Source of the DNA: Candidatus Rokuibacteriota bacterium
GTDB taxonomy: Bacteria > Methylomirabilota > Methylomirabilia > Rokubacteriales > CSP1-6
Assembly: GCA_016193045.1 (NCBI GenBank)
Contig: JACPSW010000021.1
Span: 1 to 49,869 of the forward strand
Length of the DNA: 49,869 nt
Reading direction: 5' to 3'
Made by a program: the position numbers and the translations under genes. Of this stretch, positions 1 to 49,869 are shown one piece after another. The notes under the pieces are model-generated. The model was not told the DNA's origin and searched no databases. It saw only the letters and a program-made list of their open reading frames with translations. Numbering within the stretch: the first letter of the stretch is position 1; every line of letters starts with the position of its first letter.

Positions 1-642
1 ATCGTGGACGAGTTGGCCGACCTCATGATGGCCTCGGCCGGGGAGGTCCAGAACTCACTGGTGCGCCTCGCCCAGGTGGCGCGCGCCGTCGGCATCCACC
101 TGATCATCGCGACCCAGCGTCCTTCGGTGGACGTCATTACCGGGCTCATCAAGGCCAACTTCCCGGCGCGGATCGCCTTCCAGGTGGCCTCCAAGGTGGA
201 CTCGCGCACGATCCTCGACGGCAACGGCGCCGAAACGCTCCTCGGGCGCGGGGACATGCTCTTCGTCCCGCCGGGGGCCTCGCGCCCCGTCCGCGTCCAC
301 GGCTCGTTGGTGGCCGAGGAGGAGACCAAGGCCGTCTGCGATTTTCTACGGAAGCAGGGGGGTGCCGCCTACGAAGAGTTCGCGCCGGCCGGCGAAGAGG
401 CCGCGGGCGAGGCCGCCGCTGTTGCGGAGCGCGACGACCTCTACTGGGACGCCGTTCAGCTCGTGATCTCTCAGCGCCAAGCGTCCATTTCATTCCTCCA
501 GCGGCGCCTCAGGCTCGGCTACCCCAAGGCCGCGCGCTTCATCGACATGATGGAGCAGGACCGGATCATCGGCGCCGGCGACGGGGCCAAACCCCGGGAG
601 GTGCTGGTCGGCCCCGACTTCCTGGCGAAGCGGGCCCGGTGA
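1..642 (+). CDS. ftsK: DNA translocase FtsK, C-terminal part (5' end outside window)
   Basis: This is the 3' part of an FtsK/SpoIIIE translocase, the septum-bound motor that pumps chromosome termini apart at division. The window opens inside the RecA-like motor at the Walker B strand (IVDELADLMM), followed by the conserved ATQRPSVDVITGLIKANFP block. The last ~65 residues (DLYWDAVQLVISQRQASISF onward, with LGYPKAARFIDMME) form the winged-helix gamma domain that reads polar KOPS-type sequences. About 213 residues are visible; the membrane and linker domains lie upstream. The gene ends 3 nt before the next start, so it probably heads an ftsK-lolA-yajQ transcript. Confidence 0.96.
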   Translation: MVDELADLMMASAGEVQNSLVRLAQVARAVGIHLIIATQRPSVDVITGLIKANFPARIAFQVASKVDSRTILDGNGAETLLGRGDMLFVPPGASRPVRVHGSLVAEEETKAVCDFLRKQGGAAYEEFAPAGEEAAGEAAAVAERDDLYWDAVQLVISQRQASISFLQRRLRLGYPKAARFIDMMEQDRIIGAGDGAKPREVLVGPDFLAKRAR

Positions 643-645
643 TCC

Positions 646-1311
646 GTGCCTGGCGTCGCCGGCGTCGCGCTGATTGTCGTCCTCGCGCTCCTTCCGGCGC
701 CCTCCGTGGCCCAGTCGCTCGAGGCCGTGGTGGCGGGGGTGGAGGGGGCCTACGCCCGGCTCGCCGACCTCAAGGCCGAGTTCACCCAGCAGGCGTTCAA
801 CAAGAGCCTCGGCCAGACCATCGCGGCAGAGGGGACCGTGTACCTGAAGCGGCCGGGGAAGATGCGCTGGGAGTACCGCGCGCCCTCGCCGCAGCAGATC
901 GTCTCCGACGGCCAGTCGCTCTGGGTGTATACCCCGGACCTGAACCAGGTGAACGTGGGCGAGGCGCCGCGGGCGCTGGCGGGGCCGGCGGGCAGTTTTC
1001 TCGCGGGCCTGGGCAAGGTGAGCGCAGAGTTCACGGTGCGCTTCCTGAATCCCGCCAATAAGACCGACGAGGCCGGCAATCTCGTCCTCGACCTCACGCC
1101 CAGGCGCCCGACTCCGGTGCTCACGCGCCTGATCCTCTCCGTGGATCCCCGGGAGTTCCTGGCCCGCAAGGCGGTCCTGTACGACCAGTTCGACAACACC
1201 GTGACGATGGTCTTCACGCGGGTCACGGTGAACCCTGGCCTGGCGGACCGGCTCTTCACCTTCACGCCCCCGAAGGGGGTGGCCGTGGTCCCGCTCGAGC
1301 CCCTCAGGTAA
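646..1311 (+). CDS. lolA: Outer-membrane lipoprotein carrier protein LolA
   Basis: The product is a periplasmic chaperone that carries lipoproteins from the LolCDE complex to the outer membrane. The 221-residue product has a signal peptide (hydrophobic stretch about residues 3-18, cleavage after SVAQ) and the LolA-type core: [12 protein letters not shown], then [31 protein letters not shown] and a late FTPPKGV. The start is GTG at 646, three bases after the ftsK stop. ftsK-lolA adjacency is common in Gram-negative genomes and supports the call. The presence of LolA implies an outer membrane. No lolB is seen nearby. Confidence 0.9.
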
Positions 1312-1315
1312 GCTG

Positions 1316-1813
1316 ATGGCGCAGGAGAATTCGTTCGACATCGCCTGCAAGCTGGACATGCAGGAGGTCGCCAACGCGCTCGACCAGACGCGGCGGGAGA
1401 TCGCCACGCGCTACGACCTCAAAGGCTCGAAGTGCGAGGTGACGCTGGAGAAGACCGACCTCACGATGCTGGCGCCCGACGAGATGAAGCTCAAGGCGGT
1501 GGTGGACATCCTCCAGTCCAAGCTCCACCGCCGGGGCGTGCCGCTGAAGGCCCTCTCCTACGGCAAGGTGGAGCAGGCCGCGGGCGGCGCGCTCCGACAG
1601 AAAATCGCCCTCCAGCAGGGGATCCCGATCGAGAAGGCGCGCGAGATCGTGAAGCTGATCAAGGACACGAAGCTCAAGGTCCAGGCGGCGATCCAGGAGG
1701 ACCAGGTGCGGGTGTCGGGCAAGAACCGGGACGACCTCCAGGCCGTCATCGCGATGCTCCGCGACAAGGACCTGGGCATCGCGCTCCAGTTCATCAACTA
1801 CCGCTCCACCTGA
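1316..1813 (+). CDS. yajQ: YajQ family nucleotide-binding protein
   Basis: This is a 165-residue cytoplasmic protein of the YajQ/UPF0234 family. Family members fold as two ferredoxin-like domains and some bind cyclic di-GMP and modulate transcription factors. The N-terminus ([20 protein letters not shown]), TRYDLKGSK and the C-terminal [12 protein letters not shown] are family signatures, and length matches the usual ~163. The ATG follows the lolA stop by 4 nt. The 3' end overlaps the convergent thioesterase gene by 16 nt. The ligand in this organism is unknown. Confidence 0.93.
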
Positions 1814-2202
1814 ATGTAGAACGACCCCGTCGCCAGCGCGACGAGCCGGTCCTGGTCATCGTAGACCCTGCCCTCGAGCACGCCGATCCGCCTGGTTCGC
1901 TCGACCACCCGCGCCTCGGCCCTGAGCGTACCGCCCGAGACCGGGGCCAGGTAGTTGATCTTGATCTCCAGCGTCGCGCACCGCTCGCCGGGATCGAGCC
2001 CTCGGGCCAGGGCGGCGCCCATCGCGTAATCGGCTAGGCTGTACACCACGCCGCCGTGCACCAGGCCGTAGGGGTTCATGTGGTCGGGGCGCACGCCGAG
2101 AAGAAACTGCCAGCCGCCCTTGCCCGTCCGCTTGCGCCGGACTCCGAGGAGGCGGGCGAGCGGCCCCATTCCCCGGTCCTTCCGCTTCTTCTTCATCTTC
2201 AT
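1798..2202 (-). CDS. PaaI/DUF4442-like hotdog-fold thioesterase
   Basis: This 134-residue protein has a single hotdog domain of the acyl-CoA thioesterase (PaaI) type, expected to hydrolyse aryl- or acyl-CoA thioesters as a homotetramer. The signature is [20 protein letters not shown] (about residues 42-61), where the HGG motif sits before the hotdog helix, followed by [20 protein letters not shown] basic lysine-rich N-terminus precedes the domain. The ATG at 2202 lacks a Shine-Dalgarno sequence but has a TATGCT box 9 nt upstream, which suggests a leaderless transcript. A much longer open frame in the same phase is a GC-driven shadow of the plus-strand genes. The substrate cannot be told from sequence. 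Confidence 0.82.
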
Positions 2203-2461
2203 CGCGCCGCCAGCATAGCATGTGCGTCTGGCGGGGATCCCCGGCTCGCTCGGACGGACTCGCCTCGACGCCCTGGGCTCGCTCGGGCGCCTTCCGCTGG
2301 CCCCCCCATCCCCCCGAGGCGGGGGGCAGTCCTCGCACCCCAACCCGGTTGGGGCGCTCGGAGCGCTCCAGCGCCCTGCGCTTCGCCCGGCGCTACGGCT
2401 CGTCCTGACTTCGCTCGGCCGGGAACCCCCGCCCGACGGCCGGCCTTCACGAAGGCGATGG
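2203..2461. other. Intergenic region with several GC-rich inverted repeats
   Basis: No credible gene is seen here; open frames on both strands are compositional. The stretch carries several hairpin-forming segments, including CCCCCC-GAGGC-GGGGGG near 2313-2329 and CCCCAAC-CCG-GTTGGGG near 2339-2355, and a repeated GCTCGCTCGG word. It separates the divergent thioesterase and rimO promoters. Confidence 0.5.
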
Positions 2462-2467
2462 TATAAT
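2462..2467 (+). promoter_or_regulatory. -10 box of the rimO promoter
   Basis: A perfect TATAAT lies 11 nt before the rimO ATG at 2479, so transcription would begin within a few bases of the start codon. No recognisable -35 hexamer and no Shine-Dalgarno sequence are present, consistent with a leaderless or near-leaderless mRNA. Confidence 0.6.
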
Positions 2468-2478
2468 GGCGCCCTGCC

Positions 2479-3798
2479 ATGAAGGTGCATCTGACGACGC
2501 TGGGCTGCCCCAAGAACCAGGTGGATTCCGAGCTCATGCTCGGCATGCTCGCCCGCGCGGGCGTCGAGGTCGCCGCGGCGCCGGCCGAGGCGGACTGCCT
2601 CGTCGTCAACACCTGCGCCTTCATCGACCGCGCCCGCGAGGAATCGGTCGGCACGATCCTCGAGCTGGCCCGGCTCAAGGAAGAGGGGGGTACCCGGTCC
2701 CTCATCGTCACCGGGTGCCTGTCGCAGCGTTACGGCCGGGAGCTCCTGGCGGAGCTGCCCGAGGTGGACGCGATCCTCGGCACCGGCGAGCTCGGGCGCA
2801 TCGTCGAGCTGGTCGCCCAGGCCCGAGGGCGCAAAGACTGGGTCCAGAGCGCGCCGCCCGGCTATCTCTACGACGCGGCCACGCCGCGCCTCCTGGCCTC
2901 CCCCGCTCCCTACGCCTACGTCAAGATCGCCGAGGGGTGCGACATGGGGTGCGCCTTCTGCGCGATTCCTCAGTTCCGAGGCGACCACCGGAGCCGGCCG
3001 CTCCCCGACATCGTGGCCGAGGTCGAACGGCTGGCGGCGCGCGGAATCCAGGAGGCGATCCTCGTCTCCCAGGACACGCTCGCCTACGGGAGGGACCTTC
3101 CCGGCAACGGCGACGTCGGCGACCTGCTCCTGGCGCTCTCCGACACGCCTGTCCCGTGGATCCGTCCCATGTACCTTCACCCGGCCCACGTCAACGACCG
3201 GCTCGTCGCCAAATGGCGGCGGGCGCGCGTGCTCCCGTACCTCGACATGCCGATCCAGCACGCCGACGACGAGATCCTGCGCCGGATGCGGCGCGGCGTC
3301 ACGGCGCGCCGGATGAGGGAGATCTTCGAGGCGTTCCGCGCGGCTATTCCAGGGGTGACAGTCCGCACCACCGTGCTCGTCGGCTTTCCGGCGGAGAGCG
3401 AGGCCCACTTCCAGAACTTGCTCGACTTCGTCGAGGACGTCGGCTTCGACCGCCTCGGCGTTTTCACCTACTCGCTGGAGGAGGGGACGGCGGCGGCGAC
3501 CATGGTCGACCAGGTGCCGGCCGAGGTGATGGCCGAGCGGGCGCGGATCGTTCAGGACGCTCAGGACCGGATCGCCTGGGAGCGGCAGAAGAATCTGTAC
3601 GGGACCGTTCAGACCGTCCTGGTGGACGGGCCGAGCGAGGATCCCGCGTTCCCATGGGAGGGGCGCATGGCGGGGCAGGCGCCCGAGATCGATGGGGTCG
3701 TGTACCTGCGCGACCGCTCGCTCACCCCCGGCTGCTTCGCCCGGGTCCGCATCGTCGAGGTAGAAGGATACGAGCTGGTCGGCGAGCCGGCTGACTGA
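2479..3798 (+). CDS. rimO: Ribosomal protein S12 methylthiotransferase RimO
   Basis: RimO is a radical-SAM enzyme that adds a methylthio group to the conserved aspartate of ribosomal protein S12. The 439-residue product has the three domains of the family. The N-terminal UPF0004 domain has cluster ligands C10 (TLGCPKNQVDSE), C46 (VVNTCAF) and C80 (VTGCLSQRY). The radical-SAM core has C154, C158 and C161 (EGCDMGCAFCAIP). A C-terminal TRAM domain lies at about residues 375-437. TLGCPKNQVDSE and the short spacing favour RimO over the tRNA enzyme MiaB. It is the first gene of a rimO-pgpA-binding protein operon. Confidence 0.95.
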   Translation: MKVHLTTLGCPKNQVDSELMLGMLARAGVEVAAAPAEADCLVVNTCAFIDRAREESVGTILELARLKEEGGTRSLIVTGCLSQRYGRELLAELPEVDAILGTGELGRIVELVAQARGRKDWVQSAPPGYLYDAATPRLLASPAPYAYVKIAEGCDMGCAFCAIPQFRGDHRSRPLPDIVAEVERLAARGIQEAILVSQDTLAYGRDLPGNGDVGDLLLALSDTPVPWIRPMYLHPAHVNDRLVAKWRRARVLPYLDMPIQHADDEILRRMRRGVTARRMREIFEAFRAAIPGVTVRTTVLVGFPAESEAHFQNLLDFVEDVGFDRLGVFTYSLEEGTAAATMVDQVPAEVMAERARIVQDAQDRIAWERQKNLYGTVQTVLVDGPSEDPAFPWEGRMAGQAPEIDGVVYLRDRSLTPGCFARVRIVEVEGYELVGEPAD

Positions 3799-4249
3799 CC
3801 GCCTCGCCTTCGCGATCGCCACGGCGGGCGGCGCGGGACTGGCACCCGTCGCTCCCGGGACGGCGGGGAGTCTCTTCGCCGCCTTTCTCCTCTGGCTCAT
3901 CCCGTTTTCGACCATCTCCCTTGGTGCTACGCTGATCGGTGTCACGCTCGTTGGGATCTGGGCGGGGGGACGGATCGAACGCCTCTCCGGTCGAACGGAC
4001 CCTGGGTTGATCGTGATCGACGAGGTGGCCGGGATGATGCTCTCGGTGCTCACCCTGCCTCGGACGGTGGGGGTCCTGCTCGTGGCCTTTTTCTGCTTCA
4101 GGGCCCTCGACATCGTCAAACCGTTTCCCGCGAGGGAGGCCCAGTCGCTGCCGGGCGGCCTGGGAGTCATGGTGGACGACCTGATCGCCGGGGCGTACAC
4201 GCTCCTCCTCCTGGTCGCGAGCCGCGCCTTGTTCGGATGGCCGCAGTGA
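3791..4249 (+). CDS. pgpA: Phosphatidylglycerophosphatase A, probable CTG start
   Basis: PgpA dephosphorylates phosphatidylglycerophosphate to phosphatidylglycerol at the inner membrane. The frame carries the diagnostic blocks GLAPVAPGTAGSL near the N-terminus and DPGLIVIDEVAGMM (DE metal/catalytic pair) mid-protein, plus several hydrophobic helices. In-frame ATG, GTG or TTG codons are absent before the TTG at 4007, which would delete the first conserved motif, and the frame is closed upstream by TAG at 3761. The CTG at 3791 gives L/M-TDRLAFAIAT, the usual PgpA N-terminus, and 152 residues, the usual length. It overlaps the rimO stop by 8 nt, so translational coupling is likely. The gene is firm; the CTG start is inference. 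Confidence 0.85.
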   Translation: MTDRLAFAIATAGGAGLAPVAPGTAGSLFAAFLLWLIPFSTISLGATLIGVTLVGIWAGGRIERLSGRTDPGLIVIDEVAGMMLSVLTLPRTVGVLLVAFFCFRALDIVKPFPAREAQSLPGGLGVMVDDLIAGAYTLLLLVASRALFGWPQ

Positions 4250-5238
4250 CCCGCGCACTTCTGGTCGCCACAGCCGCTCTCGGCACCGCCTCGGTCGCGC
4301 TCATGATCGTCGCCGTTGCGCCTCCGGCCCAGGAGGCGCTCGCCCTCGCCAAGCGCCCATTTCGGATCGGCGCCATTCACGCCGCGTTCGCGCCGAATCA
4401 CCCGGCTTTCGAGGGCCTCAAGGCCGGGCTCAAGGAATTGGGTCTCGAGGAAGGCCGCGACGTGACCTTCGACAACCGGTTCACCGAGGGCAGATTCGAG
4501 GTCATGCCAGGGATGGCGGCCGAGCTGGTCACGGCGGGTGTGGACCTCATCTTCGCAGTCGGCGAGGCCGCGACCCGGGCGGCCATGGCGTCCACGCCGA
4601 AGATTCCCGTCGTGTTCACGGTGGTAGGCGACCCGGTGGCGGCCGGGGTCGTCGCCGAGATCGCCCGCCCCGGCGGGAACGTCACCGGGGTGTCGAGCCT
4701 CTATACGGAGCTCGTCGCCAAGCGACTCGAGATTCTCAAGACCCTCTTCCCGGCCCTCCGCCGGGTCTGGGCCCTCTATTATCCCGCCGACGCGTCGGAG
4801 CAGGAGGCCGTTCGCAGGGCCCAGGAAGCGGCGCCCCTCCTGAAGCTCGAGGTGGTGGCGCGTCCGGTGCGGACACCGGCGGAGCTGGCTGGCGCGCTCA
4901 AGTCTCTCCGGCCGGGGGACGGGCTCCTGGCGCCGAGCTCCCCGGCGCTGGACATCCCGGGGCAGATCGCCGAGCGGACAACGCGCGTCCCGTCCGTGTT
5001 CCCAGCGGTCTTCTGGGTCCGTCACGGCGTCCTCGTGTCGTACGGCTCGGACTACTTTGCCGAAGGGCGCCAGGCCGCGCGGCTCGTGGCCAAGCTACTC
5101 CGGGGCGCCCGGCCCCGGGATCTGCCCGTGGAGGGTTCCAACACGATCGAGCTCGGCATCAACCTCAAGACGGCGAAGACCCTCGGCCTCGCGATCCCCC
5201 AGACGCTGCGCCTGCGCGCAAACCACCTGGTCGAATGA
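4237..5238 (+). CDS. ABC transporter substrate-binding protein (PF04392 type)
   Basis: This is a 333-residue exported solute-binding protein of the ABC_sub_bind (PF04392) family, which has a type I periplasmic-binding fold. The first ~36 residues form a signal peptide with a long hydrophobic segment. The mature part begins FRIGAIHAAFAPNHPAFEGLKAGLKELGLEEGRDV. Family blocks include PVVFTVVGDPVAAGVVAEIARPGGNVTG (more than one conserved turn) and the C-terminal LGINLKTAKTLGLAIP. The ATG overlaps the pgpA stop by 13 nt, although no permease or ATPase follows, so its partners must be encoded elsewhere. The ligand is unknown; related proteins are annotated for aromatic or amino-acid solutes. Confidence 0.88.
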   Translation: MAAVTRALLVATAALGTASVALMIVAVAPPAQEALALAKRPFRIGAIHAAFAPNHPAFEGLKAGLKELGLEEGRDVTFDNRFTEGRFEVMPGMAAELVTAGVDLIFAVGEAATRAAMASTPKIPVVFTVVGDPVAAGVVAEIARPGGNVTGVSSLYTELVAKRLEILKTLFPALRRVWALYYPADASEQEAVRRAQEAAPLLKLEVVARPVRTPAELAGALKSLRPGDGLLAPSSPALDIPGQIAERTTRVPSVFPAVFWVRHGVLVSYGSDYFAEGRQAARLVAKLLRGARPRDLPVEGSNTIELGINLKTAKTLGLAIPQTLRLRANHLVE

Positions 5239-5291
5239 GCCATCCTACGCCGACTGCCGTGTCGTCCCGGTCCGTGCTCGCACTGGTTCGA

Positions 5292-5358
5292 GCGCCGGCT
5301 TTGCCGGCGCAATCTATCCTGGGGGGAGGAATCGGAAGGGGGGCAGAGCCCCCCTCCG
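5292..5358 (+). repeat. Double-hairpin dispersed element, copy A
   Basis: Two stem-loops are joined by a conserved linker. Stem 1 is GCGCCGGC/GCCGGCGC with loop TTT (5292-5310). Stem 2 is GGGGGGC/GCCCCCC with loop AGA (5338-5354), extended by a bulged CGGA/TCCG pairing. The linker contains GGGGGGAGGA-TCGGAA. It lies immediately before the cinA ATG on the same strand. A second copy is on the minus strand at 23286-23350. Confidence 0.75.
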
Positions 5359-5365
5359 AGCAAAA

Positions 5366-6616
5366 ATGAGCGGGGTGCTGATCCTGAGCGTGAGCGCGGG
5401 ACAGCTCGCCGGCCCGAGCGACGAGGCGGGCCAGCAGGTCGCCCGGGCGCTCCTGGGCCACGGGCTCCCGGTGGCCTCCCGCCAGGTCGTGGACGAGGAC
5501 GAGGCCGCCGTGGAGGCGGCGCTGCGCGCGGGTGTCGGCGCCTACGGGCTGATCGTGATCCTGGGCGGCGGGGGAGGCTCGGCGGGCGAGATCGTCCGCC
5601 GGGTGCTGGCCCGCGTCACCGGCGCGCGGCTCATTCTGAACGAGCGGCTCCTGGCGACGCTGGAGGCCGGCCACGCCCGCCGGGAGCGCCCGATGCCGCG
5701 CCGGGAAGAGCGGCTGGCGCTCCTCCCCCAGGGCGCGGTCCTCTGGTCGATGGAGCGCGGGGAGCCTGGATGGGTCCTGGAGACCGAGCGCTCGGCCGTC
5801 GTCGTGCTTCCCGCGGCCTCGCCCGCGCTCGCCGACCTGCTGTCCCGTCACCTCCTGCCGTACGCCCACGCGCGGCTGGGCCGGGAGGGAGTCCTGCTGC
5901 GAACGCTCAAGACCGCCGGGCTCGCGGCGTCGGACGTCGAAGAGCGCATCGGTCCGTGGCTCGGCGCCGAGGGGGGGGTGGCGGTGGGCTGCGTGCCCGT
6001 GGACGGGGAGGTCTGGGTGCGGCTCTCCGCGCGGGCGGCTTCGTTTCCCCTCGCGGAGGCGGCGCTCAGAGAGGTGGAGGCCCCGGTGCTGGAGGCGCTG
6101 GGCGCGGACTGTTATGGGCGGGACCAGGAGACGCTCGAGGGCGTGGTGGGGAGATTGCTCGTCGAGCGGCGCCTGACGCTCTCGGTGGCGGAGTCGTGCA
6201 CCGGCGGCCTGCTCGCGCATCGGATCACCAACGTGCCGGGGTCCTCCGCCTACTTCGAGCGCGGTGTCGTGGCCTACAGCAATCAGGCCAAGGAGGATCT
6301 GCTGGGCGTCCCCCGCGCGCTCCTCGTCGCCCACGGCGCGGTGAGCGCGCCGGTTGCCGAGGCCATGGCGCGGGGGATCTGCCGGGCCGGCAACACGCCG
6401 CTCGGGCTGTCGATCACCGGCATTGCGGGCCCGGAGGGCGGCACGGCCGCCAAGCCCGTGGGGACGGTGTTCATCGCGCTCGCTCATCCCGGCGGAGGAG
6501 AGTCGCGCAAGTTCGTCTTCGCCGGCGGGCGGGAGTCCATCAAGTGGCAGTCGGCCCAGATGGCGCTGGATCTGCTCCGGCGCTGGCTGCTCCGGGACAA
6601 GCCGCGCCGAGACTGA
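5366..6616 (+). CDS. cinA: CinA family protein with intact NMN-deamidase domain and degenerate N-terminal domain
   Basis: CinA proteins join an N-terminal MoaB-like domain (ADP-ribose pyrophosphatase in characterised members) to a C-terminal nicotinamide mononucleotide deamidase. Here the C-terminal ~160 residues keep all the hallmarks: SVAESCTGGLLAHRITNVPG, YFERGVVAYSNQAKEDLLGV, and SITGIAGPEGGTAAKPVGTV. The N-terminal ~180 residues align in outline but have lost the canonical IGDELLxG, GGLGPTxDD and LPGxPxE motifs; the equivalent of the second reads GGGGGSAGE. Length is 416 residues, normal for full CinA. The ATG at 5366 follows an A-run without a clear Shine-Dalgarno sequence. thpR follows with a TGATG overlap. 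Confidence 0.9.
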   Translation: MSGVLILSVSAGQLAGPSDEAGQQVARALLGHGLPVASRQVVDEDEAAVEAALRAGVGAYGLIVILGGGGGSAGEIVRRVLARVTGARLILNERLLATLEAGHARRERPMPRREERLALLPQGAVLWSMERGEPGWVLETERSAVVVLPAASPALADLLSRHLLPYAHARLGREGVLLRTLKTAGLAASDVEERIGPWLGAEGGVAVGCVPVDGEVWVRLSARAASFPLAEAALREVEAPVLEALGADCYGRDQETLEGVVGRLLVERRLTLSVAESCTGGLLAHRITNVPGSSAYFERGVVAYSNQAKEDLLGVPRALLVAHGAVSAPVAEAMARGICRAGNTPLGLSITGIAGPEGGTAAKPVGTVFIALAHPGGGESRKFVFAGGRESIKWQSAQMALDLLRRWLLRDKPRRD

Positions 6617-7182
6617 TGGAGCGGATCCGGTCGTTCGTGGCGATTCTCCTGAATGACGAGGTGCGGGCCGCCATCGCCGCCGAGGTCGCCCGCCTCCGGC
6701 CGCTGGCGCCCCGCGTCGGCTGGATCGCGGAGCCGAACCTCCACCTGACGCTGAAGTTCCTGGGCGAGCTGCTCCCGGACGCCCTGGAGCGGGTGAAGGA
6801 CGGGCTCGCTGAAGCGGTGACGGGCGCGACCCCCTTTTCGTTGCGCTTTCAAGGCCTGGGAGCGTTTCCGGGGATGGCGCGGCCGCGGGTGCTCTGGGTT
6901 GGTGTCGCCGAGGGCGGCCAAGCCGCCCAGGCGCTCCAGGCTCGGGTGGAGGCGGCGCTCGGCCGGCGCGGGTTCCCCCGCGACGACCGGCCGTTTTCGC
7001 CCCACCTCACGCTCGGCCGAGTGCGCGAGCCGCGTGGGCTCGCCGGGCTCCAGCAGGCCATGGCGCGCGACGCGCGGATGGACTTCGGCCGGCTGGAGGT
7101 GCGCGCCCTTTCCCTCATGCGGAGCGATCTTTCCCCGGGGGGTTCCCGCTACACCGAGCTCGCCAATTTTCCGCTCTCCTAA
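6616..7182 (+). CDS. thpR: RNA 2',3'-cyclic phosphodiesterase (ThpR/LigT)
   Basis: This is a 188-residue 2H phosphoesterase that opens 2',3'-cyclic phosphates at RNA ends. The two catalytic HxT motifs are visible: H43 in NLHLTLKFLG and H130 in SPHLTLGRV. The N-terminus RSFVAILLNDEVR matches the family. Its ATG overlaps the cinA stop by one base (TGATG), so the two are co-translated. cinA-thpR-recA is a frequent order; here three other genes separate thpR from recA. Confidence 0.93.
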   Translation: MERIRSFVAILLNDEVRAAIAAEVARLRPLAPRVGWIAEPNLHLTLKFLGELLPDALERVKDGLAEAVTGATPFSLRFQGLGAFPGMARPRVLWVGVAEGGQAAQALQARVEAALGRRGFPRDDRPFSPHLTLGRVREPRGLAGLQQAMARDARMDFGRLEVRALSLMRSDLSPGGSRYTELANFPLS

Positions 7183-7197
7183 GCCGATCTTTCGCGC

Positions 7198-7226
7198 TTG
7201 ACACCTACCGGAGCCGGCCTTATCGT
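7198..7226 (+). promoter_or_regulatory. Sigma70-type promoter of the DUF1059 gene
   Basis: A consensus -35 TTGACA (7198-7203) is followed after 17 nt by TATCGT (7221-7226). Transcription would begin near 7233, about 50 nt before the ATG at 7282, which has its own GGAGG. This is one of the best matches to a housekeeping promoter in the window. Confidence 0.75.
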
Positions 7227-7281
7227 CTCCGCACAACCTGACCGTGTCGTCATGAGAAGTGTTTCCAACAGGAGGCAAGTT

Positions 7282-7458
7282 ATGACAAAAATGATCAGAT
7301 GCGCCGATTTGATGCCCGGCTGCAACGCCGTCGTCGAGGGGAAGGACGTGGCCGAAGTCATGGCAAGGGCGGCGGAGCATGCCAAGAAAGACCATGGCCT
7401 CACGACCATCCCGCCCGAGATGCTCCCCAAAGTCCAGGCCGTCATCAAGGACAAATAG
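7282..7458 (+). CDS. DUF1059 family small protein
   Basis: This 58-residue protein begins MTKMIRCADLMPGCNAVVEG and ends with a helical AAEHAKKDHGLTTIPPEMLP segment. This is the DUF1059 pattern, whose two cysteines (C7 and C14 here) and late histidine are conserved. Its function is unknown. The start is chosen from GGAGG at 7271-7275, six nt before the ATG; an upstream in-frame start would place this ribosome-binding site inside the coding region. It has a strong own promoter and may be a highly expressed single gene. Confidence 0.87.
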   Translation: MTKMIRCADLMPGCNAVVEGKDVAEVMARAAEHAKKDHGLTTIPPEMLPKVQAVIKDK

Positions 7459-7488
7459 CCCCGCCGTCGAACCCCCGAAGAGGCGGTA

Positions 7489-8562
7489 ATGCCCCTGGCC
7501 TTTCGCGCTCAGGGTCTGCTCGCCCTCGCGGCACTCGTGCTGTCCGCCTGCGCCACGACCAGTCCGCGCGTCCCCTCTTCCGAGGTCGAGGCTCTCGAGA
7601 AAGTCCTTCGCGCGCGCTCGGCCCGCCATCTGATCGCCCAGAGCCTCCGGCTGGAAGCGGTGGGAGTGCGGCTGCTCCGAGCGTTGCCCGATGCGGATCC
7701 CGATCGGCACGTCCCGTATCTCGGCCTGATCGTAGATGACGCGACGGACACCCTGGCGGATGCCCTCGGGATAGAAAAGCGCGAAGGGGTGGTGGTGCTC
7801 GGGGTGGTGCCGGGGGGGCCTGCCGAGCGGGGGGGTATCGAAGCCGGAGATTACGTGGAGCGGCTCGGCCCCCTGGTCATCTCGACCGCCCAGGACCTGG
7901 CCGCGCTCGACGAGCTGGAGGTGAACCGCCCGATTCCCGTGCTGATCCGCCGGGGTGAGCTGCCGGTGACGGCCGTGCTGGAGCCGGAGTACCTGCCGTG
8001 GAACGTGGCGTTCAAGATCGTCCAGGACGACCTCGTGAACGCCTATTCGGCCCCTGCGGCAGTGACGCTCACGACCGGCATGCTCCGGTTCCTCCGCTCG
8101 GACGACGAGCTCGCGGTGGTGGTCAGCCACGAGTTGGCCCACATCACGCGCGCCCACGCCATCGGGAAGATGGGGCTGGCGGTGCCGACCACCGTCCTGA
8201 GCGTGGTGGCGGCGATCGTCGTCCCGGGGAGCCAGCGGCTCGTCTCGACGGTCGTCGAAAAGGTCGTCGCGAACGTCATCCGCGGCGCGCTGACCAAGGT
8301 GGACTGGGACATGGAGCGCGAGGCGGACGTCGTCGGCTTCGTGTACCTGCACGCCGCCGGGTACGATCCCCGAGCGGTGACCGCCCTGTGGGAGCGCTTC
8401 GCGGTGGAGCTTCATACGGGACGGTCGTACGGGTTCATCTCCGACCACCCCCCGTCCAGCGAGCGGCTGATTCGCCTGCAGAGGCTCCTCGAAGCGCTCC
8501 GGGCCGGGGTCCCGCCACAATCGATCCTGGTCGGGGACCTGAACGAGCTCCCGCCTCCCTGA
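7489..8562 (+). CDS. M48 family metalloprotease lipoprotein with PDZ domain
   Basis: This is a 357-residue predicted lipoprotein protease. The signal peptide ends in a lipobox (LSAC, Cys about residue 21). A PDZ domain spans about residues 75-160 (PYLGLIVDD, VVPGGPAERGGIEAGDYVERLG). The zinc peptidase domain follows with H214-E215-xx-H218 (SHELAHITRAHA) and E278 in DMEREADVVGF as third ligand. The C-terminal DHPPSSERL motif is typical of the M48B/BepA-like group. It probably degrades or checks misfolded envelope proteins. The PDZ domain placed before the peptidase is a less common order, though the residues are all intact. Confidence 0.9.
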   Translation: MPLAFRAQGLLALAALVLSACATTSPRVPSSEVEALEKVLRARSARHLIAQSLRLEAVGVRLLRALPDADPDRHVPYLGLIVDDATDTLADALGIEKREGVVVLGVVPGGPAERGGIEAGDYVERLGPLVISTAQDLAALDELEVNRPIPVLIRRGELPVTAVLEPEYLPWNVAFKIVQDDLVNAYSAPAAVTLTTGMLRFLRSDDELAVVVSHELAHITRAHAIGKMGLAVPTTVLSVVAAIVVPGSQRLVSTVVEKVVANVIRGALTKVDWDMEREADVVGFVYLHAAGYDPRAVTALWERFAVELHTGRSYGFISDHPPSSERLIRLQRLLEALRAGVPPQSILVGDLNELPPP

Positions 8563-8626
8563 CAGCCCCTCGCCTGACCGGGAACATTTTCCCGCCGTCG
8601 GGCGTTAGCGGGATGGGAACCCCTTC

Positions 8627-9001
8627 ATGGCCAAAGCGAGCGCGATCGTGCTGGCGGCGGTGGTAATCCTCGGGGGAGGGCCAGTACGCGCCCAGAACTT
8701 CGGCACGCCCCAGGCCGAGAAGTTCTTCCGTGTCGAGTGGCAGGCCGAGCAGACCAAGAACGGCCTGCCGGCGATCCGGGGCTTCGTGTACAACGAGTAT
8801 GGCACCTGGGCGGGAGACGTGCGGCTCCTGGTGGAAAGTCTGAACGCGTCCGGCCAGCCGATCAGCCGGACGCGGGGCTACGTGAACGGGGATGTGCCGC
8901 CCCGCGGGCGCCTCCCCTTCGAGGTGATCCTGCCCGCTCCCGCAGTGACTTACCGGGTGACGGTGGAGTACTTCTCCTGGCGCCACAGGGGTGGAGCCTA
9001 G
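8627..9001 (+). CDS. Small secreted protein of unknown function (FxLYD-like)
   Basis: This 124-residue protein has a clear signal peptide (residues 1-22, GGGPVRAQ). The mature part begins FFRVEWQAEQTKNGLPAIRGFVYNEYG. The pattern of a beta-rich domain with GFVYN, VRLLVESLNASG and a closing YRVTVEYFSW resembles FxLYD or transthyretin-like modules that model protein-complex surfaces. No catalytic residues are evident. It sits between the M48 protease and recA. Confidence 0.65.
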   Translation: MAKASAIVLAAVVILGGGPVRAQNFGTPQAEKFFRVEWQAEQTKNGLPAIRGFVYNEYGTWAGDVRLLVESLNASGQPISRTRGYVNGDVPPRGRLPFEVILPAPAVTYRVTVEYFSWRHRGGA

Positions 9002-9082
9002 CGGATCTTCAGCCGTATCGCATTCTGGACATTGACATCGCTCCGCGCTCCCGCCATAACAGGCGCACCGCGATGCCTAGAA

Positions 9083-9112
9083 TTGACTTTCCCCGGCCTC
9101 CCCCCGTACAAT
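9083..9112 (+). promoter_or_regulatory. recA promoter
   Basis: TTGACT (9083-9088) and TACAAT (9107-9112) are separated by 18 nt, about 67 nt upstream of the recA ATG. A second possible promoter upstream has TTGACA at 9032-9037 with CATAAC at 9055-9060. No LexA box of the E. coli or Bacillus type was recognised by eye. Confidence 0.7.
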
Positions 9113-9178
9113 GGTCTAACTCCTTGTTACATCGGCTTTTTGCCCTATTCACGGATCAGCTCGCGAGGGAGAAAAAGC

Positions 9179-10198
9179 ATGGCTGAGGTGAAGAGCGACC
9201 GCCGTCAAGCGCTTGAGCTGGCGATCTCGCAGATCGAGAGGCAGTTCGGCAAGGGCGCTGTCATGCGCCTGGGCGCCCGCGGCGCGCTCGACGAGGTGCC
9301 GGTCATCCCCACGGGCTCGATCGCGCTCGACGTCGCCCTCGGCATCGGCGGCATCCCCCGCGGCCGCGTGACCGAGATCTTCGGCCCGGAATCCTCCGGG
9401 AAGACGACCCTCGGGCTCCACATCATCGCCGAGGCCCAGCGCCTCGGCGGGATCGCCGCCTTCGTGGACGCCGAGCACGCGCTCGATCCCGCGTACTCCA
9501 AGAACCTCGGGGTCAACACCGACGAGCTGCTGATCTCCCAGCCCGACACCGGCGAGCAGGCGCTGGAGATCACCGAGACCCTCGTCCGCTCCAACGCCGT
9601 GGACGTGATCGTCGTCGATTCGGTGGCGGCGCTGGTGCCGCGCGCCGAGCTCGACGGCGACATGGGCGACTCGCTGCCGGGCCTCCAGGCCCGGCTCATG
9701 TCCCAGGCCCTCCGGAAGCTGACGTCGGCCATCTCGCGCTCGGGGACCGCGGTGATCTTCATCAACCAGATCCGCGAGAAGATAGGGATAATGTTTGGAA
9801 ACCCCGAGGTCACGCCGGGCGGCAGGGCGCTGAAGTTCTACGCCTCGATCCGGCTGGACATCCGGCGGCAGGAGGCGATCAAGTCCGGCACGGATTCGAT
9901 CGGAGCGCGGACGAAGGTGAAGGTGGTCAAGAACAAGCTCTCCCCGCCGTTCCGCGAGGCCGAGTTCGACATGATCTACGGCGAGGGGATCTCGAAGGAA
10001 GGCAGCGTCCTGGACCTGGCCGTGGAGCAGGGGCTGGTGGAGAAGTCCGGCACCTGGTTCACCTTCAAGAACGAGCGGATCGGCCAGGGCCGCGAGAACG
10101 CGAAAAAGTTCCTGAAGGAGGACCCCAAGGTGCTGGCCGACCTCGAGGCCAAGGTGCGCTCCGCCCTCGGATTGAAAGCGGTGGCGGCACCCCATTAG
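9179..10198 (+). CDS. recA: Recombinase RecA
   Basis: RecA forms filaments on single-stranded DNA, pairs homologous strands and triggers SOS self-cleavage. The 339-residue product has Walker [10 protein letters not shown] (69-77), [10 protein letters not shown]-like block ([19 protein letters not shown]), Walker [11 protein letters not shown], loop L1/L2 segments including [21 protein letters not shown], and a short acidic-poor C-terminus. The start is the ATG at 9179, which gives the canonical [20 protein letters not shown] and follows GAGGGAG; an upstream in-frame start at 9032 would overrun the promoter. pilT, recX and alaS follow. Confidence 0.98.
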
Positions 10199-10215
10199 CA
10201 GCCGGGAGGAACACG

Positions 10216-11403
10216 ATGGAGTTTGAGCAGATTCTGAGCCAGGGCGTGGAGCGCGGCGCCTCCGACGTCCACCTGAAGCCGCGCGCCCACCCGATCCTCC
10301 GGATCCACGGGGCGCTCGAGCTCCAGCAGGACTGGGACGTCATCACCCCGGACTACATGCTGGAGCTGGCCAAGCGGCTCCTGAAGCCCCAGCGGCTCAC
10401 CGCGCTCCTGGAGGAGGGGAAGGAGCAGGACCTGGCCTACACGGTGAAGAGCGTCGGCCGCTTCCGCGTCAACCTCTTCCTCGCTAAGGGGGAGGTCCAC
10501 GCCTCGCTCCGGGCGATCCCCCACAAGATCCCCGCCTTCGAGGAGCTGCACCTGCCCAAGGTGCTCGAGAAGCTCGCGATGGAGCGACGCGGGATGATCC
10601 TGGTGACCGGCGTGACGGGCTCGGGCAAGTCCACGACGCTCGCCGCGATGATCGACTACATGAACCGCTACCGCAACGACCACATCATCACCATCGAAGA
10701 TCCGATCGAGTTCGTGCACGAGGACAAGACGTGCGTGGTGGACCAGCGCGAGGTCGGGCAGGACACCACGGGCTTCGCCCAGGCGCTGCGCGCTGCCCTC
10801 CGCGAGGACCCGGATGTGATCCTGGTGGGCGAGATGCGCGACGCCGAGACCATGGCGGTGGCCCTGCACGCGGCCGAGACCGGCCACCTCGTCCTGTCGA
10901 CGCTCCATACGCTGAACGCCACCGAGACCGTCAACCGTCTCATCGGGACTTTCCCGCCGCACCAGGAGGACCAGATCCGCGCCCAGCTCTCGGGGGTCAT
11001 GCAAGGCATCATCTCCCAGCGACTCGTGATCAAGTCCGGCGGCAAGGGCCGGGTGCCCGCCGTGGAGGTGATGGTGGCCACCGGAGTCATCCGGGACTCC
11101 ATCCGCGACAGGGAGAAGACGCCGGAGATCCCTGCGACCATCGCCGCCGGCCAGTCCCAGTACGGCATGCAGACCTTCGACCAGTCGCTCCTGGCCCTGT
11201 ACCGGGACGACATGATCAGCCTCGAGACGGCGATGGAAGCGGCGACCAACCCGGACGACTTCGCGCTCAAGATCCGCGGCATCTTCTCGGCGGCCGAAAT
11301 GACCTGGGAGGTCGCCTCCGAGGATCCCGGTAAGCCCGGGGCGCGCCCGGACCCAGGGGCCCCCGCGGCCGGCGGGTCCGCCTTCTTCAAGAAGGACAAG
11401 TAG
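10216..11403 (+). CDS. pilT: Type IV pilus retraction ATPase PilT
   Basis: PilT is a hexameric cytoplasmic ATPase that depolymerises type IV pili during twitching motility and DNA uptake. The 395-residue product has an N-terminal PAS-like domain starting FEQILSQGVERGASDVHLKP, Walker A GVTGSGKSTT (from residue 132), the Asp box IITIEDPIEF, Walker B VILVGEMRD, the His box HLVLSTLHT and a VIRDSIRDR segment comparable to the AIRNLIRE motif. The last ~30 residues are a Pro/Gly-rich tail ending FFKKDK. GGGAGG precedes the ATG. No other pilus genes are in the window. Confidence 0.94.
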   Translation: MEFEQILSQGVERGASDVHLKPRAHPILRIHGALELQQDWDVITPDYMLELAKRLLKPQRLTALLEEGKEQDLAYTVKSVGRFRVNLFLAKGEVHASLRAIPHKIPAFEELHLPKVLEKLAMERRGMILVTGVTGSGKSTTLAAMIDYMNRYRNDHIITIEDPIEFVHEDKTCVVDQREVGQDTTGFAQALRAALREDPDVILVGEMRDAETMAVALHAAETGHLVLSTLHTLNATETVNRLIGTFPPHQEDQIRAQLSGVMQGIISQRLVIKSGGKGRVPAVEVMVATGVIRDSIRDREKTPEIPATIAAGQSQYGMQTFDQSLLALYRDDMISLETAMEAATNPDDFALKIRGIFSAAEMTWEVASEDPGKPGARPDPGAPAAGGSAFFKKDK

Positions 11404-11413
11404 CCGGCCTTCC

Positions 11414-11904
11414 GTGCCGCCCCGTAGCAAGGTTCTCGACGCGCGGGCGGCCAAGCGGGTCGCCTACGATCTCCTTTCCCGAAAGCCCTGGAGCCGCCGC
11501 GATCTGACCGTGCGGCTCCGCCGGCGGGGCGCTCCCCTCGAGGTGGCTCAGGCCGTGGTGGCGGACTTGGAGGGTCAGGGGTACGTGGACGATCGGGCCT
11601 TCGCCCGGCAGTGGGCGGAGGGGCGCTCGAGTCGCCGCAACCTGGGGAGCCTGAGACTCAGGAGCGAACTCGGGCAGAAGGGCGTGGCGCGCCCGCTCGC
11701 GGAAGCGGCCGTGCGGGAGGCCTTCCGCGACGCGAGCGAGGACGAGCGGGCCCTGGAGGCGGCCCGGCGCCGGCTCCCGGCGCTCCGGCAGAAGAACGCG
11801 GAGCGGGCCCCCGCGCGGCTCAGGGATTACCTGCTGCGTCGGGGATACCCGGCCGACGTGGTGGGGCGCGCGCTGCGCCGCCTTTTGCGCGTGGACATCG
11901 GGGA

Positions 11905-11908
<4 letters not shown>
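11414..11908 (+). CDS. recX: Regulatory protein RecX
   Basis: RecX caps and limits RecA filaments. The 164-residue, Arg-rich helical protein has the RecX repeats: RVAYDLLSRKPWSRRDLTVRLRRRG, VADLEGQGYVDDRAFARQWAEGR and the C-terminal LRDYLLRRGYPADVVGRALRR. The GTG start at 11414 is 10 nt after the pilT stop; the gene ends with an ATGA overlap with alaS. Separation of recX from recA by pilT is seen in other lineages. Confidence 0.9.
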
Positions 11909-14573
<2,665 letters not shown>

Positions 14574-14577
<4 letters not shown>

Positions 14578-16226
14578 TGACCCCTTCCACGGAGGGCCCG
14601 GTCGGCCGGCACCTGGCCATCCTCCGCACCGTGGCGGCGGCGGTCAGCCGCTCGCTCGATTTCGAGGAGGTGCTGGAGAAATCCCTCGCGGCCCTCACCA
14701 AGGTGACGGGGCACGAGCTCGCCTCGTTCCACCTCGTCACTCCCGACGGGCAGTCCCTCGTCCTCCGCGGTCACCGGGGCCTCTCCCCCCGGCTCCGCGA
14801 CGTGAACCTGACCCTTCCCTTCGGCGAGGGGCTGATCGGCCATGCGGCGGCCCAGGGGCGCACCCTGTTGGTGGACAACGCCCTCGCCTCGCCCGACCTC
14901 CTGCCGGCCGCGCGCCCGGTGGTGGAGGCTGAGGGGATCAAGGGCTTCGTCTGCGTCCCCATCCGGGCGCGGGACCGGATCCTCGGGACGCTGTCGCTCG
15001 GGCGGCAGACGCCGGACCCGTTCTCCGAGGAGGAGGTGACCCTCCTGGAGGCGGCGGCCGACCAGATCGGCCTGGCGCTCGACAACGCGCGGCTCTACTC
15101 CGAGCTCCGGCGCCAGCTCGAGGAGCTCCGCCGCACCCAGGCCGAGCTGATCCATGCCGAGAAGCTCTCCGCCGTCGGCGAGCTGGCGGCGGGCGTCGCC
15201 CACGAGATCAACAACCCCTTGACGACGATCCTGGGCGAGATCCAGCTCCTCCTCCTGAGCAACCTCGGCAAGGAGCTGAAGGAGCGCTTCCAGGTCATCT
15301 CGGATGAGACGGTGCGCGCGGCCCGGATCGTCCAGAGCCTGCTCCTCTTCGCGGGGCGCTACCCGCCCCAGCGCACCCTCTGCACGGTGGCCGACCAGCT
15401 TCGGCGTGTCCTCGAGCTGAAGGGGTACCAGCTGCGCTCCGACGACATCCGGGTGGTGATGGAGTTCGACCCGGCGCCGCCGGTCTGGGCCGACGAGAAT
15501 CAGCTCCAGCAGGTCTTCCTGAACCTGGTGCAGAACGCCCACCAGGCCATGAAGGAAGCCCACGGTCGCGGCGCCCTCATCGCCCGCGCGCGCCCCTTCG
15601 AGGCCGGCGTCAGGGTGGAGATCCTCGACGACGGCCCCGGGATTTCCCCGGAGCACCTGCCCCGGCTCTTCGACCCGTTCTTCACCACCAAGCCGCCGGG
15701 AGTGGGCACCGGGCTCGGGCTCAGCGTCTCCTACCGGATCGTGACCGAGCACGGGGGCCGCCTCTGGGCCGAGAATCGCCCGGATGGCGGGGCGGCCTTC
15801 ATCCTGGATCTCCCCGTCGGCGTCCCTCCAGCCGAACCTGGAGCGGCTCCGACCCTCCCGCCCAAGGCGCTCAAGGTGCTCGTGGTCGAGGACGAGGCGG
15901 GCGTGGCCGGGGTCCTCTCCAGCCTGCTCCGGCGGCTGGGCCACGAGGCCCAGGTGGCGAGGGACGGCCGGGACGCGCTTGCTCGCGTGGAGAAGGCGAA
16001 CTACGATCTCCTCATCGTGGACCTCAAGATGCCCGAGATGAGCGGCCGGCAACTGTGGGAGGCACTGCGGGATCGCCGGTCGCCGCTGGCTCGCCGCATG
16101 GCGTTCATGAGCGGCAACGCGCGCGCTCCCGAGCTGCTGGACCTGATCCGCGAGGCCGGGGCCCTGACGCTCCCCAAGCCCTTCACCTTCGACGACGTCT
16201 CCGCCCTCCTCCGCGGGGTCAGGTAG
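14574..16226 (+). CDS. Hybrid sensor histidine kinase (GAF-HisKA-HATPase-REC)
   Basis: This 550-residue soluble hybrid kinase has a GAF domain (about 20-165), a short coiled coil (SELRRQLEELRRTQAELIHAEKLS), a dimerisation/phosphoacceptor domain with His210 (GVAHEINNPLTT), an ATPase domain (QVFLNLVQNAHQA, DDGPGI, LFDPFFTTK, GTGLGLS) and a C-terminal receiver (VLVVEDEA, phosphoacceptor D483 in LLIVDLKMPEMSG, Lys in LPKPF). No membrane segment is visible, so the signal is cytoplasmic and read by GAF. The ATG at 14574 overlaps the alaS stop. The output is unclear because no DNA-binding domain or partner regulator is nearby. The stop shares its last base with the palindromic repeat that follows. 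Confidence 0.9.
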
Positions 16227-16278
16227 GGGTCAGGCATGCGTATTTGCGTTGCCAACGCAAATACGCATGCCTGACCCC
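16226..16278. repeat. 53-nt perfect palindrome (REP-like element, copy 1)
   Basis: The left arm starts GGGGTCAGGC and ends TTTGCGTT (16226-16250); the right arm is its exact reverse complement (16254-16278). With the flanking G/C the palindrome is perfect about 16252. It fills the junction between the convergent kinase and rlmI genes: the kinase stop shares its first G, and the rlmI stop lies 3 nt beyond it. A second copy of both arms is at 22211-22303. Confidence 0.85.
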
Positions 16279-16280
16279 GA

Positions 16281-17468
16281 CTAAACGACTTCCAGCAGGA
16301 GCCCCTTCAGGTAGCGGGTCTCGGGGACATTCAACAGCACCGGGTGGTCGCGCGACTGGGTGAGGGCGGCGCGCACCCGCACGATCACGCCGGCGTCCGA
16401 GGCCGCGGCCCGGACGATTTCCTCGAAGTCGGCTGGCGACACGTGGTGGGAACATGAGAAGGTGACCAGAATCCCGCTCGGAGTGAGCAGCCGGAGCGCC
16501 CGCAGGTTGATCTCCTTGTAGCCCCGGGCCGCCGCCTCGAGCGCCGTCTTGGTCCGCGTGAAGGGTGGCGGGTCCAGGACGATCAGGTCGAAGCGCTCGC
16601 CGCTCCGCTCCATCGCCCGGAGGAGATCGAAGGCGTTCCCCTCTCTCAGATCCGCCCGGTCCGGCACGCCGTTCAGTTCCAGGTTCCTCCGGGCCAGGGC
16701 CAAGGCCTCGGCCGACGATTCGATTGCCACGGCCTGCGTTCCGCCGGCGACGAGCCCCTGGCAGGCGAAGGCCCCCGTATAGCAGAAGACGTCGAGGAGC
16801 CTTCGCCCCTGCGCGAGGCCGGCGACGAGGGCCCGGTTTTCCCGCTGGTCGAGATAGAAGCCGGTCTTTTGACCCCCCTCGATCGCCACCACGAACCGGC
16901 ATGACCCTTCCCGGATCTCCACCTCGGCCGGCCCGCCATTGCCGATCCACCCCTGGAGCGGCTCGAAGCCTTCCAGCTTCCCCGCCACGTCCTCGTCGTG
17001 ACCGTAGTAGTGGGTGACGCCTTCGAGGCTCCGGAGGGCCTCCACAACCGATGGCCGGCAACGAGTCATCCCGAGGGTGAGGCAGCGGATCACGGCGACG
17101 GCGGCGTAGCGGTCAACGACGAGGCCAGGGAGCCCGTCGGCTTCGCTCCAGACGACCCTGAAGGCGTCGGCGGCGAGCCCGGCCTCCCGCCGGAGGGCGA
17201 GGGCGGCCTCGACCCGTCGCCGGAAGAAGGCGCCGTCCACGGGCTCATCACGGCGGGTCAAGAGACGGCAGACCAGGGAGGGGCGGGGGTTATAGAAGCC
17301 GCGGCCGAGGAAGCGGCCCTGGCCGTCGAGGACCGTCACGGCCTCGCCGGCCTTCCAGTCGCCGACGACTTCGGCCACCTCGCCCCGGTAGATCCACGGG
17401 TGGCCGGCCCTGACCCGGCCCTCCCGGCCGCGCTTCAGGATCAGCTTCGCCGGTGCCCGTTCAGCCAT
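16281..17468 (-). CDS. rlmI: 23S rRNA (cytosine) methyltransferase RlmI-like, class I SAM
   Basis: This is a 395-residue rRNA m5C methyltransferase of the RlmI (YccW) family, which modifies C1962 of 23S rRNA in E. coli. An N-terminal PUA domain (LILKRGREGRVRAGHPWIYRGEV) is followed by EEHD-like and Rossmann domains. SAM-binding motif I is LLDVFCYTGAFACQGL, motif II VAIESSAEAL, and the catalytic motif IV reads LIVLDPPPFTRTK with TFSCSHHV as the motif VI cysteine. The ATG at 17468 gives MAERAPAKLILKRGREG; an upstream in-frame start adds 17 unlike residues. A TAGACT box 5 nt before ATG and no Shine-Dalgarno sequence suggest leaderless transcription. Confidence 0.88.
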   Translation of the reverse strand: MAERAPAKLILKRGREGRVRAGHPWIYRGEVAEVVGDWKAGEAVTVLDGQGRFLGRGFYNPRPSLVCRLLTRRDEPVDGAFFRRRVEAALALRREAGLAADAFRVVWSEADGLPGLVVDRYAAVAVIRCLTLGMTRCRPSVVEALRSLEGVTHYYGHDEDVAGKLEGFEPLQGWIGNGGPAEVEIREGSCRFVVAIEGGQKTGFYLDQRENRALVAGLAQGRRLLDVFCYTGAFACQGLVAGGTQAVAIESSAEALALARRNLELNGVPDRADLREGNAFDLLRAMERSGERFDLIVLDPPPFTRTKTALEAAARGYKEINLRALRLLTPSGILVTFSCSHHVSPADFEEIVRAAASDAGVIVRVRAALTQSRDHPVLLNVPETRYLKGLLLEVV

Positions 17469-17692
17469 CGGTGAGTCTAGGCGACGGCCGGCGGGTCCTG
17501 TCCCGGCGAGCAGCCCCACGGTGCTCGCTCCCGCGTGCTCTGACGACTGGCGTTAGGGGGCGGGGCTTCTTCATCGCGTAAACCTCTTCGAGGCGGTCCG
17601 CTCCGCGCCGTGGGGCGCCCCGCTCGCCGTGCCACCCGCCGGCCGTCCGAGGTGCGTCGTTCCGACGTCAGGACGCGCGAGCCGCGAGAGTG

Positions 17693-18460
17693 TCAGCGGC
17701 GCCGGAGGACGACGATCATCATGAGGGGGTGCCGGGCGCGGTCGAGCACCTGGTGGGGCTTGAAGCCGTAGAACCACTGGACGAACTCGAAGCCGCCGGC
17801 GAGGGCCACCAGCGCCTTCAGCTCCTGGGGGAAGACCATCCGGGAGAGGTGGCGCTGGTGATAGCGCCGCATGGCTCCGTTCTCGACCACCTCGAAGTCT
17901 ATGTCCTCTCTGAAGACCTGGGTCACCGGGTTGACAGCCTCGAGGGCGGCGAAGGTGGCCCGCACCGTCAATCGGCCGCGTCGCCTGGTCCAGGACCAGC
18001 GCCGGGCCGGGTCCGTCCAGGAGGAGGGGATGAAGCGGTCGAAGATATAAAGCCCGCCGGGCCTGAGGGCGCGGGCGACGGCCGCGAGGTGGCTCAGGAT
18101 CTGCTCATTGGTCAGGAGGTGGCCCTGGGAGTCCTGCATACAGATGGCGGCGTCCACGGGCTCGGGGAGCTTGAAGCGGCGCATGTCGGCCACGTGGAGA
18201 GAGACGGGAAGGCCAAGGGCCGCCGCCCGGTCGCGGACGTAGGCGACGTTGTCCGAAGAGAGGTCGAGGCCGACCATCCGGTAGCCCCGCCGGGCCAGTC
18301 GGAAGAGGTGCGGGCCGGTGCCGCAGGCGATGTCCAGGACGCGCCTCACCCGATGACGGCTCCAGCGGTTGAAGCAGTACTCCAGGAAGTCGACCTCCGC
18401 CTTGCGGTTCAGGTCGAAGGCGACCTCGTAGTAGCGGGGGACCGAGTACTCGCGCTTCAT
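17693..18460 (-). CDS. Class I SAM-dependent methyltransferase
   Basis: This 255-residue methyltransferase has motif I VLDIACGTGPHLFRLA (about residues 41-56), motif II VGLDLSSDNV, a DMRRF acidic post-motif, and the CMQDSQGHLLT segment with LRPGGLYIFDRF as motifs IV-V. The N-terminus YSVPRYYEVAFDLNRKAEVDFL resembles the Methyltransf_25 proteins that carry an N-terminal helix. The substrate is not evident. The ATG at 18460 (MKREYSVPRYY) was preferred over an in-frame start at 18601 because the extra 47 residues are translated from the 61/64-nt tandem repeat. Confidence 0.82.
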   Translation of the reverse strand: MKREYSVPRYYEVAFDLNRKAEVDFLEYCFNRWSRHRVRRVLDIACGTGPHLFRLARRGYRMVGLDLSSDNVAYVRDRAAALGLPVSLHVADMRRFKLPEPVDAAICMQDSQGHLLTNEQILSHLAAVARALRPGGLYIFDRFIPSSWTDPARRWSWTRRRGRLTVRATFAALEAVNPVTQVFREDIDFEVVENGAMRRYHQRHLSRMVFPQELKALVALAGGFEFVQWFYGFKPHQVLDRARHPLMMIVVLRRR

Positions 18461-18534
18461 CGGCTCGCCGCCGAAGGCCAGCGAGCGAGCGGTGGACGCC
18501 GCCCGGGCGCCTTCCGAGTCGGTGGGCACTCCAC

Positions 18535-18659
18535 GGTCATTGAGCGTTGCCGCCTCGGCCGTCGGGCCGCGTCGGTCGGGTAGACCGACGTTGGCGGTCA
18601 TTGAGCGTTGCCGCCTCGGCCGTCGAGCGGCCTCGGCGGTCGGGTAGACCGACGTTGGC
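18535..18659. repeat. Two tandem copies of a 61/64-nt sequence
   Basis: Copy 1 is 18535-18595 and copy 2 is 18596-18659; a third GGTCA begins right after. Each copy starts GGTCATTGAGCG and ends GACGTTGGC and includes a hairpin GTCGGTC/GACCGAC or GGTCGGG/GACCGAC region. Copy 2 has a 3-nt expansion and a few substitutions. It lies between the methyltransferase gene and the end of speB. Confidence 0.8.
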
Positions 18660-18661
18660 GG

Positions 18662-19519
18662 TCACTTCCCCCACCAGGTCAGGATTGCCTCCCGGAGGAT
18701 CCAGGAGCCGGCGATCCCCGTCCGCCCGGAGGGATCGTGGGCATGGGCTACCTCCACGAGGTCGGTCCCCACGACCTCGCACCCCCCGAGGAGGCGGACC
18801 AGCTCCACCAGCTCAGGCACCCGGAGGCCGCCGGGCTCGGGCGACCCCGTGCCGGGAGCCTCCGAGGGGTCCAAAACGTCGATATCGATCGTCACGTAGA
18901 GAGGGTGACGGGAGAGCTCGGGGAGGATCTTCCTGACGGCGTCGCCCGGGGCGCTGGCGGTCACGGGAAAGAAGTTCGGCAGCCGGCGCTCGAACTCCTC
19001 CCGGGAGCCTGTCCGCATGCCGACCTGGAAGACCCGTTCCGGCGGCACCACCTCCATCACGCGGGCCATGGCGGAGGCGTAGCAGAAGCGCTCGCCCAGG
19101 AACTCCTCCCGCGTGTCGGGGTGGGCGTCGAAGTGGACGATCCTGAGGTCGGGGATGGCGGCAGCCAGGACCTCGATGACTGGAAGGGTGGCCGCGTGGT
19201 CGCCGCCCAGCATGACCGGGCGGAGCCCCGCCCGCCAGAAGCGCCTGATCTCCTCCCGGGCCGCCTCCAGTTGGGCGCGCGGCGAGGCATCCGGCAGCTC
19301 GCAGTCGCCCAGGTCGGCCATGGCCAGATCCTCCAGGTCTCTGCCGAGGGCCGGCGAGTAGGTCTCGATGGAGTCGGAGGCGAGGCGGAGGTCCAGCGGG
19401 CCGCGGTCGGCGCCCTTGCGGAGGTTCACGGCGCCTTCGAAGGGGATACCGAAGAAGACGATCTGGGCTTCGTCGGGGGGATGGGTGCAGGCGATGAAGC
19501 GAGGAGAAACGGGTCTCAT
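18662..19519 (-). CDS. speB: Agmatinase / ureohydrolase
   Basis: SpeB hydrolyses agmatine to putrescine and urea. The 285-residue arginase-fold protein shows the binuclear manganese motifs: GGDHA (first His), FDAHPDTRE (D-x-H-x-D) and TIDIDVLDPSEAPGTGSPEPGG. The C-terminal TDLVEVAHAHDPSGRTGIAG matches agmatinases more than arginases. The gene lies 46 nt downstream of pyruvoyl-type arginine decarboxylase, which supplies agmatine, so a two-step arginine-to-putrescine route is expected. Confidence 0.9.
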   Translation of the reverse strand: MRPVSPRFIACTHPPDEAQIVFFGIPFEGAVNLRKGADRGPLDLRLASDSIETYSPALGRDLEDLAMADLGDCELPDASPRAQLEAAREEIRRFWRAGLRPVMLGGDHAATLPVIEVLAAAIPDLRIVHFDAHPDTREEFLGERFCYASAMARVMEVVPPERVFQVGMRTGSREEFERRLPNFFPVTASAPGDAVRKILPELSRHPLYVTIDIDVLDPSEAPGTGSPEPGGLRVPELVELVRLLGGCEVVGTDLVEVAHAHDPSGRTGIAGSWILREAILTWWGK

Positions 19520-19565
19520 GGGTCCCGGCCCGCTGGCGGTCCCTGCGCCCAGGCCGCTCGACCGG

Positions 19566-20048
19566 CTAGAGGATGTCCTCTTCGGACAGGAGCACGACCG
19601 CCGCCACCGCGCAGCCGATCCGTTCCACCCGGTGCTCGGTGGCGAACACCTTCCACTCCCGGATGGTCTCCCCTCGGACCCGGAAGGCCTCCTCCAGCAT
19701 CTGGCGGATCGTCCGCTCGGCCTCGGGCCGCGAGGCCCCGTCGTGGTACTCCATGATCACCCCAGGCCGGGTCCGGTCCTCGGGCAGAGCGTAGCCGACC
19801 GCGGCCGAGATCACCTGGCCGGGGACGTCCCCCGTCACCTCGGCATAGGCGGTGGGGATGAGGGCGCCCGGCTTGATCCTGGGGAGGTCCACGATGTCCA
19901 CGTCGGGGGGGACGATGCTGGAGACCTTGATGAGGTTGATGTTGCCGATGCCCGCCGCCAGGAGCGCGTTGTCGAACGCGTTGAGGGGTGTGAGGCCTTC
20001 CGCGTGCCCGGCGGTCGCCGCCACCTTCGTCACCTTTTTCCAGAGCAT
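19566..20048 (-). CDS. pdaD: Pyruvoyl-dependent arginine decarboxylase
   Basis: PdaD decarboxylates arginine to agmatine. The 160-residue proenzyme cleaves itself to make a pyruvoyl group; the site is in IKVSSIVPPD, where cleavage between S43 and S44 would produce beta and alpha chains. N-terminal FDNALLAAGIGNINLIKVSSI and the later TAYAEVTGDVPGQVISAAVG are family signatures. GGAGG stands 5 nt before the ATG. It is the first gene of a pdaD-speB pair transcribed away from speH, with a TTGCAT/TAAGAT promoter. Confidence 0.93.
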   Translation of the reverse strand: MLWKKVTKVAATAGHAEGLTPLNAFDNALLAAGIGNINLIKVSSIVPPDVDIVDLPRIKPGALIPTAYAEVTGDVPGQVISAAVGYALPEDRTRPGVIMEYHDGASRPEAERTIRQMLEEAFRVRGETIREWKVFATEHRVERIGCAVAAVVLLSEEDIL

Positions 20049-20080
20049 CCGGCCCTCCTTCCGGATTTAAATTTTCGCCC

Positions 20081-20108
20081 ATCTTAGCGGCTCGACCCCG
20101 GAATGCAA
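20081..20108 (-). promoter_or_regulatory. pdaD-speB promoter
   Basis: On the minus strand TTGCAT (20108-20103) and TAAGAT (20086-20081) are 16 nt apart. Transcription would begin near 20075, leaving a ~27-nt leader with GGAGG. The -35 region is the left half of an inverted AATGCAAG ... CTTGCATT pair shared with the speH promoter. Confidence 0.7.
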
Positions 20109-20151
20109 GCAAAATTTTGGCCCGGTGGGGCTCCGGAGCCTCATTTTTTTC

Positions 20152-20180
20152 TTGCATTTGAAAAAAAGCGGCCCTACAGT
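20152..20180 (+). promoter_or_regulatory. speH promoter
   Basis: TTGCAT (20152-20157) and TACAGT (20175-20180) are separated by 17 nt. The predicted leader of about 54 nt is A/T-rich for this genome and contains a small GAAAAA/TTTTTC hairpin (about 20196-20209) before AAGGAGG. Confidence 0.7.
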
Positions 20181-20240
20181 GAAAAAAATTCGGCTAGAAA
20201 AAGATTTTTCGGAGGGAGGAGAGAAAGGAGGCTGATAGGA

Positions 20241-20636
20241 TTGCAAGCTCTGGGACGGCACATGCTTCTCGAGTTGTTTGACTGCGACGCGCAGGTCATC
20301 AACAGCCTGGAGACCGTGAAGGGGGCGCTGGTGGAGGCCGCGAAGCGCGCTCAGGCCACCATCGTCGACGTCGTCTTTCACGAGTTCAACCCGTTCGGTA
20401 TCAGCGGGGTCGTGGTCATCGCCGAGTCGCACCTGTCCATCCACACCTGGCCCGAGTATCGGTACGCGGCGGTGGACATCTTCTCCTGCGGAGACGTCCT
20501 CAAGCCGGAGGTGGCGGCCAACTACCTGGTCGAGCAGTTCCAGGCCGAGCGGGCCTCCATCGTCGAGCTCCAGCGCGGGGTTTTCGTGCAGAGCGCCCTG
20601 GCGATGCCGCACAAGCCGGTAGGGTTCCCCGGATGA
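20241..20636 (+). CDS. speH: S-adenosylmethionine decarboxylase proenzyme
   Basis: SpeH makes decarboxylated SAM, the aminopropyl donor for polyamines. The prokaryotic class 1B proenzyme cleaves at E62-S63 (IAESHLSIHTW) to form its pyruvoyl group; H68 and C83 (FSCGD) are the other catalytic residues. With the TTG start at 20241 the product is 131 residues and these residues fall at exactly the numbers known for the Thermotoga maritima enzyme. AAGGAGG at 20225-20231 gives a 9-nt spacer and decides this start; in-frame starts further upstream run through the promoter. The stop overlaps the next ATG (ATGA). Confidence 0.94.
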   Translation: MQALGRHMLLELFDCDAQVINSLETVKGALVEAAKRAQATIVDVVFHEFNPFGISGVVVIAESHLSIHTWPEYRYAAVDIFSCGDVLKPEVAANYLVEQFQAERASIVELQRGVFVQSALAMPHKPVGFPG

Positions 20637-21550
20637 TCAATCCCCAGAGCTACAAGTGGTTCTTCGAGACCACCACGGCCGTCGAAGGGCACATGCACGC
20701 CATCGTCCGCACCATTGTCTCCGTCGAGACCAAGTACCAGCAGATGGAGATCCTGGAGCTGGCCGCCTACGGGAAGGCGCTGGTTCTCGACGGGCGGATC
20801 CAGTCCAGCCAGCACGACGAGTTCATCTACCACGAAGCCCTCGTGCACCCCGGCCTTCTCGCTCACCCCCGGCCCGAGCGGGCCATGGTGATCGGCGGCG
20901 GGGAGGGGGCCACCCTCCGGGAGATCCTGCGCCACCCGTCGATCCGGCGCGCCCTCATGGTGGACATCGACCAGGAGGTGGTGGAGCAGTGCAAGCGCCA
21001 CCTCCCCGAGATGCACCAGGGCGCCTTCGACGACCCTCGGACCGAGGTGCTCCACGACGACGCCCGGGCCTTCCTCGAGCAGACCTCCGATCGCTTCGAC
21101 CTGATCGTCGTGGATCTCACCGAGCCCCTGGAGGAGGGGCCGGCCTGCCTCCTGTTCACCAAGGAGTTCTACACTCTGATCCGCGACCGCCTGACGCCCG
21201 TCGGGGTCATGACCATGCAGGCGGGGATGACCAAGGTGGGGGAGCTCGAATTCTTCACCTCCATCTGCCGGACGGTGCGCGAAGTCTTCCCGGTGGTGGC
21301 GCCCTACCAGACCTACATCTCGTGCTTCGCGGTTCCCTGGGGGTTCCTCGTGGCCTCCAAGGGCTCCGACCCCCGGAAGCAGACCGTCCAGGAGGTGGAT
21401 CAGCTGATCGCATCCCGGATCAAGGGCGAGCTGGGCTACTGGGACGGCCAGACCCACGCCCATGCCTTCAGCCTGCCCAAGCATGTCCGCCGGGCGCTGG
21501 AGAAGCAGGACCGGGTCATCACGGACAAGCACCCCCTGATCGTCGCCTGA
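20633..21550 (+). CDS. Aminopropyltransferase (spermidine/thermospermine synthase family)
   Basis: This 305-residue enzyme transfers aminopropyl groups from decarboxylated SAM to a polyamine. Conserved blocks are KYQQMEILELAAYGKALVLDG, QSSQHDEFIYHEALVHPGLL, the nucleotide loop MVIGGGEGATLREILRH (GGGEG at 88-92), VDIDQEVVE and the catalytic DLTEPLEEGPACLLFTKEFY, with D161 kept and Glu at 164 where spermidine synthases usually have Asp. The EEGP-xxx-L-FTKEFY block and overall pattern look more like ACL5-type thermospermine synthases than E. coli SpeE. Product specificity is inference. It is translationally coupled to speH. Confidence 0.88.
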   Translation: MINPQSYKWFFETTTAVEGHMHAIVRTIVSVETKYQQMEILELAAYGKALVLDGRIQSSQHDEFIYHEALVHPGLLAHPRPERAMVIGGGEGATLREILRHPSIRRALMVDIDQEVVEQCKRHLPEMHQGAFDDPRTEVLHDDARAFLEQTSDRFDLIVVDLTEPLEEGPACLLFTKEFYTLIRDRLTPVGVMTMQAGMTKVGELEFFTSICRTVREVFPVVAPYQTYISCFAVPWGFLVASKGSDPRKQTVQEVDQLIASRIKGELGYWDGQTHAHAFSLPKHVRRALEKQDRVITDKHPLIVA

Positions 21551-21582
21551 CCCCGGCCTCACTTCCCTCTCCCCTCACCCTA

Positions 21583-21603
21583 CCTCTCCCCAGTGGGGAG
21601 AGG
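21583..21603. terminator. Inverted repeat after the speHE operon
   Basis: CCTCTCCCC and GGGGAGAGG pair around AGT, a perfect 9-bp stem, 33 nt after the aminopropyltransferase stop and before maf. There is no U-run, so it may be a processing or Rho-assisted stop or a dispersed CTCTCCCC-type repeat. Confidence 0.45.
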
Positions 21604-21650
21604 AGAAGAGGCGAGGGGCATTCCAGCAGGGCAGGGTGAGGAGGCCTCAG

Positions 21651-22274
21651 TTGAGTTCTCCTTCGAAACATCTCATTCTTGCCTCCGCCTCTCCCCGCCG
21701 GGCCGACCTCCTGCGCCAGCTCGGCTTGGCCTTCGAGGTGATCCCCAGCGAGATCCCCGAGGTCCTGCCACCGGGCCCCGTCAAGGAGGCCGTGACGGCG
21801 CTGGCGCTCGCCAAGGCCCGCGCCGTCGCCCGGCTGGCCGGCCCCGCCGTCGTCCTCGGGGCCGACACCGCCGTGGTCCTGGCCGGAGAGGCCTTCGGCA
21901 AGCCCGAGAGCCCGGAGGATGCCCGCCGGATGCTCCGCGCCTTGCGGGGGCGGGAGCACGAGGTGATCACGGGGGTGGCCCTTGTCGAGGTGCCGGCGGG
22001 GCGGGAAGAGACGGCGGCGGTGGTGAGCCGGGTCCTCATGCGGGAGTATAGCGAGGCCGAGATCGACGCCTACGTCGCCTCGCGCGAGCCCTTCGACAAG
22101 GCCGGCGCCTATGCCGTCCAGGCCGCCGGCGGCGCCCTCGTGGCGAGGGTGGACGGCTGCTACACCAACGTCGTCGGCCTTCCCCTCACCACCACCCGCC
22201 GCCTCCTCGTGGGGTCAGGCATGCGTATTTGCGTTGGGGGGACAAGACCACCAGCCAGAGATGAGCAGGTATAG
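21651..22274 (+). CDS. maf: Maf family nucleotide pyrophosphatase, C-terminus rewritten by a repeat
   Basis: Maf proteins hydrolyse non-canonical or ordinary nucleoside triphosphates to monophosphates. Motifs seen are LILASASPRRADLLRQLG at the start, VLGADTAVVL, GKPESPEDARRML and GAYAVQAAGGALVARVDGCYTNVVGLPL. The TTG at 21651 was chosen because AGGAGG at 21639-21644 lies 6 nt before it. The frame beyond RRLLVG enters the palindromic element at 22211 and reads SGMRICVGGTRPPARDEQV to a stop in the loop of that element. The native end, usually a short helix after LPL, has been replaced, but all active-site regions are upstream. Confidence 0.88.
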   Translation: MSSPSKHLILASASPRRADLLRQLGLAFEVIPSEIPEVLPPGPVKEAVTALALAKARAVARLAGPAVVLGADTAVVLAGEAFGKPESPEDARRMLRALRGREHEVITGVALVEVPAGREETAAVVSRVLMREYSEAEIDAYVASREPFDKAGAYAVQAAGGALVARVDGCYTNVVGLPLTTTRRLLVGSGMRICVGGTRPPARDEQV

Positions 22275-22303
22275 GCTTAACGCAAATACGCATGCCTGAC
22301 CCC
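22211..22303. repeat. Palindromic REP-like element, copy 2 (25-nt arms, 43-nt loop)
   Basis: The arms 22211-22235 and 22279-22303 are identical to those of the element at 16226-16278 (starting GGGGTCAGGC, ending TTTGCGTT, then reverse complement). The loop is 43 nt. It sits at the convergent junction of maf and the NMT1-like gene, whose stop codon lies one base beyond it, and it supplies the last ~20 codons of maf. Confidence 0.85.
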
Positions 22304-22304
22304 A

Positions 22305-23264
22305 TTACTCGATGATCGTTTTGAGGGGATCGAGGAGGAGGAGGTCGGCGGGGCGGCGCGGGACCTTGACGGCCTTGGGAAACGGGGCCCGGATCCGGAT
22401 CTGGGCTACGGAGAGCTGGAGCGTCTCGTAACGGACCCAGCCCCCGGGAAGGTAGATCTCCCGGGCGCCCTCGAGCCGAGCGACGAAGTCCTCCTTGAGT
22501 CCGACGACGCGGCCAGGGAGGTGGGCCAGGAGGTCTTCGGTGGGCGCCGTCTCCACCCGCCGGACCGCTCGGAGCAGCGCCCGGGCGAAGGCGGTCAGAT
22601 CGGACGCCTTGGGCGGTCGGTCGGCCCTGGCGAAGAGGGCGGCGTGGACGGTCGGGCCCCCGAGCCAGCGGGCGGCCTCGTCGCGGCGACGGAAGTCCGC
22701 CAGGATCGCCGCCTTGCCGTCCTCCACCAGGCGGCTCGCCCAGGGGTCGGGGAGGAGCCCCGCGTGGACCTCGCCGGCGTCGAGGGCCGCCACCAGGCCG
22801 CGCTCGCCGAGGCTCAGCAGGGAGAGCTGGGTGGGCTTGATCTGGTGACGGTCCAGGAGCGCGAAGAGGAGGGGATGCTCGGGAGCGCCGGGGCTGGTGA
22901 CAGCCACGCGCTTCCCGGCCAGGTCTTCGATGCGCTTGACCGTGTCGCGGTGGGCGGTGGAAACGAGGAGCGCGACCGGTGGGGCGGCGGTCAGGCCGAA
23001 GACCAGGCGGGGAGGGCGGCCGCCGACGGCGCCGTGGCGCAGGGCGGCCTCGAGGGAGGTTGCCGCCAGGTCGGCCTCCCCCTTGGCCAGGGCCTCCGCG
23101 GCGCCCGGCTCGGCGCGGGTGGTCATCAGGGAGACCTGGAGGCCCTCCTGGGTAAAATAGCCTTCGGCCTCGGCAACCCGGAGGGGCAGATACTCGGGTG
23201 AGGTATACGGGCCGCTCACGGCTACGGAGAGACTCACCTGGAGGAAGACGACGAGCGCAATCAC
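22305..23264 (-). CDS. NMT1/SsuA-like ABC substrate-binding protein
   Basis: This 319-residue exported protein of the nitrate/sulfonate/taurine or thiamine-precursor binding type II fold has a short signal peptide (residues 1-17). The mature part starts GPYTSPEYLPLRVAEAEGYFTQEGLQV, with EALAKGEADLAATSLEAAL, RIEDLAGKRVAV and EVHAGLLPDPWASRL typical of the family. The GTG start follows GGGGAGG. It stands alone without permease or ATPase genes, so the ligand and partners are unknown. Its leader carries double-hairpin element copy B. Confidence 0.82.
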   Translation of the reverse strand: MIALVVFLQVSLSVAVSGPYTSPEYLPLRVAEAEGYFTQEGLQVSLMTTRAEPGAAEALAKGEADLAATSLEAALRHGAVGGRPPRLVFGLTAAPPVALLVSTAHRDTVKRIEDLAGKRVAVTSPGAPEHPLLFALLDRHQIKPTQLSLLSLGERGLVAALDAGEVHAGLLPDPWASRLVEDGKAAILADFRRRDEAARWLGGPTVHAALFARADRPPKASDLTAFARALLRAVRRVETAPTEDLLAHLPGRVVGLKEDFVARLEGAREIYLPGGWVRYETLQLSVAQIRIRAPFPKAVKVPRRPADLLLLDPLKTIIE

Positions 23265-23285
23265 GGATCGGACCTCCCCTCGTTC

Positions 23286-23350
23286 CTCGGAGAGGGGCTC
23301 CGCCCCCCTTCCGAATCCTCCCCCCGGGATTGCGCGGGCGAAGCCCGCGC
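23286..23350 (-). repeat. Double-hairpin dispersed element, copy B
   Basis: On the minus strand this reads stem GCGCGGGC/GCCCGCGC with loop TTC (23350-23332), a linker with GGGGGGAGGATTCGGAA, and a second GGGGGGC/GCCCCTC stem ending CTCCGAG. It matches copy A at 5292-5358 nearly base for base, including compensatory changes in stem 1. Like copy A it lies just upstream of a start codon on its own strand. Confidence 0.75.
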
Positions 23351-23361
23351 GCGACCGGCGA

Positions 23362-24021
23362 GTGCGACGCCGCCTTCTGTGCCTCTACGAGGCGCTGCTA
23401 ACGCGCTTCGGGGCTCAGCACTGGTGGCCGGCCAGGACCCGCTTCGAGGTCGTGGTCGGCGCGATCCTCACCCAGAACACAGCCTGGGGCAACGTGGAGC
23501 GCGCCCTGGCAGCCCTCCGGGCCCACCGGCTTCTGAGTCCGGCGCGGCTGGCAGCCCTGCCCGCCGGGCGTCTGGCCCCGCTGATTCGCTCCTCCGGATA
23601 CTTCAGGGTGAAGGCCCGACGGCTGAAGACCTTCTTGGCCCACCTCAACGGTCGTTATCAGGGCAGCCTCGATCGCATGAGCCGCGTGCCCCTGGACGAT
23701 CTCAGGCGCGAGCTGCTCGCCGTCCCCGGCGTCGGCCCCGAGACCGCCGACAGCATCCTCCTCTACGCGCTCGGCCGGCCGGTCTTCGTCGTGGATGCCT
23801 ACACGCGGCGCGTCCTCTCCCGCCACCGCCTCCTCCCCCGGGGCGCGGGCTACGAGGAGGTGCGCGCCTTCTTCGAGCGTCACCTGCCGGGCGATCCCCG
23901 TCTCTTCAACGAGTACCACGCGCTCCTGGTGGCCGTCGGCAAAGAGCACTGCCGGAACCTCCCGCACTGTGAGGGGTGCCCCCTCCGATTCGACCTCAGG
24001 GGGAGGCCGCCTCGACGATGA
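23362..24021 (+). CDS. HhH-GPD family DNA repair protein (endonuclease III-related)
   Basis: This 219-residue protein is related to endonuclease III, in the COG2231-like branch. It has FEVVVGAILTQNTAWGNVERAL, the helix-hairpin-helix LLAVPGVGPETADSILLYA (about 118-135) and the catalytic Asp145 (VVDAYTRR). Residue 127 is Glu where bifunctional Nth has the catalytic Lys, so it is expected to be a glycosylase without beta-lyase activity. The C-terminal cluster motif has C197, C203 and C206 (HCRNLPHCEGCPL), but no fourth Cys follows. The GTG start at 23362 is the first suitable codon. It overlaps convergent murG by 26 nt. Confidence 0.83.
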   Translation: MRRRLLCLYEALLTRFGAQHWWPARTRFEVVVGAILTQNTAWGNVERALAALRAHRLLSPARLAALPAGRLAPLIRSSGYFRVKARRLKTFLAHLNGRYQGSLDRMSRVPLDDLRRELLAVPGVGPETADSILLYALGRPVFVVDAYTRRVLSRHRLLPRGAGYEEVRAFFERHLPGDPRLFNEYHALLVAVGKEHCRNLPHCEGCPLRFDLRGRPPRR

Positions 24022-25105
24022 GGCGAACGATCCGGTCGGCGGCGTCGGCGACTACGAGACTCCGGGCTCGTTCCCCCATCGCCTTGAGCCGCGGAAGATC
24101 GGCCAGGAGGCCGCGGATGCTCTCCAAGAGGCTCCGGGACGTGAGGGCGACCTGGGGAAAGAGCACGGCCCCGCCGGCGGCCTGGACCAGCCGCGCGTTG
24201 GCGGTCTGCTCGTCGCCGCTGGTCCCCGGCAGCGGAATGTAGAGGGCCGGCAGCCCCAGGTGACAGCACTCGTTCACGGTTCCCGCCCCCGCCCTGCCCA
24301 CGACCAGGCTCGCGACGGCATAGACGTCGCGGAGCTCGGCGCCCACGTAGGGAATCAGGCGGTAGCGCGTCCTGAGGCTGGCGGGCAGGGCTCGCGCCTG
24401 CTCCTCGAGCCAGGGCCGGTCGCCCGTTTCCGGGTTGTCGCCGCACTGGTGGATCACCTGGGAGGTCTCGAGGAGCGGCGCCAATGTCTCACCCACGGCG
24501 CGGTTGATCGGGTGGGAGCCCTGAGCTCCCCCCGTCACGTAGATGACGGGGAGGGCTGCGTCGAGGCCGAGGCGGGCGAGGCCAGCCTCCCGGGATCCGC
24601 CCTGGAGCTCGGGGCGGAGGGGGTTGCCGGTCACGACGACTTTCTCCGGAGGGAACTCGGCTCCCATCTGGGGGAACGTGAGGGCGATCTTCTGCGCCAT
24701 GCGGCCGGCAATGCGGTTGGCGAGGCCTGGGACGGAGGTCTGCTCGTGGACGACCACGGGGATTTTGCGCGACTTGGCGGCGAAGACGGTCGGCAGCGCG
24801 ACGAAGCCGCCGGTGGCGAAGACGAGGTCGGGGGCGAGCCGTCTCAGGAGGCGCCGCGCCTGCACGACGCCCGCCGGCGCGCGGAGGAGGAGGTCGGGGA
24901 AGTTCTGCCAGTCCCAGTAGCGACGGAGCTTTCCCGTCGGGATCGCGTGGTAGGGGAGGCCTGACTCGGGAACGCGGCGGGCCTCGATACCCGCGCGGCT
25001 TCCGATCCAGTGGCACTCGATTCCGCGCTGCCGGAGCGCGGCCGCCACCGCGAGGCCGGCGCTCGTGTGGCCTCCCGTCCCGCCTCCCGCGATCACTACC
25101 TTCAC
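23996..25105 (-). CDS. murG: UDP-GlcNAc--lipid I N-acetylglucosaminyltransferase MurG
   Basis: MurG converts lipid I to lipid II on the inner face of the membrane. The 369-residue GT28 enzyme has MKVVIAGGGTGGHTSAGLAVA (first glycine loop), LVFATGGFVALPTVFAA, PVVVHEQTSVPGLANR, VVVTGNPLRPEL, YVTGGAQGSHPINRAV and the donor-site block RAGAGTVNECCHLGLPALYIPLPG. The HTSAG turn replaces the more common HVYPA. The start is GTG at 25105. murG lies downstream of ddl, outside a classical dcw cluster. Confidence 0.92.
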   Translation of the reverse strand: MKVVIAGGGTGGHTSAGLAVAAALRQRGIECHWIGSRAGIEARRVPESGLPYHAIPTGKLRRYWDWQNFPDLLLRAPAGVVQARRLLRRLAPDLVFATGGFVALPTVFAAKSRKIPVVVHEQTSVPGLANRIAGRMAQKIALTFPQMGAEFPPEKVVVTGNPLRPELQGGSREAGLARLGLDAALPVIYVTGGAQGSHPINRAVGETLAPLLETSQVIHQCGDNPETGDRPWLEEQARALPASLRTRYRLIPYVGAELRDVYAVASLVVGRAGAGTVNECCHLGLPALYIPLPGTSGDEQTANARLVQAAGGAVLFPQVALTSRSLLESIRGLLADLPRLKAMGERARSLVVADAADRIVRLIVEAASP

Positions 25106-25215
25106 GGCCAGCGGGTCCTGTCCCCGGCTCGGCCTCCGTCCGTCCTCGCACCCCGCCCGGTGTAGGGACCCCGCTCCGGGCGGGCGGAGGCCGTCGCCGG
25201 TTCCACCCGCTGGCC
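25106..25215. repeat. Inverted repeat spanning the ddl-murG intergenic region
   Basis: GGCCAGCGGGT at 25106-25116 and its exact reverse complement ACCCGCTGGCC at 25205-25215 bracket the gap between ddl and murG. The left arm and the following TCCTGTCCCCGG resemble a sequence at 17486-17507 upstream of rlmI. Confidence 0.5.
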
Positions 25216-25232
25216 ACGCAGAAGGGATCCGG

Positions 25233-26351
25233 TCATCGGACGTCCCCCCTCGCTTCGAGGGCCAGCTCGATGAGGCGGGCGATGAGGTCCGGATAGGGAA
25301 GGCCCGAGGCCTCCCAGAGCCGCGGGTAGGCGGAGGTGGCCGTGAAGCCGGGGATCGTGTTGATCTCGTTGACCAGGATCCGCTCCCCTTCCAGAAAGAA
25401 GTCCACGCGCGCCATGCCGCGGCAGTCGATGGCGCGAAAGGCCGTCACCGCCAGTTGCTGGAACCGCCGGGTTTGTTCGGGACTGATCGGCGCCGGGACC
25501 TTCAGCGTCGTGTGCCCCTCGCCGTACTTGGCCTCGTAGTCGTACCACTCCTTGTCATAGAGGATCTCGCCGGGCAGTGAGGCCTGGGGATCCTCGTTTC
25601 CGAGGACGCTCACCTCGATCTCGCGACCCTGGGCGGCGCGCTCCACGAGGAGCTTCCGGCCGTGGCGCGCAGCCTCCGCCATCGCCGGCGGCAGGGCGTC
25701 GGGGGCCTTGACCTTGCTGATCCCGACGCTGGAGCCGAGGTTCGAGGGCTTCACGAAGCAGGGGTATCCGATCCGCTCCGCCACCTGGGCCGCAACCGCC
25801 CTGGGCTCCCGCTCCCAGTCGTGGGCCAGGACGACCAGGTGCTCGACCACTGGCAGCCCGGCCGCCCCGAAGAGCGCCTTCATGACGGCCTTGTCCATTC
25901 CCGCGGCCGAGGCCAGGACTCCGGCGCCGACGTACGGGATGCCGGCCAGTTCCAGGAGCCCCTGAACGGTCCCGTCCTCGCCGTACGGCCCGTGGAGCAT
26001 GATCATGACCACGTCCAGCTCCCGCCGGAGTCCCGCGGGGAAACTCTCGGAGGGCTCCGCGCGGACGAGTCCCGCCACCCCGGCGTCCGCCTTCTCCGCG
26101 CGAGCCACCAGTTCCTGCTTCACCGAGCCGGTGACGTCGCCGGGCGCCAGGGCGCCCTTCACGGTCTCGGCCAGGGCTTTGAGCGGATCCCCCCCCACGA
26201 GCCAGCGGCCGTCCTTGGCGATGCCGATGGGAATGGGCTCGAAACGGCTCCGGTCGATCGCCCGGAGGACGGAGGCGGCCGAGGCGAGCGAGACCTCGTG
26301 CTCGCCCGAGCGTCCGCCGAAGATCACCCCCACACGCACCCTACGCCCCAT
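25233..26351 (-). CDS. ddl: D-alanine--D-alanine ligase
   Basis: Ddl joins two D-alanines for peptidoglycan. The 372-residue ATP-grasp enzyme has VGVIFGGRSGEHEVSLASA, MLHGPYGEDGTVQGLLELAGIPYVG, the lysine/glycine loop CFVKPSNLGSSVGISKV, EWYDYEAKY with the Tyr that marks D-Ala-D-Ala rather than D-Ala-D-Lac ligases, and ARVDFFLEGERILVNEINTIPGF. The ATG at 26351 has no visible Shine-Dalgarno sequence. Together with murG it is a peptidoglycan precursor pair. Confidence 0.95.
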   Translation of the reverse strand: MGRRVRVGVIFGGRSGEHEVSLASAASVLRAIDRSRFEPIPIGIAKDGRWLVGGDPLKALAETVKGALAPGDVTGSVKQELVARAEKADAGVAGLVRAEPSESFPAGLRRELDVVMIMLHGPYGEDGTVQGLLELAGIPYVGAGVLASAAGMDKAVMKALFGAAGLPVVEHLVVLAHDWEREPRAVAAQVAERIGYPCFVKPSNLGSSVGISKVKAPDALPPAMAEAARHGRKLLVERAAQGREIEVSVLGNEDPQASLPGEILYDKEWYDYEAKYGEGHTTLKVPAPISPEQTRRFQQLAVTAFRAIDCRGMARVDFFLEGERILVNEINTIPGFTATSAYPRLWEASGLPYPDLIARLIELALEARGDVR

Positions 26352-26364
26352 ATGTATCTGTGTA

Positions 26365-27594
26365 TCACACTCGGGGCCGTGCGGGTTCCTTGAAGCCGAC
26401 CACCAGCGGGCCGACCAGGACGCCTGCGGCGAGGAGCGTGAAGGCCCACCCCCACGTCTCCACTGCGGGGCGGCCCAGCTTCGTCGCCAGGTCGAGCACC
26501 GCGCCGAAGACGGCGGGGGCGAGGGCCCCGGCGGAAAACCCCACGGTGGACTGGAGCGCCATCGTCCGCCCGAGGTACGCCGGCGCGGCGCTCTCGGTGA
26601 TGCTCGTGGAGAGGATCGCCGAGTCGGCCGTCACCATGATCCCGTAGAAGAGAGCGAGGGTGACCAGGGCCCCGAATGACCACCCGAGGGCCCAGCCCAG
26701 ATTGAGGGAGCAGGCGCCGGAGACCAGCATGATGGTGCTGATGAGGCGGGCTCGCCCCCAGCGGTCGGAGAACAGCCCCGCAATGGGGTGCGAGACCGCG
26801 CCGATCGCCAGCACCGCCGACCCGGCGAGGCCGGCCTTCTGGGTGGCTGGCGCCAGCCCCATCCCGCTCGCCGTGAGGCTCGCCGCAAAGAACGGCACGA
26901 TCCATCCCCGCATCCCCATCAGCTCCCACGTGTGGGCGCCGTAGGCCACGATGAGCCTCAGGGCCGTGCGGTTCTTCAGCACCGGAGCGAGTCCGACGCC
27001 GCGCTCGGGCCGTGGGAGGCGGGAAGGGCCCCCCGGCGCGAGCGTCGCCGTCGCGATGGTGGCGGCCAGGAACGGGCCGAGGGCCGTGAGGGCGAAAGCG
27101 GCGCGCCAGCCCCAGCGTGCAGTGGCCCAGGAGGTCAGGAGGAGCGAGACCGACGTTCCCAGGGTGAAGGTGGCGATGTAGCAGCCCATGGCGAAGCCCC
27201 GGCGTGAGGCGTCGAAGCGCTCTGCCACGAGGCGCATGCCAGGCATGTACGTGCCGGCGAGACCGATTCCGGCCAGCGTGCGCAGGATGAGCGCCGAGAG
27301 CGCGCCCGTCGCCCACAGCGGGAACGCGAGGCCCGCGAGGCCGGCCCAGAGCGCGCCGCCCAGATAGATCCGCCGGGGCTCGACCCAATCGGTCAGCGTG
27401 GAGAGGATGGCGACGGCCAGGATGTACCCCACCTGATAGGCGGCGAAGATCAGGCCTGCCTCGGTGTTGGAGAGACGCCACTCGGTCTGGAGGAGGGGGA
27501 GGACGGCGGCGAAGTTGCTCCAGACCAGCATCGTCCCCATCTCGGCCAGGCACAGGGCGCCGAGCCAGCGGAAGTCCGCCGGCCCCGACGTCAC
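26365..27594 (-). CDS. Major facilitator superfamily transporter
   Basis: This 409-residue MFS permease has about 12 hydrophobic segments in two halves. The first half includes GLIFAAYQVGYILAVAILS and the loop DWVEPRRIYLGG between helices 2 and 3. The second half carries LFSDRWGRARLISTIML, the expected repeat of the MFS loop motif. It looks like the group related to CynX/NarK-type anion or drug transporters, but no substrate-specific residue is recognised. The GTG start overlaps the rarA stop by 4 nt (GTGA). Confidence 0.85.
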   Translation of the reverse strand: MTSGPADFRWLGALCLAEMGTMLVWSNFAAVLPLLQTEWRLSNTEAGLIFAAYQVGYILAVAILSTLTDWVEPRRIYLGGALWAGLAGLAFPLWATGALSALILRTLAGIGLAGTYMPGMRLVAERFDASRRGFAMGCYIATFTLGTSVSLLLTSWATARWGWRAAFALTALGPFLAATIATATLAPGGPSRLPRPERGVGLAPVLKNRTALRLIVAYGAHTWELMGMRGWIVPFFAASLTASGMGLAPATQKAGLAGSAVLAIGAVSHPIAGLFSDRWGRARLISTIMLVSGACSLNLGWALGWSFGALVTLALFYGIMVTADSAILSTSITESAAPAYLGRTMALQSTVGFSAGALAPAVFGAVLDLATKLGRPAVETWGWAFTLLAAGVLVGPLVVGFKEPARPRV

Positions 27595-28934
27595 TGAGCG
27601 CCCCGGTGCGCTTGACGCCAGTTCCGCCAGCGTGCCAGGCGCTGGGCGATCTCGGCTTCGAGGCCGCGGTCCGTGGGCCGGTAGTAGGTGCGTCCCTTGA
27701 GCGCCTCCGGCAGGTGCTCCTGATCCACCAGCGCCTCCGGCGCGTCGTGGGCGTACTGGTACCCCTTGCCGTAGCCGAGGTGCGCCATCAGGCCCGTCGG
27801 CGCGTTGCGGAGGTGGAGGGGCACGGGCTCGGCGGGCTTGGCGTTGACGTCCTTCTGCGCGTCCGCGAAGGCCAGGTACACCGCGTTCGACTTGGGGGCG
27901 CAGGCGAGATAGAGCGCGGCCTGGGCCAGCGCGAGCTCGCCCTCGGGAGAGCCCAGGAAGTGGTAGGCGTCCTTGGCGGCCAGCGTCAGCTGGAGGGCCA
28001 GCGGATCGGCGTTGCCCACGTCCTCGGAGGCGAAGCGGACCAGGCGCCGCGCGAGGTAAAGCGGGTCCTCGCCGGACTCGAGCATCCGCGCCAGCCAGTA
28101 CAGCGAGGCGTCGGGGTCCGAGTCGCGGAGGGATTTGTGGAGGGCTGAGATGAGGTTGTAGTGCTCCTCGCCCGCCTTGTCGTAGAGGAGCGCCTTCCGC
28201 TGCGCCGCCTCGCGAATCGCCCCCTCCGTCACGTGGCGCCGGCCGTCGGGTGCCGCGCCGGTCAGCATCACGGCCAGCTCCAGGATGTTCAGGGCGCTCC
28301 GGGCGTCCCCGTTCGCCGCCCGGACGATGGAGCGGAGCGCGTCCTCGCCGACCTCGGCCTTGAAGGCGCCGAGCCCGCTCTCGGCATCGGTGAGCCCCCG
28401 GCGAAGGAGCGTGAGCAGATCGTCCTCCCCGAGGTGTTCCAGGACGTACACGCGGCAGCGGGAGAGAAGCGGGGCGATCACCTCGAAGGAGGGGTTCTCG
28501 GTCGTGGCTCCCACCAGCGTGATGGTCCCCTTCTCCACGTGGGGGAGGAAGGCATCCTGCTGGGCCTTGTTGAAGCGGTGGATCTCGTCCACGAAGAGGA
28601 TCGTCCGCCTCCCCGTGCGCGCGCGCACGGCCTCGGCTTCGGCGATGACCTGGCGGATCTCTTTGACGCCGGAGAGCACGGCGGAGAAGGTGACGAAGTG
28701 GGCGCCGCTGACCTGGGCCAGGAGGAGCGCCAGGGAAGTCTTCCCGGAACCGGGCGGCCCCCAGAGGATCATGGAGTGGAGCTCGCCCGATTCGATGGCC
28801 TTCCTGAGGATCTTTCCCGGGCCCAAGAGGTGTGCTTGGCCTAAGAATTCCTCCAGGCTCCGTGGGCGCATCCGGTCCGCGAGCGGTGCCGGCGCGGGGG
28901 AGGGAACGGACTCGGGAGCCTCGAAGAGGTCCAC
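27591..28934 (-). CDS. rarA: Replication-associated recombination protein RarA (MgsA)
   Basis: RarA is a clamp-loader-like AAA+ ATPase that acts at stalled replication forks. The 447-residue product has LADRMRPRSLEEFLGQAHLLG, Walker A ILWGPPGSGKTSLALLLA, Walker B ILFVDEIHRFNKAQQDAFLPHVE, sensor 1 VGATTENPSFEV and the C-terminal tetramerisation region (HYNLISALHKSLRDSDPDASLYWLARML, then AYHFLGSPEGELALAQAALYLA). The GTG start at 28934 has a TATAAT 6 nt upstream and no Shine-Dalgarno sequence, pointing to a leaderless mRNA. Confidence 0.95.
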   Translation of the reverse strand: MDLFEAPESVPSPAPAPLADRMRPRSLEEFLGQAHLLGPGKILRKAIESGELHSMILWGPPGSGKTSLALLLAQVSGAHFVTFSAVLSGVKEIRQVIAEAEAVRARTGRRTILFVDEIHRFNKAQQDAFLPHVEKGTITLVGATTENPSFEVIAPLLSRCRVYVLEHLGEDDLLTLLRRGLTDAESGLGAFKAEVGEDALRSIVRAANGDARSALNILELAVMLTGAAPDGRRHVTEGAIREAAQRKALLYDKAGEEHYNLISALHKSLRDSDPDASLYWLARMLESGEDPLYLARRLVRFASEDVGNADPLALQLTLAAKDAYHFLGSPEGELALAQAALYLACAPKSNAVYLAFADAQKDVNAKPAEPVPLHLRNAPTGLMAHLGYGKGYQYAHDAPEALVDQEHLPEALKGRTYYRPTDRGLEAEIAQRLARWRNWRQAHRGAQ

Positions 28935-28951
28935 GCCGCTATTATAGCGGC
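28935..28951 (-). promoter_or_regulatory. rarA -10 box inside an inverted repeat
   Basis: On the minus strand GCCGCTA-TAA-TAGCGGC has 7-bp arms and contains a perfect TATAAT (28946-28941) ending 6 nt before the GTG. This places the expected transcription start at or next to the first base of the start codon. No -35 hexamer is recognised. The symmetry could also be an operator. Confidence 0.6.
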
Positions 28952-29005
28952 TCAGGCAACGCTCGGCTCGGCGAGGGGGGCGCGGAGGAGATCAGCGTCA
29001 TGACG

Positions 29006-30025
29006 TTACCTCGCCGCGGGCGGCGGCGGCTCGTCGAGCCGCGCGAGCACGTCCCGCAGGAGATCGATTCCCCCGTGATCCATGGTCCGGTTCGACATGA
29101 TGACCTCCACGGTCGGGGGCAGGGTCTCGCGCAGCTTCTCGGCCGCCTGCTCCGAGCAGACCACGACGGAGGCGGCCTCGAGCATCCGCTCGAGGCTCCA
29201 GGGATCGTCCGCGCTGGCGAGGACCATCTTCAGATGGGTGAGGCCCGCCGACTGGACCGAGCGGAGCAGGTTCTGAGTCCCCTCCGGTGTGCCGCAGACC
29301 AGGCCCACCGTGGTCCCTTCGGGAAGCTCGCCGAGGCGGAGCAGGGTGGAGATGCTCGCCTCGGTCAGGAGCGCCACCACGGGGACCGATTCGGACGCCA
29401 GGGCCGCCTTGACCTCGCGGATGTGGAAAAACGTCGTGATGATCACCCCGTAGTCGCGGACGAAGGACGGGTCGTGGCGCGCCCGCCCGGACAGCTCCCC
29501 TACCAGCATGCGGTCCACCGCGAGCGGTAGCTCGGCCTCCAGCTCCTCGCGGAAGCGCGAGACCTCCGGCCAGTTGCACTCGATCACGAGGGCCCGGGTC
29601 CGCTTCGCCTTCCTGGCTCCGGCGGCCGGGGCCCGGGTCGCCACGGTGGCCAGGAATTCTTCCGCGGCGTAGCCGAGCCGTCGCGCGCGCTCGAGCGTCT
29701 CGTCCACGAGGCGCTCGAGGCCTCGGGCCATCTTTCCTTCCCTCGCCTGGGGGCGGTCGGCGACGAACGTCCCGCGTCCCGGGCGGCTCTCCAGATAGCC
29801 GTCCTGCTGGAGCCCCGCCAGGGCCTTGGCGGCCGTATTCGGGTTGATCCCAAGGAGCCCCGCCAGCTGGCGGACCGTCGGCACCCGGCTTCCCCGCTTG
29901 AGGGCACCGGTCATGATGAGGTGGCGGATCTGGGTTGTGAGCTGGACGTGAACCGGCACCGCGCTCTGCCGGTTGACCCTGAGACCCGCCGGCGGCGCGA
30001 CGCTCAGCCTCTCACGCAACGGCAC
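29006..30025 (-). CDS. GntR family transcriptional regulator with long C-terminal domain
   Basis: This 339-residue regulator has a GntR winged helix (about residues 20-90: VPVHVQLTTQIRHLIMTGALKRGSRVPTVRQLAG, NPNTAAKALAGLQQDGYLESRPGRGTFV) of the YtrA-like type. The C-terminal ~200 residues are not the short YtrA tail. They alternate beta strands and helices (ALVIECNWPEVSRF, YGVIITTFFHIREV, TTVGLVCGTPEGTQNLL, VVVCSEQAAEKL), like a periplasmic-binding or receiver-type sensory fold. The start is GTG at 30025. A palindrome in its promoter suggests autoregulation. Its targets are unknown; adjacent genes are rarA and the TPR pair. Confidence 0.83.
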   Translation of the reverse strand: MPLRERLSVAPPAGLRVNRQSAVPVHVQLTTQIRHLIMTGALKRGSRVPTVRQLAGLLGINPNTAAKALAGLQQDGYLESRPGRGTFVADRPQAREGKMARGLERLVDETLERARRLGYAAEEFLATVATRAPAAGARKAKRTRALVIECNWPEVSRFREELEAELPLAVDRMLVGELSGRARHDPSFVRDYGVIITTFFHIREVKAALASESVPVVALLTEASISTLLRLGELPEGTTVGLVCGTPEGTQNLLRSVQSAGLTHLKMVLASADDPWSLERMLEAASVVVCSEQAAEKLRETLPPTVEVIMSNRTMDHGGIDLLRDVLARLDEPPPPAAR

Positions 30026-30067
30026 GCTCGGCCTCTGGGTTCGGCGGTCCGGATCCTAGCATATAGT

Positions 30068-30077
30068 GTACTAGTAC
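30068..30077. promoter_or_regulatory. Candidate GntR operator
   Basis: The perfect palindrome GTACTAGTAC lies upstream of the GntR gene, between a TATGCT -10-like box (minus strand, 30063-30058) and a weak -35 region. YtrA-type regulators bind such short palindromes, so this is a likely autoregulatory site. Confidence 0.5.
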
Positions 30078-30188
30078 GTTAGGACATAGGGCCGGTGCTG
30101 GTCAAGGAGGAAAGGTTGGACCCCTCCAGGGGTGACACGGGCAGCGGTCCGGGTGGGGTGGAGGGTGTCTGTGGTAGGCTGGGAGGCG

Positions 30189-31580
30189 ATGCTGGCACAC
30201 CGGCTCGCGAGGGGGATCGTGGCCCTGGGGATGGCCTCCCTCATCTATAGTGGGGGGCCTCCGCCGGCATGGGCGATCGCCGAGGCCGACCGCCTCTGGC
30301 TGGTCGGCGAGCACGCTTTCGCCGACCGCCTCTACGCCGTCTCCCGCCGCGCGCTCGAGCGCTTCATCAGGGGCTACCCGAACGAGGCCCGAGTGGGCGC
30401 GGCCACGCTCCTCCTCGGCAAGAGCCAGTTCGGTCTCGGCGAATTCGAGGCCGCGCTGGAGAGCTTCAAGAGGGCCCAGCGCCTGGCGCCGCCCCCGGGG
30501 CGTCCCGAGGAGGCGCGCTTCTGGGAAGGGGAGACGCTCTTCCGGCTGAAGCGCTACGCCGAGGCGCACGCGGTGTACGATGCGCTCCTCGCCGCCAACG
30601 CCGCCGCTCCCGCGGCTCCGGATGCGATGTACGGGCTGGCCTGGGCCGACCTGGAGCTGAAACGCCCCGAGGCGGCAGCGGCCGCCTTCCGCCAGTTCCT
30701 CGCCGCCTGGCCGGACTCCCCCCTGGCGCCGTCAGCCACATTCTATCTGGCGCGCACCCTCGTGGAGCTGAAGAAGCCCGGCGACGCGATGGTCCTCCTC
30801 GCGCCCTTCGCGAGCCGCTACCCCACTCACCCCCTGATAGCGGACGTCCAGTACCTGCTGGGGTGGAGCCGGCTGGCCGCCGGGAAAACCTCCGAAGGCC
30901 TCCAGGACCTGAGGGAATTCGTCGCGGCACATCCGCGCCACGAGCTCGCCCTGGCCGCCCGCCGGGCCATCGCCGACGCCCTTCTCAAAGGGGGGACGAA
31001 AGCGGAGCTGGCCCAGGAGTACCAGTCCCTGATCGCCCAGTCTCCCCCCGCGGCCGAGGGGCTCTACGACGCCGGGCGGATCGCCCAGCAGTTGGGACGC
31101 CAGAAAGACGCCGAGCAAGCGTGGCGCCGGCTCCGGACCGAGTTCCCCAAGCACGCGCTCGCGCCGCGCGCCTCGCTCGATCTGGCCCAGGCGGCGTTCA
31201 AGCGGAGCCAGTTCAAGGACGCGGCGGCGCTGGCCCGGCCCGCCAGCGAGAGCGACGACGAGGCGGTGCGGGTGGAGGCGCTCTTGATCGTGGGCGAGAG
31301 CGAGCTCAAGCAGCGGCGCTTCCAGCCGGCGCTCAAGGCCTTCCAGACCGCCGCTGCAGCCGAGGGGGCGGACCTCGCCCTCCGCTTCCGCGCGCTGGCC
31401 GGGAGCGGGCTCGCGCACGAAGGATTGGGGCAGATTCCGGAGGCGGCCCGGCTCTACGCCGAGGTCGCCGCCGACAGCCCCGACAAAGCGCTGAAGCAGT
31501 GGGCCAAGGAGCGGCTGGCGGCGGTGCGCGCGAAGTCCAAGCCGCGCGCCCAGCCGAAGGCGGAGAAGCCCAAATCATGA
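30189..31580 (+). CDS. Exported TPR-repeat protein
   Basis: This 463-residue protein has a signal peptide (residues 1-29, ending PPAWA) and about ten tetratricopeptide-like helix pairs of the BamD/CpoB style: AFADRLYAVSRRALERFIRGYPNE, AEAHAVYDALLA, EAAAAAFRQFLAAWPDSPLAPSA, EGLQDLREFVAAHPRH. A Lys/Pro-rich tail follows. Such repeats act as envelope scaffolds. The ATG at 30189 was chosen for GGGAGG just upstream and because the signal peptide begins there. The stop overlaps the next ATG (ATGA), so the two TPR proteins form a unit. Confidence 0.78.
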   Translation: MLAHRLARGIVALGMASLIYSGGPPPAWAIAEADRLWLVGEHAFADRLYAVSRRALERFIRGYPNEARVGAATLLLGKSQFGLGEFEAALESFKRAQRLAPPPGRPEEARFWEGETLFRLKRYAEAHAVYDALLAANAAAPAAPDAMYGLAWADLELKRPEAAAAAFRQFLAAWPDSPLAPSATFYLARTLVELKKPGDAMVLLAPFASRYPTHPLIADVQYLLGWSRLAAGKTSEGLQDLREFVAAHPRHELALAARRAIADALLKGGTKAELAQEYQSLIAQSPPAAEGLYDAGRIAQQLGRQKDAEQAWRRLRTEFPKHALAPRASLDLAQAAFKRSQFKDAAALARPASESDDEAVRVEALLIVGESELKQRRFQPALKAFQTAAAAEGADLALRFRALAGSGLAHEGLGQIPEAARLYAEVAADSPDKALKQWAKERLAAVRAKSKPRAQPKAEKPKS

Positions 31581-34500
31581 GGCGCTGGACCGCGGGGCTC
31601 CTGACGGCGATCTGGCTCTGGCCGGCCCTGGCCGGCGCCGCGGCTCCGCTTCCGCTGGAGCTGCCGCCGCCGGATCTCGCCCCGCTCATTCCTCTGGCGG
31701 CGCCGCCGCTCGACAAGCCGCCGGTCCCGCTCCCCGAGGTCTCCGTGCCCGACCCGCCGCACGCGCTCCCGCCGCTGCCGGCGCCGCCGCTGGCGGCGGA
31801 TCTTTCCGGCAAACCGGTGGCGCCGCTGCCGCTGCCGAGGATCCTCGCGTGCAATCCGCTCGGCACGTTCTTCGGCGTGGCCTCCGAGCTCCTCGAGTGC
31901 GGGCGGGCGCGCTTCCAGCGCGACGAGCTGGAGGAGGGCCGGGCGGCGCTCGAGGCCGCGGCGCGCGGCGCCGGCGACAGGGCCGTGATCCGGGAAGGGC
32001 GGTACTGGCTCGCGGAGACGCTCCTCCGCCTCGGCCGCTACGAGCCCGCCGAGCGGAACCTCCTCCTGGTCGCCCAGGAAGGACCGGCCGACGAGCTCAC
32101 CGCCTACGCGACGTACGCCCTCGGGTGGGTGGCCCTCAGGCTCAACGACCCCGCCCGAGCGCTGGCGCGCTTCGACGAGCTCCGGCGCGGGCCTGCCGTG
32201 CCGGGCTTCGCGCCGTTCGTGCCGCATGGGCGGGCCGTCGCGCTCTACGGGCTGGGCCGTTTCGAGGAGGCGCGCGAGGCTTGGCAGGGGCTCCTCAAGC
32301 TCTCGATTCCGCGCCCGCTGGCGATCGAGGCGGCCTTCTGGCTCGGCGACACGCTGGGCCGGGTGGGGGCGTACAAGGGGGCCATGGAAAATCTCCAGCG
32401 CTTCACCGGGGCGGGCCCGCACCCACTCATCGAGACGGGGATCCTCCGGCTCGGCTGGTGGACCCTGGCCGCGGGGGACGCGCTCGAGGCGGCGAAGGCG
32501 TTTCGCTGGCTGCTGTCGGCCTATCCCCGGGCCACCGAATGGGCCTGGGCCCGCGTCGGCCTCGCTCGGGCGCTCCTGGCGCTTGACGACTGGCCGGGAG
32601 CTCGCGAGGAGATCCGCCAGCTCCAGGCCGCGGCGCCGGGCCACCCGCTCGTGCTGCCCGGCCTCCTCATCCTCGGACGCTGGGCCGTGGAGCGCAACGC
32701 CTTCGAGCCCGCCCACGCCGCGGCCCAGGAGATCCTGGCCCTGGATCTCGCCCCCCAGGATCGCGCGTACGCGCTCCTGCTGAACGGCGAGGCCTATCGC
32801 CGCGAAGGCCAGAGCGGCGAGGCGCGAGGGCAGTTCGAGCTCGTCAGAGACGCCCAGAGGGGGACGCCGCTCGGCTGGGCCGCGGCGCTCCGCCTGGCCC
32901 AGATGGACGTCGAGGCGCGCGAATTCGCTCGGGCGGCGGGGGAGAGCGCCGAGATCCTGAAGCAGCCGATTCCCTACGACGTGCGAGCGCTGGCGCTGCT
33001 CCTGCACGCCGACGCCGCCTACCGGGCGCGGGACTGGGAGACCTCCGCCGCCGGATTCCGGCGCTTCCTGTCGGAATTCCCCGGTCACCCCCAGGCCGGC
33101 GCGGCCGCCCTCTCGCTCGGGTGGGCGGAGCTGAGGCGCGGCAACGGCGCGGCCGCCCGCGAGCGCTGGGTGGCCTTCGCCCGCTTCTTCCCGGCGGACC
33201 CGCGCGCACCGGAGGCGCTGCTCCTGGCTGCCGAGCTGGCGGGCGAAGCGGGAGACGCCCGCGCGAAGGATCTGCTGGACCAGCTGCTCGCCCGGTATCC
33301 CGCCTACGCGCAGGCGGACGTGGCCCGTCTGAACCGCGCGATCCTCAATCTCCGGTCCGATCGGCTCCGGGAAGCGCGCGAGGAGCTGACGGCCCTCGTG
33401 AAGCAGTCGCCGCTCTCGCCCTTTCTCGGGCGCACCCGGCTGGCGCTCGGGGTCGCGCTCCTCGCCCTCGGCCGCCCCGAGGAGGCGGCCCGCGAGTTCA
33501 AGGAAGCGCTCCGGCAGGGCCAAGGTGCCCTGGCTCACCTCGGCGCCGGGACCGCGGCGCTCTCCCTCCGGCGGTGGGAGGAGGCCGGGCGCGAGCTCCG
33601 TGAGGCCCGAGACGCGGGAACGGCCGCCGTCAGCCGGGCCGCCGAGTACGGGCTGGTCGTGCTGGCGCTCAACGAGGGCAAGCGGGACGAGTTTAACAAG
33701 ACGGCGGGATCGATCCTCCAGTCGCCGCCGTCCCAGGCACTGCTGCCGCCGCTCCTCTACGTGCTGGCGGCCCTCGCCGGGGAGGACAAGCACTGGAGCG
33801 AGGCGCGGGCGCTGACGCTGCGCCTCCTCACCGACTACCCGGGGAGCGACGCAGCCGACGACGCGCTCTTTCGCCTGGGGAGCAGGGCCGCCGCCGGCGG
33901 GCAGTGGACACTGGCCCGCGAGGCGTTCCAGCTGCTCGAGAGTCGCTATCCCAAGAGCCCGCTCGCCGAGGACATCCAACTGGCGTTCGCCGAGGCGCTG
34001 TTCCGGGGCGGTGCCCTCGCCGAGGCGCGGGGGAGGCTCGAGGCGTTCGTCGTCTCGGGCTCGGGAGACCCGGGGCTGCCACGGGCGCTCTTCCTCCTGG
34101 CCCAGGCGCGGGAGGGCACCGGCGACCGGGCCGCCGCGCTGAAGGCCTACTCCCGTCTCGTCATCGACCATCCGAGCAGCGAGTGGACGCCGGTCGCCCG
34201 GGTCGCCCAGGGGCGTCTGCTCCTCCGGGGGGGACGCTGGGACGAGGCGCGTCAGGCCCTGGAGCAGGCTCTAGCCGGCTCCGACGAGTCCCTGGCCGTC
34301 GAGGCCGCGTTCATGCTCGGCGAGGGGCTGCGAGCCCGCGGGGCCCAGGAGGACGCCATCGAGGTCTACCTGACCGCTGCCTACCTGGCGCCGGCCTCGA
34401 CCTGGGGCCATCGCGCCCTCCTCGGCGCCGGCCAGAGCTTGGCCGCCCTCAAGCAGCCCGATGCCGCGGCCATCGTCTACCGCAAGCTCCTGGCCCAGCC

Positions 34501-34585
34501 GGACGTGGCGGCCGACCTCTCGCTTCATGGTCCGGGGGTGAACCCCTGTTCATGTCTCCACAAGGAGGGAGCCGCCTATGGGTGA
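31577..34585 (+). CDS. Large exported TPR-repeat protein (about 1000 residues)
   Basis: This 1002-residue protein has a signal peptide (1-22, ending LAGAAA), a proline-rich stretch (about 23-90: many LPP, PPP and PLP), then some twenty TPR-like helix pairs rich in Ala, Leu and Arg, such as AREAWQGLLKLSIPRPLAIEAAFWLGDTL and FRRFLSEFPGHPQAGAAALSLGWAELRRG. This looks like an envelope protein whose Pro-rich segment crosses peptidoglycan. The final ~20 residues (SLHGPGVNPCSCLHKEGAAYG) do not continue the repeat and run through the ribosome-binding site of the next gene, with which it overlaps by 8 nt. The partner and pathway are unknown. Confidence 0.75.
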   Translation: MRRWTAGLLTAIWLWPALAGAAAPLPLELPPPDLAPLIPLAAPPLDKPPVPLPEVSVPDPPHALPPLPAPPLAADLSGKPVAPLPLPRILACNPLGTFFGVASELLECGRARFQRDELEEGRAALEAAARGAGDRAVIREGRYWLAETLLRLGRYEPAERNLLLVAQEGPADELTAYATYALGWVALRLNDPARALARFDELRRGPAVPGFAPFVPHGRAVALYGLGRFEEAREAWQGLLKLSIPRPLAIEAAFWLGDTLGRVGAYKGAMENLQRFTGAGPHPLIETGILRLGWWTLAAGDALEAAKAFRWLLSAYPRATEWAWARVGLARALLALDDWPGAREEIRQLQAAAPGHPLVLPGLLILGRWAVERNAFEPAHAAAQEILALDLAPQDRAYALLLNGEAYRREGQSGEARGQFELVRDAQRGTPLGWAAALRLAQMDVEAREFARAAGESAEILKQPIPYDVRALALLLHADAAYRARDWETSAAGFRRFLSEFPGHPQAGAAALSLGWAELRRGNGAAARERWVAFARFFPADPRAPEALLLAAELAGEAGDARAKDLLDQLLARYPAYAQADVARLNRAILNLRSDRLREAREELTALVKQSPLSPFLGRTRLALGVALLALGRPEEAAREFKEALRQGQGALAHLGAGTAALSLRRWEEAGRELREARDAGTAAVSRAAEYGLVVLALNEGKRDEFNKTAGSILQSPPSQALLPPLLYVLAALAGEDKHWSEARALTLRLLTDYPGSDAADDALFRLGSRAAAGGQWTLAREAFQLLESRYPKSPLAEDIQLAFAEALFRGGALAEARGRLEAFVVSGSGDPGLPRALFLLAQAREGTGDRAAALKAYSRLVIDHPSSEWTPVARVAQGRLLLRGGRWDEARQALEQALAGSDESLAVEAAFMLGEGLRARGAQEDAIEVYLTAAYLAPASTWGHRALLGAGQSLAALKQPDAAAIVYRKLLAQPDVAADLSLHGPGVNPCSCLHKEGAAYG

Positions 34586-35921
34586 TTCCAGCGTGAACCG
34601 TCGTGAATTCCTCAAGACGACCGCCACCGGAGCGGCCGCTGCCGGGATCGGGGCCAACATCATCATCCCGGGCCGGTCCCACGCGGCGAAGAAGACGCTC
34701 CGCATCCTCAACTGGGTCCACTTCGTCCCGGCGTACGACGAGTGGTTCAACAAGAAATACGCCGTGGAGTGGGGCCAGAAGAACGACACCGAGGTGACCG
34801 TGGACAACATCGGCATCGCCGGCGTCAACGCCCGCGCCGCGGCCGAGGTGTCGGCCCAGAAGGGGCACGACCTGTTCCTGTTCAACTGGCCGCCGCCCTC
34901 CTTCGAGGAGCAGACGGTGGACATGAAGGACGTCTACGCCGAGATCGAGAAGAAGGTCGGCAAGCCCATCGACCTGGCGATCAAGAGCACCTACAACCCG
35001 AAGACGAAGAAATACTACGCCTTGTCGCCGTCGTTCACGCCGGACCCCGTGAACTACCGGAAGGACCTGTTCGGCGAGGTCGGCCTGCCCAACGGGCCCC
35101 GGACCTGGGACGAGGTGCGGGTCAAGGGCGCCGAGATCAAGAAGAAGAGGGGCAACCCCGTCGGGATCGGCCTCGCCAACGAGATCGACACGGCGATGGC
35201 CATGCGGACGATCATGTACTCCTGGGGGGCCCACGAGCAGGACCAGGCCGGCAACCTGACGCTGAAGTCGAAGCAGACCCTGGACGCGCTCAAGTTCGTC
35301 AAGGCCCTCTTCCAGGAGACGATGACGGACGAGGTGTTCACCTGGGACGCCTCCTCCAACAACCGGGCAGTCGTCTCCGGCAAGGTCTCGCTGGTCCTGA
35401 ACGCCATTTCCACGACGCGGACGGCCGAGAAGGAGAACCCGGAGATGTCGAAGCAGATCCAGCTCGCGAAGGCCCTCAAGGGGCCGGTGCGCGCGATCGG
35501 GCTGGAGCACGTCATGCAGTGCTACGTGATCTGGAAGTTCGCCGAAAACAAGGAAGGCGCCATGAAGTTCCTCGTGGACTACGTGACGAACTTCCGCCAG
35601 GCCTTCGTCGCGGGCGAGTTCTACGACTTCCCCTGCTTCGAGAAGACCGTGCCGGACCTCCAGAAGCTCATCGCCAATGACCCCAAGGGCCACCCGCCCG
35701 ACAAGTACAAGGTGCTCGACGACGTTCTCAAGTGGGCGACCAACGTGGGCTATCCGGGCTACGCCACCGCGGCCATCGACGAGATCTACGGCACCTGGGT
35801 GCTGAACGTCATGTTCGCCAAGGTGGCCGCCGGCAAGGCCTCCCCCGAGGACGCGCTGAACGAGGCCGACGCGGCCTGCCGGCGCATCTTCGGCAAGTGG
35901 AAGGAGAAGGGCTTGGTCTGA
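34578..35921 (+). CDS. Tat-exported ABC solute-binding protein, family 1
   Basis: This 447-residue extracellular solute-binding protein of the sugar-type (SBP_bac_1) fold has a twin-arginine signal: NRREFLKTT (residues 7-15) followed by the hydrophobic AAAAGIGANIII and a cleavage after SHA. The mature protein starts KKTLRILNWVHFVPAYDEWFNKKYAVEWGQKN. LSPSFTPDPVNYRKDLFGEVGLPNGPRTWDE is the usual hinge region. AAGGAGG precedes the ATG. It is the first gene of a complete ABC operon with one ATPase and two permeases. Tat export suggests it folds, perhaps with a cofactor, before secretion. The ligand is not identifiable. Confidence 0.9.
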   Translation: MGDSSVNRREFLKTTATGAAAAGIGANIIIPGRSHAAKKTLRILNWVHFVPAYDEWFNKKYAVEWGQKNDTEVTVDNIGIAGVNARAAAEVSAQKGHDLFLFNWPPPSFEEQTVDMKDVYAEIEKKVGKPIDLAIKSTYNPKTKKYYALSPSFTPDPVNYRKDLFGEVGLPNGPRTWDEVRVKGAEIKKKRGNPVGIGLANEIDTAMAMRTIMYSWGAHEQDQAGNLTLKSKQTLDALKFVKALFQETMTDEVFTWDASSNNRAVVSGKVSLVLNAISTTRTAEKENPEMSKQIQLAKALKGPVRAIGLEHVMQCYVIWKFAENKEGAMKFLVDYVTNFRQAFVAGEFYDFPCFEKTVPDLQKLIANDPKGHPPDKYKVLDDVLKWATNVGYPGYATAAIDEIYGTWVLNVMFAKVAAGKASPEDALNEADAACRRIFGKWKEKGLV

Positions 35922-35948
35922 GCCGCTCCGCGTAGCGGCGCGCTCGAC

Positions 35949-35981
35949 GGCAGGAGGCTCCCGATGACGGAGCCTCCTGCC
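35949..35981 (+). promoter_or_regulatory. Intercistronic 13-bp hairpin after the solute-binding gene
   Basis: GGCAGGAGGCTCC (35949-35961) and GGAGCCTCCTGCC (35969-35981) form a perfect 13-bp stem with a 7-nt loop between the binding-protein stop and the ATPase ATG at 35996. A smaller GCCGCT/AGCGGC stem precedes it (35922-35939). There is no U-run. The position fits an attenuator or 3'-stabilising hairpin that keeps binding-protein mRNA more abundant than the transporter mRNA. Confidence 0.7.
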
Positions 35982-35995
35982 ATGTTGAAACGACG

Positions 35996-37027
35996 ATGTC
36001 CATAGTCGAAACGAGAAGCGTGCGGAAGCACTTCGGCGACGTTCACGCGGTGGACGGTGTGGATCTCACGACCAAGGAGGGCGAATTTCTCGTCCTGCTC
36101 GGCCCGTCGGGGTGCGGCAAGACCACCCTCCTCCGGATGATCGCCGGGCTCGAGGATCCGACGGGGGGGGAGATCCTGATCGGCGGCCAGGTGGTCAACG
36201 ATCTGCCGCCGCGGGCGCGGAAGATCGCGATGGTCTTCCAGAGCTACGCCCTCTACCCCCACATGCGGGTCTTCGACAACATCGCCTTCCCCCTCCGGGC
36301 CCAGGGCATGCCCAGGGCCGAGATCCCCCACAAGGTGGAGTGGGCCGCGGGGCTCTTCGGGATCGAGAAGCTCCTGCACCGGAAGCCGCGCGAGCTGTCG
36401 GGCGGCGAGCGCCAGCGCGTCGCCCTCGCCCGGGCCGTCGTGCGCGAGCCGGCCGTCTTCCTGCTCGACGAGCCGCTCTCGAACCTGGACGCCAAGCTCC
36501 GCGCCTCCGCGCGCGACGAGCTCCAGCAGTTCCAGCGCCGGATCGGGACCACCACGATCTACGTGACCCACGACCAGGTGGAAGCCATGGGCCTGGGGGA
36601 CCGCATCGCCGTCATGCAGGGGGGCAAGGTGCGGCAGATCGGGACGCCGCAAGAAGTCTACGACGAGCCGGCCGACACGTTCGTGGCCGGCTTCCTCGGC
36701 TCCCCCCCGATGAACATGGTGGAGGCGCCCGACTGCCTCGTGGGGTTCCGCCCCGAGCACTTCCTGCCGAAGGAGGCTCACGAGAGCCGGGACGGACTCG
36801 TGACGCTCCGCTTCCACATCACGCGCATCGAGTATCTCGGCGCCGACCGCCTGCTCTACGGCGCGCTCGAGGGGAAGTTCCCCGACACGAAGGTCATCTC
36901 CAAGCTCGCCTCCACGGTGACCGCGCCGGTCCAGCCCGGGAAGACCCAGGACTTCGCGATCCGGGAGAAGGACCTCCGGTTCTTCGACCGTCAGACCGGC
37001 CTCCGGACCCGGGCGCGGCCGGTCTGA
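35996..37027 (+). CDS. ABC transporter ATP-binding protein (MalK/UgpC type)
   Basis: This 343-residue nucleotide-binding subunit has Walker A GPSGCGKTT (36-44), the Q-loop MVFQSYALYPHM, signature LSGGERQRVALARA, Walker B AVFLLDEPLSNLDAKLR and the switch His in VTHDQVEAM. A C-terminal TOBE-type regulatory domain (about 235-335, FRPEHFLPKEAHESRDG) is present, as in sugar and glycerol-3-phosphate importers. It powers the transporter formed with the two permeases that follow. Confidence 0.94.
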   Translation: MSIVETRSVRKHFGDVHAVDGVDLTTKEGEFLVLLGPSGCGKTTLLRMIAGLEDPTGGEILIGGQVVNDLPPRARKIAMVFQSYALYPHMRVFDNIAFPLRAQGMPRAEIPHKVEWAAGLFGIEKLLHRKPRELSGGERQRVALARAVVREPAVFLLDEPLSNLDAKLRASARDELQQFQRRIGTTTIYVTHDQVEAMGLGDRIAVMQGGKVRQIGTPQEVYDEPADTFVAGFLGSPPMNMVEAPDCLVGFRPEHFLPKEAHESRDGLVTLRFHITRIEYLGADRLLYGALEGKFPDTKVISKLASTVTAPVQPGKTQDFAIREKDLRFFDRQTGLRTRARPV

Positions 37028-37035
37028 GGCGGACG

Positions 37036-37974
37036 ATGGCGACCCTCGGGGAAGACCTCCGCGCGCCGGCTGCGGGCCGCCGGTTCGGGTTCGTCCTGGA
37101 CCGGCCGGAGTGGCTCGGGCCGCTGATGATCGCCCCCGCCGTCCTGTACATCGTGGCGATCGTCGGGCTGCCGTTCCTGCTGGCCCTCTACTACAGCGTC
37201 AGCGACATCAGCATGGGGAGGCGGACGCTGGGCTTCGTGGGGCTGAGGAACTTCATCAGCGTGGTCCCGACGCCAAAGTTTCAGACCTCCCTCCAGAACA
37301 CCTTCGTCTTCGCCATCGTCTCCCAGGTGCTGGTGATCATCCTCGCGAACATCCTCGCCCTGGCGCTGCTCAAGGATTTCCGCGGGAAGTGGCTGGTCCG
37401 GCTCCTGATCCTGCTCCCCTGGGTGGCGCCGATCTCGCTCGGGACGATCGGCTGGCTCTGGATCCTGGACTCCATCTACAGCGTGATCAACTGGACCCTG
37501 GAGGCCGTCGGGCTCATCACCGCGGACGGCTGGCCCATGTACCTCGGCAAGCCCTACCTGGCGATGGGGTCCGTGATCACGGTCCACGTCTGGCGGCTCC
37601 TGCCGCTCGCCACGGTGATCATCCTGGCCGGCCTCACCTCCATCCCCAAGGACATCCACGACGCCGCCCAGGTGGACGGGGCCAGCTTCTGGCGGCACCA
37701 GTTCCAGATCACGGTGCCGCTCATCCGCCCGATCCTCCTGGTGGCGCTCCTCTTCGGCCTCGTCTTCGCCTTCACCGACATGGTCGTGATCTTCGTCCTG
37801 ACGCGCGGCGGCCCGTACGACACGACCCAGGTCCTGGCGAGCCTGGCGTTCTTCACGGGCATCCAGGGCGGCGACCTGGCCGAGGGCGCGGCCATCGCCA
37901 TCTTCCTGTTCCCGCTGCTCCTGGCCGTGGCGATCGTCTTCCTCCGGATCGCCCGGCGGGCCGAGGTGACCTGA
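37036..37974 (+). CDS. ABC sugar-type permease (MalF/UgpA type)
   Basis: This 312-residue inner-membrane permease has six predicted membrane helices. The first follows LDRPEWLGPLMIAPAVLYIVA. The EAA loop that docks on the ATPase is DAAQVDGASFWRHQFQITVP. The C-terminal TRGGPYDTTQVLASLAFF block is typical of the MalF/UgpA group. The ATG at 37036 follows GAGGCGGAC, 8 nt after the ATPase stop. A longer open frame in the same phase overlaps the ATPase gene and is a shadow. Confidence 0.92.
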   Translation: MATLGEDLRAPAAGRRFGFVLDRPEWLGPLMIAPAVLYIVAIVGLPFLLALYYSVSDISMGRRTLGFVGLRNFISVVPTPKFQTSLQNTFVFAIVSQVLVIILANILALALLKDFRGKWLVRLLILLPWVAPISLGTIGWLWILDSIYSVINWTLEAVGLITADGWPMYLGKPYLAMGSVITVHVWRLLPLATVIILAGLTSIPKDIHDAAQVDGASFWRHQFQITVPLIRPILLVALLFGLVFAFTDMVVIFVLTRGGPYDTTQVLASLAFFTGIQGGDLAEGAAIAIFLFPLLLAVAIVFLRIARRAEVT

Positions 37975-37975
37975 G

Positions 37976-38824
37976 ATGGCCGCCGGGACCGCGCGGCGCT
38001 GGGGGCTCACCCTCGGCCACTTTGGCGTGGTGGGGCTGTTCACGCTCTTCACGGCCTTCCCCTTCTACTGGATGCTCGTCACCACGTTCAAGCGGACCAG
38101 CGACCTGCTGAAGCGGGGGAACAACCCGTTCGTCTACAACGAGGCGCCGACGCTGGAGAACCTCCGCGTCCTCTTCCAGGAGACGTTCTACGTGAAGTGG
38201 CTGGTCAACACGGCGCTGGTCGGGGTGGCGGTCGTGGTCATCACCCTGATCCTCGCGATCCCGGCGGGCTACGCGCTGGCTCGGCTCACGGGGCGGTGGG
38301 GGGAGCAACTCGGGATCGGGATCTTTCTCACCTATCTCGTGCCGCCGACGCTCCTCTTCATCCCCATGTCGCGCGTGATCGGCGACCTGGGCCTCCAGGA
38401 CTCCCTCTGGTCCCTGGTGCTCGTCTACCCCTCCTTCACGATCCCGTTCTGCACGTGGCTCCTGATGGGGTTCTTCAAGGCCATCCCGCGCGACCTGGAG
38501 GAGGCCGCCATGATCGACGGGCTGAGCCGCTTCGGCGCCTTCGTCAAGGTCGTGATCCCGATCTCGGTGGCGGGGGTCCTCACGGTGGTCATCTTCTCCT
38601 TCACGCTGGTCATGCAGGAGTTCGTCTACGCCCTGACCTTCATCTCCTCCGTCCGGCAGATGACGGTGAGCGTCGGGGTGCCGACCTTCCTGGTCCACGG
38701 CGACGTGTACTTCTGGGGCTCGCTGATGGCCGGCTCCTTCATCGCCAGTGTGCCGATCGCGATCCTCTACAACTTCTTCGTCGACCGCTTCATCGCCGGT
38801 TTCACCGTCGGCGCCATCAAGTAG
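37976..38824 (+). CDS. ABC sugar-type permease (MalG/UgpE type)
   Basis: This 282-residue second permease of the importer has six predicted helices. It begins with LTLGHFGVVGLFTLFTAFPFYWMLVTTFK and has the EAA loop DLEEAAMIDGLSRFGAFVKVVIPIS. The C-terminal DRFIAGFTVGAIK ending is characteristic of the MalG/UgpE group. The ATG lies one base after the previous stop. Confidence 0.92.
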   Translation: MAAGTARRWGLTLGHFGVVGLFTLFTAFPFYWMLVTTFKRTSDLLKRGNNPFVYNEAPTLENLRVLFQETFYVKWLVNTALVGVAVVVITLILAIPAGYALARLTGRWGEQLGIGIFLTYLVPPTLLFIPMSRVIGDLGLQDSLWSLVLVYPSFTIPFCTWLLMGFFKAIPRDLEEAAMIDGLSRFGAFVKVVIPISVAGVLTVVIFSFTLVMQEFVYALTFISSVRQMTVSVGVPTFLVHGDVYFWGSLMAGSFIASVPIAILYNFFVDRFIAGFTVGAIK

Positions 38825-38846
38825 CTGCGGCGGCCCGGGGGTTCCC

Positions 38847-39113
38847 ATGAAGACCTACGCGGTGGTGTTCCTGAGCGTGTTTCTGGCGGAGCTGGGCGAC
38901 AAGACCCAGCTGGCCACCCTGTTCTTCGCCGCGAACCCGGCGGCCGGCAAAGTTGGGGTGTTCGTCGCCGCCGCGGGGGCCCTCGTGGTCTCGAGCCTCC
39001 TGGCGGTCGCCATCGGCGGCCAGCTCGGCGCCTGGCTGCCCCCGGAGCGGTTGAAGATCCTGGGCGTGCTCGGCTTCATCGCCATGGGCCTCTGGATGCT
39101 GCTCGCCCGCTAG
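38847..39113 (+). CDS. Half-size UPF0016/TMEM165-family membrane protein
   Basis: This 88-residue protein has three predicted helices and one copy of the family motif E15-L-G-D-K-T20 (FLAELGDKTQLATLFFA). UPF0016 (GDT1/MneA) proteins export Mn2+ or exchange Ca2+ and normally carry two such modules in ~190 residues. This gene encodes only one module, and no second single-module gene is adjacent, so a homo-oligomer would be needed. It lies between the ABC importer and the aldehyde oxidoreductase, on the same strand with small gaps. Confidence 0.85.
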   Translation: MKTYAVVFLSVFLAELGDKTQLATLFFAANPAAGKVGVFVAAAGALVVSSLLAVAIGGQLGAWLPPERLKILGVLGFIAMGLWMLLAR

Positions 39114-39123
39114 GGGGGACGCG

Positions 39124-40944
39124 ATGAACGGCTACGGCGGGAAGATCCTCTTCGTGGATCTCGGCGATGGGCGGACGCGGGTCGAGCCCGTCTCGGAAGA
39201 GATGGCGCGCGCCTTCCTCGGCGGGAACGGCTTCGCCGCCCGGCTCCTCGCCCGTCACGTCGGGCGCGGGGCGGACCCCTTCGATCCGGGGAACAGGGTG
39301 GTCTTCGCCGTGGGGCCGATCACCGACACGACGGTGCCCGGCAACAGCCGGGCCTGCGTGGCAACCAAATCGCCTCTGACCGGGCTCTTCTTCGACTCGA
39401 CCTTCGGCGGCCGCTTCCCCGCCACGCAGAAGCGCACCGGCTTCGACGCCATCTGCATCACGGGGCGGGCGAGGGAGCCGGTCTATCTCAAAGTCACGGA
39501 GGCCGGGGCCCGCCTGGAGCCCGCGCGCGCCCTCTGGGGGAAGACGACGCGGGAAGCCGTGGAGGCCATCCAGGCTGCCGAGGGCGGGGACGCCGACGTG
39601 ATGGCCATCGGCCCCGCCGGCGAGCACCGCGTGCGCTTCGCCTCGATGGCGCACTACTGGAAGAACCGCGAGGGGATCTCCGGGCGCGGCGGCATCGGCG
39701 CCGTCCTGGGCTCGAAGCACCTCAAGGCCGTCGTGGTCGCGGGGACACGAAAGACGGAGGTCGCCGATCCCGCGCGGCTCAAGGCCCTCGTGGACGAGAC
39801 GCGCGAGCCTCTCAAGAAGGGCACCCAGGCCCTCTCCACTTTCGGCACGCCGTTTCTCGTCCAGCCGATCAACACCCTCGGCGGGCTCGGCGCCTACAAC
39901 ATCAAGAGCGAGGTGTACGCGGAGGCGCGGGCCATCTCGGGCGAGGAGATGAAGGCCCACTACCACGACAAGGACACCACCTGCCTCAAGTGCCCCGTGG
40001 CCTGTGGCAAGCAGTACGCCATCGGGGAGGGCGAGTTCGCCGGGCTCAGGGCCAAGATGCCCGAGTACGAGACGATCTTTGCCCTCGGATCCATGCTCGG
40101 GAACTCCCACGCGGCCTCGGTCGTCAAGGCCAACGACCTCTGCGACCTCCTGGGGATGGACACGATCAGCCTCGGCGTGACGCTCGCCTTCGTGGCCGAG
40201 GCCCTCGAGCGCGGCTGGCTCGACCCGAAGGAGGTCGGCCTTCCCTTCGGCTGGGGTGACTGGCGGGGGATGCTGGCTCTCGTCGAGCAGACCGCCTACC
40301 GCCGGGGCTTCGGTGATCGGCTGGCGGAGGGCTCCTGGCGACTGGCCGAGGCCCTCGGACCGGAGGCCCTCAAGACCGTGTACGCTGTGAAGCGGCTCGA
40401 ACTCCCCGCCCATTCGGCGCGGGCGCTCAAGGGCATGTCAATCGGTTACGCCACCGCCACGCGCGGCGGGAGCCACCACGACACCCGCCCCACGCCCCAG
40501 TACGCCCAGGGCTTCGATCGGCGCGGCGTCGAAGGGAAGCCCGAGTTCGCGGTGAGGAGCCAGCACTTCACCGCCGTGGATGACTCCCTCGTGGTCTGCC
40601 GCTTCACCTCCGAGCGCGGCTTCGGCCTCTTCCTGGGCGAGCCCTACGCCCGGATGGTGTCAGCGGTCACCGGCTGGGACGTCTCGGTGGAGGAGCTGGA
40701 GCGGATCGGCGAGCGGGTGGTGAACCAGGAGCGGCTGTTCAACGTGCGCGAGGGCGTGAGCCGAAAGGACGACGTCCTGCCCTGGCGGGTCATGCACGAG
40801 CCGATTCCCGAGGGGGCGTCGGCGGGGATGCACTGCCCACCGGCGGAGCTCGACGGGATGCTCGACGAGTACTACCGCCTTCGCGGCTGGGATGCCCAGG
40901 GTGTTCCCACGCCCGAGCGCCTCGCCGCCCTCGGCTTGCCTTAG
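39124..40944 (+). CDS. Aldehyde ferredoxin oxidoreductase family protein (AOR)
   Basis: This 606-residue tungsten- or molybdenum-bis-pterin enzyme oxidises aldehydes or related substrates with ferredoxin. The N-terminal domain begins GYGGKILFVDLGDG and contains GPITDTTVPGNSRACVATKSPLTG. Pterin-binding regions include SGRGGIGAVLGSKHLKAVVV and YATATRGGSHHD. The [4Fe-4S] ligands are C287, C290 and C294 (CLKCPVACGK) with C492 (SLVVCRF). No ferredoxin or cofactor gene is adjacent. Its operon partners, an ABC importer and UPF0016 protein, suggest use of an imported substrate, but that link is inference. Confidence 0.93.
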   Translation: MNGYGGKILFVDLGDGRTRVEPVSEEMARAFLGGNGFAARLLARHVGRGADPFDPGNRVVFAVGPITDTTVPGNSRACVATKSPLTGLFFDSTFGGRFPATQKRTGFDAICITGRAREPVYLKVTEAGARLEPARALWGKTTREAVEAIQAAEGGDADVMAIGPAGEHRVRFASMAHYWKNREGISGRGGIGAVLGSKHLKAVVVAGTRKTEVADPARLKALVDETREPLKKGTQALSTFGTPFLVQPINTLGGLGAYNIKSEVYAEARAISGEEMKAHYHDKDTTCLKCPVACGKQYAIGEGEFAGLRAKMPEYETIFALGSMLGNSHAASVVKANDLCDLLGMDTISLGVTLAFVAEALERGWLDPKEVGLPFGWGDWRGMLALVEQTAYRRGFGDRLAEGSWRLAEALGPEALKTVYAVKRLELPAHSARALKGMSIGYATATRGGSHHDTRPTPQYAQGFDRRGVEGKPEFAVRSQHFTAVDDSLVVCRFTSERGFGLFLGEPYARMVSAVTGWDVSVEELERIGERVVNQERLFNVREGVSRKDDVLPWRVMHEPIPEGASAGMHCPPAELDGMLDEYYRLRGWDAQGVPTPERLAALGLP

Positions 40945-41026
40945 CGGGGCAAACCCTGCGCTCAGTTGACGGGGACGCCTGGGGGAGATCAGGTAAACGG
41001 CGGTCGAGCAGTCAGGGTGATGTGTT

Positions 41027-41032
41027 TATAAT
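41027..41032 (+). promoter_or_regulatory. -10 box upstream of the nucleotidyltransferase pair
   Basis: A perfect TATAAT lies in the gap after the AOR gene, about 120 nt before the chosen ATG at 41153. No convincing -35 is seen at 17 nt. It marks the start of a separate, less GC-rich transcription unit. Confidence 0.45.
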
Positions 41033-41152
41033 CATCCTGGCGTCACGATCCGGATGGGTCCAAGATCAGGGTCAGCTCGGAGAATAGCTGGCCCATGGGC
41101 CGGCGTCGGGTTTCAGTGGTTGAGGGAGAAACCATGCTCACATGGCCGGACG

Positions 41153-41662
41153 ATGAAAGAAGTTGCCGAACTGCTTGAGGGGATGAAAACCGCCGGTGTG
41201 ATTCGCGACTACGCCGTGTTTGGCGCCATCGCCCAGATGCGCTACACCGAACCGATGGCGACTTTGGACGCGGACATCCTGGTCATGCCCATCCAGGATT
41301 CGGGTCTGGACGCTCTGTCCCCGATCTACCGCTACTGCGAGGCCCGCGGATACTTACCGCAGGGCGAGGCCATACGGGTGGGCGACTGGCCTGTCCAATT
41401 TGTCCCCGTTTTCAGCCCGCTCACCGAGGAGGCCGTCCGACAGGCGGAGACAGGCGAAATCGAAGGGGTCCCGTTGCGCGTGGTGTCTGCTGCGCATTTG
41501 GCCGCGATCGCTCTGAGCGTCGGGCGCCCCAAGGATCACTTGCGCATTCTCTCAATGCTCGACGCAGGATCGGTGCGAGCCGAGACGATTGAGGCGCTCG
41601 CGGCGCGCCATGGTCTCTCCGATCGCTGGAGCGCATTCAGGCGGAGATATTTGGATGAGTGA
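41153..41662 (+). CDS. Nucleotidyltransferase-like protein (AbiEii/MNT-related)
   Basis: This 169-residue protein has a minimal nucleotidyltransferase core: VFGAIAQMRYTEPMATLDADILV, where D39-A-D41 would bind metal. A later SAAHLAAIALSVGRPKDHLRILSML carries the KD motif common in AbiEii-type proteins. The C-terminus is basic (WSAFRRRYLDE). It overlaps a small helical protein by 8 nt. The pair resembles type IV or MNT-like toxin-antitoxin organisation, with the enzyme first. The ATG at 41153 was chosen because the 33 residues before it in frame look non-coding. Activity is inferred. Confidence 0.75.
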   Translation: MKEVAELLEGMKTAGVIRDYAVFGAIAQMRYTEPMATLDADILVMPIQDSGLDALSPIYRYCEARGYLPQGEAIRVGDWPVQFVPVFSPLTEEAVRQAETGEIEGVPLRVVSAAHLAAIALSVGRPKDHLRILSMLDAGSVRAETIEALAARHGLSDRWSAFRRRYLDE

Positions 41663-41849
41663 ACTCACGGATTTGTTGGAGCGTCAGGAGCGGTGGCAGC
41701 GGTCCCGGGCGCAATTGACATGGTCCGAGAAATTACGTCTGGCCGAAGTGCTTCGGGATGCCGCGCTGGCCATCGGTCGTGATCGGAAAGAGCCGGGCAG
41801 ATTGCCAACGACCGCAAATAGTCAATCCCGCGGCTCAACAGGGCGCTGA
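41655..41849 (+). CDS. Small helical partner protein of the nucleotidyltransferase
   Basis: This 64-residue protein begins MSELTDLLERQERWQRSRAQ and continues LTWSEKLRLAEVLRDAALAIGRDRK, a two-helix charged segment. Its ATG overlaps the stop of the nucleotidyltransferase gene by 8 nt, so it is co-translated. Small companions of this type accompany such nucleotidyltransferases in many genomes; a role as antitoxin or adaptor is inference. The tail after residue 48 is low in recognisable structure. Confidence 0.65.
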   Translation: MSELTDLLERQERWQRSRAQLTWSEKLRLAEVLRDAALAIGRDRKEPGRLPTTANSQSRGSTGR

Positions 41850-41879
41850 GCCCGGGCCGGCGCGGGAGGCGGATCTCGC

Positions 41880-41989
41880 GCCGTTCGAGGCGCCAGTGGC
41901 GGGAATGCGTGTACGAGGGGCTGGAGAAGTACCTGATCCCCAACACCCTCACCCCGGAGGAGTACCGCAAGGCGAGGACCGCGAGATGA
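41880..41989 (+). pseudogene. Possible C-terminal remnant of a lost gene
   Basis: Between the small protein gene and the tRNA, frame 2 reads RECVYEGLEKYLIPNTLTPEEYRKARTAR and stops at 41989. The fragment is acidic/basic helical and looks like a genuine protein end, but upstream the frame is Arg-rich nonsense without a start. The source family was not recognised. The rest of 41850-42074 shows only the tRNA promoter. Confidence 0.3.
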
Positions 41990-42036
41990 CCGAGCGCGCG
42001 GCATAACACCGCTCGGCCGCTGACGTATTGGGCATG

Positions 42037-42065
42037 TTGACGCCCGTCACGGAACCCCGTAAGAT
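42037..42065 (+). promoter_or_regulatory. tRNA-Val promoter
   Basis: TTGACG (42037-42042) and TAAGAT (42060-42065) are 17 nt apart. Transcription would begin near 42072, just before the tRNA. This is a textbook arrangement for a stable-RNA gene. Confidence 0.75.
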
Positions 42066-42074
42066 TGCTTGCGC

Positions 42075-42150
42075 GGGCGGATAGCTCAGCTGGGAGAGCG
42101 CAGCCCTTACAAGGCTGAGGTCAGAGGTTCGATCCCTCTTCCGCCCACCA
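42075..42150 (+). tRNA. tRNA-Val (anticodon TAC)
   Basis: The acceptor stem GGGCGGA (42075-42081) pairs with TCCGCCC (42140-42146), and the ACCA end is encoded. The D arm is AGCTCAGCTGGGAGAGC. The anticodon stem CAGCC/GGCTG has loop CTTACAA with anticodon TAC at 42108-42110. The T arm is AGAGG-TTCGATC-CCTCT. All stems are complete. It reads GUA and related valine codons. Confidence 0.97.
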
Positions 42151-42155
42151 ATAAA

Positions 42156-42184
42156 AAACGCGGGCGTCATCGCTGCCCGCGTTT
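42156..42184. terminator. Rho-independent terminator between tRNA-Val and the DUF302 gene
   Basis: AAACGCGGGC (42156-42165) pairs with GCCCGCGTTT (42175-42184) around a 9-nt loop. An A-run precedes and T-rich sequence follows, so it can terminate both the tRNA on the plus strand and the convergent DUF302 gene on the minus strand. Confidence 0.85.
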
Positions 42185-42210
42185 CGCATTTCTAGGCAAG
42201 CCGACACCAA

Positions 42211-42699
42211 TCATCGGACGGCCAATGCCTGGGCGACGATCTTCTCGAAAATCGGATCGAGCTCGGCGGCTACTTTTCCCACCTCGGGCTGGGCATAGGG
42301 CCTGAAGATGGCCGAGGGCTTGATATACTCCAGCGTGGCGGTCCCGTCGGAGTTCTCGTGGAGATAGAGGCGGATCGGCGCCTCGAACCCGGCCTCCCGG
42401 GCGGCGCTGATAATTCGTACGGCAAAATCGTTTCGAAACACCATGAACACCTGGTTTCCGGCGAGCTTCACGCCCCGAGCGGCCGCGCCCCTCTGGGCGT
42501 TCGCGTGGCAGACCAGGCCCATGTGCTGATCGGCGATGGCTTTCTCCAGAGCCTCGGCCACCTTGGCGAACGGAGCCTTTGAGGTTAACGTGATTCGTCC
42601 GTCTTGAGCGATTCCAGGCGCTGCGGGAACGACCAGAGCAGCGGCGGCGAGAACCAGGGAAACAGCCAGTCTGTGCGTGCCCCTCAGATGGAGCTTCAT
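42211..42699 (-). CDS. Secreted DUF302 domain protein
   Basis: This 162-residue exported protein has a signal peptide (1-32, ending PGIAQ) and a DUF302 domain (TSKAPFAKVAEALEKAIADQHMGLVCHANAQRGAAARG ... VFRNDFAVRIISAAREAGFEAPIRLYLHEN). DUF302 proteins are small periplasmic or cytosolic dimers of unknown function, often beside redox or metal genes, as here. GGGGAGG is 5 nt before the ATG. A TTGAAT/ATAAAA-like promoter lies between this gene and the divergent SRPBCC gene. Confidence 0.85.
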   Translation of the reverse strand: MKLHLRGTHRLAVSLVLAAAALVVPAAPGIAQDGRITLTSKAPFAKVAEALEKAIADQHMGLVCHANAQRGAAARGVKLAGNQVFMVFRNDFAVRIISAAREAGFEAPIRLYLHENSDGTATLEYIKPSAIFRPYAQPEVGKVAAELDPIFEKIVAQALAVR

Positions 42700-42796
42700 G
42701 TCGTCCTCCCCGCTGTGGCGGAATATCCCGCGCCTTCGAAGGGTTTTATGTATTGGTTATGCTCAGATTCAACCGGCAGACACGACCACTTCTGAC

Positions 42797-43324
42797 ATGT
42801 GGGTGATCCCGATTCGGATGGAGGCGGTGGAGATCCACATCCACGCCGACCGCCGCCTCGCGTTTCAGGTGCTGACCGCGTTTGGCACCGCACAGCCAGA
42901 CGGTAGCTCCTCCAGGGTGCTGCGGGATGAGGGCCAGCGGAAGCTCGTCGAGTTCCACGCCCTCATCCCCACCGCGGCAGGAGGGAAAAAGATCTATCGG
43001 ACGGTCGAATGGGTGACCCTTCACGAGCCCGAGGCCATCGACTTCGAAGGCGTTGAGGGCCCCCTCGACCTCCTGCGGGACCGGTTCGTCCTGGACGATG
43101 TGGCCGGCTGCACCCGCTTTCGCTACGAGAGCACGTTCGGCTTGAAGGGGTGGATCGTCGGCTGGCTGGCCGCACGATCCCGCGTGAAGCCGCTCCTCGG
43201 CCGCTTCATGCGCGAGCACGCCCGTCAGCTGAAAGCGACCATCGAAGAGCGGGCGAAGCGGAGCCGCCTCTTCCCGTACCGCCCGTGTGGGATCGGCACG
43301 GATCAAAACGGCCAGTTCGAATGA
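42797..43324 (+). CDS. SRPBCC-fold protein
   Basis: This 175-residue protein begins MWVIPIRMEAVEIHIHADRRLAFQVLTAFG and has the START/polyketide-cyclase-like pattern of an N-terminal strand, two helices, VEFHALIP, YRTVEWVTLHEPEAIDFEGVEGPLDLL and FRYESTFGLKGWIVGWLAARSRVKPLL before a long C-terminal helix. Such proteins bind hydrophobic ligands; none is evident here. The ATG at 42797 is used, but the ATG at 42818 is also possible since neither has a clear ribosome-binding site. The in-frame extension upstream overlaps the divergent promoter. Confidence 0.7.
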   Translation: MWVIPIRMEAVEIHIHADRRLAFQVLTAFGTAQPDGSSSRVLRDEGQRKLVEFHALIPTAAGGKKIYRTVEWVTLHEPEAIDFEGVEGPLDLLRDRFVLDDVAGCTRFRYESTFGLKGWIVGWLAARSRVKPLLGRFMREHARQLKATIEERAKRSRLFPYRPCGIGTDQNGQFE

Positions 43325-43352
43325 ATTCGGCGTGTCCGTCCTTCCTGCCCGT

Positions 43353-44000
43353 TCATCCGCGGAGCGCCCGCAGGGCGTCGATCGTGCGGGCCGGATCCGG
43401 CCGCCGCGTATAGTCCGGATCGGCATCCGCGGCGCGGATCGTTCCGGTCCGGTCGATCACAAATCGGCCCGGCATGGGGAGCGTCCAGGAGTCGTCTCCG
43501 TTGGCTTGCGTCAGGTCGATCCCGAACTTCAGGTACACCTGCCGCAGATCGTCCGGGAGCGTGTAGACGAGGCCGAACTTCCGGGCCACCTGATTCCCTT
43601 GATCGCGGAGCATCTCGAAGGTGAACGGCTTGTCCGCACTCTCTCGAGGGGTCCTTTGCAGCTGCGGCGAGATCATGACCAGCGTCGCGCCGGCGGCGGT
43701 GATCTCCGGGAGGGCGTTTTGTAGAGCCTCCAGCTCCAGGTTGCAGTAGGGTCACCACTTCCCGCGATAGAAGCTTACGACCAGTGGGCTCTTGGCCAAC
43801 AGGGTCCGAGCGCTCACCGGCTGACCGGCGGCGTTCGGCAGGGTGAAATCGGGGGCTTTGTCGCCGACCTTGAGCGTGGTCGCCAGAAGTCCCGACTGGC
43901 GGATGTGCTCGACCGCCCGATGCATGATCTCGAGCACGTCCTTCGGAGCCTTCGCCTCAAACTGAGCCCTGAGCGCGTCGAGCCGGTCCTGTAGAGCCAT
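43353..44000 (-). CDS. Peroxiredoxin-like selenoprotein with in-frame UGA (Sec83)
   Basis: This 215-residue AhpC/TSA-type peroxiredoxin-like protein would reduce peroxides or act as a thiol oxidoreductase. The first 82 residues include the thioredoxin-fold entry KVGDKAPDFTLPNAAGQPVSA and SFYRGKW; then TGA (43754-43752) stands where relatives have the peroxidatic Cys of FYRGxWCPYCNLEL, and the frame continues PYCNLELEALQNALPEITAAG to the natural end (ADPDYTRRPDP). The redox motif is therefore U83-P-Y-C86. No other stop interrupts the frame. AGGAGGGG precedes the ATG at 44000. A hairpin 13 nt after the UGA fits a bacterial SECIS. If Sec is not inserted, an 82-residue fragment results. Sec machinery lies outside the window. 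Confidence 0.88.
43722..43754 (-). promoter_or_regulatory. UGA codon and candidate bacterial SECIS hairpin
   Basis: On the minus strand UGA (43754-43752) is followed by 13 nt and then stem TGGAGC (43738-43733), loop TGGAG (43732-43728) and GCTCTA (43727-43722), six pairs including one G-U. Bacterial SECIS elements are small stem-loops just 3' of the UGA with a G among the first two loop bases, as here. This is where SelB with Sec-tRNA would bind. Confidence 0.65.
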
Positions 44001-44078
44001 CAGCCCCTCCTGTGGAGATTTGCGGGTTTCGCCTTTAGATGCCGAAATGCCGCCGTAGGATGCCGAGCACCAACTCGA

Positions 44079-44609
44079 CTACTTGACGCAGGGGGTCGGG
44101 GGCATCGTGGGCGCGACCTTCATGGAGGTCCCGTTGCCGAAGACGAAGTCATTGACGCGGGCCACCGAGTGGCAGGCCCGGCAGAAGTCCATCGGCCCGC
44201 CGCTCTTGCCCTCGCCCCAGAGCGTTCCATCGGGGTTGTAGCGCACCCAGTGCCAGCCGTTACCGTCGGGGTCGTATCCCGGCTCGCGCTTCTCCATCAC
44301 GAACACGGCTCCCTGCCCCCCGGGCCGGCACCCCTGGTTCTCGAAGGCCTCCTTGACGATGGCGCTGCCGGGCGGAAAGGGGAACTTTCCCGCGCGGGCC
44401 GCCGGCAACCCGGTGGGGTTGACGTACGTTACCACGAAGGCATTCCCGTGGGTCGCGCTGAAGACCGGCGTGGCGTTCATGCGGGCCCACTGGCGGTAGT
44501 CCTTGAAGGGCCCGGTCTTCAGGGTGGGGTCGCGGGCCGGCTGGCTCGATGCGGTCGCCACCGCCAGCGCTGTCACGAGGGACGCCAGGACCAGACGCCA
44601 CGTCAGCAT
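44079..44609 (-). CDS. Cytochrome P460 family protein
   Basis: This 176-residue exported protein has a signal peptide (1-22), a beta-rich body with YRQWARMNATPVFSATHGNAFVVTYVNP and FPPGSAIVKEAF, and a c-type haem site C143-R-A-C146-H147. This arrangement is the cytochrome P460 / cytochrome c'-beta family, which acts on hydroxylamine or binds NO and CO in the periplasm. It overlaps by 7 nt the upstream beta-propeller gene, so both are made together. Whether the lysine cross-link of true P460 forms cannot be told; a Lys in the GKFPFPP region may be relevant. Confidence 0.87.
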   Translation of the reverse strand: MLTWRLVLASLVTALAVATASSQPARDPTLKTGPFKDYRQWARMNATPVFSATHGNAFVVTYVNPTGLPAARAGKFPFPPGSAIVKEAFENQGCRPGGQGAVFVMEKREPGYDPDGNGWHWVRYNPDGTLWGEGKSGGPMDFCRACHSVARVNDFVFGNGTSMKVAPTMPPTPCVK

Positions 44610-45649
44610 GGGTCAAAGCCGAACTCGCCGTGGGGGGAATCGAGGCAGGGATGGGCCGTCACCTCGAGATCGAGCGCCTTCCATCCCGCCGCCCCCTCGG
44701 CCGGAGAGAGAAGATCTTGGAGCGAGTGCGTGACGACTTGCCCCTGATGGGTCATGGCGAAGACTGTGGCCTGCTGCCGGACGCCGAAGGCGAAGGCCAC
44801 GATCGGCCCGAGGTTCTTCGGCGGGGTGGGAAGAAGGCGCCACCGCGAGAGATCCAGGACCGCCAGCAACGGTCCCTCCGCGGTTCCGGCGAGAAGGAGA
44901 TCGGGATGTCCCGGGGGAACGGCCAGGCTGAGCACGGGGGCAGTCGGCGCTCCAGGCGAGGGAGGGGACCACGTGAGGCCGTCGTCCCGGCTCACCCAGA
45001 CGCCGCGCTCGGTTCCGGCGTAGAGCCGTTCGTGCCGCGTGGGATGAAACGCGAGCGAAAGGACCGGGGGAGGAGCCGATCGGGGAGTCACGAGGACCCA
45101 GCGGCGCCCCCCGTCCTCGCTCCGCGCCAGCGAGTCCCCGATCCAGAGGAGGAGCCGGTCGGGGCCGGCGGGGTCGATCGCCAGCGCCCTGACCTCGTGA
45201 GGCGGGAGCCCTCGATGGATCGGCGTCCAGGCGGCGCCCCCGTCCTCGCTCCGCTTGAGGCCGATCCCTTCCCCCTCGACGATGAGGACCTTTCCGTCCC
45301 TCGAGGCCGCGATGCGCCCCACGCCGTGAACTGAGAAGTCGGGGTTCAGAAGCTGCCAGCTGGCGCCCCCGTCCCCGCTGAGAAAGATGCCGAGGTGGGT
45401 TGCCCCGACGACCGTCGGGCCCGGCCAGAGAAGCGCCATGCCATGAAAGTGGCCGCCCAGGGCGAGGAGGTCCCGCGCCAAGACGTTTCCCCTGGGGTAA
45501 AACCACGTGGCGGGTGCCGCCCGACTGACGGCTTGCCGCACCCCCTGGAGGGAAACAGGAGGCGGCCCAGGCGCCAGGAACAGGAAAGACGCGAGCATTC
45601 CCAGGACGAGCAGGGCTCCCCCGAAGACAAACCGGTTGAATTTCAGCAT
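44603..45649 (-). CDS. Exported BNR/YCF48-like beta-propeller protein
   Basis: This 348-residue protein has an N-terminal membrane anchor or signal (residues 5-27, FVFGGALLVLGMLASFLFLAPG). It is followed by repeated Asp-box motifs: LSGDGGASWQLL, RSEDGGAAWTPI, RSEDGGRRWVLV and VSRDDGLTWSPP, spaced about 45-50 residues as in sialidase/YCF48 propellers. The last ~90 residues extend the propeller and end in a Cys-containing tail. It is likely an extracytoplasmic sensor or assembly factor, perhaps for the downstream cytochrome. No catalytic residues of sialidases are evident. Confidence 0.82.
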   Translation of the reverse strand: MLKFNRFVFGGALLVLGMLASFLFLAPGPPPVSLQGVRQAVSRAAPATWFYPRGNVLARDLLALGGHFHGMALLWPGPTVVGATHLGIFLSGDGGASWQLLNPDFSVHGVGRIAASRDGKVLIVEGEGIGLKRSEDGGAAWTPIHRGLPPHEVRALAIDPAGPDRLLLWIGDSLARSEDGGRRWVLVTPRSAPPPVLSLAFHPTRHERLYAGTERGVWVSRDDGLTWSPPSPGAPTAPVLSLAVPPGHPDLLLAGTAEGPLLAVLDLSRWRLLPTPPKNLGPIVAFAFGVRQQATVFAMTHQGQVVTHSLQDLLSPAEGAAGWKALDLEVTAHPCLDSPHGEFGFDPC

Positions 45650-45779
45650 GGCCTACCAACAAAACCTAGCGTACCCGCAGGATATTCCGCCGTTCGTTCC
45701 CTTTGAGGCCGGGAATAAACGTGGACCCGATGGGGTTCTTGGAGGTAAGCAGAAGGATCCCGGAAGGAGGTGAAGCGCC

Positions 45780-46031
45780 TTGGTTCGACAGATTGTCACT
45801 GCCGTGGCTCTCATGGGGGTGTTCGCGCTGGGGGCGCCAACCGTCGGAATGGCCCAGCAGGCCAACCCGTGCGCGGCGAAGAATCCGTGCGCCATGAAAC
45901 CCGCCAACCCGTGTGCCGCCAAGAATCCGTGTGCGGTCAAGAAGGAGGAGTCCACGAAACCCGCCGCCAACCCCTGTGCCGCCAAGAATCCCTGCGCCGC
46001 GAAGAACCCGTGCGCCGCGCCCAAGAAGTAA
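45780..46031 (+). CDS. Small exported Cys-repeat protein (NPCAAKNPCA repeats)
   Basis: This 83-residue protein has a signal peptide (1-26, GAPTVGMAQ) and a mature part made almost wholly of NPCAAK/NPCA units: two pairs and one triple, with 7 cysteines each in an NPC triplet, separated by Lys-rich linkers. It is not a recognised family; regular Asn-Pro-Cys spacing suggests metal or haem binding, or disulfide links, in the periplasm. The TTG at 45780 is fixed by AAGGAGG at 45764-45770. A MerT-like gene follows after a strong hairpin. Confidence 0.8.
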   Translation: MVRQIVTAVALMGVFALGAPTVGMAQQANPCAAKNPCAMKPANPCAAKNPCAVKKEESTKPAANPCAAKNPCAAKNPCAAPKK

Positions 46032-46046
46032 CGCCCGACACGCCCG

Positions 46047-46085
46047 CACGCCCGGGCTGCCCGCCGGTGGGACAGCCCGGGCGTG
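46047..46085 (+). terminator. 13-bp hairpin between the Cys-repeat and MerT-like genes
   Basis: CACGCCCGGGCTG (46047-46059) and CAGCCCGGGCGTG (46073-46085) form a perfect 13-bp stem with a 13-nt loop, 15 nt after the Cys-repeat gene. There is no U-run. The likely GTG start of the next gene (46067) lies in its loop, so it may be an attenuator, an mRNA stabiliser or a translational switch. Confidence 0.65.
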
Positions 46086-46435
46086 ACCGCGTCCCGAAGG
46101 ACCGCTCGGGCCTGACACTCGGCGTCCTGGCCGGCCTGGTCGGCATCGCCTGCTGCGTGAGCCCGGTGGTCCTGGTGCTCCTGGGGTTGAGCTCGGTGTC
46201 GTTCGCGCTGAGCCTCGGGAACACCCTTTACTATGAGTACGGCTGGTACTTCAGGGGCGCGGCGCTCCTGCTGGCAGCGGCCGGAGTCGTCGGAATCCTC
46301 CGGCGGCGGAAGTCGTGCAGCGTGCGCGGCCTCCGGGAGCAGTGGCGGCTCCTCGTCAGCGTGGCCCTCGCAATGGTGATTGTCTACGCCGTGCTCTACT
46401 GGCTCACCTCGTACCTGGCGCGGATCGCCGCCTGA
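46067..46435 (+). CDS. MerT-like small integral membrane protein
   Basis: This ~122-residue membrane protein has three predicted helices. The first, LTLGVLAGLVGIACCVSPVVLVLLG, has a vicinal CC followed by a Pro, as in MerT mercuric-ion transporters; helices two and three are FRGAALLLAAAGVVGIL and LLVSVALAMVIVYAVLYWL. A further Cys (RRRKSCSVRG) is on a loop. A metal-import or sensing role is inference. The start is uncertain: GTG at 46067 is the only nearby in-frame start and lies in a hairpin loop. Neighbouring MerR and P1B-ATPase genes support a metal role. Confidence 0.65.
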   Translation: MGQPGRDRVPKDRSGLTLGVLAGLVGIACCVSPVVLVLLGLSSVSFALSLGNTLYYEYGWYFRGAALLLAAAGVVGILRRRKSCSVRGLREQWRLLVSVALAMVIVYAVLYWLTSYLARIAA

Positions 46436-46491
46436 CCAACTTTCCCCCTCCCTCGGCACTCCGGCTCGCGTCGCCCCCCAATAGGGTTTCG

Positions 46492-47364
46492 ATGAATGGC
46501 CGAAGACGTTTTCTTATCTCGATCCTCTTGGCCCTCCCTGCCCTGGGCGGGATCTCCTCTGTGGCGTGGCCAAGCGTGTCGGGGAGGCCTGAGTGCGCGA
46601 ATCCCGACCAGATGGTGAGGGTTGGTCCGGGACCGTTCTGGATGGGGAGCGATAAGGGGGAGCGGCGGCTCGCCTACACGCTCTCGAGTGAAACCGTGCG
46701 GGAGGCTCGATGGTTTGAGGCCGAGCGGCCTCGCCACCGGGCCGCGCTTCCCGCCTTCTGCATCGATCGCTTCCTCGTGACCCAGGCGCAGTATGCGTTA
46801 TTCGTGGCGGCAACGGGCCACCGGCCGCCTGGCATCTCAGCAGAGGAGTATCAGCGCCAGGGGTTCCTGGTTCACGACTACGATCGAGAGGTGACTCGGT
46901 ACCTCTGGCGGAATCGAACTCCGCCCGTGGGTCTTGAAGACCACCCGGTGGTTCTCGTGAGCGCCGAGGACGCCGCGGCGTATTGCCGCTGGCGCCACTC
47001 GGGTGGCCGTCTTCCCACCGAAGCGGAATGGGAAAAGGCGGCGCGAGGCGACGACGGCAGGAGTTTCCCGTGGGGGAACCACTGGGATCCGGAGCGGTTG
47101 AACAGTGCGGCGCGCGGACCGGGCGGGACGACGCCGGTGCATCAATATCCCAAGGGAATCAGTCCCCACGGTGTGTTTGATCCCGTCGGGAACGTCTTTC
47201 AATGGACATCATCCGCATTTCCGGACGGGCGGACGATCTTGAAGGGGTGTGCCTGGGACGATGAGCCCGGGCTTTGCCGGCCGGCGTTTCGTCATGGCCG
47301 TCCATTCGAGAGCCGTCACATCCTCATCGGGTTCCGCTGCGCGAGTCCAAACATTGCCGGGTGA
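46492..47364 (+). CDS. SUMF1/FGE-sulfatase domain protein
   Basis: This 290-residue exported protein begins with a twin-Arg/hydrophobic leader (NGRRRFLISILLALPALGG), possibly Tat or Sec. The SUMF1 domain includes VRVGPGPFWMGSD, FCIDRFLVTQAQYALFV, HPVVLVSAEDAAAYCRW, GGRLPTEAEWEKAARG and DPVGNVFQWTSS, ending LIGFRCA. Formylglycine-generating enzymes need a Cys pair near the C-terminus; here one Cys is present (GLCRPAFRHG) and the partner five residues earlier is Asp, so it is more likely a non-catalytic or divergent member. No sulfatase gene is nearby. Confidence 0.85.
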   Translation: MNGRRRFLISILLALPALGGISSVAWPSVSGRPECANPDQMVRVGPGPFWMGSDKGERRLAYTLSSETVREARWFEAERPRHRAALPAFCIDRFLVTQAQYALFVAATGHRPPGISAEEYQRQGFLVHDYDREVTRYLWRNRTPPVGLEDHPVVLVSAEDAAAYCRWRHSGGRLPTEAEWEKAARGDDGRSFPWGNHWDPERLNSAARGPGGTTPVHQYPKGISPHGVFDPVGNVFQWTSSAFPDGRTILKGCAWDDEPGLCRPAFRHGRPFESRHILIGFRCASPNIAG

Positions 47365-47373
47365 AAAGTCCGC

Positions 47374-47405
47374 TTGACCTTACACTATAGTGGAAGGTTT
47401 ACCAT
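47374..47405 (+). promoter_or_regulatory. MerR-type operator/promoter of the regulator-ATPase operon
   Basis: TTGACC (47374-47379) and TACCAT (47400-47405) are 20 nt apart, or 19 nt to TTACCA, the over-long spacer typical of MerR-controlled promoters. Between them ACCTTACACT-AT-AGTGGAAGGT (47377-47398) is a palindrome with one mismatch. The regulator downstream likely binds here and untwists the DNA on metal binding. Confidence 0.8.
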
Positions 47406-47427
47406 TGGCGGTGGAGGATGGCAGCCC

Positions 47428-47862
47428 ATGAAGACCCTCAGAATCGGCGAGCTCGCGGGCCAGGCGGGGGTGAGCGCCAAGGCGATTCGTTTCTATGAAG
47501 GGGCCGGGGTCCTGCCCCCGCCGGCCCGGGGCGCCAACGGCTATCGCCTCTACCCCGCGGACGCCGTGGAGATGCTCCGGTTCATCAAGCAGGCGCAGGG
47601 GCTGGGCCTCACCCTGGCGGAGGTCAAGGAGATCGTCGCGATCCGCCAGGGGGGTCGGCCCCCGTGCCGGCACGTCTACCGCCTCTTGCAGGAGAAGGCC
47701 GGGGAACTGGACCGAAAGCTGAGCGACCTCGTGATGCTCCGTCGCCGGATCCGCGAGAGTCTCGCGGCCTGGGGGCGACGCCGGGCGCGGGGAGCCGCCG
47801 TGTGTCCCCACATCGAAGCTCCGGTGGGGCGATCCCGCCGGCGGGCATCGCGGAGGCCGTAG
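47428..47862 (+). CDS. MerR family metal-responsive regulator
   Basis: This 144-residue regulator has the MerR winged helix (RIGELAGQAGVSAKAIRFYEGAGVLPPPARGANGYRLY), a dimerisation helix (LDRKLSDLVMLRRRIRESLAAW) and metal-site cysteines C80 (GRPPCRHV) and C126 (VCPHIE). The CPHIE end fits the MerR/ZntR/CadR-type group, but the third Cys these usually have near residue 115 is absent. GGAGG lies upstream of ATG 47428. The operon continues with a P1B-type ATPase 3 nt downstream, and the promoter carries a MerR-type operator, so autoregulated metal export is expected. The metal is not decided. Confidence 0.88.
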   Translation: MKTLRIGELAGQAGVSAKAIRFYEGAGVLPPPARGANGYRLYPADAVEMLRFIKQAQGLGLTLAEVKEIVAIRQGGRPPCRHVYRLLQEKAGELDRKLSDLVMLRRRIRESLAAWGRRRARGAAVCPHIEAPVGRSRRRASRRP

Positions 47863-47865
47863 GGG

Positions 47866-49869
47866 ATGGCCCTCGAGAAGTTCCAGGTCAAGATCGGCGG
47901 GATGGCCTGCTCCTTCTGCACCGAGACGATCCGGAAGGGGCTCGGACGGACGGACGGGGTGGCGGAAGTCAACGTCAGCCTCGCCCACGAGGAGGCTCTG
48001 ATCGCGTATGACCCCGAGCGGGTGACACCGACAACGCTGACCGATACCCTCCGGAGCCTCGGCTACACCGTGAGGGACCCGAAGAAGGTCCGCACCTTCG
48101 AGGAAGAGGAAGCGGAGCTCCAGCGTGAGCGCGACCGGCTCATCATCGCCGGCGCGGCGGCCTGGATCGGCTTCGTGGTGATGCTCCTCATGTGGGTCGG
48201 GCGTCACCATCCCCTGGCCCACTGGTTCATGGCGGCGCTCGGACTCCTGATCGTCTTCGGTCCGGGCCTCTACATCCTCAAGATGGCCTGGGCCTCGGCC
48301 CGGCGGGGGATCTTGAACCAGCACGTCCTGATGGAGATCGCCGCCTTCGCAGGCCTCGCCGGCGGCGCCGTGGGTCTCGTGAACCCCGTTTTTCGAAGCT
48401 ACGAGTTCTTTGGCGTCGCCGTGTTCGTCACGGCCTACCACATCCTCGGCGGCTACACGTCGCTCCTGGTGCGCACTCGCGCCTCGCAAGCGGTGAAGAA
48501 GCTCCTCTCCCTTCAGCCGCCGACGGCGCGCGTCGTGCGAGACGGCGCCGAGGCGGAGGTGCCCATCGCAGAGGTGAGAACAGGCGATCTGGTCCGCGTC
48601 CGCCCGGGCGAGCAGGTTCCGGTCGACGGCGTCGTCGTGGAGGGCGCGTCGGCGGTGAACGAGAGCTTGGTGACCGGCGAGCCCCTGCCGCGGGAGAAGC
48701 TTCCAGGTCACGAGGTGATCGGAGGGTCCGTCAACCGGTCGGGAACGCTCCTCGTCCGCGTGACCCGCGTCGGCGAAGAGAGCTTTCTCGCGCAGGTGGC
48801 GCGGCACATCCAGGAGGCGCGCGCGCTCAAGCCGAGCATCCTGCTCCTGCTCGACCAGATCCTCAAATACTTCGTCCCGGGCGTCCTCCTCGTTGGCGCG
48901 GCGGCCCTCGCGTTCTGGACGCTGGGCGCCTGGCTTGTCTGGGGCGCCCCCGACTGGGAACGGGGAGTCCTGGCCGCCCTCGCGGTCCTCGTCATGGGTT
49001 ATCCCTGCGCCCTCGGCATGGCGACGCCGCTGGCGATGGTCCGCGGTGGCGGCGAGGCCGCCCGCCAGGGGATCCTCATGCGGAGCGCCGCGTCGTTCCA
49101 GGCCTTCAAGGACGTGTCGGTCGTCGTCATGGACAAGACCGGGACGATCACCCACGGCGAGCCGCGCGTGGTGGAGGTCATCCCCGCCGAGGACTGGGAG
49201 GCTGATCGGCTCCTTACGGTCGCTGCATCGGCCGAGCAAGTGTCGGAGCACCCCCTTGGCCAGGCGGTGGTGAAGGCGGCCAAGGCGAAGGGGCTTCGCC
49301 TCGACCGCGCGGAGACCTTCGAAGCGGTGCCAGGGAAGGGGATCCGCGCCGCGGTCGGGGGGAAGCCCGTCCTGGTCGGGACGCTCCGGTTCCTCGCGGA
49401 GTCGGGGATTGCCACCGCCGCCCTCGCCGGCGCCGCAACGGAGCGCGAGGGTCGGGCCGAGACCGTCATCGCCGTGGCCAGTGAAGGACGCGCCGTCGGC
49501 CTCCTCGCCCTCGCGGATACTGTGAAGAACGACGCCGCGGCGGCGATCGCCCGCCTCCGAAGCCTCGGGATCGAGCCCGTCATGATCACCGGCGACAACG
49601 CGCGGACGGCGGGTGCCGTGGCCGACCAGGTCGGCATCCGCGAGGTGATGGCGCAGGTGCTGCCTCAAGATAAGGCCGAGCGTGTTCGCGAGCTCCAGCG
49701 TCGGGGCAAGCGCGTGGCCATGATCGGGGACGGGATCAACGATGCGCCGGCGCTCATGCAGGCGGACGTCGGCATCGCCATCGGTGCCGGGACTGATATC
49801 GCCATCGAGTCCGCCGACGTGGTCCTCGTGGGCGAGCGCCTCACTGCCGCCGTCGATGCCTATCACATC
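47866..49869 (+). CDS. P1B-type heavy-metal ATPase with YPC motif (3' end outside window)
   Basis: The first 668 residues of a metal-exporting P-type ATPase are visible. An N-terminal HMA domain has C15xxC18 (GGMACSFC). Four helices follow, then the actuator loop with T270-G-E272 (NESLVTGEP), the metal-site helix with Y379-P-C381 (VMGYPCALGMATP), the phosphorylated D423 (MDKTGTITHGE), H462-P463 (SEHPLGQAV), and the hinge (MIGDGINDAPALMQADVGIAIGAGTD). The common CPC of copper ATPases is YPC here, so the metal may not be ordinary Cu(I). The last helices are cut off. The gene forms an operon with the MerR regulator. Confidence 0.93.
   Translation, partial: MALEKFQVKIGGMACSFCTETIRKGLGRTDGVAEVNVSLAHEEALIAYDPERVTPTTLTDTLRSLGYTVRDPKKVRTFEEEEAELQRERDRLIIAGAAAWIGFVVMLLMWVGRHHPLAHWFMAALGLLIVFGPGLYILKMAWASARRGILNQHVLMEIAAFAGLAGGAVGLVNPVFRSYEFFGVAVFVTAYHILGGYTSLLVRTRASQAVKKLLSLQPPTARVVRDGAEAEVPIAEVRTGDLVRVRPGEQVPVDGVVVEGASAVNESLVTGEPLPREKLPGHEVIGGSVNRSGTLLVRVTRVGEESFLAQVARHIQEARALKPSILLLLDQILKYFVPGVLLVGAAALAFWTLGAWLVWGAPDWERGVLAALAVLVMGYPCALGMATPLAMVRGGGEAARQGILMRSAASFQAFKDVSVVVMDKTGTITHGEPRVVEVIPAEDWEADRLLTVAASAEQVSEHPLGQAVVKAAKAKGLRLDRAETFEAVPGKGIRAAVGGKPVLVGTLRFLAESGIATAALAGAATEREGRAETVIAVASEGRAVGLLALADTVKNDAAAAIARLRSLGIEPVMITGDNARTAGAVADQVGIREVMAQVLPQDKAERVRELQRRGKRVAMIGDGINDAPALMQADVGIAIGAGTDIAIESADVVLVGERLTAAVDAYHI

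Follow-up and report, generated by a model that had tools for sequence, protein, structure and literature searches.

A predicted selenoprotein of the peroxiredoxin fold in a rokubacterial genome, encoded by one gene that appears as two open reading frames

We propose that two apparent open reading frames of a rokubacterial contig are a single gene for a peroxiredoxin-fold selenoprotein and that the in-frame UGA codon which breaks it is read as selenocysteine (Sec). Judging from the comparative evidence we put the probability of this reading at about 0.96, a figure which leaves the substrate of the enzyme aside. In the window, that is, the whole stretch of 49,869 nucleotides that was analysed, minus-strand translation gives a single frame from the start codon to the terminal stop with the TGA of codon 83 as its sole interruption (Table 1). 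Start, TGA and terminal stop all lie where a sequence-only reading of this DNA had placed them. The codon is embedded in SFYRGKW-U-PYCNLELEAL; the UxxC motif claimed by that reading is present as U-P-Y-C and its Cys86 is invariant. A scan of the window with Rfam returned tRNA only and nothing else.

Table 1. Positions of the predicted gene, its elements and neighbours in the window, and of further redoxin-type genes in the same genome
Feature	Position	Strand	Basis
Predicted Prx-like UxxC selenoprotein gene, 215 residues with Sec83	43353-44000	minus	read-through translation, Pfam, orthologues
In-frame TGA, predicted Sec83 codon	43754-43752	minus	UGA in same-phylum orthologues, TGC/TGT in other phyla
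Cys86 codon, UxxC partner residue	43743-43745	minus	invariance and alignment to TxxC relatives
Predicted bSECIS hairpin	43722-43738 (loop 43732-43728)	minus	folding, orthologue conservation, covariation
Shine-Dalgarno-like AGGAGG just 5′ of ATG 44000	44011-44006	minus	sequence
Terminal stop TGA	43355-43353	minus	sequence
Cytochrome P460 gene, immediately upstream neighbour	44079-44609	minus	
DUF302 gene, downstream neighbour	42211-42699	minus	
Other redoxin-type genes with in-frame TGA at or near the active site, same genome	L023 1501-1971 (G000 C56), L027 (C38), L035 (C103), L030 (C149), L033 (C20)		

The automatic listing of open reading frames has two entries for this gene, 43752-44000 (82 aa) and 43353-43676 (107 aa), just as had been expected of automatic annotation. 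That both pieces belong to one gene is supported by a Pfam AhpC-TSA match (PF00578) which crosses the UGA (residues 45-190; 97.2 bits, cut-off 26) and by orthologues which continue through the same codon. The AlphaFold model is a peroxiredoxin fold in one continuous domain with a pLDDT of 94.7 across the site. Alignment and model further indicate that about 40 residues at the N-terminus form a helical extension, and the protein start has no signal peptide-like sequence. One could imagine that translation ends at the UGA and that each half is a product of its own, the second one starting at an internal ATG present at 43676. Yet the active site straddles the break. W82 lies in the first half and Cys86 between the UGA and ATG 43676, and a product starting at this ATG would be without Cys86. 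With position 83 and Cys86 invariant and the modelled domain unbroken, we regard separate synthesis of the halves as extremely improbable.

A single gene read through its UGA is also what the homologues point to. Among 95 genomes of the phylum we collected 25 near-full-length orthologues from 25 other genomes (L117-L141; 54-66% identity, window excluded), and every one of them has exactly one in-frame stop, a TGA at this codon. Both partial same-phylum orthologues (L142, L143) carry TGA there too, as do a deltaproteobacterial homologue (L038, 52%) and three homologues from Binatota (L040-L042). TGC or TGT occupies the codon in homologues from Vampirovibrio, Clostridium, Bacteroidota, Verrucomicrobiota and Planctomycetota. 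The suggested alignment of homologues thus has UGA in close relatives and Cys in distant ones at the exact codon. R79, W82, Sec/Cys83 and Cys86 are invariant across 43 aligned sequences. One homologue on a contig named Candidatus Rokubacteria (L037) is identical in DNA to L118, from a genome of the window's family, and on this ground the window's lineage appears to be rokubacterial (Methylomirabilota). In the tree, Sec and Cys forms separate with three label changes; the branches are long, so that gain of Sec cannot be polarised against its loss. Despite wide divergence, no Cys version was found among the same-phylum orthologues read. For this reason one may speculate that the Prx-like family in Rokubacteria is fixed in its Sec form, Sec being more than an improvement on Cys that could be given up again. 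We consider this rather unlikely; if true, the reaction would require selenium in these bacteria.

As a separate observation, a homologue from Candidatus Geothermincola (L054 3037-3531) has an in-frame TGA within FGRGTW-U-PNWRRYM, where PNW replaces PYC. From its sequence this could possibly be a Sec protein without a resolving Cys.

A nonsense mutation would be another explanation for the broken frame. The UGA would then be a true stop and the second half of a pseudogene would be decaying. Automatic calling does break the gene at the UGA, and both same-genus genomes searched are without an orthologue, so the gene is patchy. Decay of the downstream frame had been named beforehand as an observation that would speak against Sec, and the frame after the UGA does not decay. 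When the window is compared with L117, dN/dS is 0.39 before the UGA and about 0.17 after it, while protein identity is 55% before and 73% after; in nine closer pairs dN/dS is 0.04-0.63 on both sides. These codon comparisons indicate that purifying selection acts on the frame after the UGA and that, in the window comparison, this frame is at least as constrained as the one before it. Together with the recurrence of this UGA in 25 further genomes of the phylum, in Binatota and in a deltaproteobacterium this refutes the pseudogene, which we give hardly any chance; the nucleotide-level constraint on the hairpin described below also speaks against it.

Sec insertion requires its own machinery, which we searched in the whole genome (3.86 Mb, 94% complete; the window is contig C47). 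The tRNA-Sec gene lies at C39:9201-9294 (70.9 bits, over the cut-off; tRNA-SeC(tca) according to ARAGORN), selA at C39:6494-7864 (597 bits) and, adjoining it, selB at C39:4585-6468 (375 bits), all three on one strand of one contig. On C181 we found selD (L015, G000 C181:676-4617; 334 bits), which carries its own in-frame UGA in CAG-U-ASKMGP, the usual catalytic Sec/Cys site. Thus selA, selB, selC and selD, proposed earlier as a check, are all present in the same genome, and with the UGA in selD this genome has no fewer than two independent Sec-type UGAs. The five other redoxin-type genes of Table 1 have the motifs FYRGYW-U-PFC, FRGLY-U-PFC, LRTIW-U-PFC, AWGGI-U-TPEL and WTPG-U-TKEM, and the genome looks selenoprotein-rich. 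A UGA that stands in frame, with the frame conserved past it, might also encode another amino acid by suppression or be reassigned genome-wide. Elsewhere, however, TGA is an ordinary stop, both at the gene's own end and at TGA 640 between ftsK and lolA. The genome moreover has a full Sec system, and species without Sec have Cys at the aligned position. We see next to no room for an amino acid other than Sec.

Downstream of the UGA we find the claimed hairpin with a 6 bp stem (UGGAGC/GCUCUA), the loop UGGAG with G at position 2 and a spacer of 13 nt, the loop beginning at nt 20 after the UGA. It satisfies the loop, stem and spacing rules for bSECIS elements as PMC13188914 quotes them (loop of 3-9 nt with G in the first two positions, stem of 4-16 bp, loop 16-37 nt from the UGA). 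The energy of the folded 40-nt stretch is -7.4 kcal/mol against a threshold of <= -7.5 kcal/mol quoted in the same text. Of 200 dinucleotide shuffles, 53 fold as well as this stretch, and 6.5% of synonymous recodings match its folding. Most hairpins of the same-phylum orthologues have -9.4 kcal/mol or lower, and that of the window is among the weaker ones in this family. Since the window hairpin is not exceptional alone, its weight is carried by the orthologue comparison and the synonymous-codon statistics. The folding check proposed earlier came out in favour by shape and by conservation with covariation, although the window hairpin taken alone does not do better than shuffles.

The window and every same-phylum orthologue examined have a hairpin with a loop starting 20-21 nt after the UGA. 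We scanned 12 Cys homologues with the same rules and found no comparable structure; ten have no hairpin and two have weak ones elsewhere. Ala at Sec+9 is encoded by GCT in 26 of 26 genes (window included) compared with 3.7% of the Ala codons elsewhere in these genes. Leu at Sec+10 is CTA in all eight genes with a base other than C on the opposite side and CTG in the remaining 18, which have C there, with no exceptions, and CTA makes up 1.5% of the Leu codons elsewhere in the same 26 genes. The codon choice opposes the pronounced preference for GC in these genes. Columns 17 and 33 are perfectly associated (Fisher p 6e-7 for the 26 genes, a value that overstates independence as the sequences are related), and at this pair a change from C-G to U-A with both sides altered occurs in 8 of 25 distinct sequences. 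On this comparison we regard the bSECIS hairpin as conserved and supported by covariation. Machinery, UGA/Cys alignment, non-decaying frame and covarying hairpin all favour the earlier inference that Sec is inserted. SelB and Sec-tRNA-Sec would bind the hairpin directly 3′ of the UGA and the ribosome would then put selenocysteine at residue 83, as the comparison supports.

We also considered whether the contig is misbinned; an AFOR gene 94-96% identical in both genus mates argues against this. In synteny with one genus mate (G002), only the nearby AFOR gene matches (88.5% in DNA). The end of contig C256 from a genome of another genus (G080; L144) has 97% DNA identity to window positions 43497-41829 and is cut inside the gene; this stretch shows some recent transfer or cross-binning. 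A scan of the window for other TGA-joined frames gave five, the strongest at TGA 640. We discarded this TGA (640-642, plus strand) as a recoding candidate as it is a plain ftsK/lolA gene junction between two long in-frame open stretches.

The best PDB matches to the model are the peroxiredoxins Bcp4, BcpB and AhpE with a TM-score of about 0.8 (normalised by target). The UGA had been supposed to replace the peroxidatic Cys. The alignment with canonical PxxxTxxC peroxiredoxins corrects this point: Sec83 aligns with the active-site Thr and Cys86 with the peroxidatic Cys, and Sec83 corresponds to the first, Trx/GPx-like Cys of CxxC. The PxxxTxxC/U motif is not kept, as the aligned RGKWUPYC has Arg79 for Pro and Sec83 for Thr, and peroxidase activity is therefore not assured. 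We suggest that Sec83, placed where the active-site helix begins, could act as nucleophile with Cys86 as resolving partner. A peroxide or disulfide would oxidise Sec83, a Se-S bond to Cys86 would form, and thioredoxin or a similar thiol system might re-reduce Sec83.

Which of the two substrates is used is a closer question. Glutathione peroxidases have Sec at the position of the Trx nucleophile. Because Sec83 is placed in the same way, we slightly prefer peroxide reduction, with disulfide oxidoreductase activity close behind in likelihood. That the protein is a thiol:disulfide oxidoreductase and not a peroxidase, to which we give only slightly less than even odds, would agree with UxxC in place of TxxC/TxxU, with Arg79 and Sec83 standing in for Pro and Thr, and with the name of the published class of PF00578 proteins with UxxC, 'Prx-like thiol:disulfide oxidoreductase' (PMC13188914, PMC9312934). 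Against it, the overall fold is nearest to the Bcp/AhpE peroxidases, and the position of Sec is shared with the glutathione peroxidases.

In the literature searched, no paper names this gene for Rokubacteria. PMC13188914 describes a Methylomirabilota MAG for which 63 selenoproteins are predicted (Deng et al. 2026), and a predicted rokubacterial selenoprotein fits a selenoproteome of that size in the same phylum. The gene is a clear example, from an uncultured bacterial lineage, of a selenoprotein that stays hidden when ordinary gene calling splits it, and the unusually clear synonymous-site and covariation evidence for its bSECIS makes it a good test substrate. What is known of Sec decoding and of Prx-like selenoproteins is unchanged; a known family gains a member.

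Among the known systems, the Sec-peroxiredoxins with TxxU (NCBIfam PrxU NF040737) share the fold superfamily and an active-site Sec. In the gene described here, however, Sec takes the place of the Thr and precedes the Sec of TxxU by three residues, and NF040737 yields only 24.5 bits, its cut-off being 270. The AhpC/TSA selenoprotein with UxxS (AhpC-TSA_2 / cd02970; PMC9312934, PMC13188914) likewise has a Prx-like fold with Sec first in the motif, whereas our gene has UxxC, its best Pfam match is PF00578 and AhpC-TSA_2 is not among the matches. Similarity to the SelL-related redox protein (NCBIfam NF040769) is weak, 30.6 bits and far under the cut-off of 120. Prx-like selenoproteins with UxxC have been catalogued since 2005 (PMC1088965, PMC13188914), among them the 'Prx-like protein' in the Sargasso Sea selenoproteome (PMC1088965). 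They form the class Prx-like thiol:disulfide oxidoreductase with PF00578 and UxxC (or UxxU), represented by WP_010940744.1 (Table 1 of PMC13188914). Our gene has PF00578, a Sec in UxxC, Cys homologues elsewhere and a bSECIS after the UGA in common with this class. It differs in its presumed rokubacterial lineage and in its N-terminal extension, and we found no defining difference. By PF00578 and UxxC the predicted protein thus matches the class Prx-like thiol:disulfide oxidoreductase, to which we would assign it.
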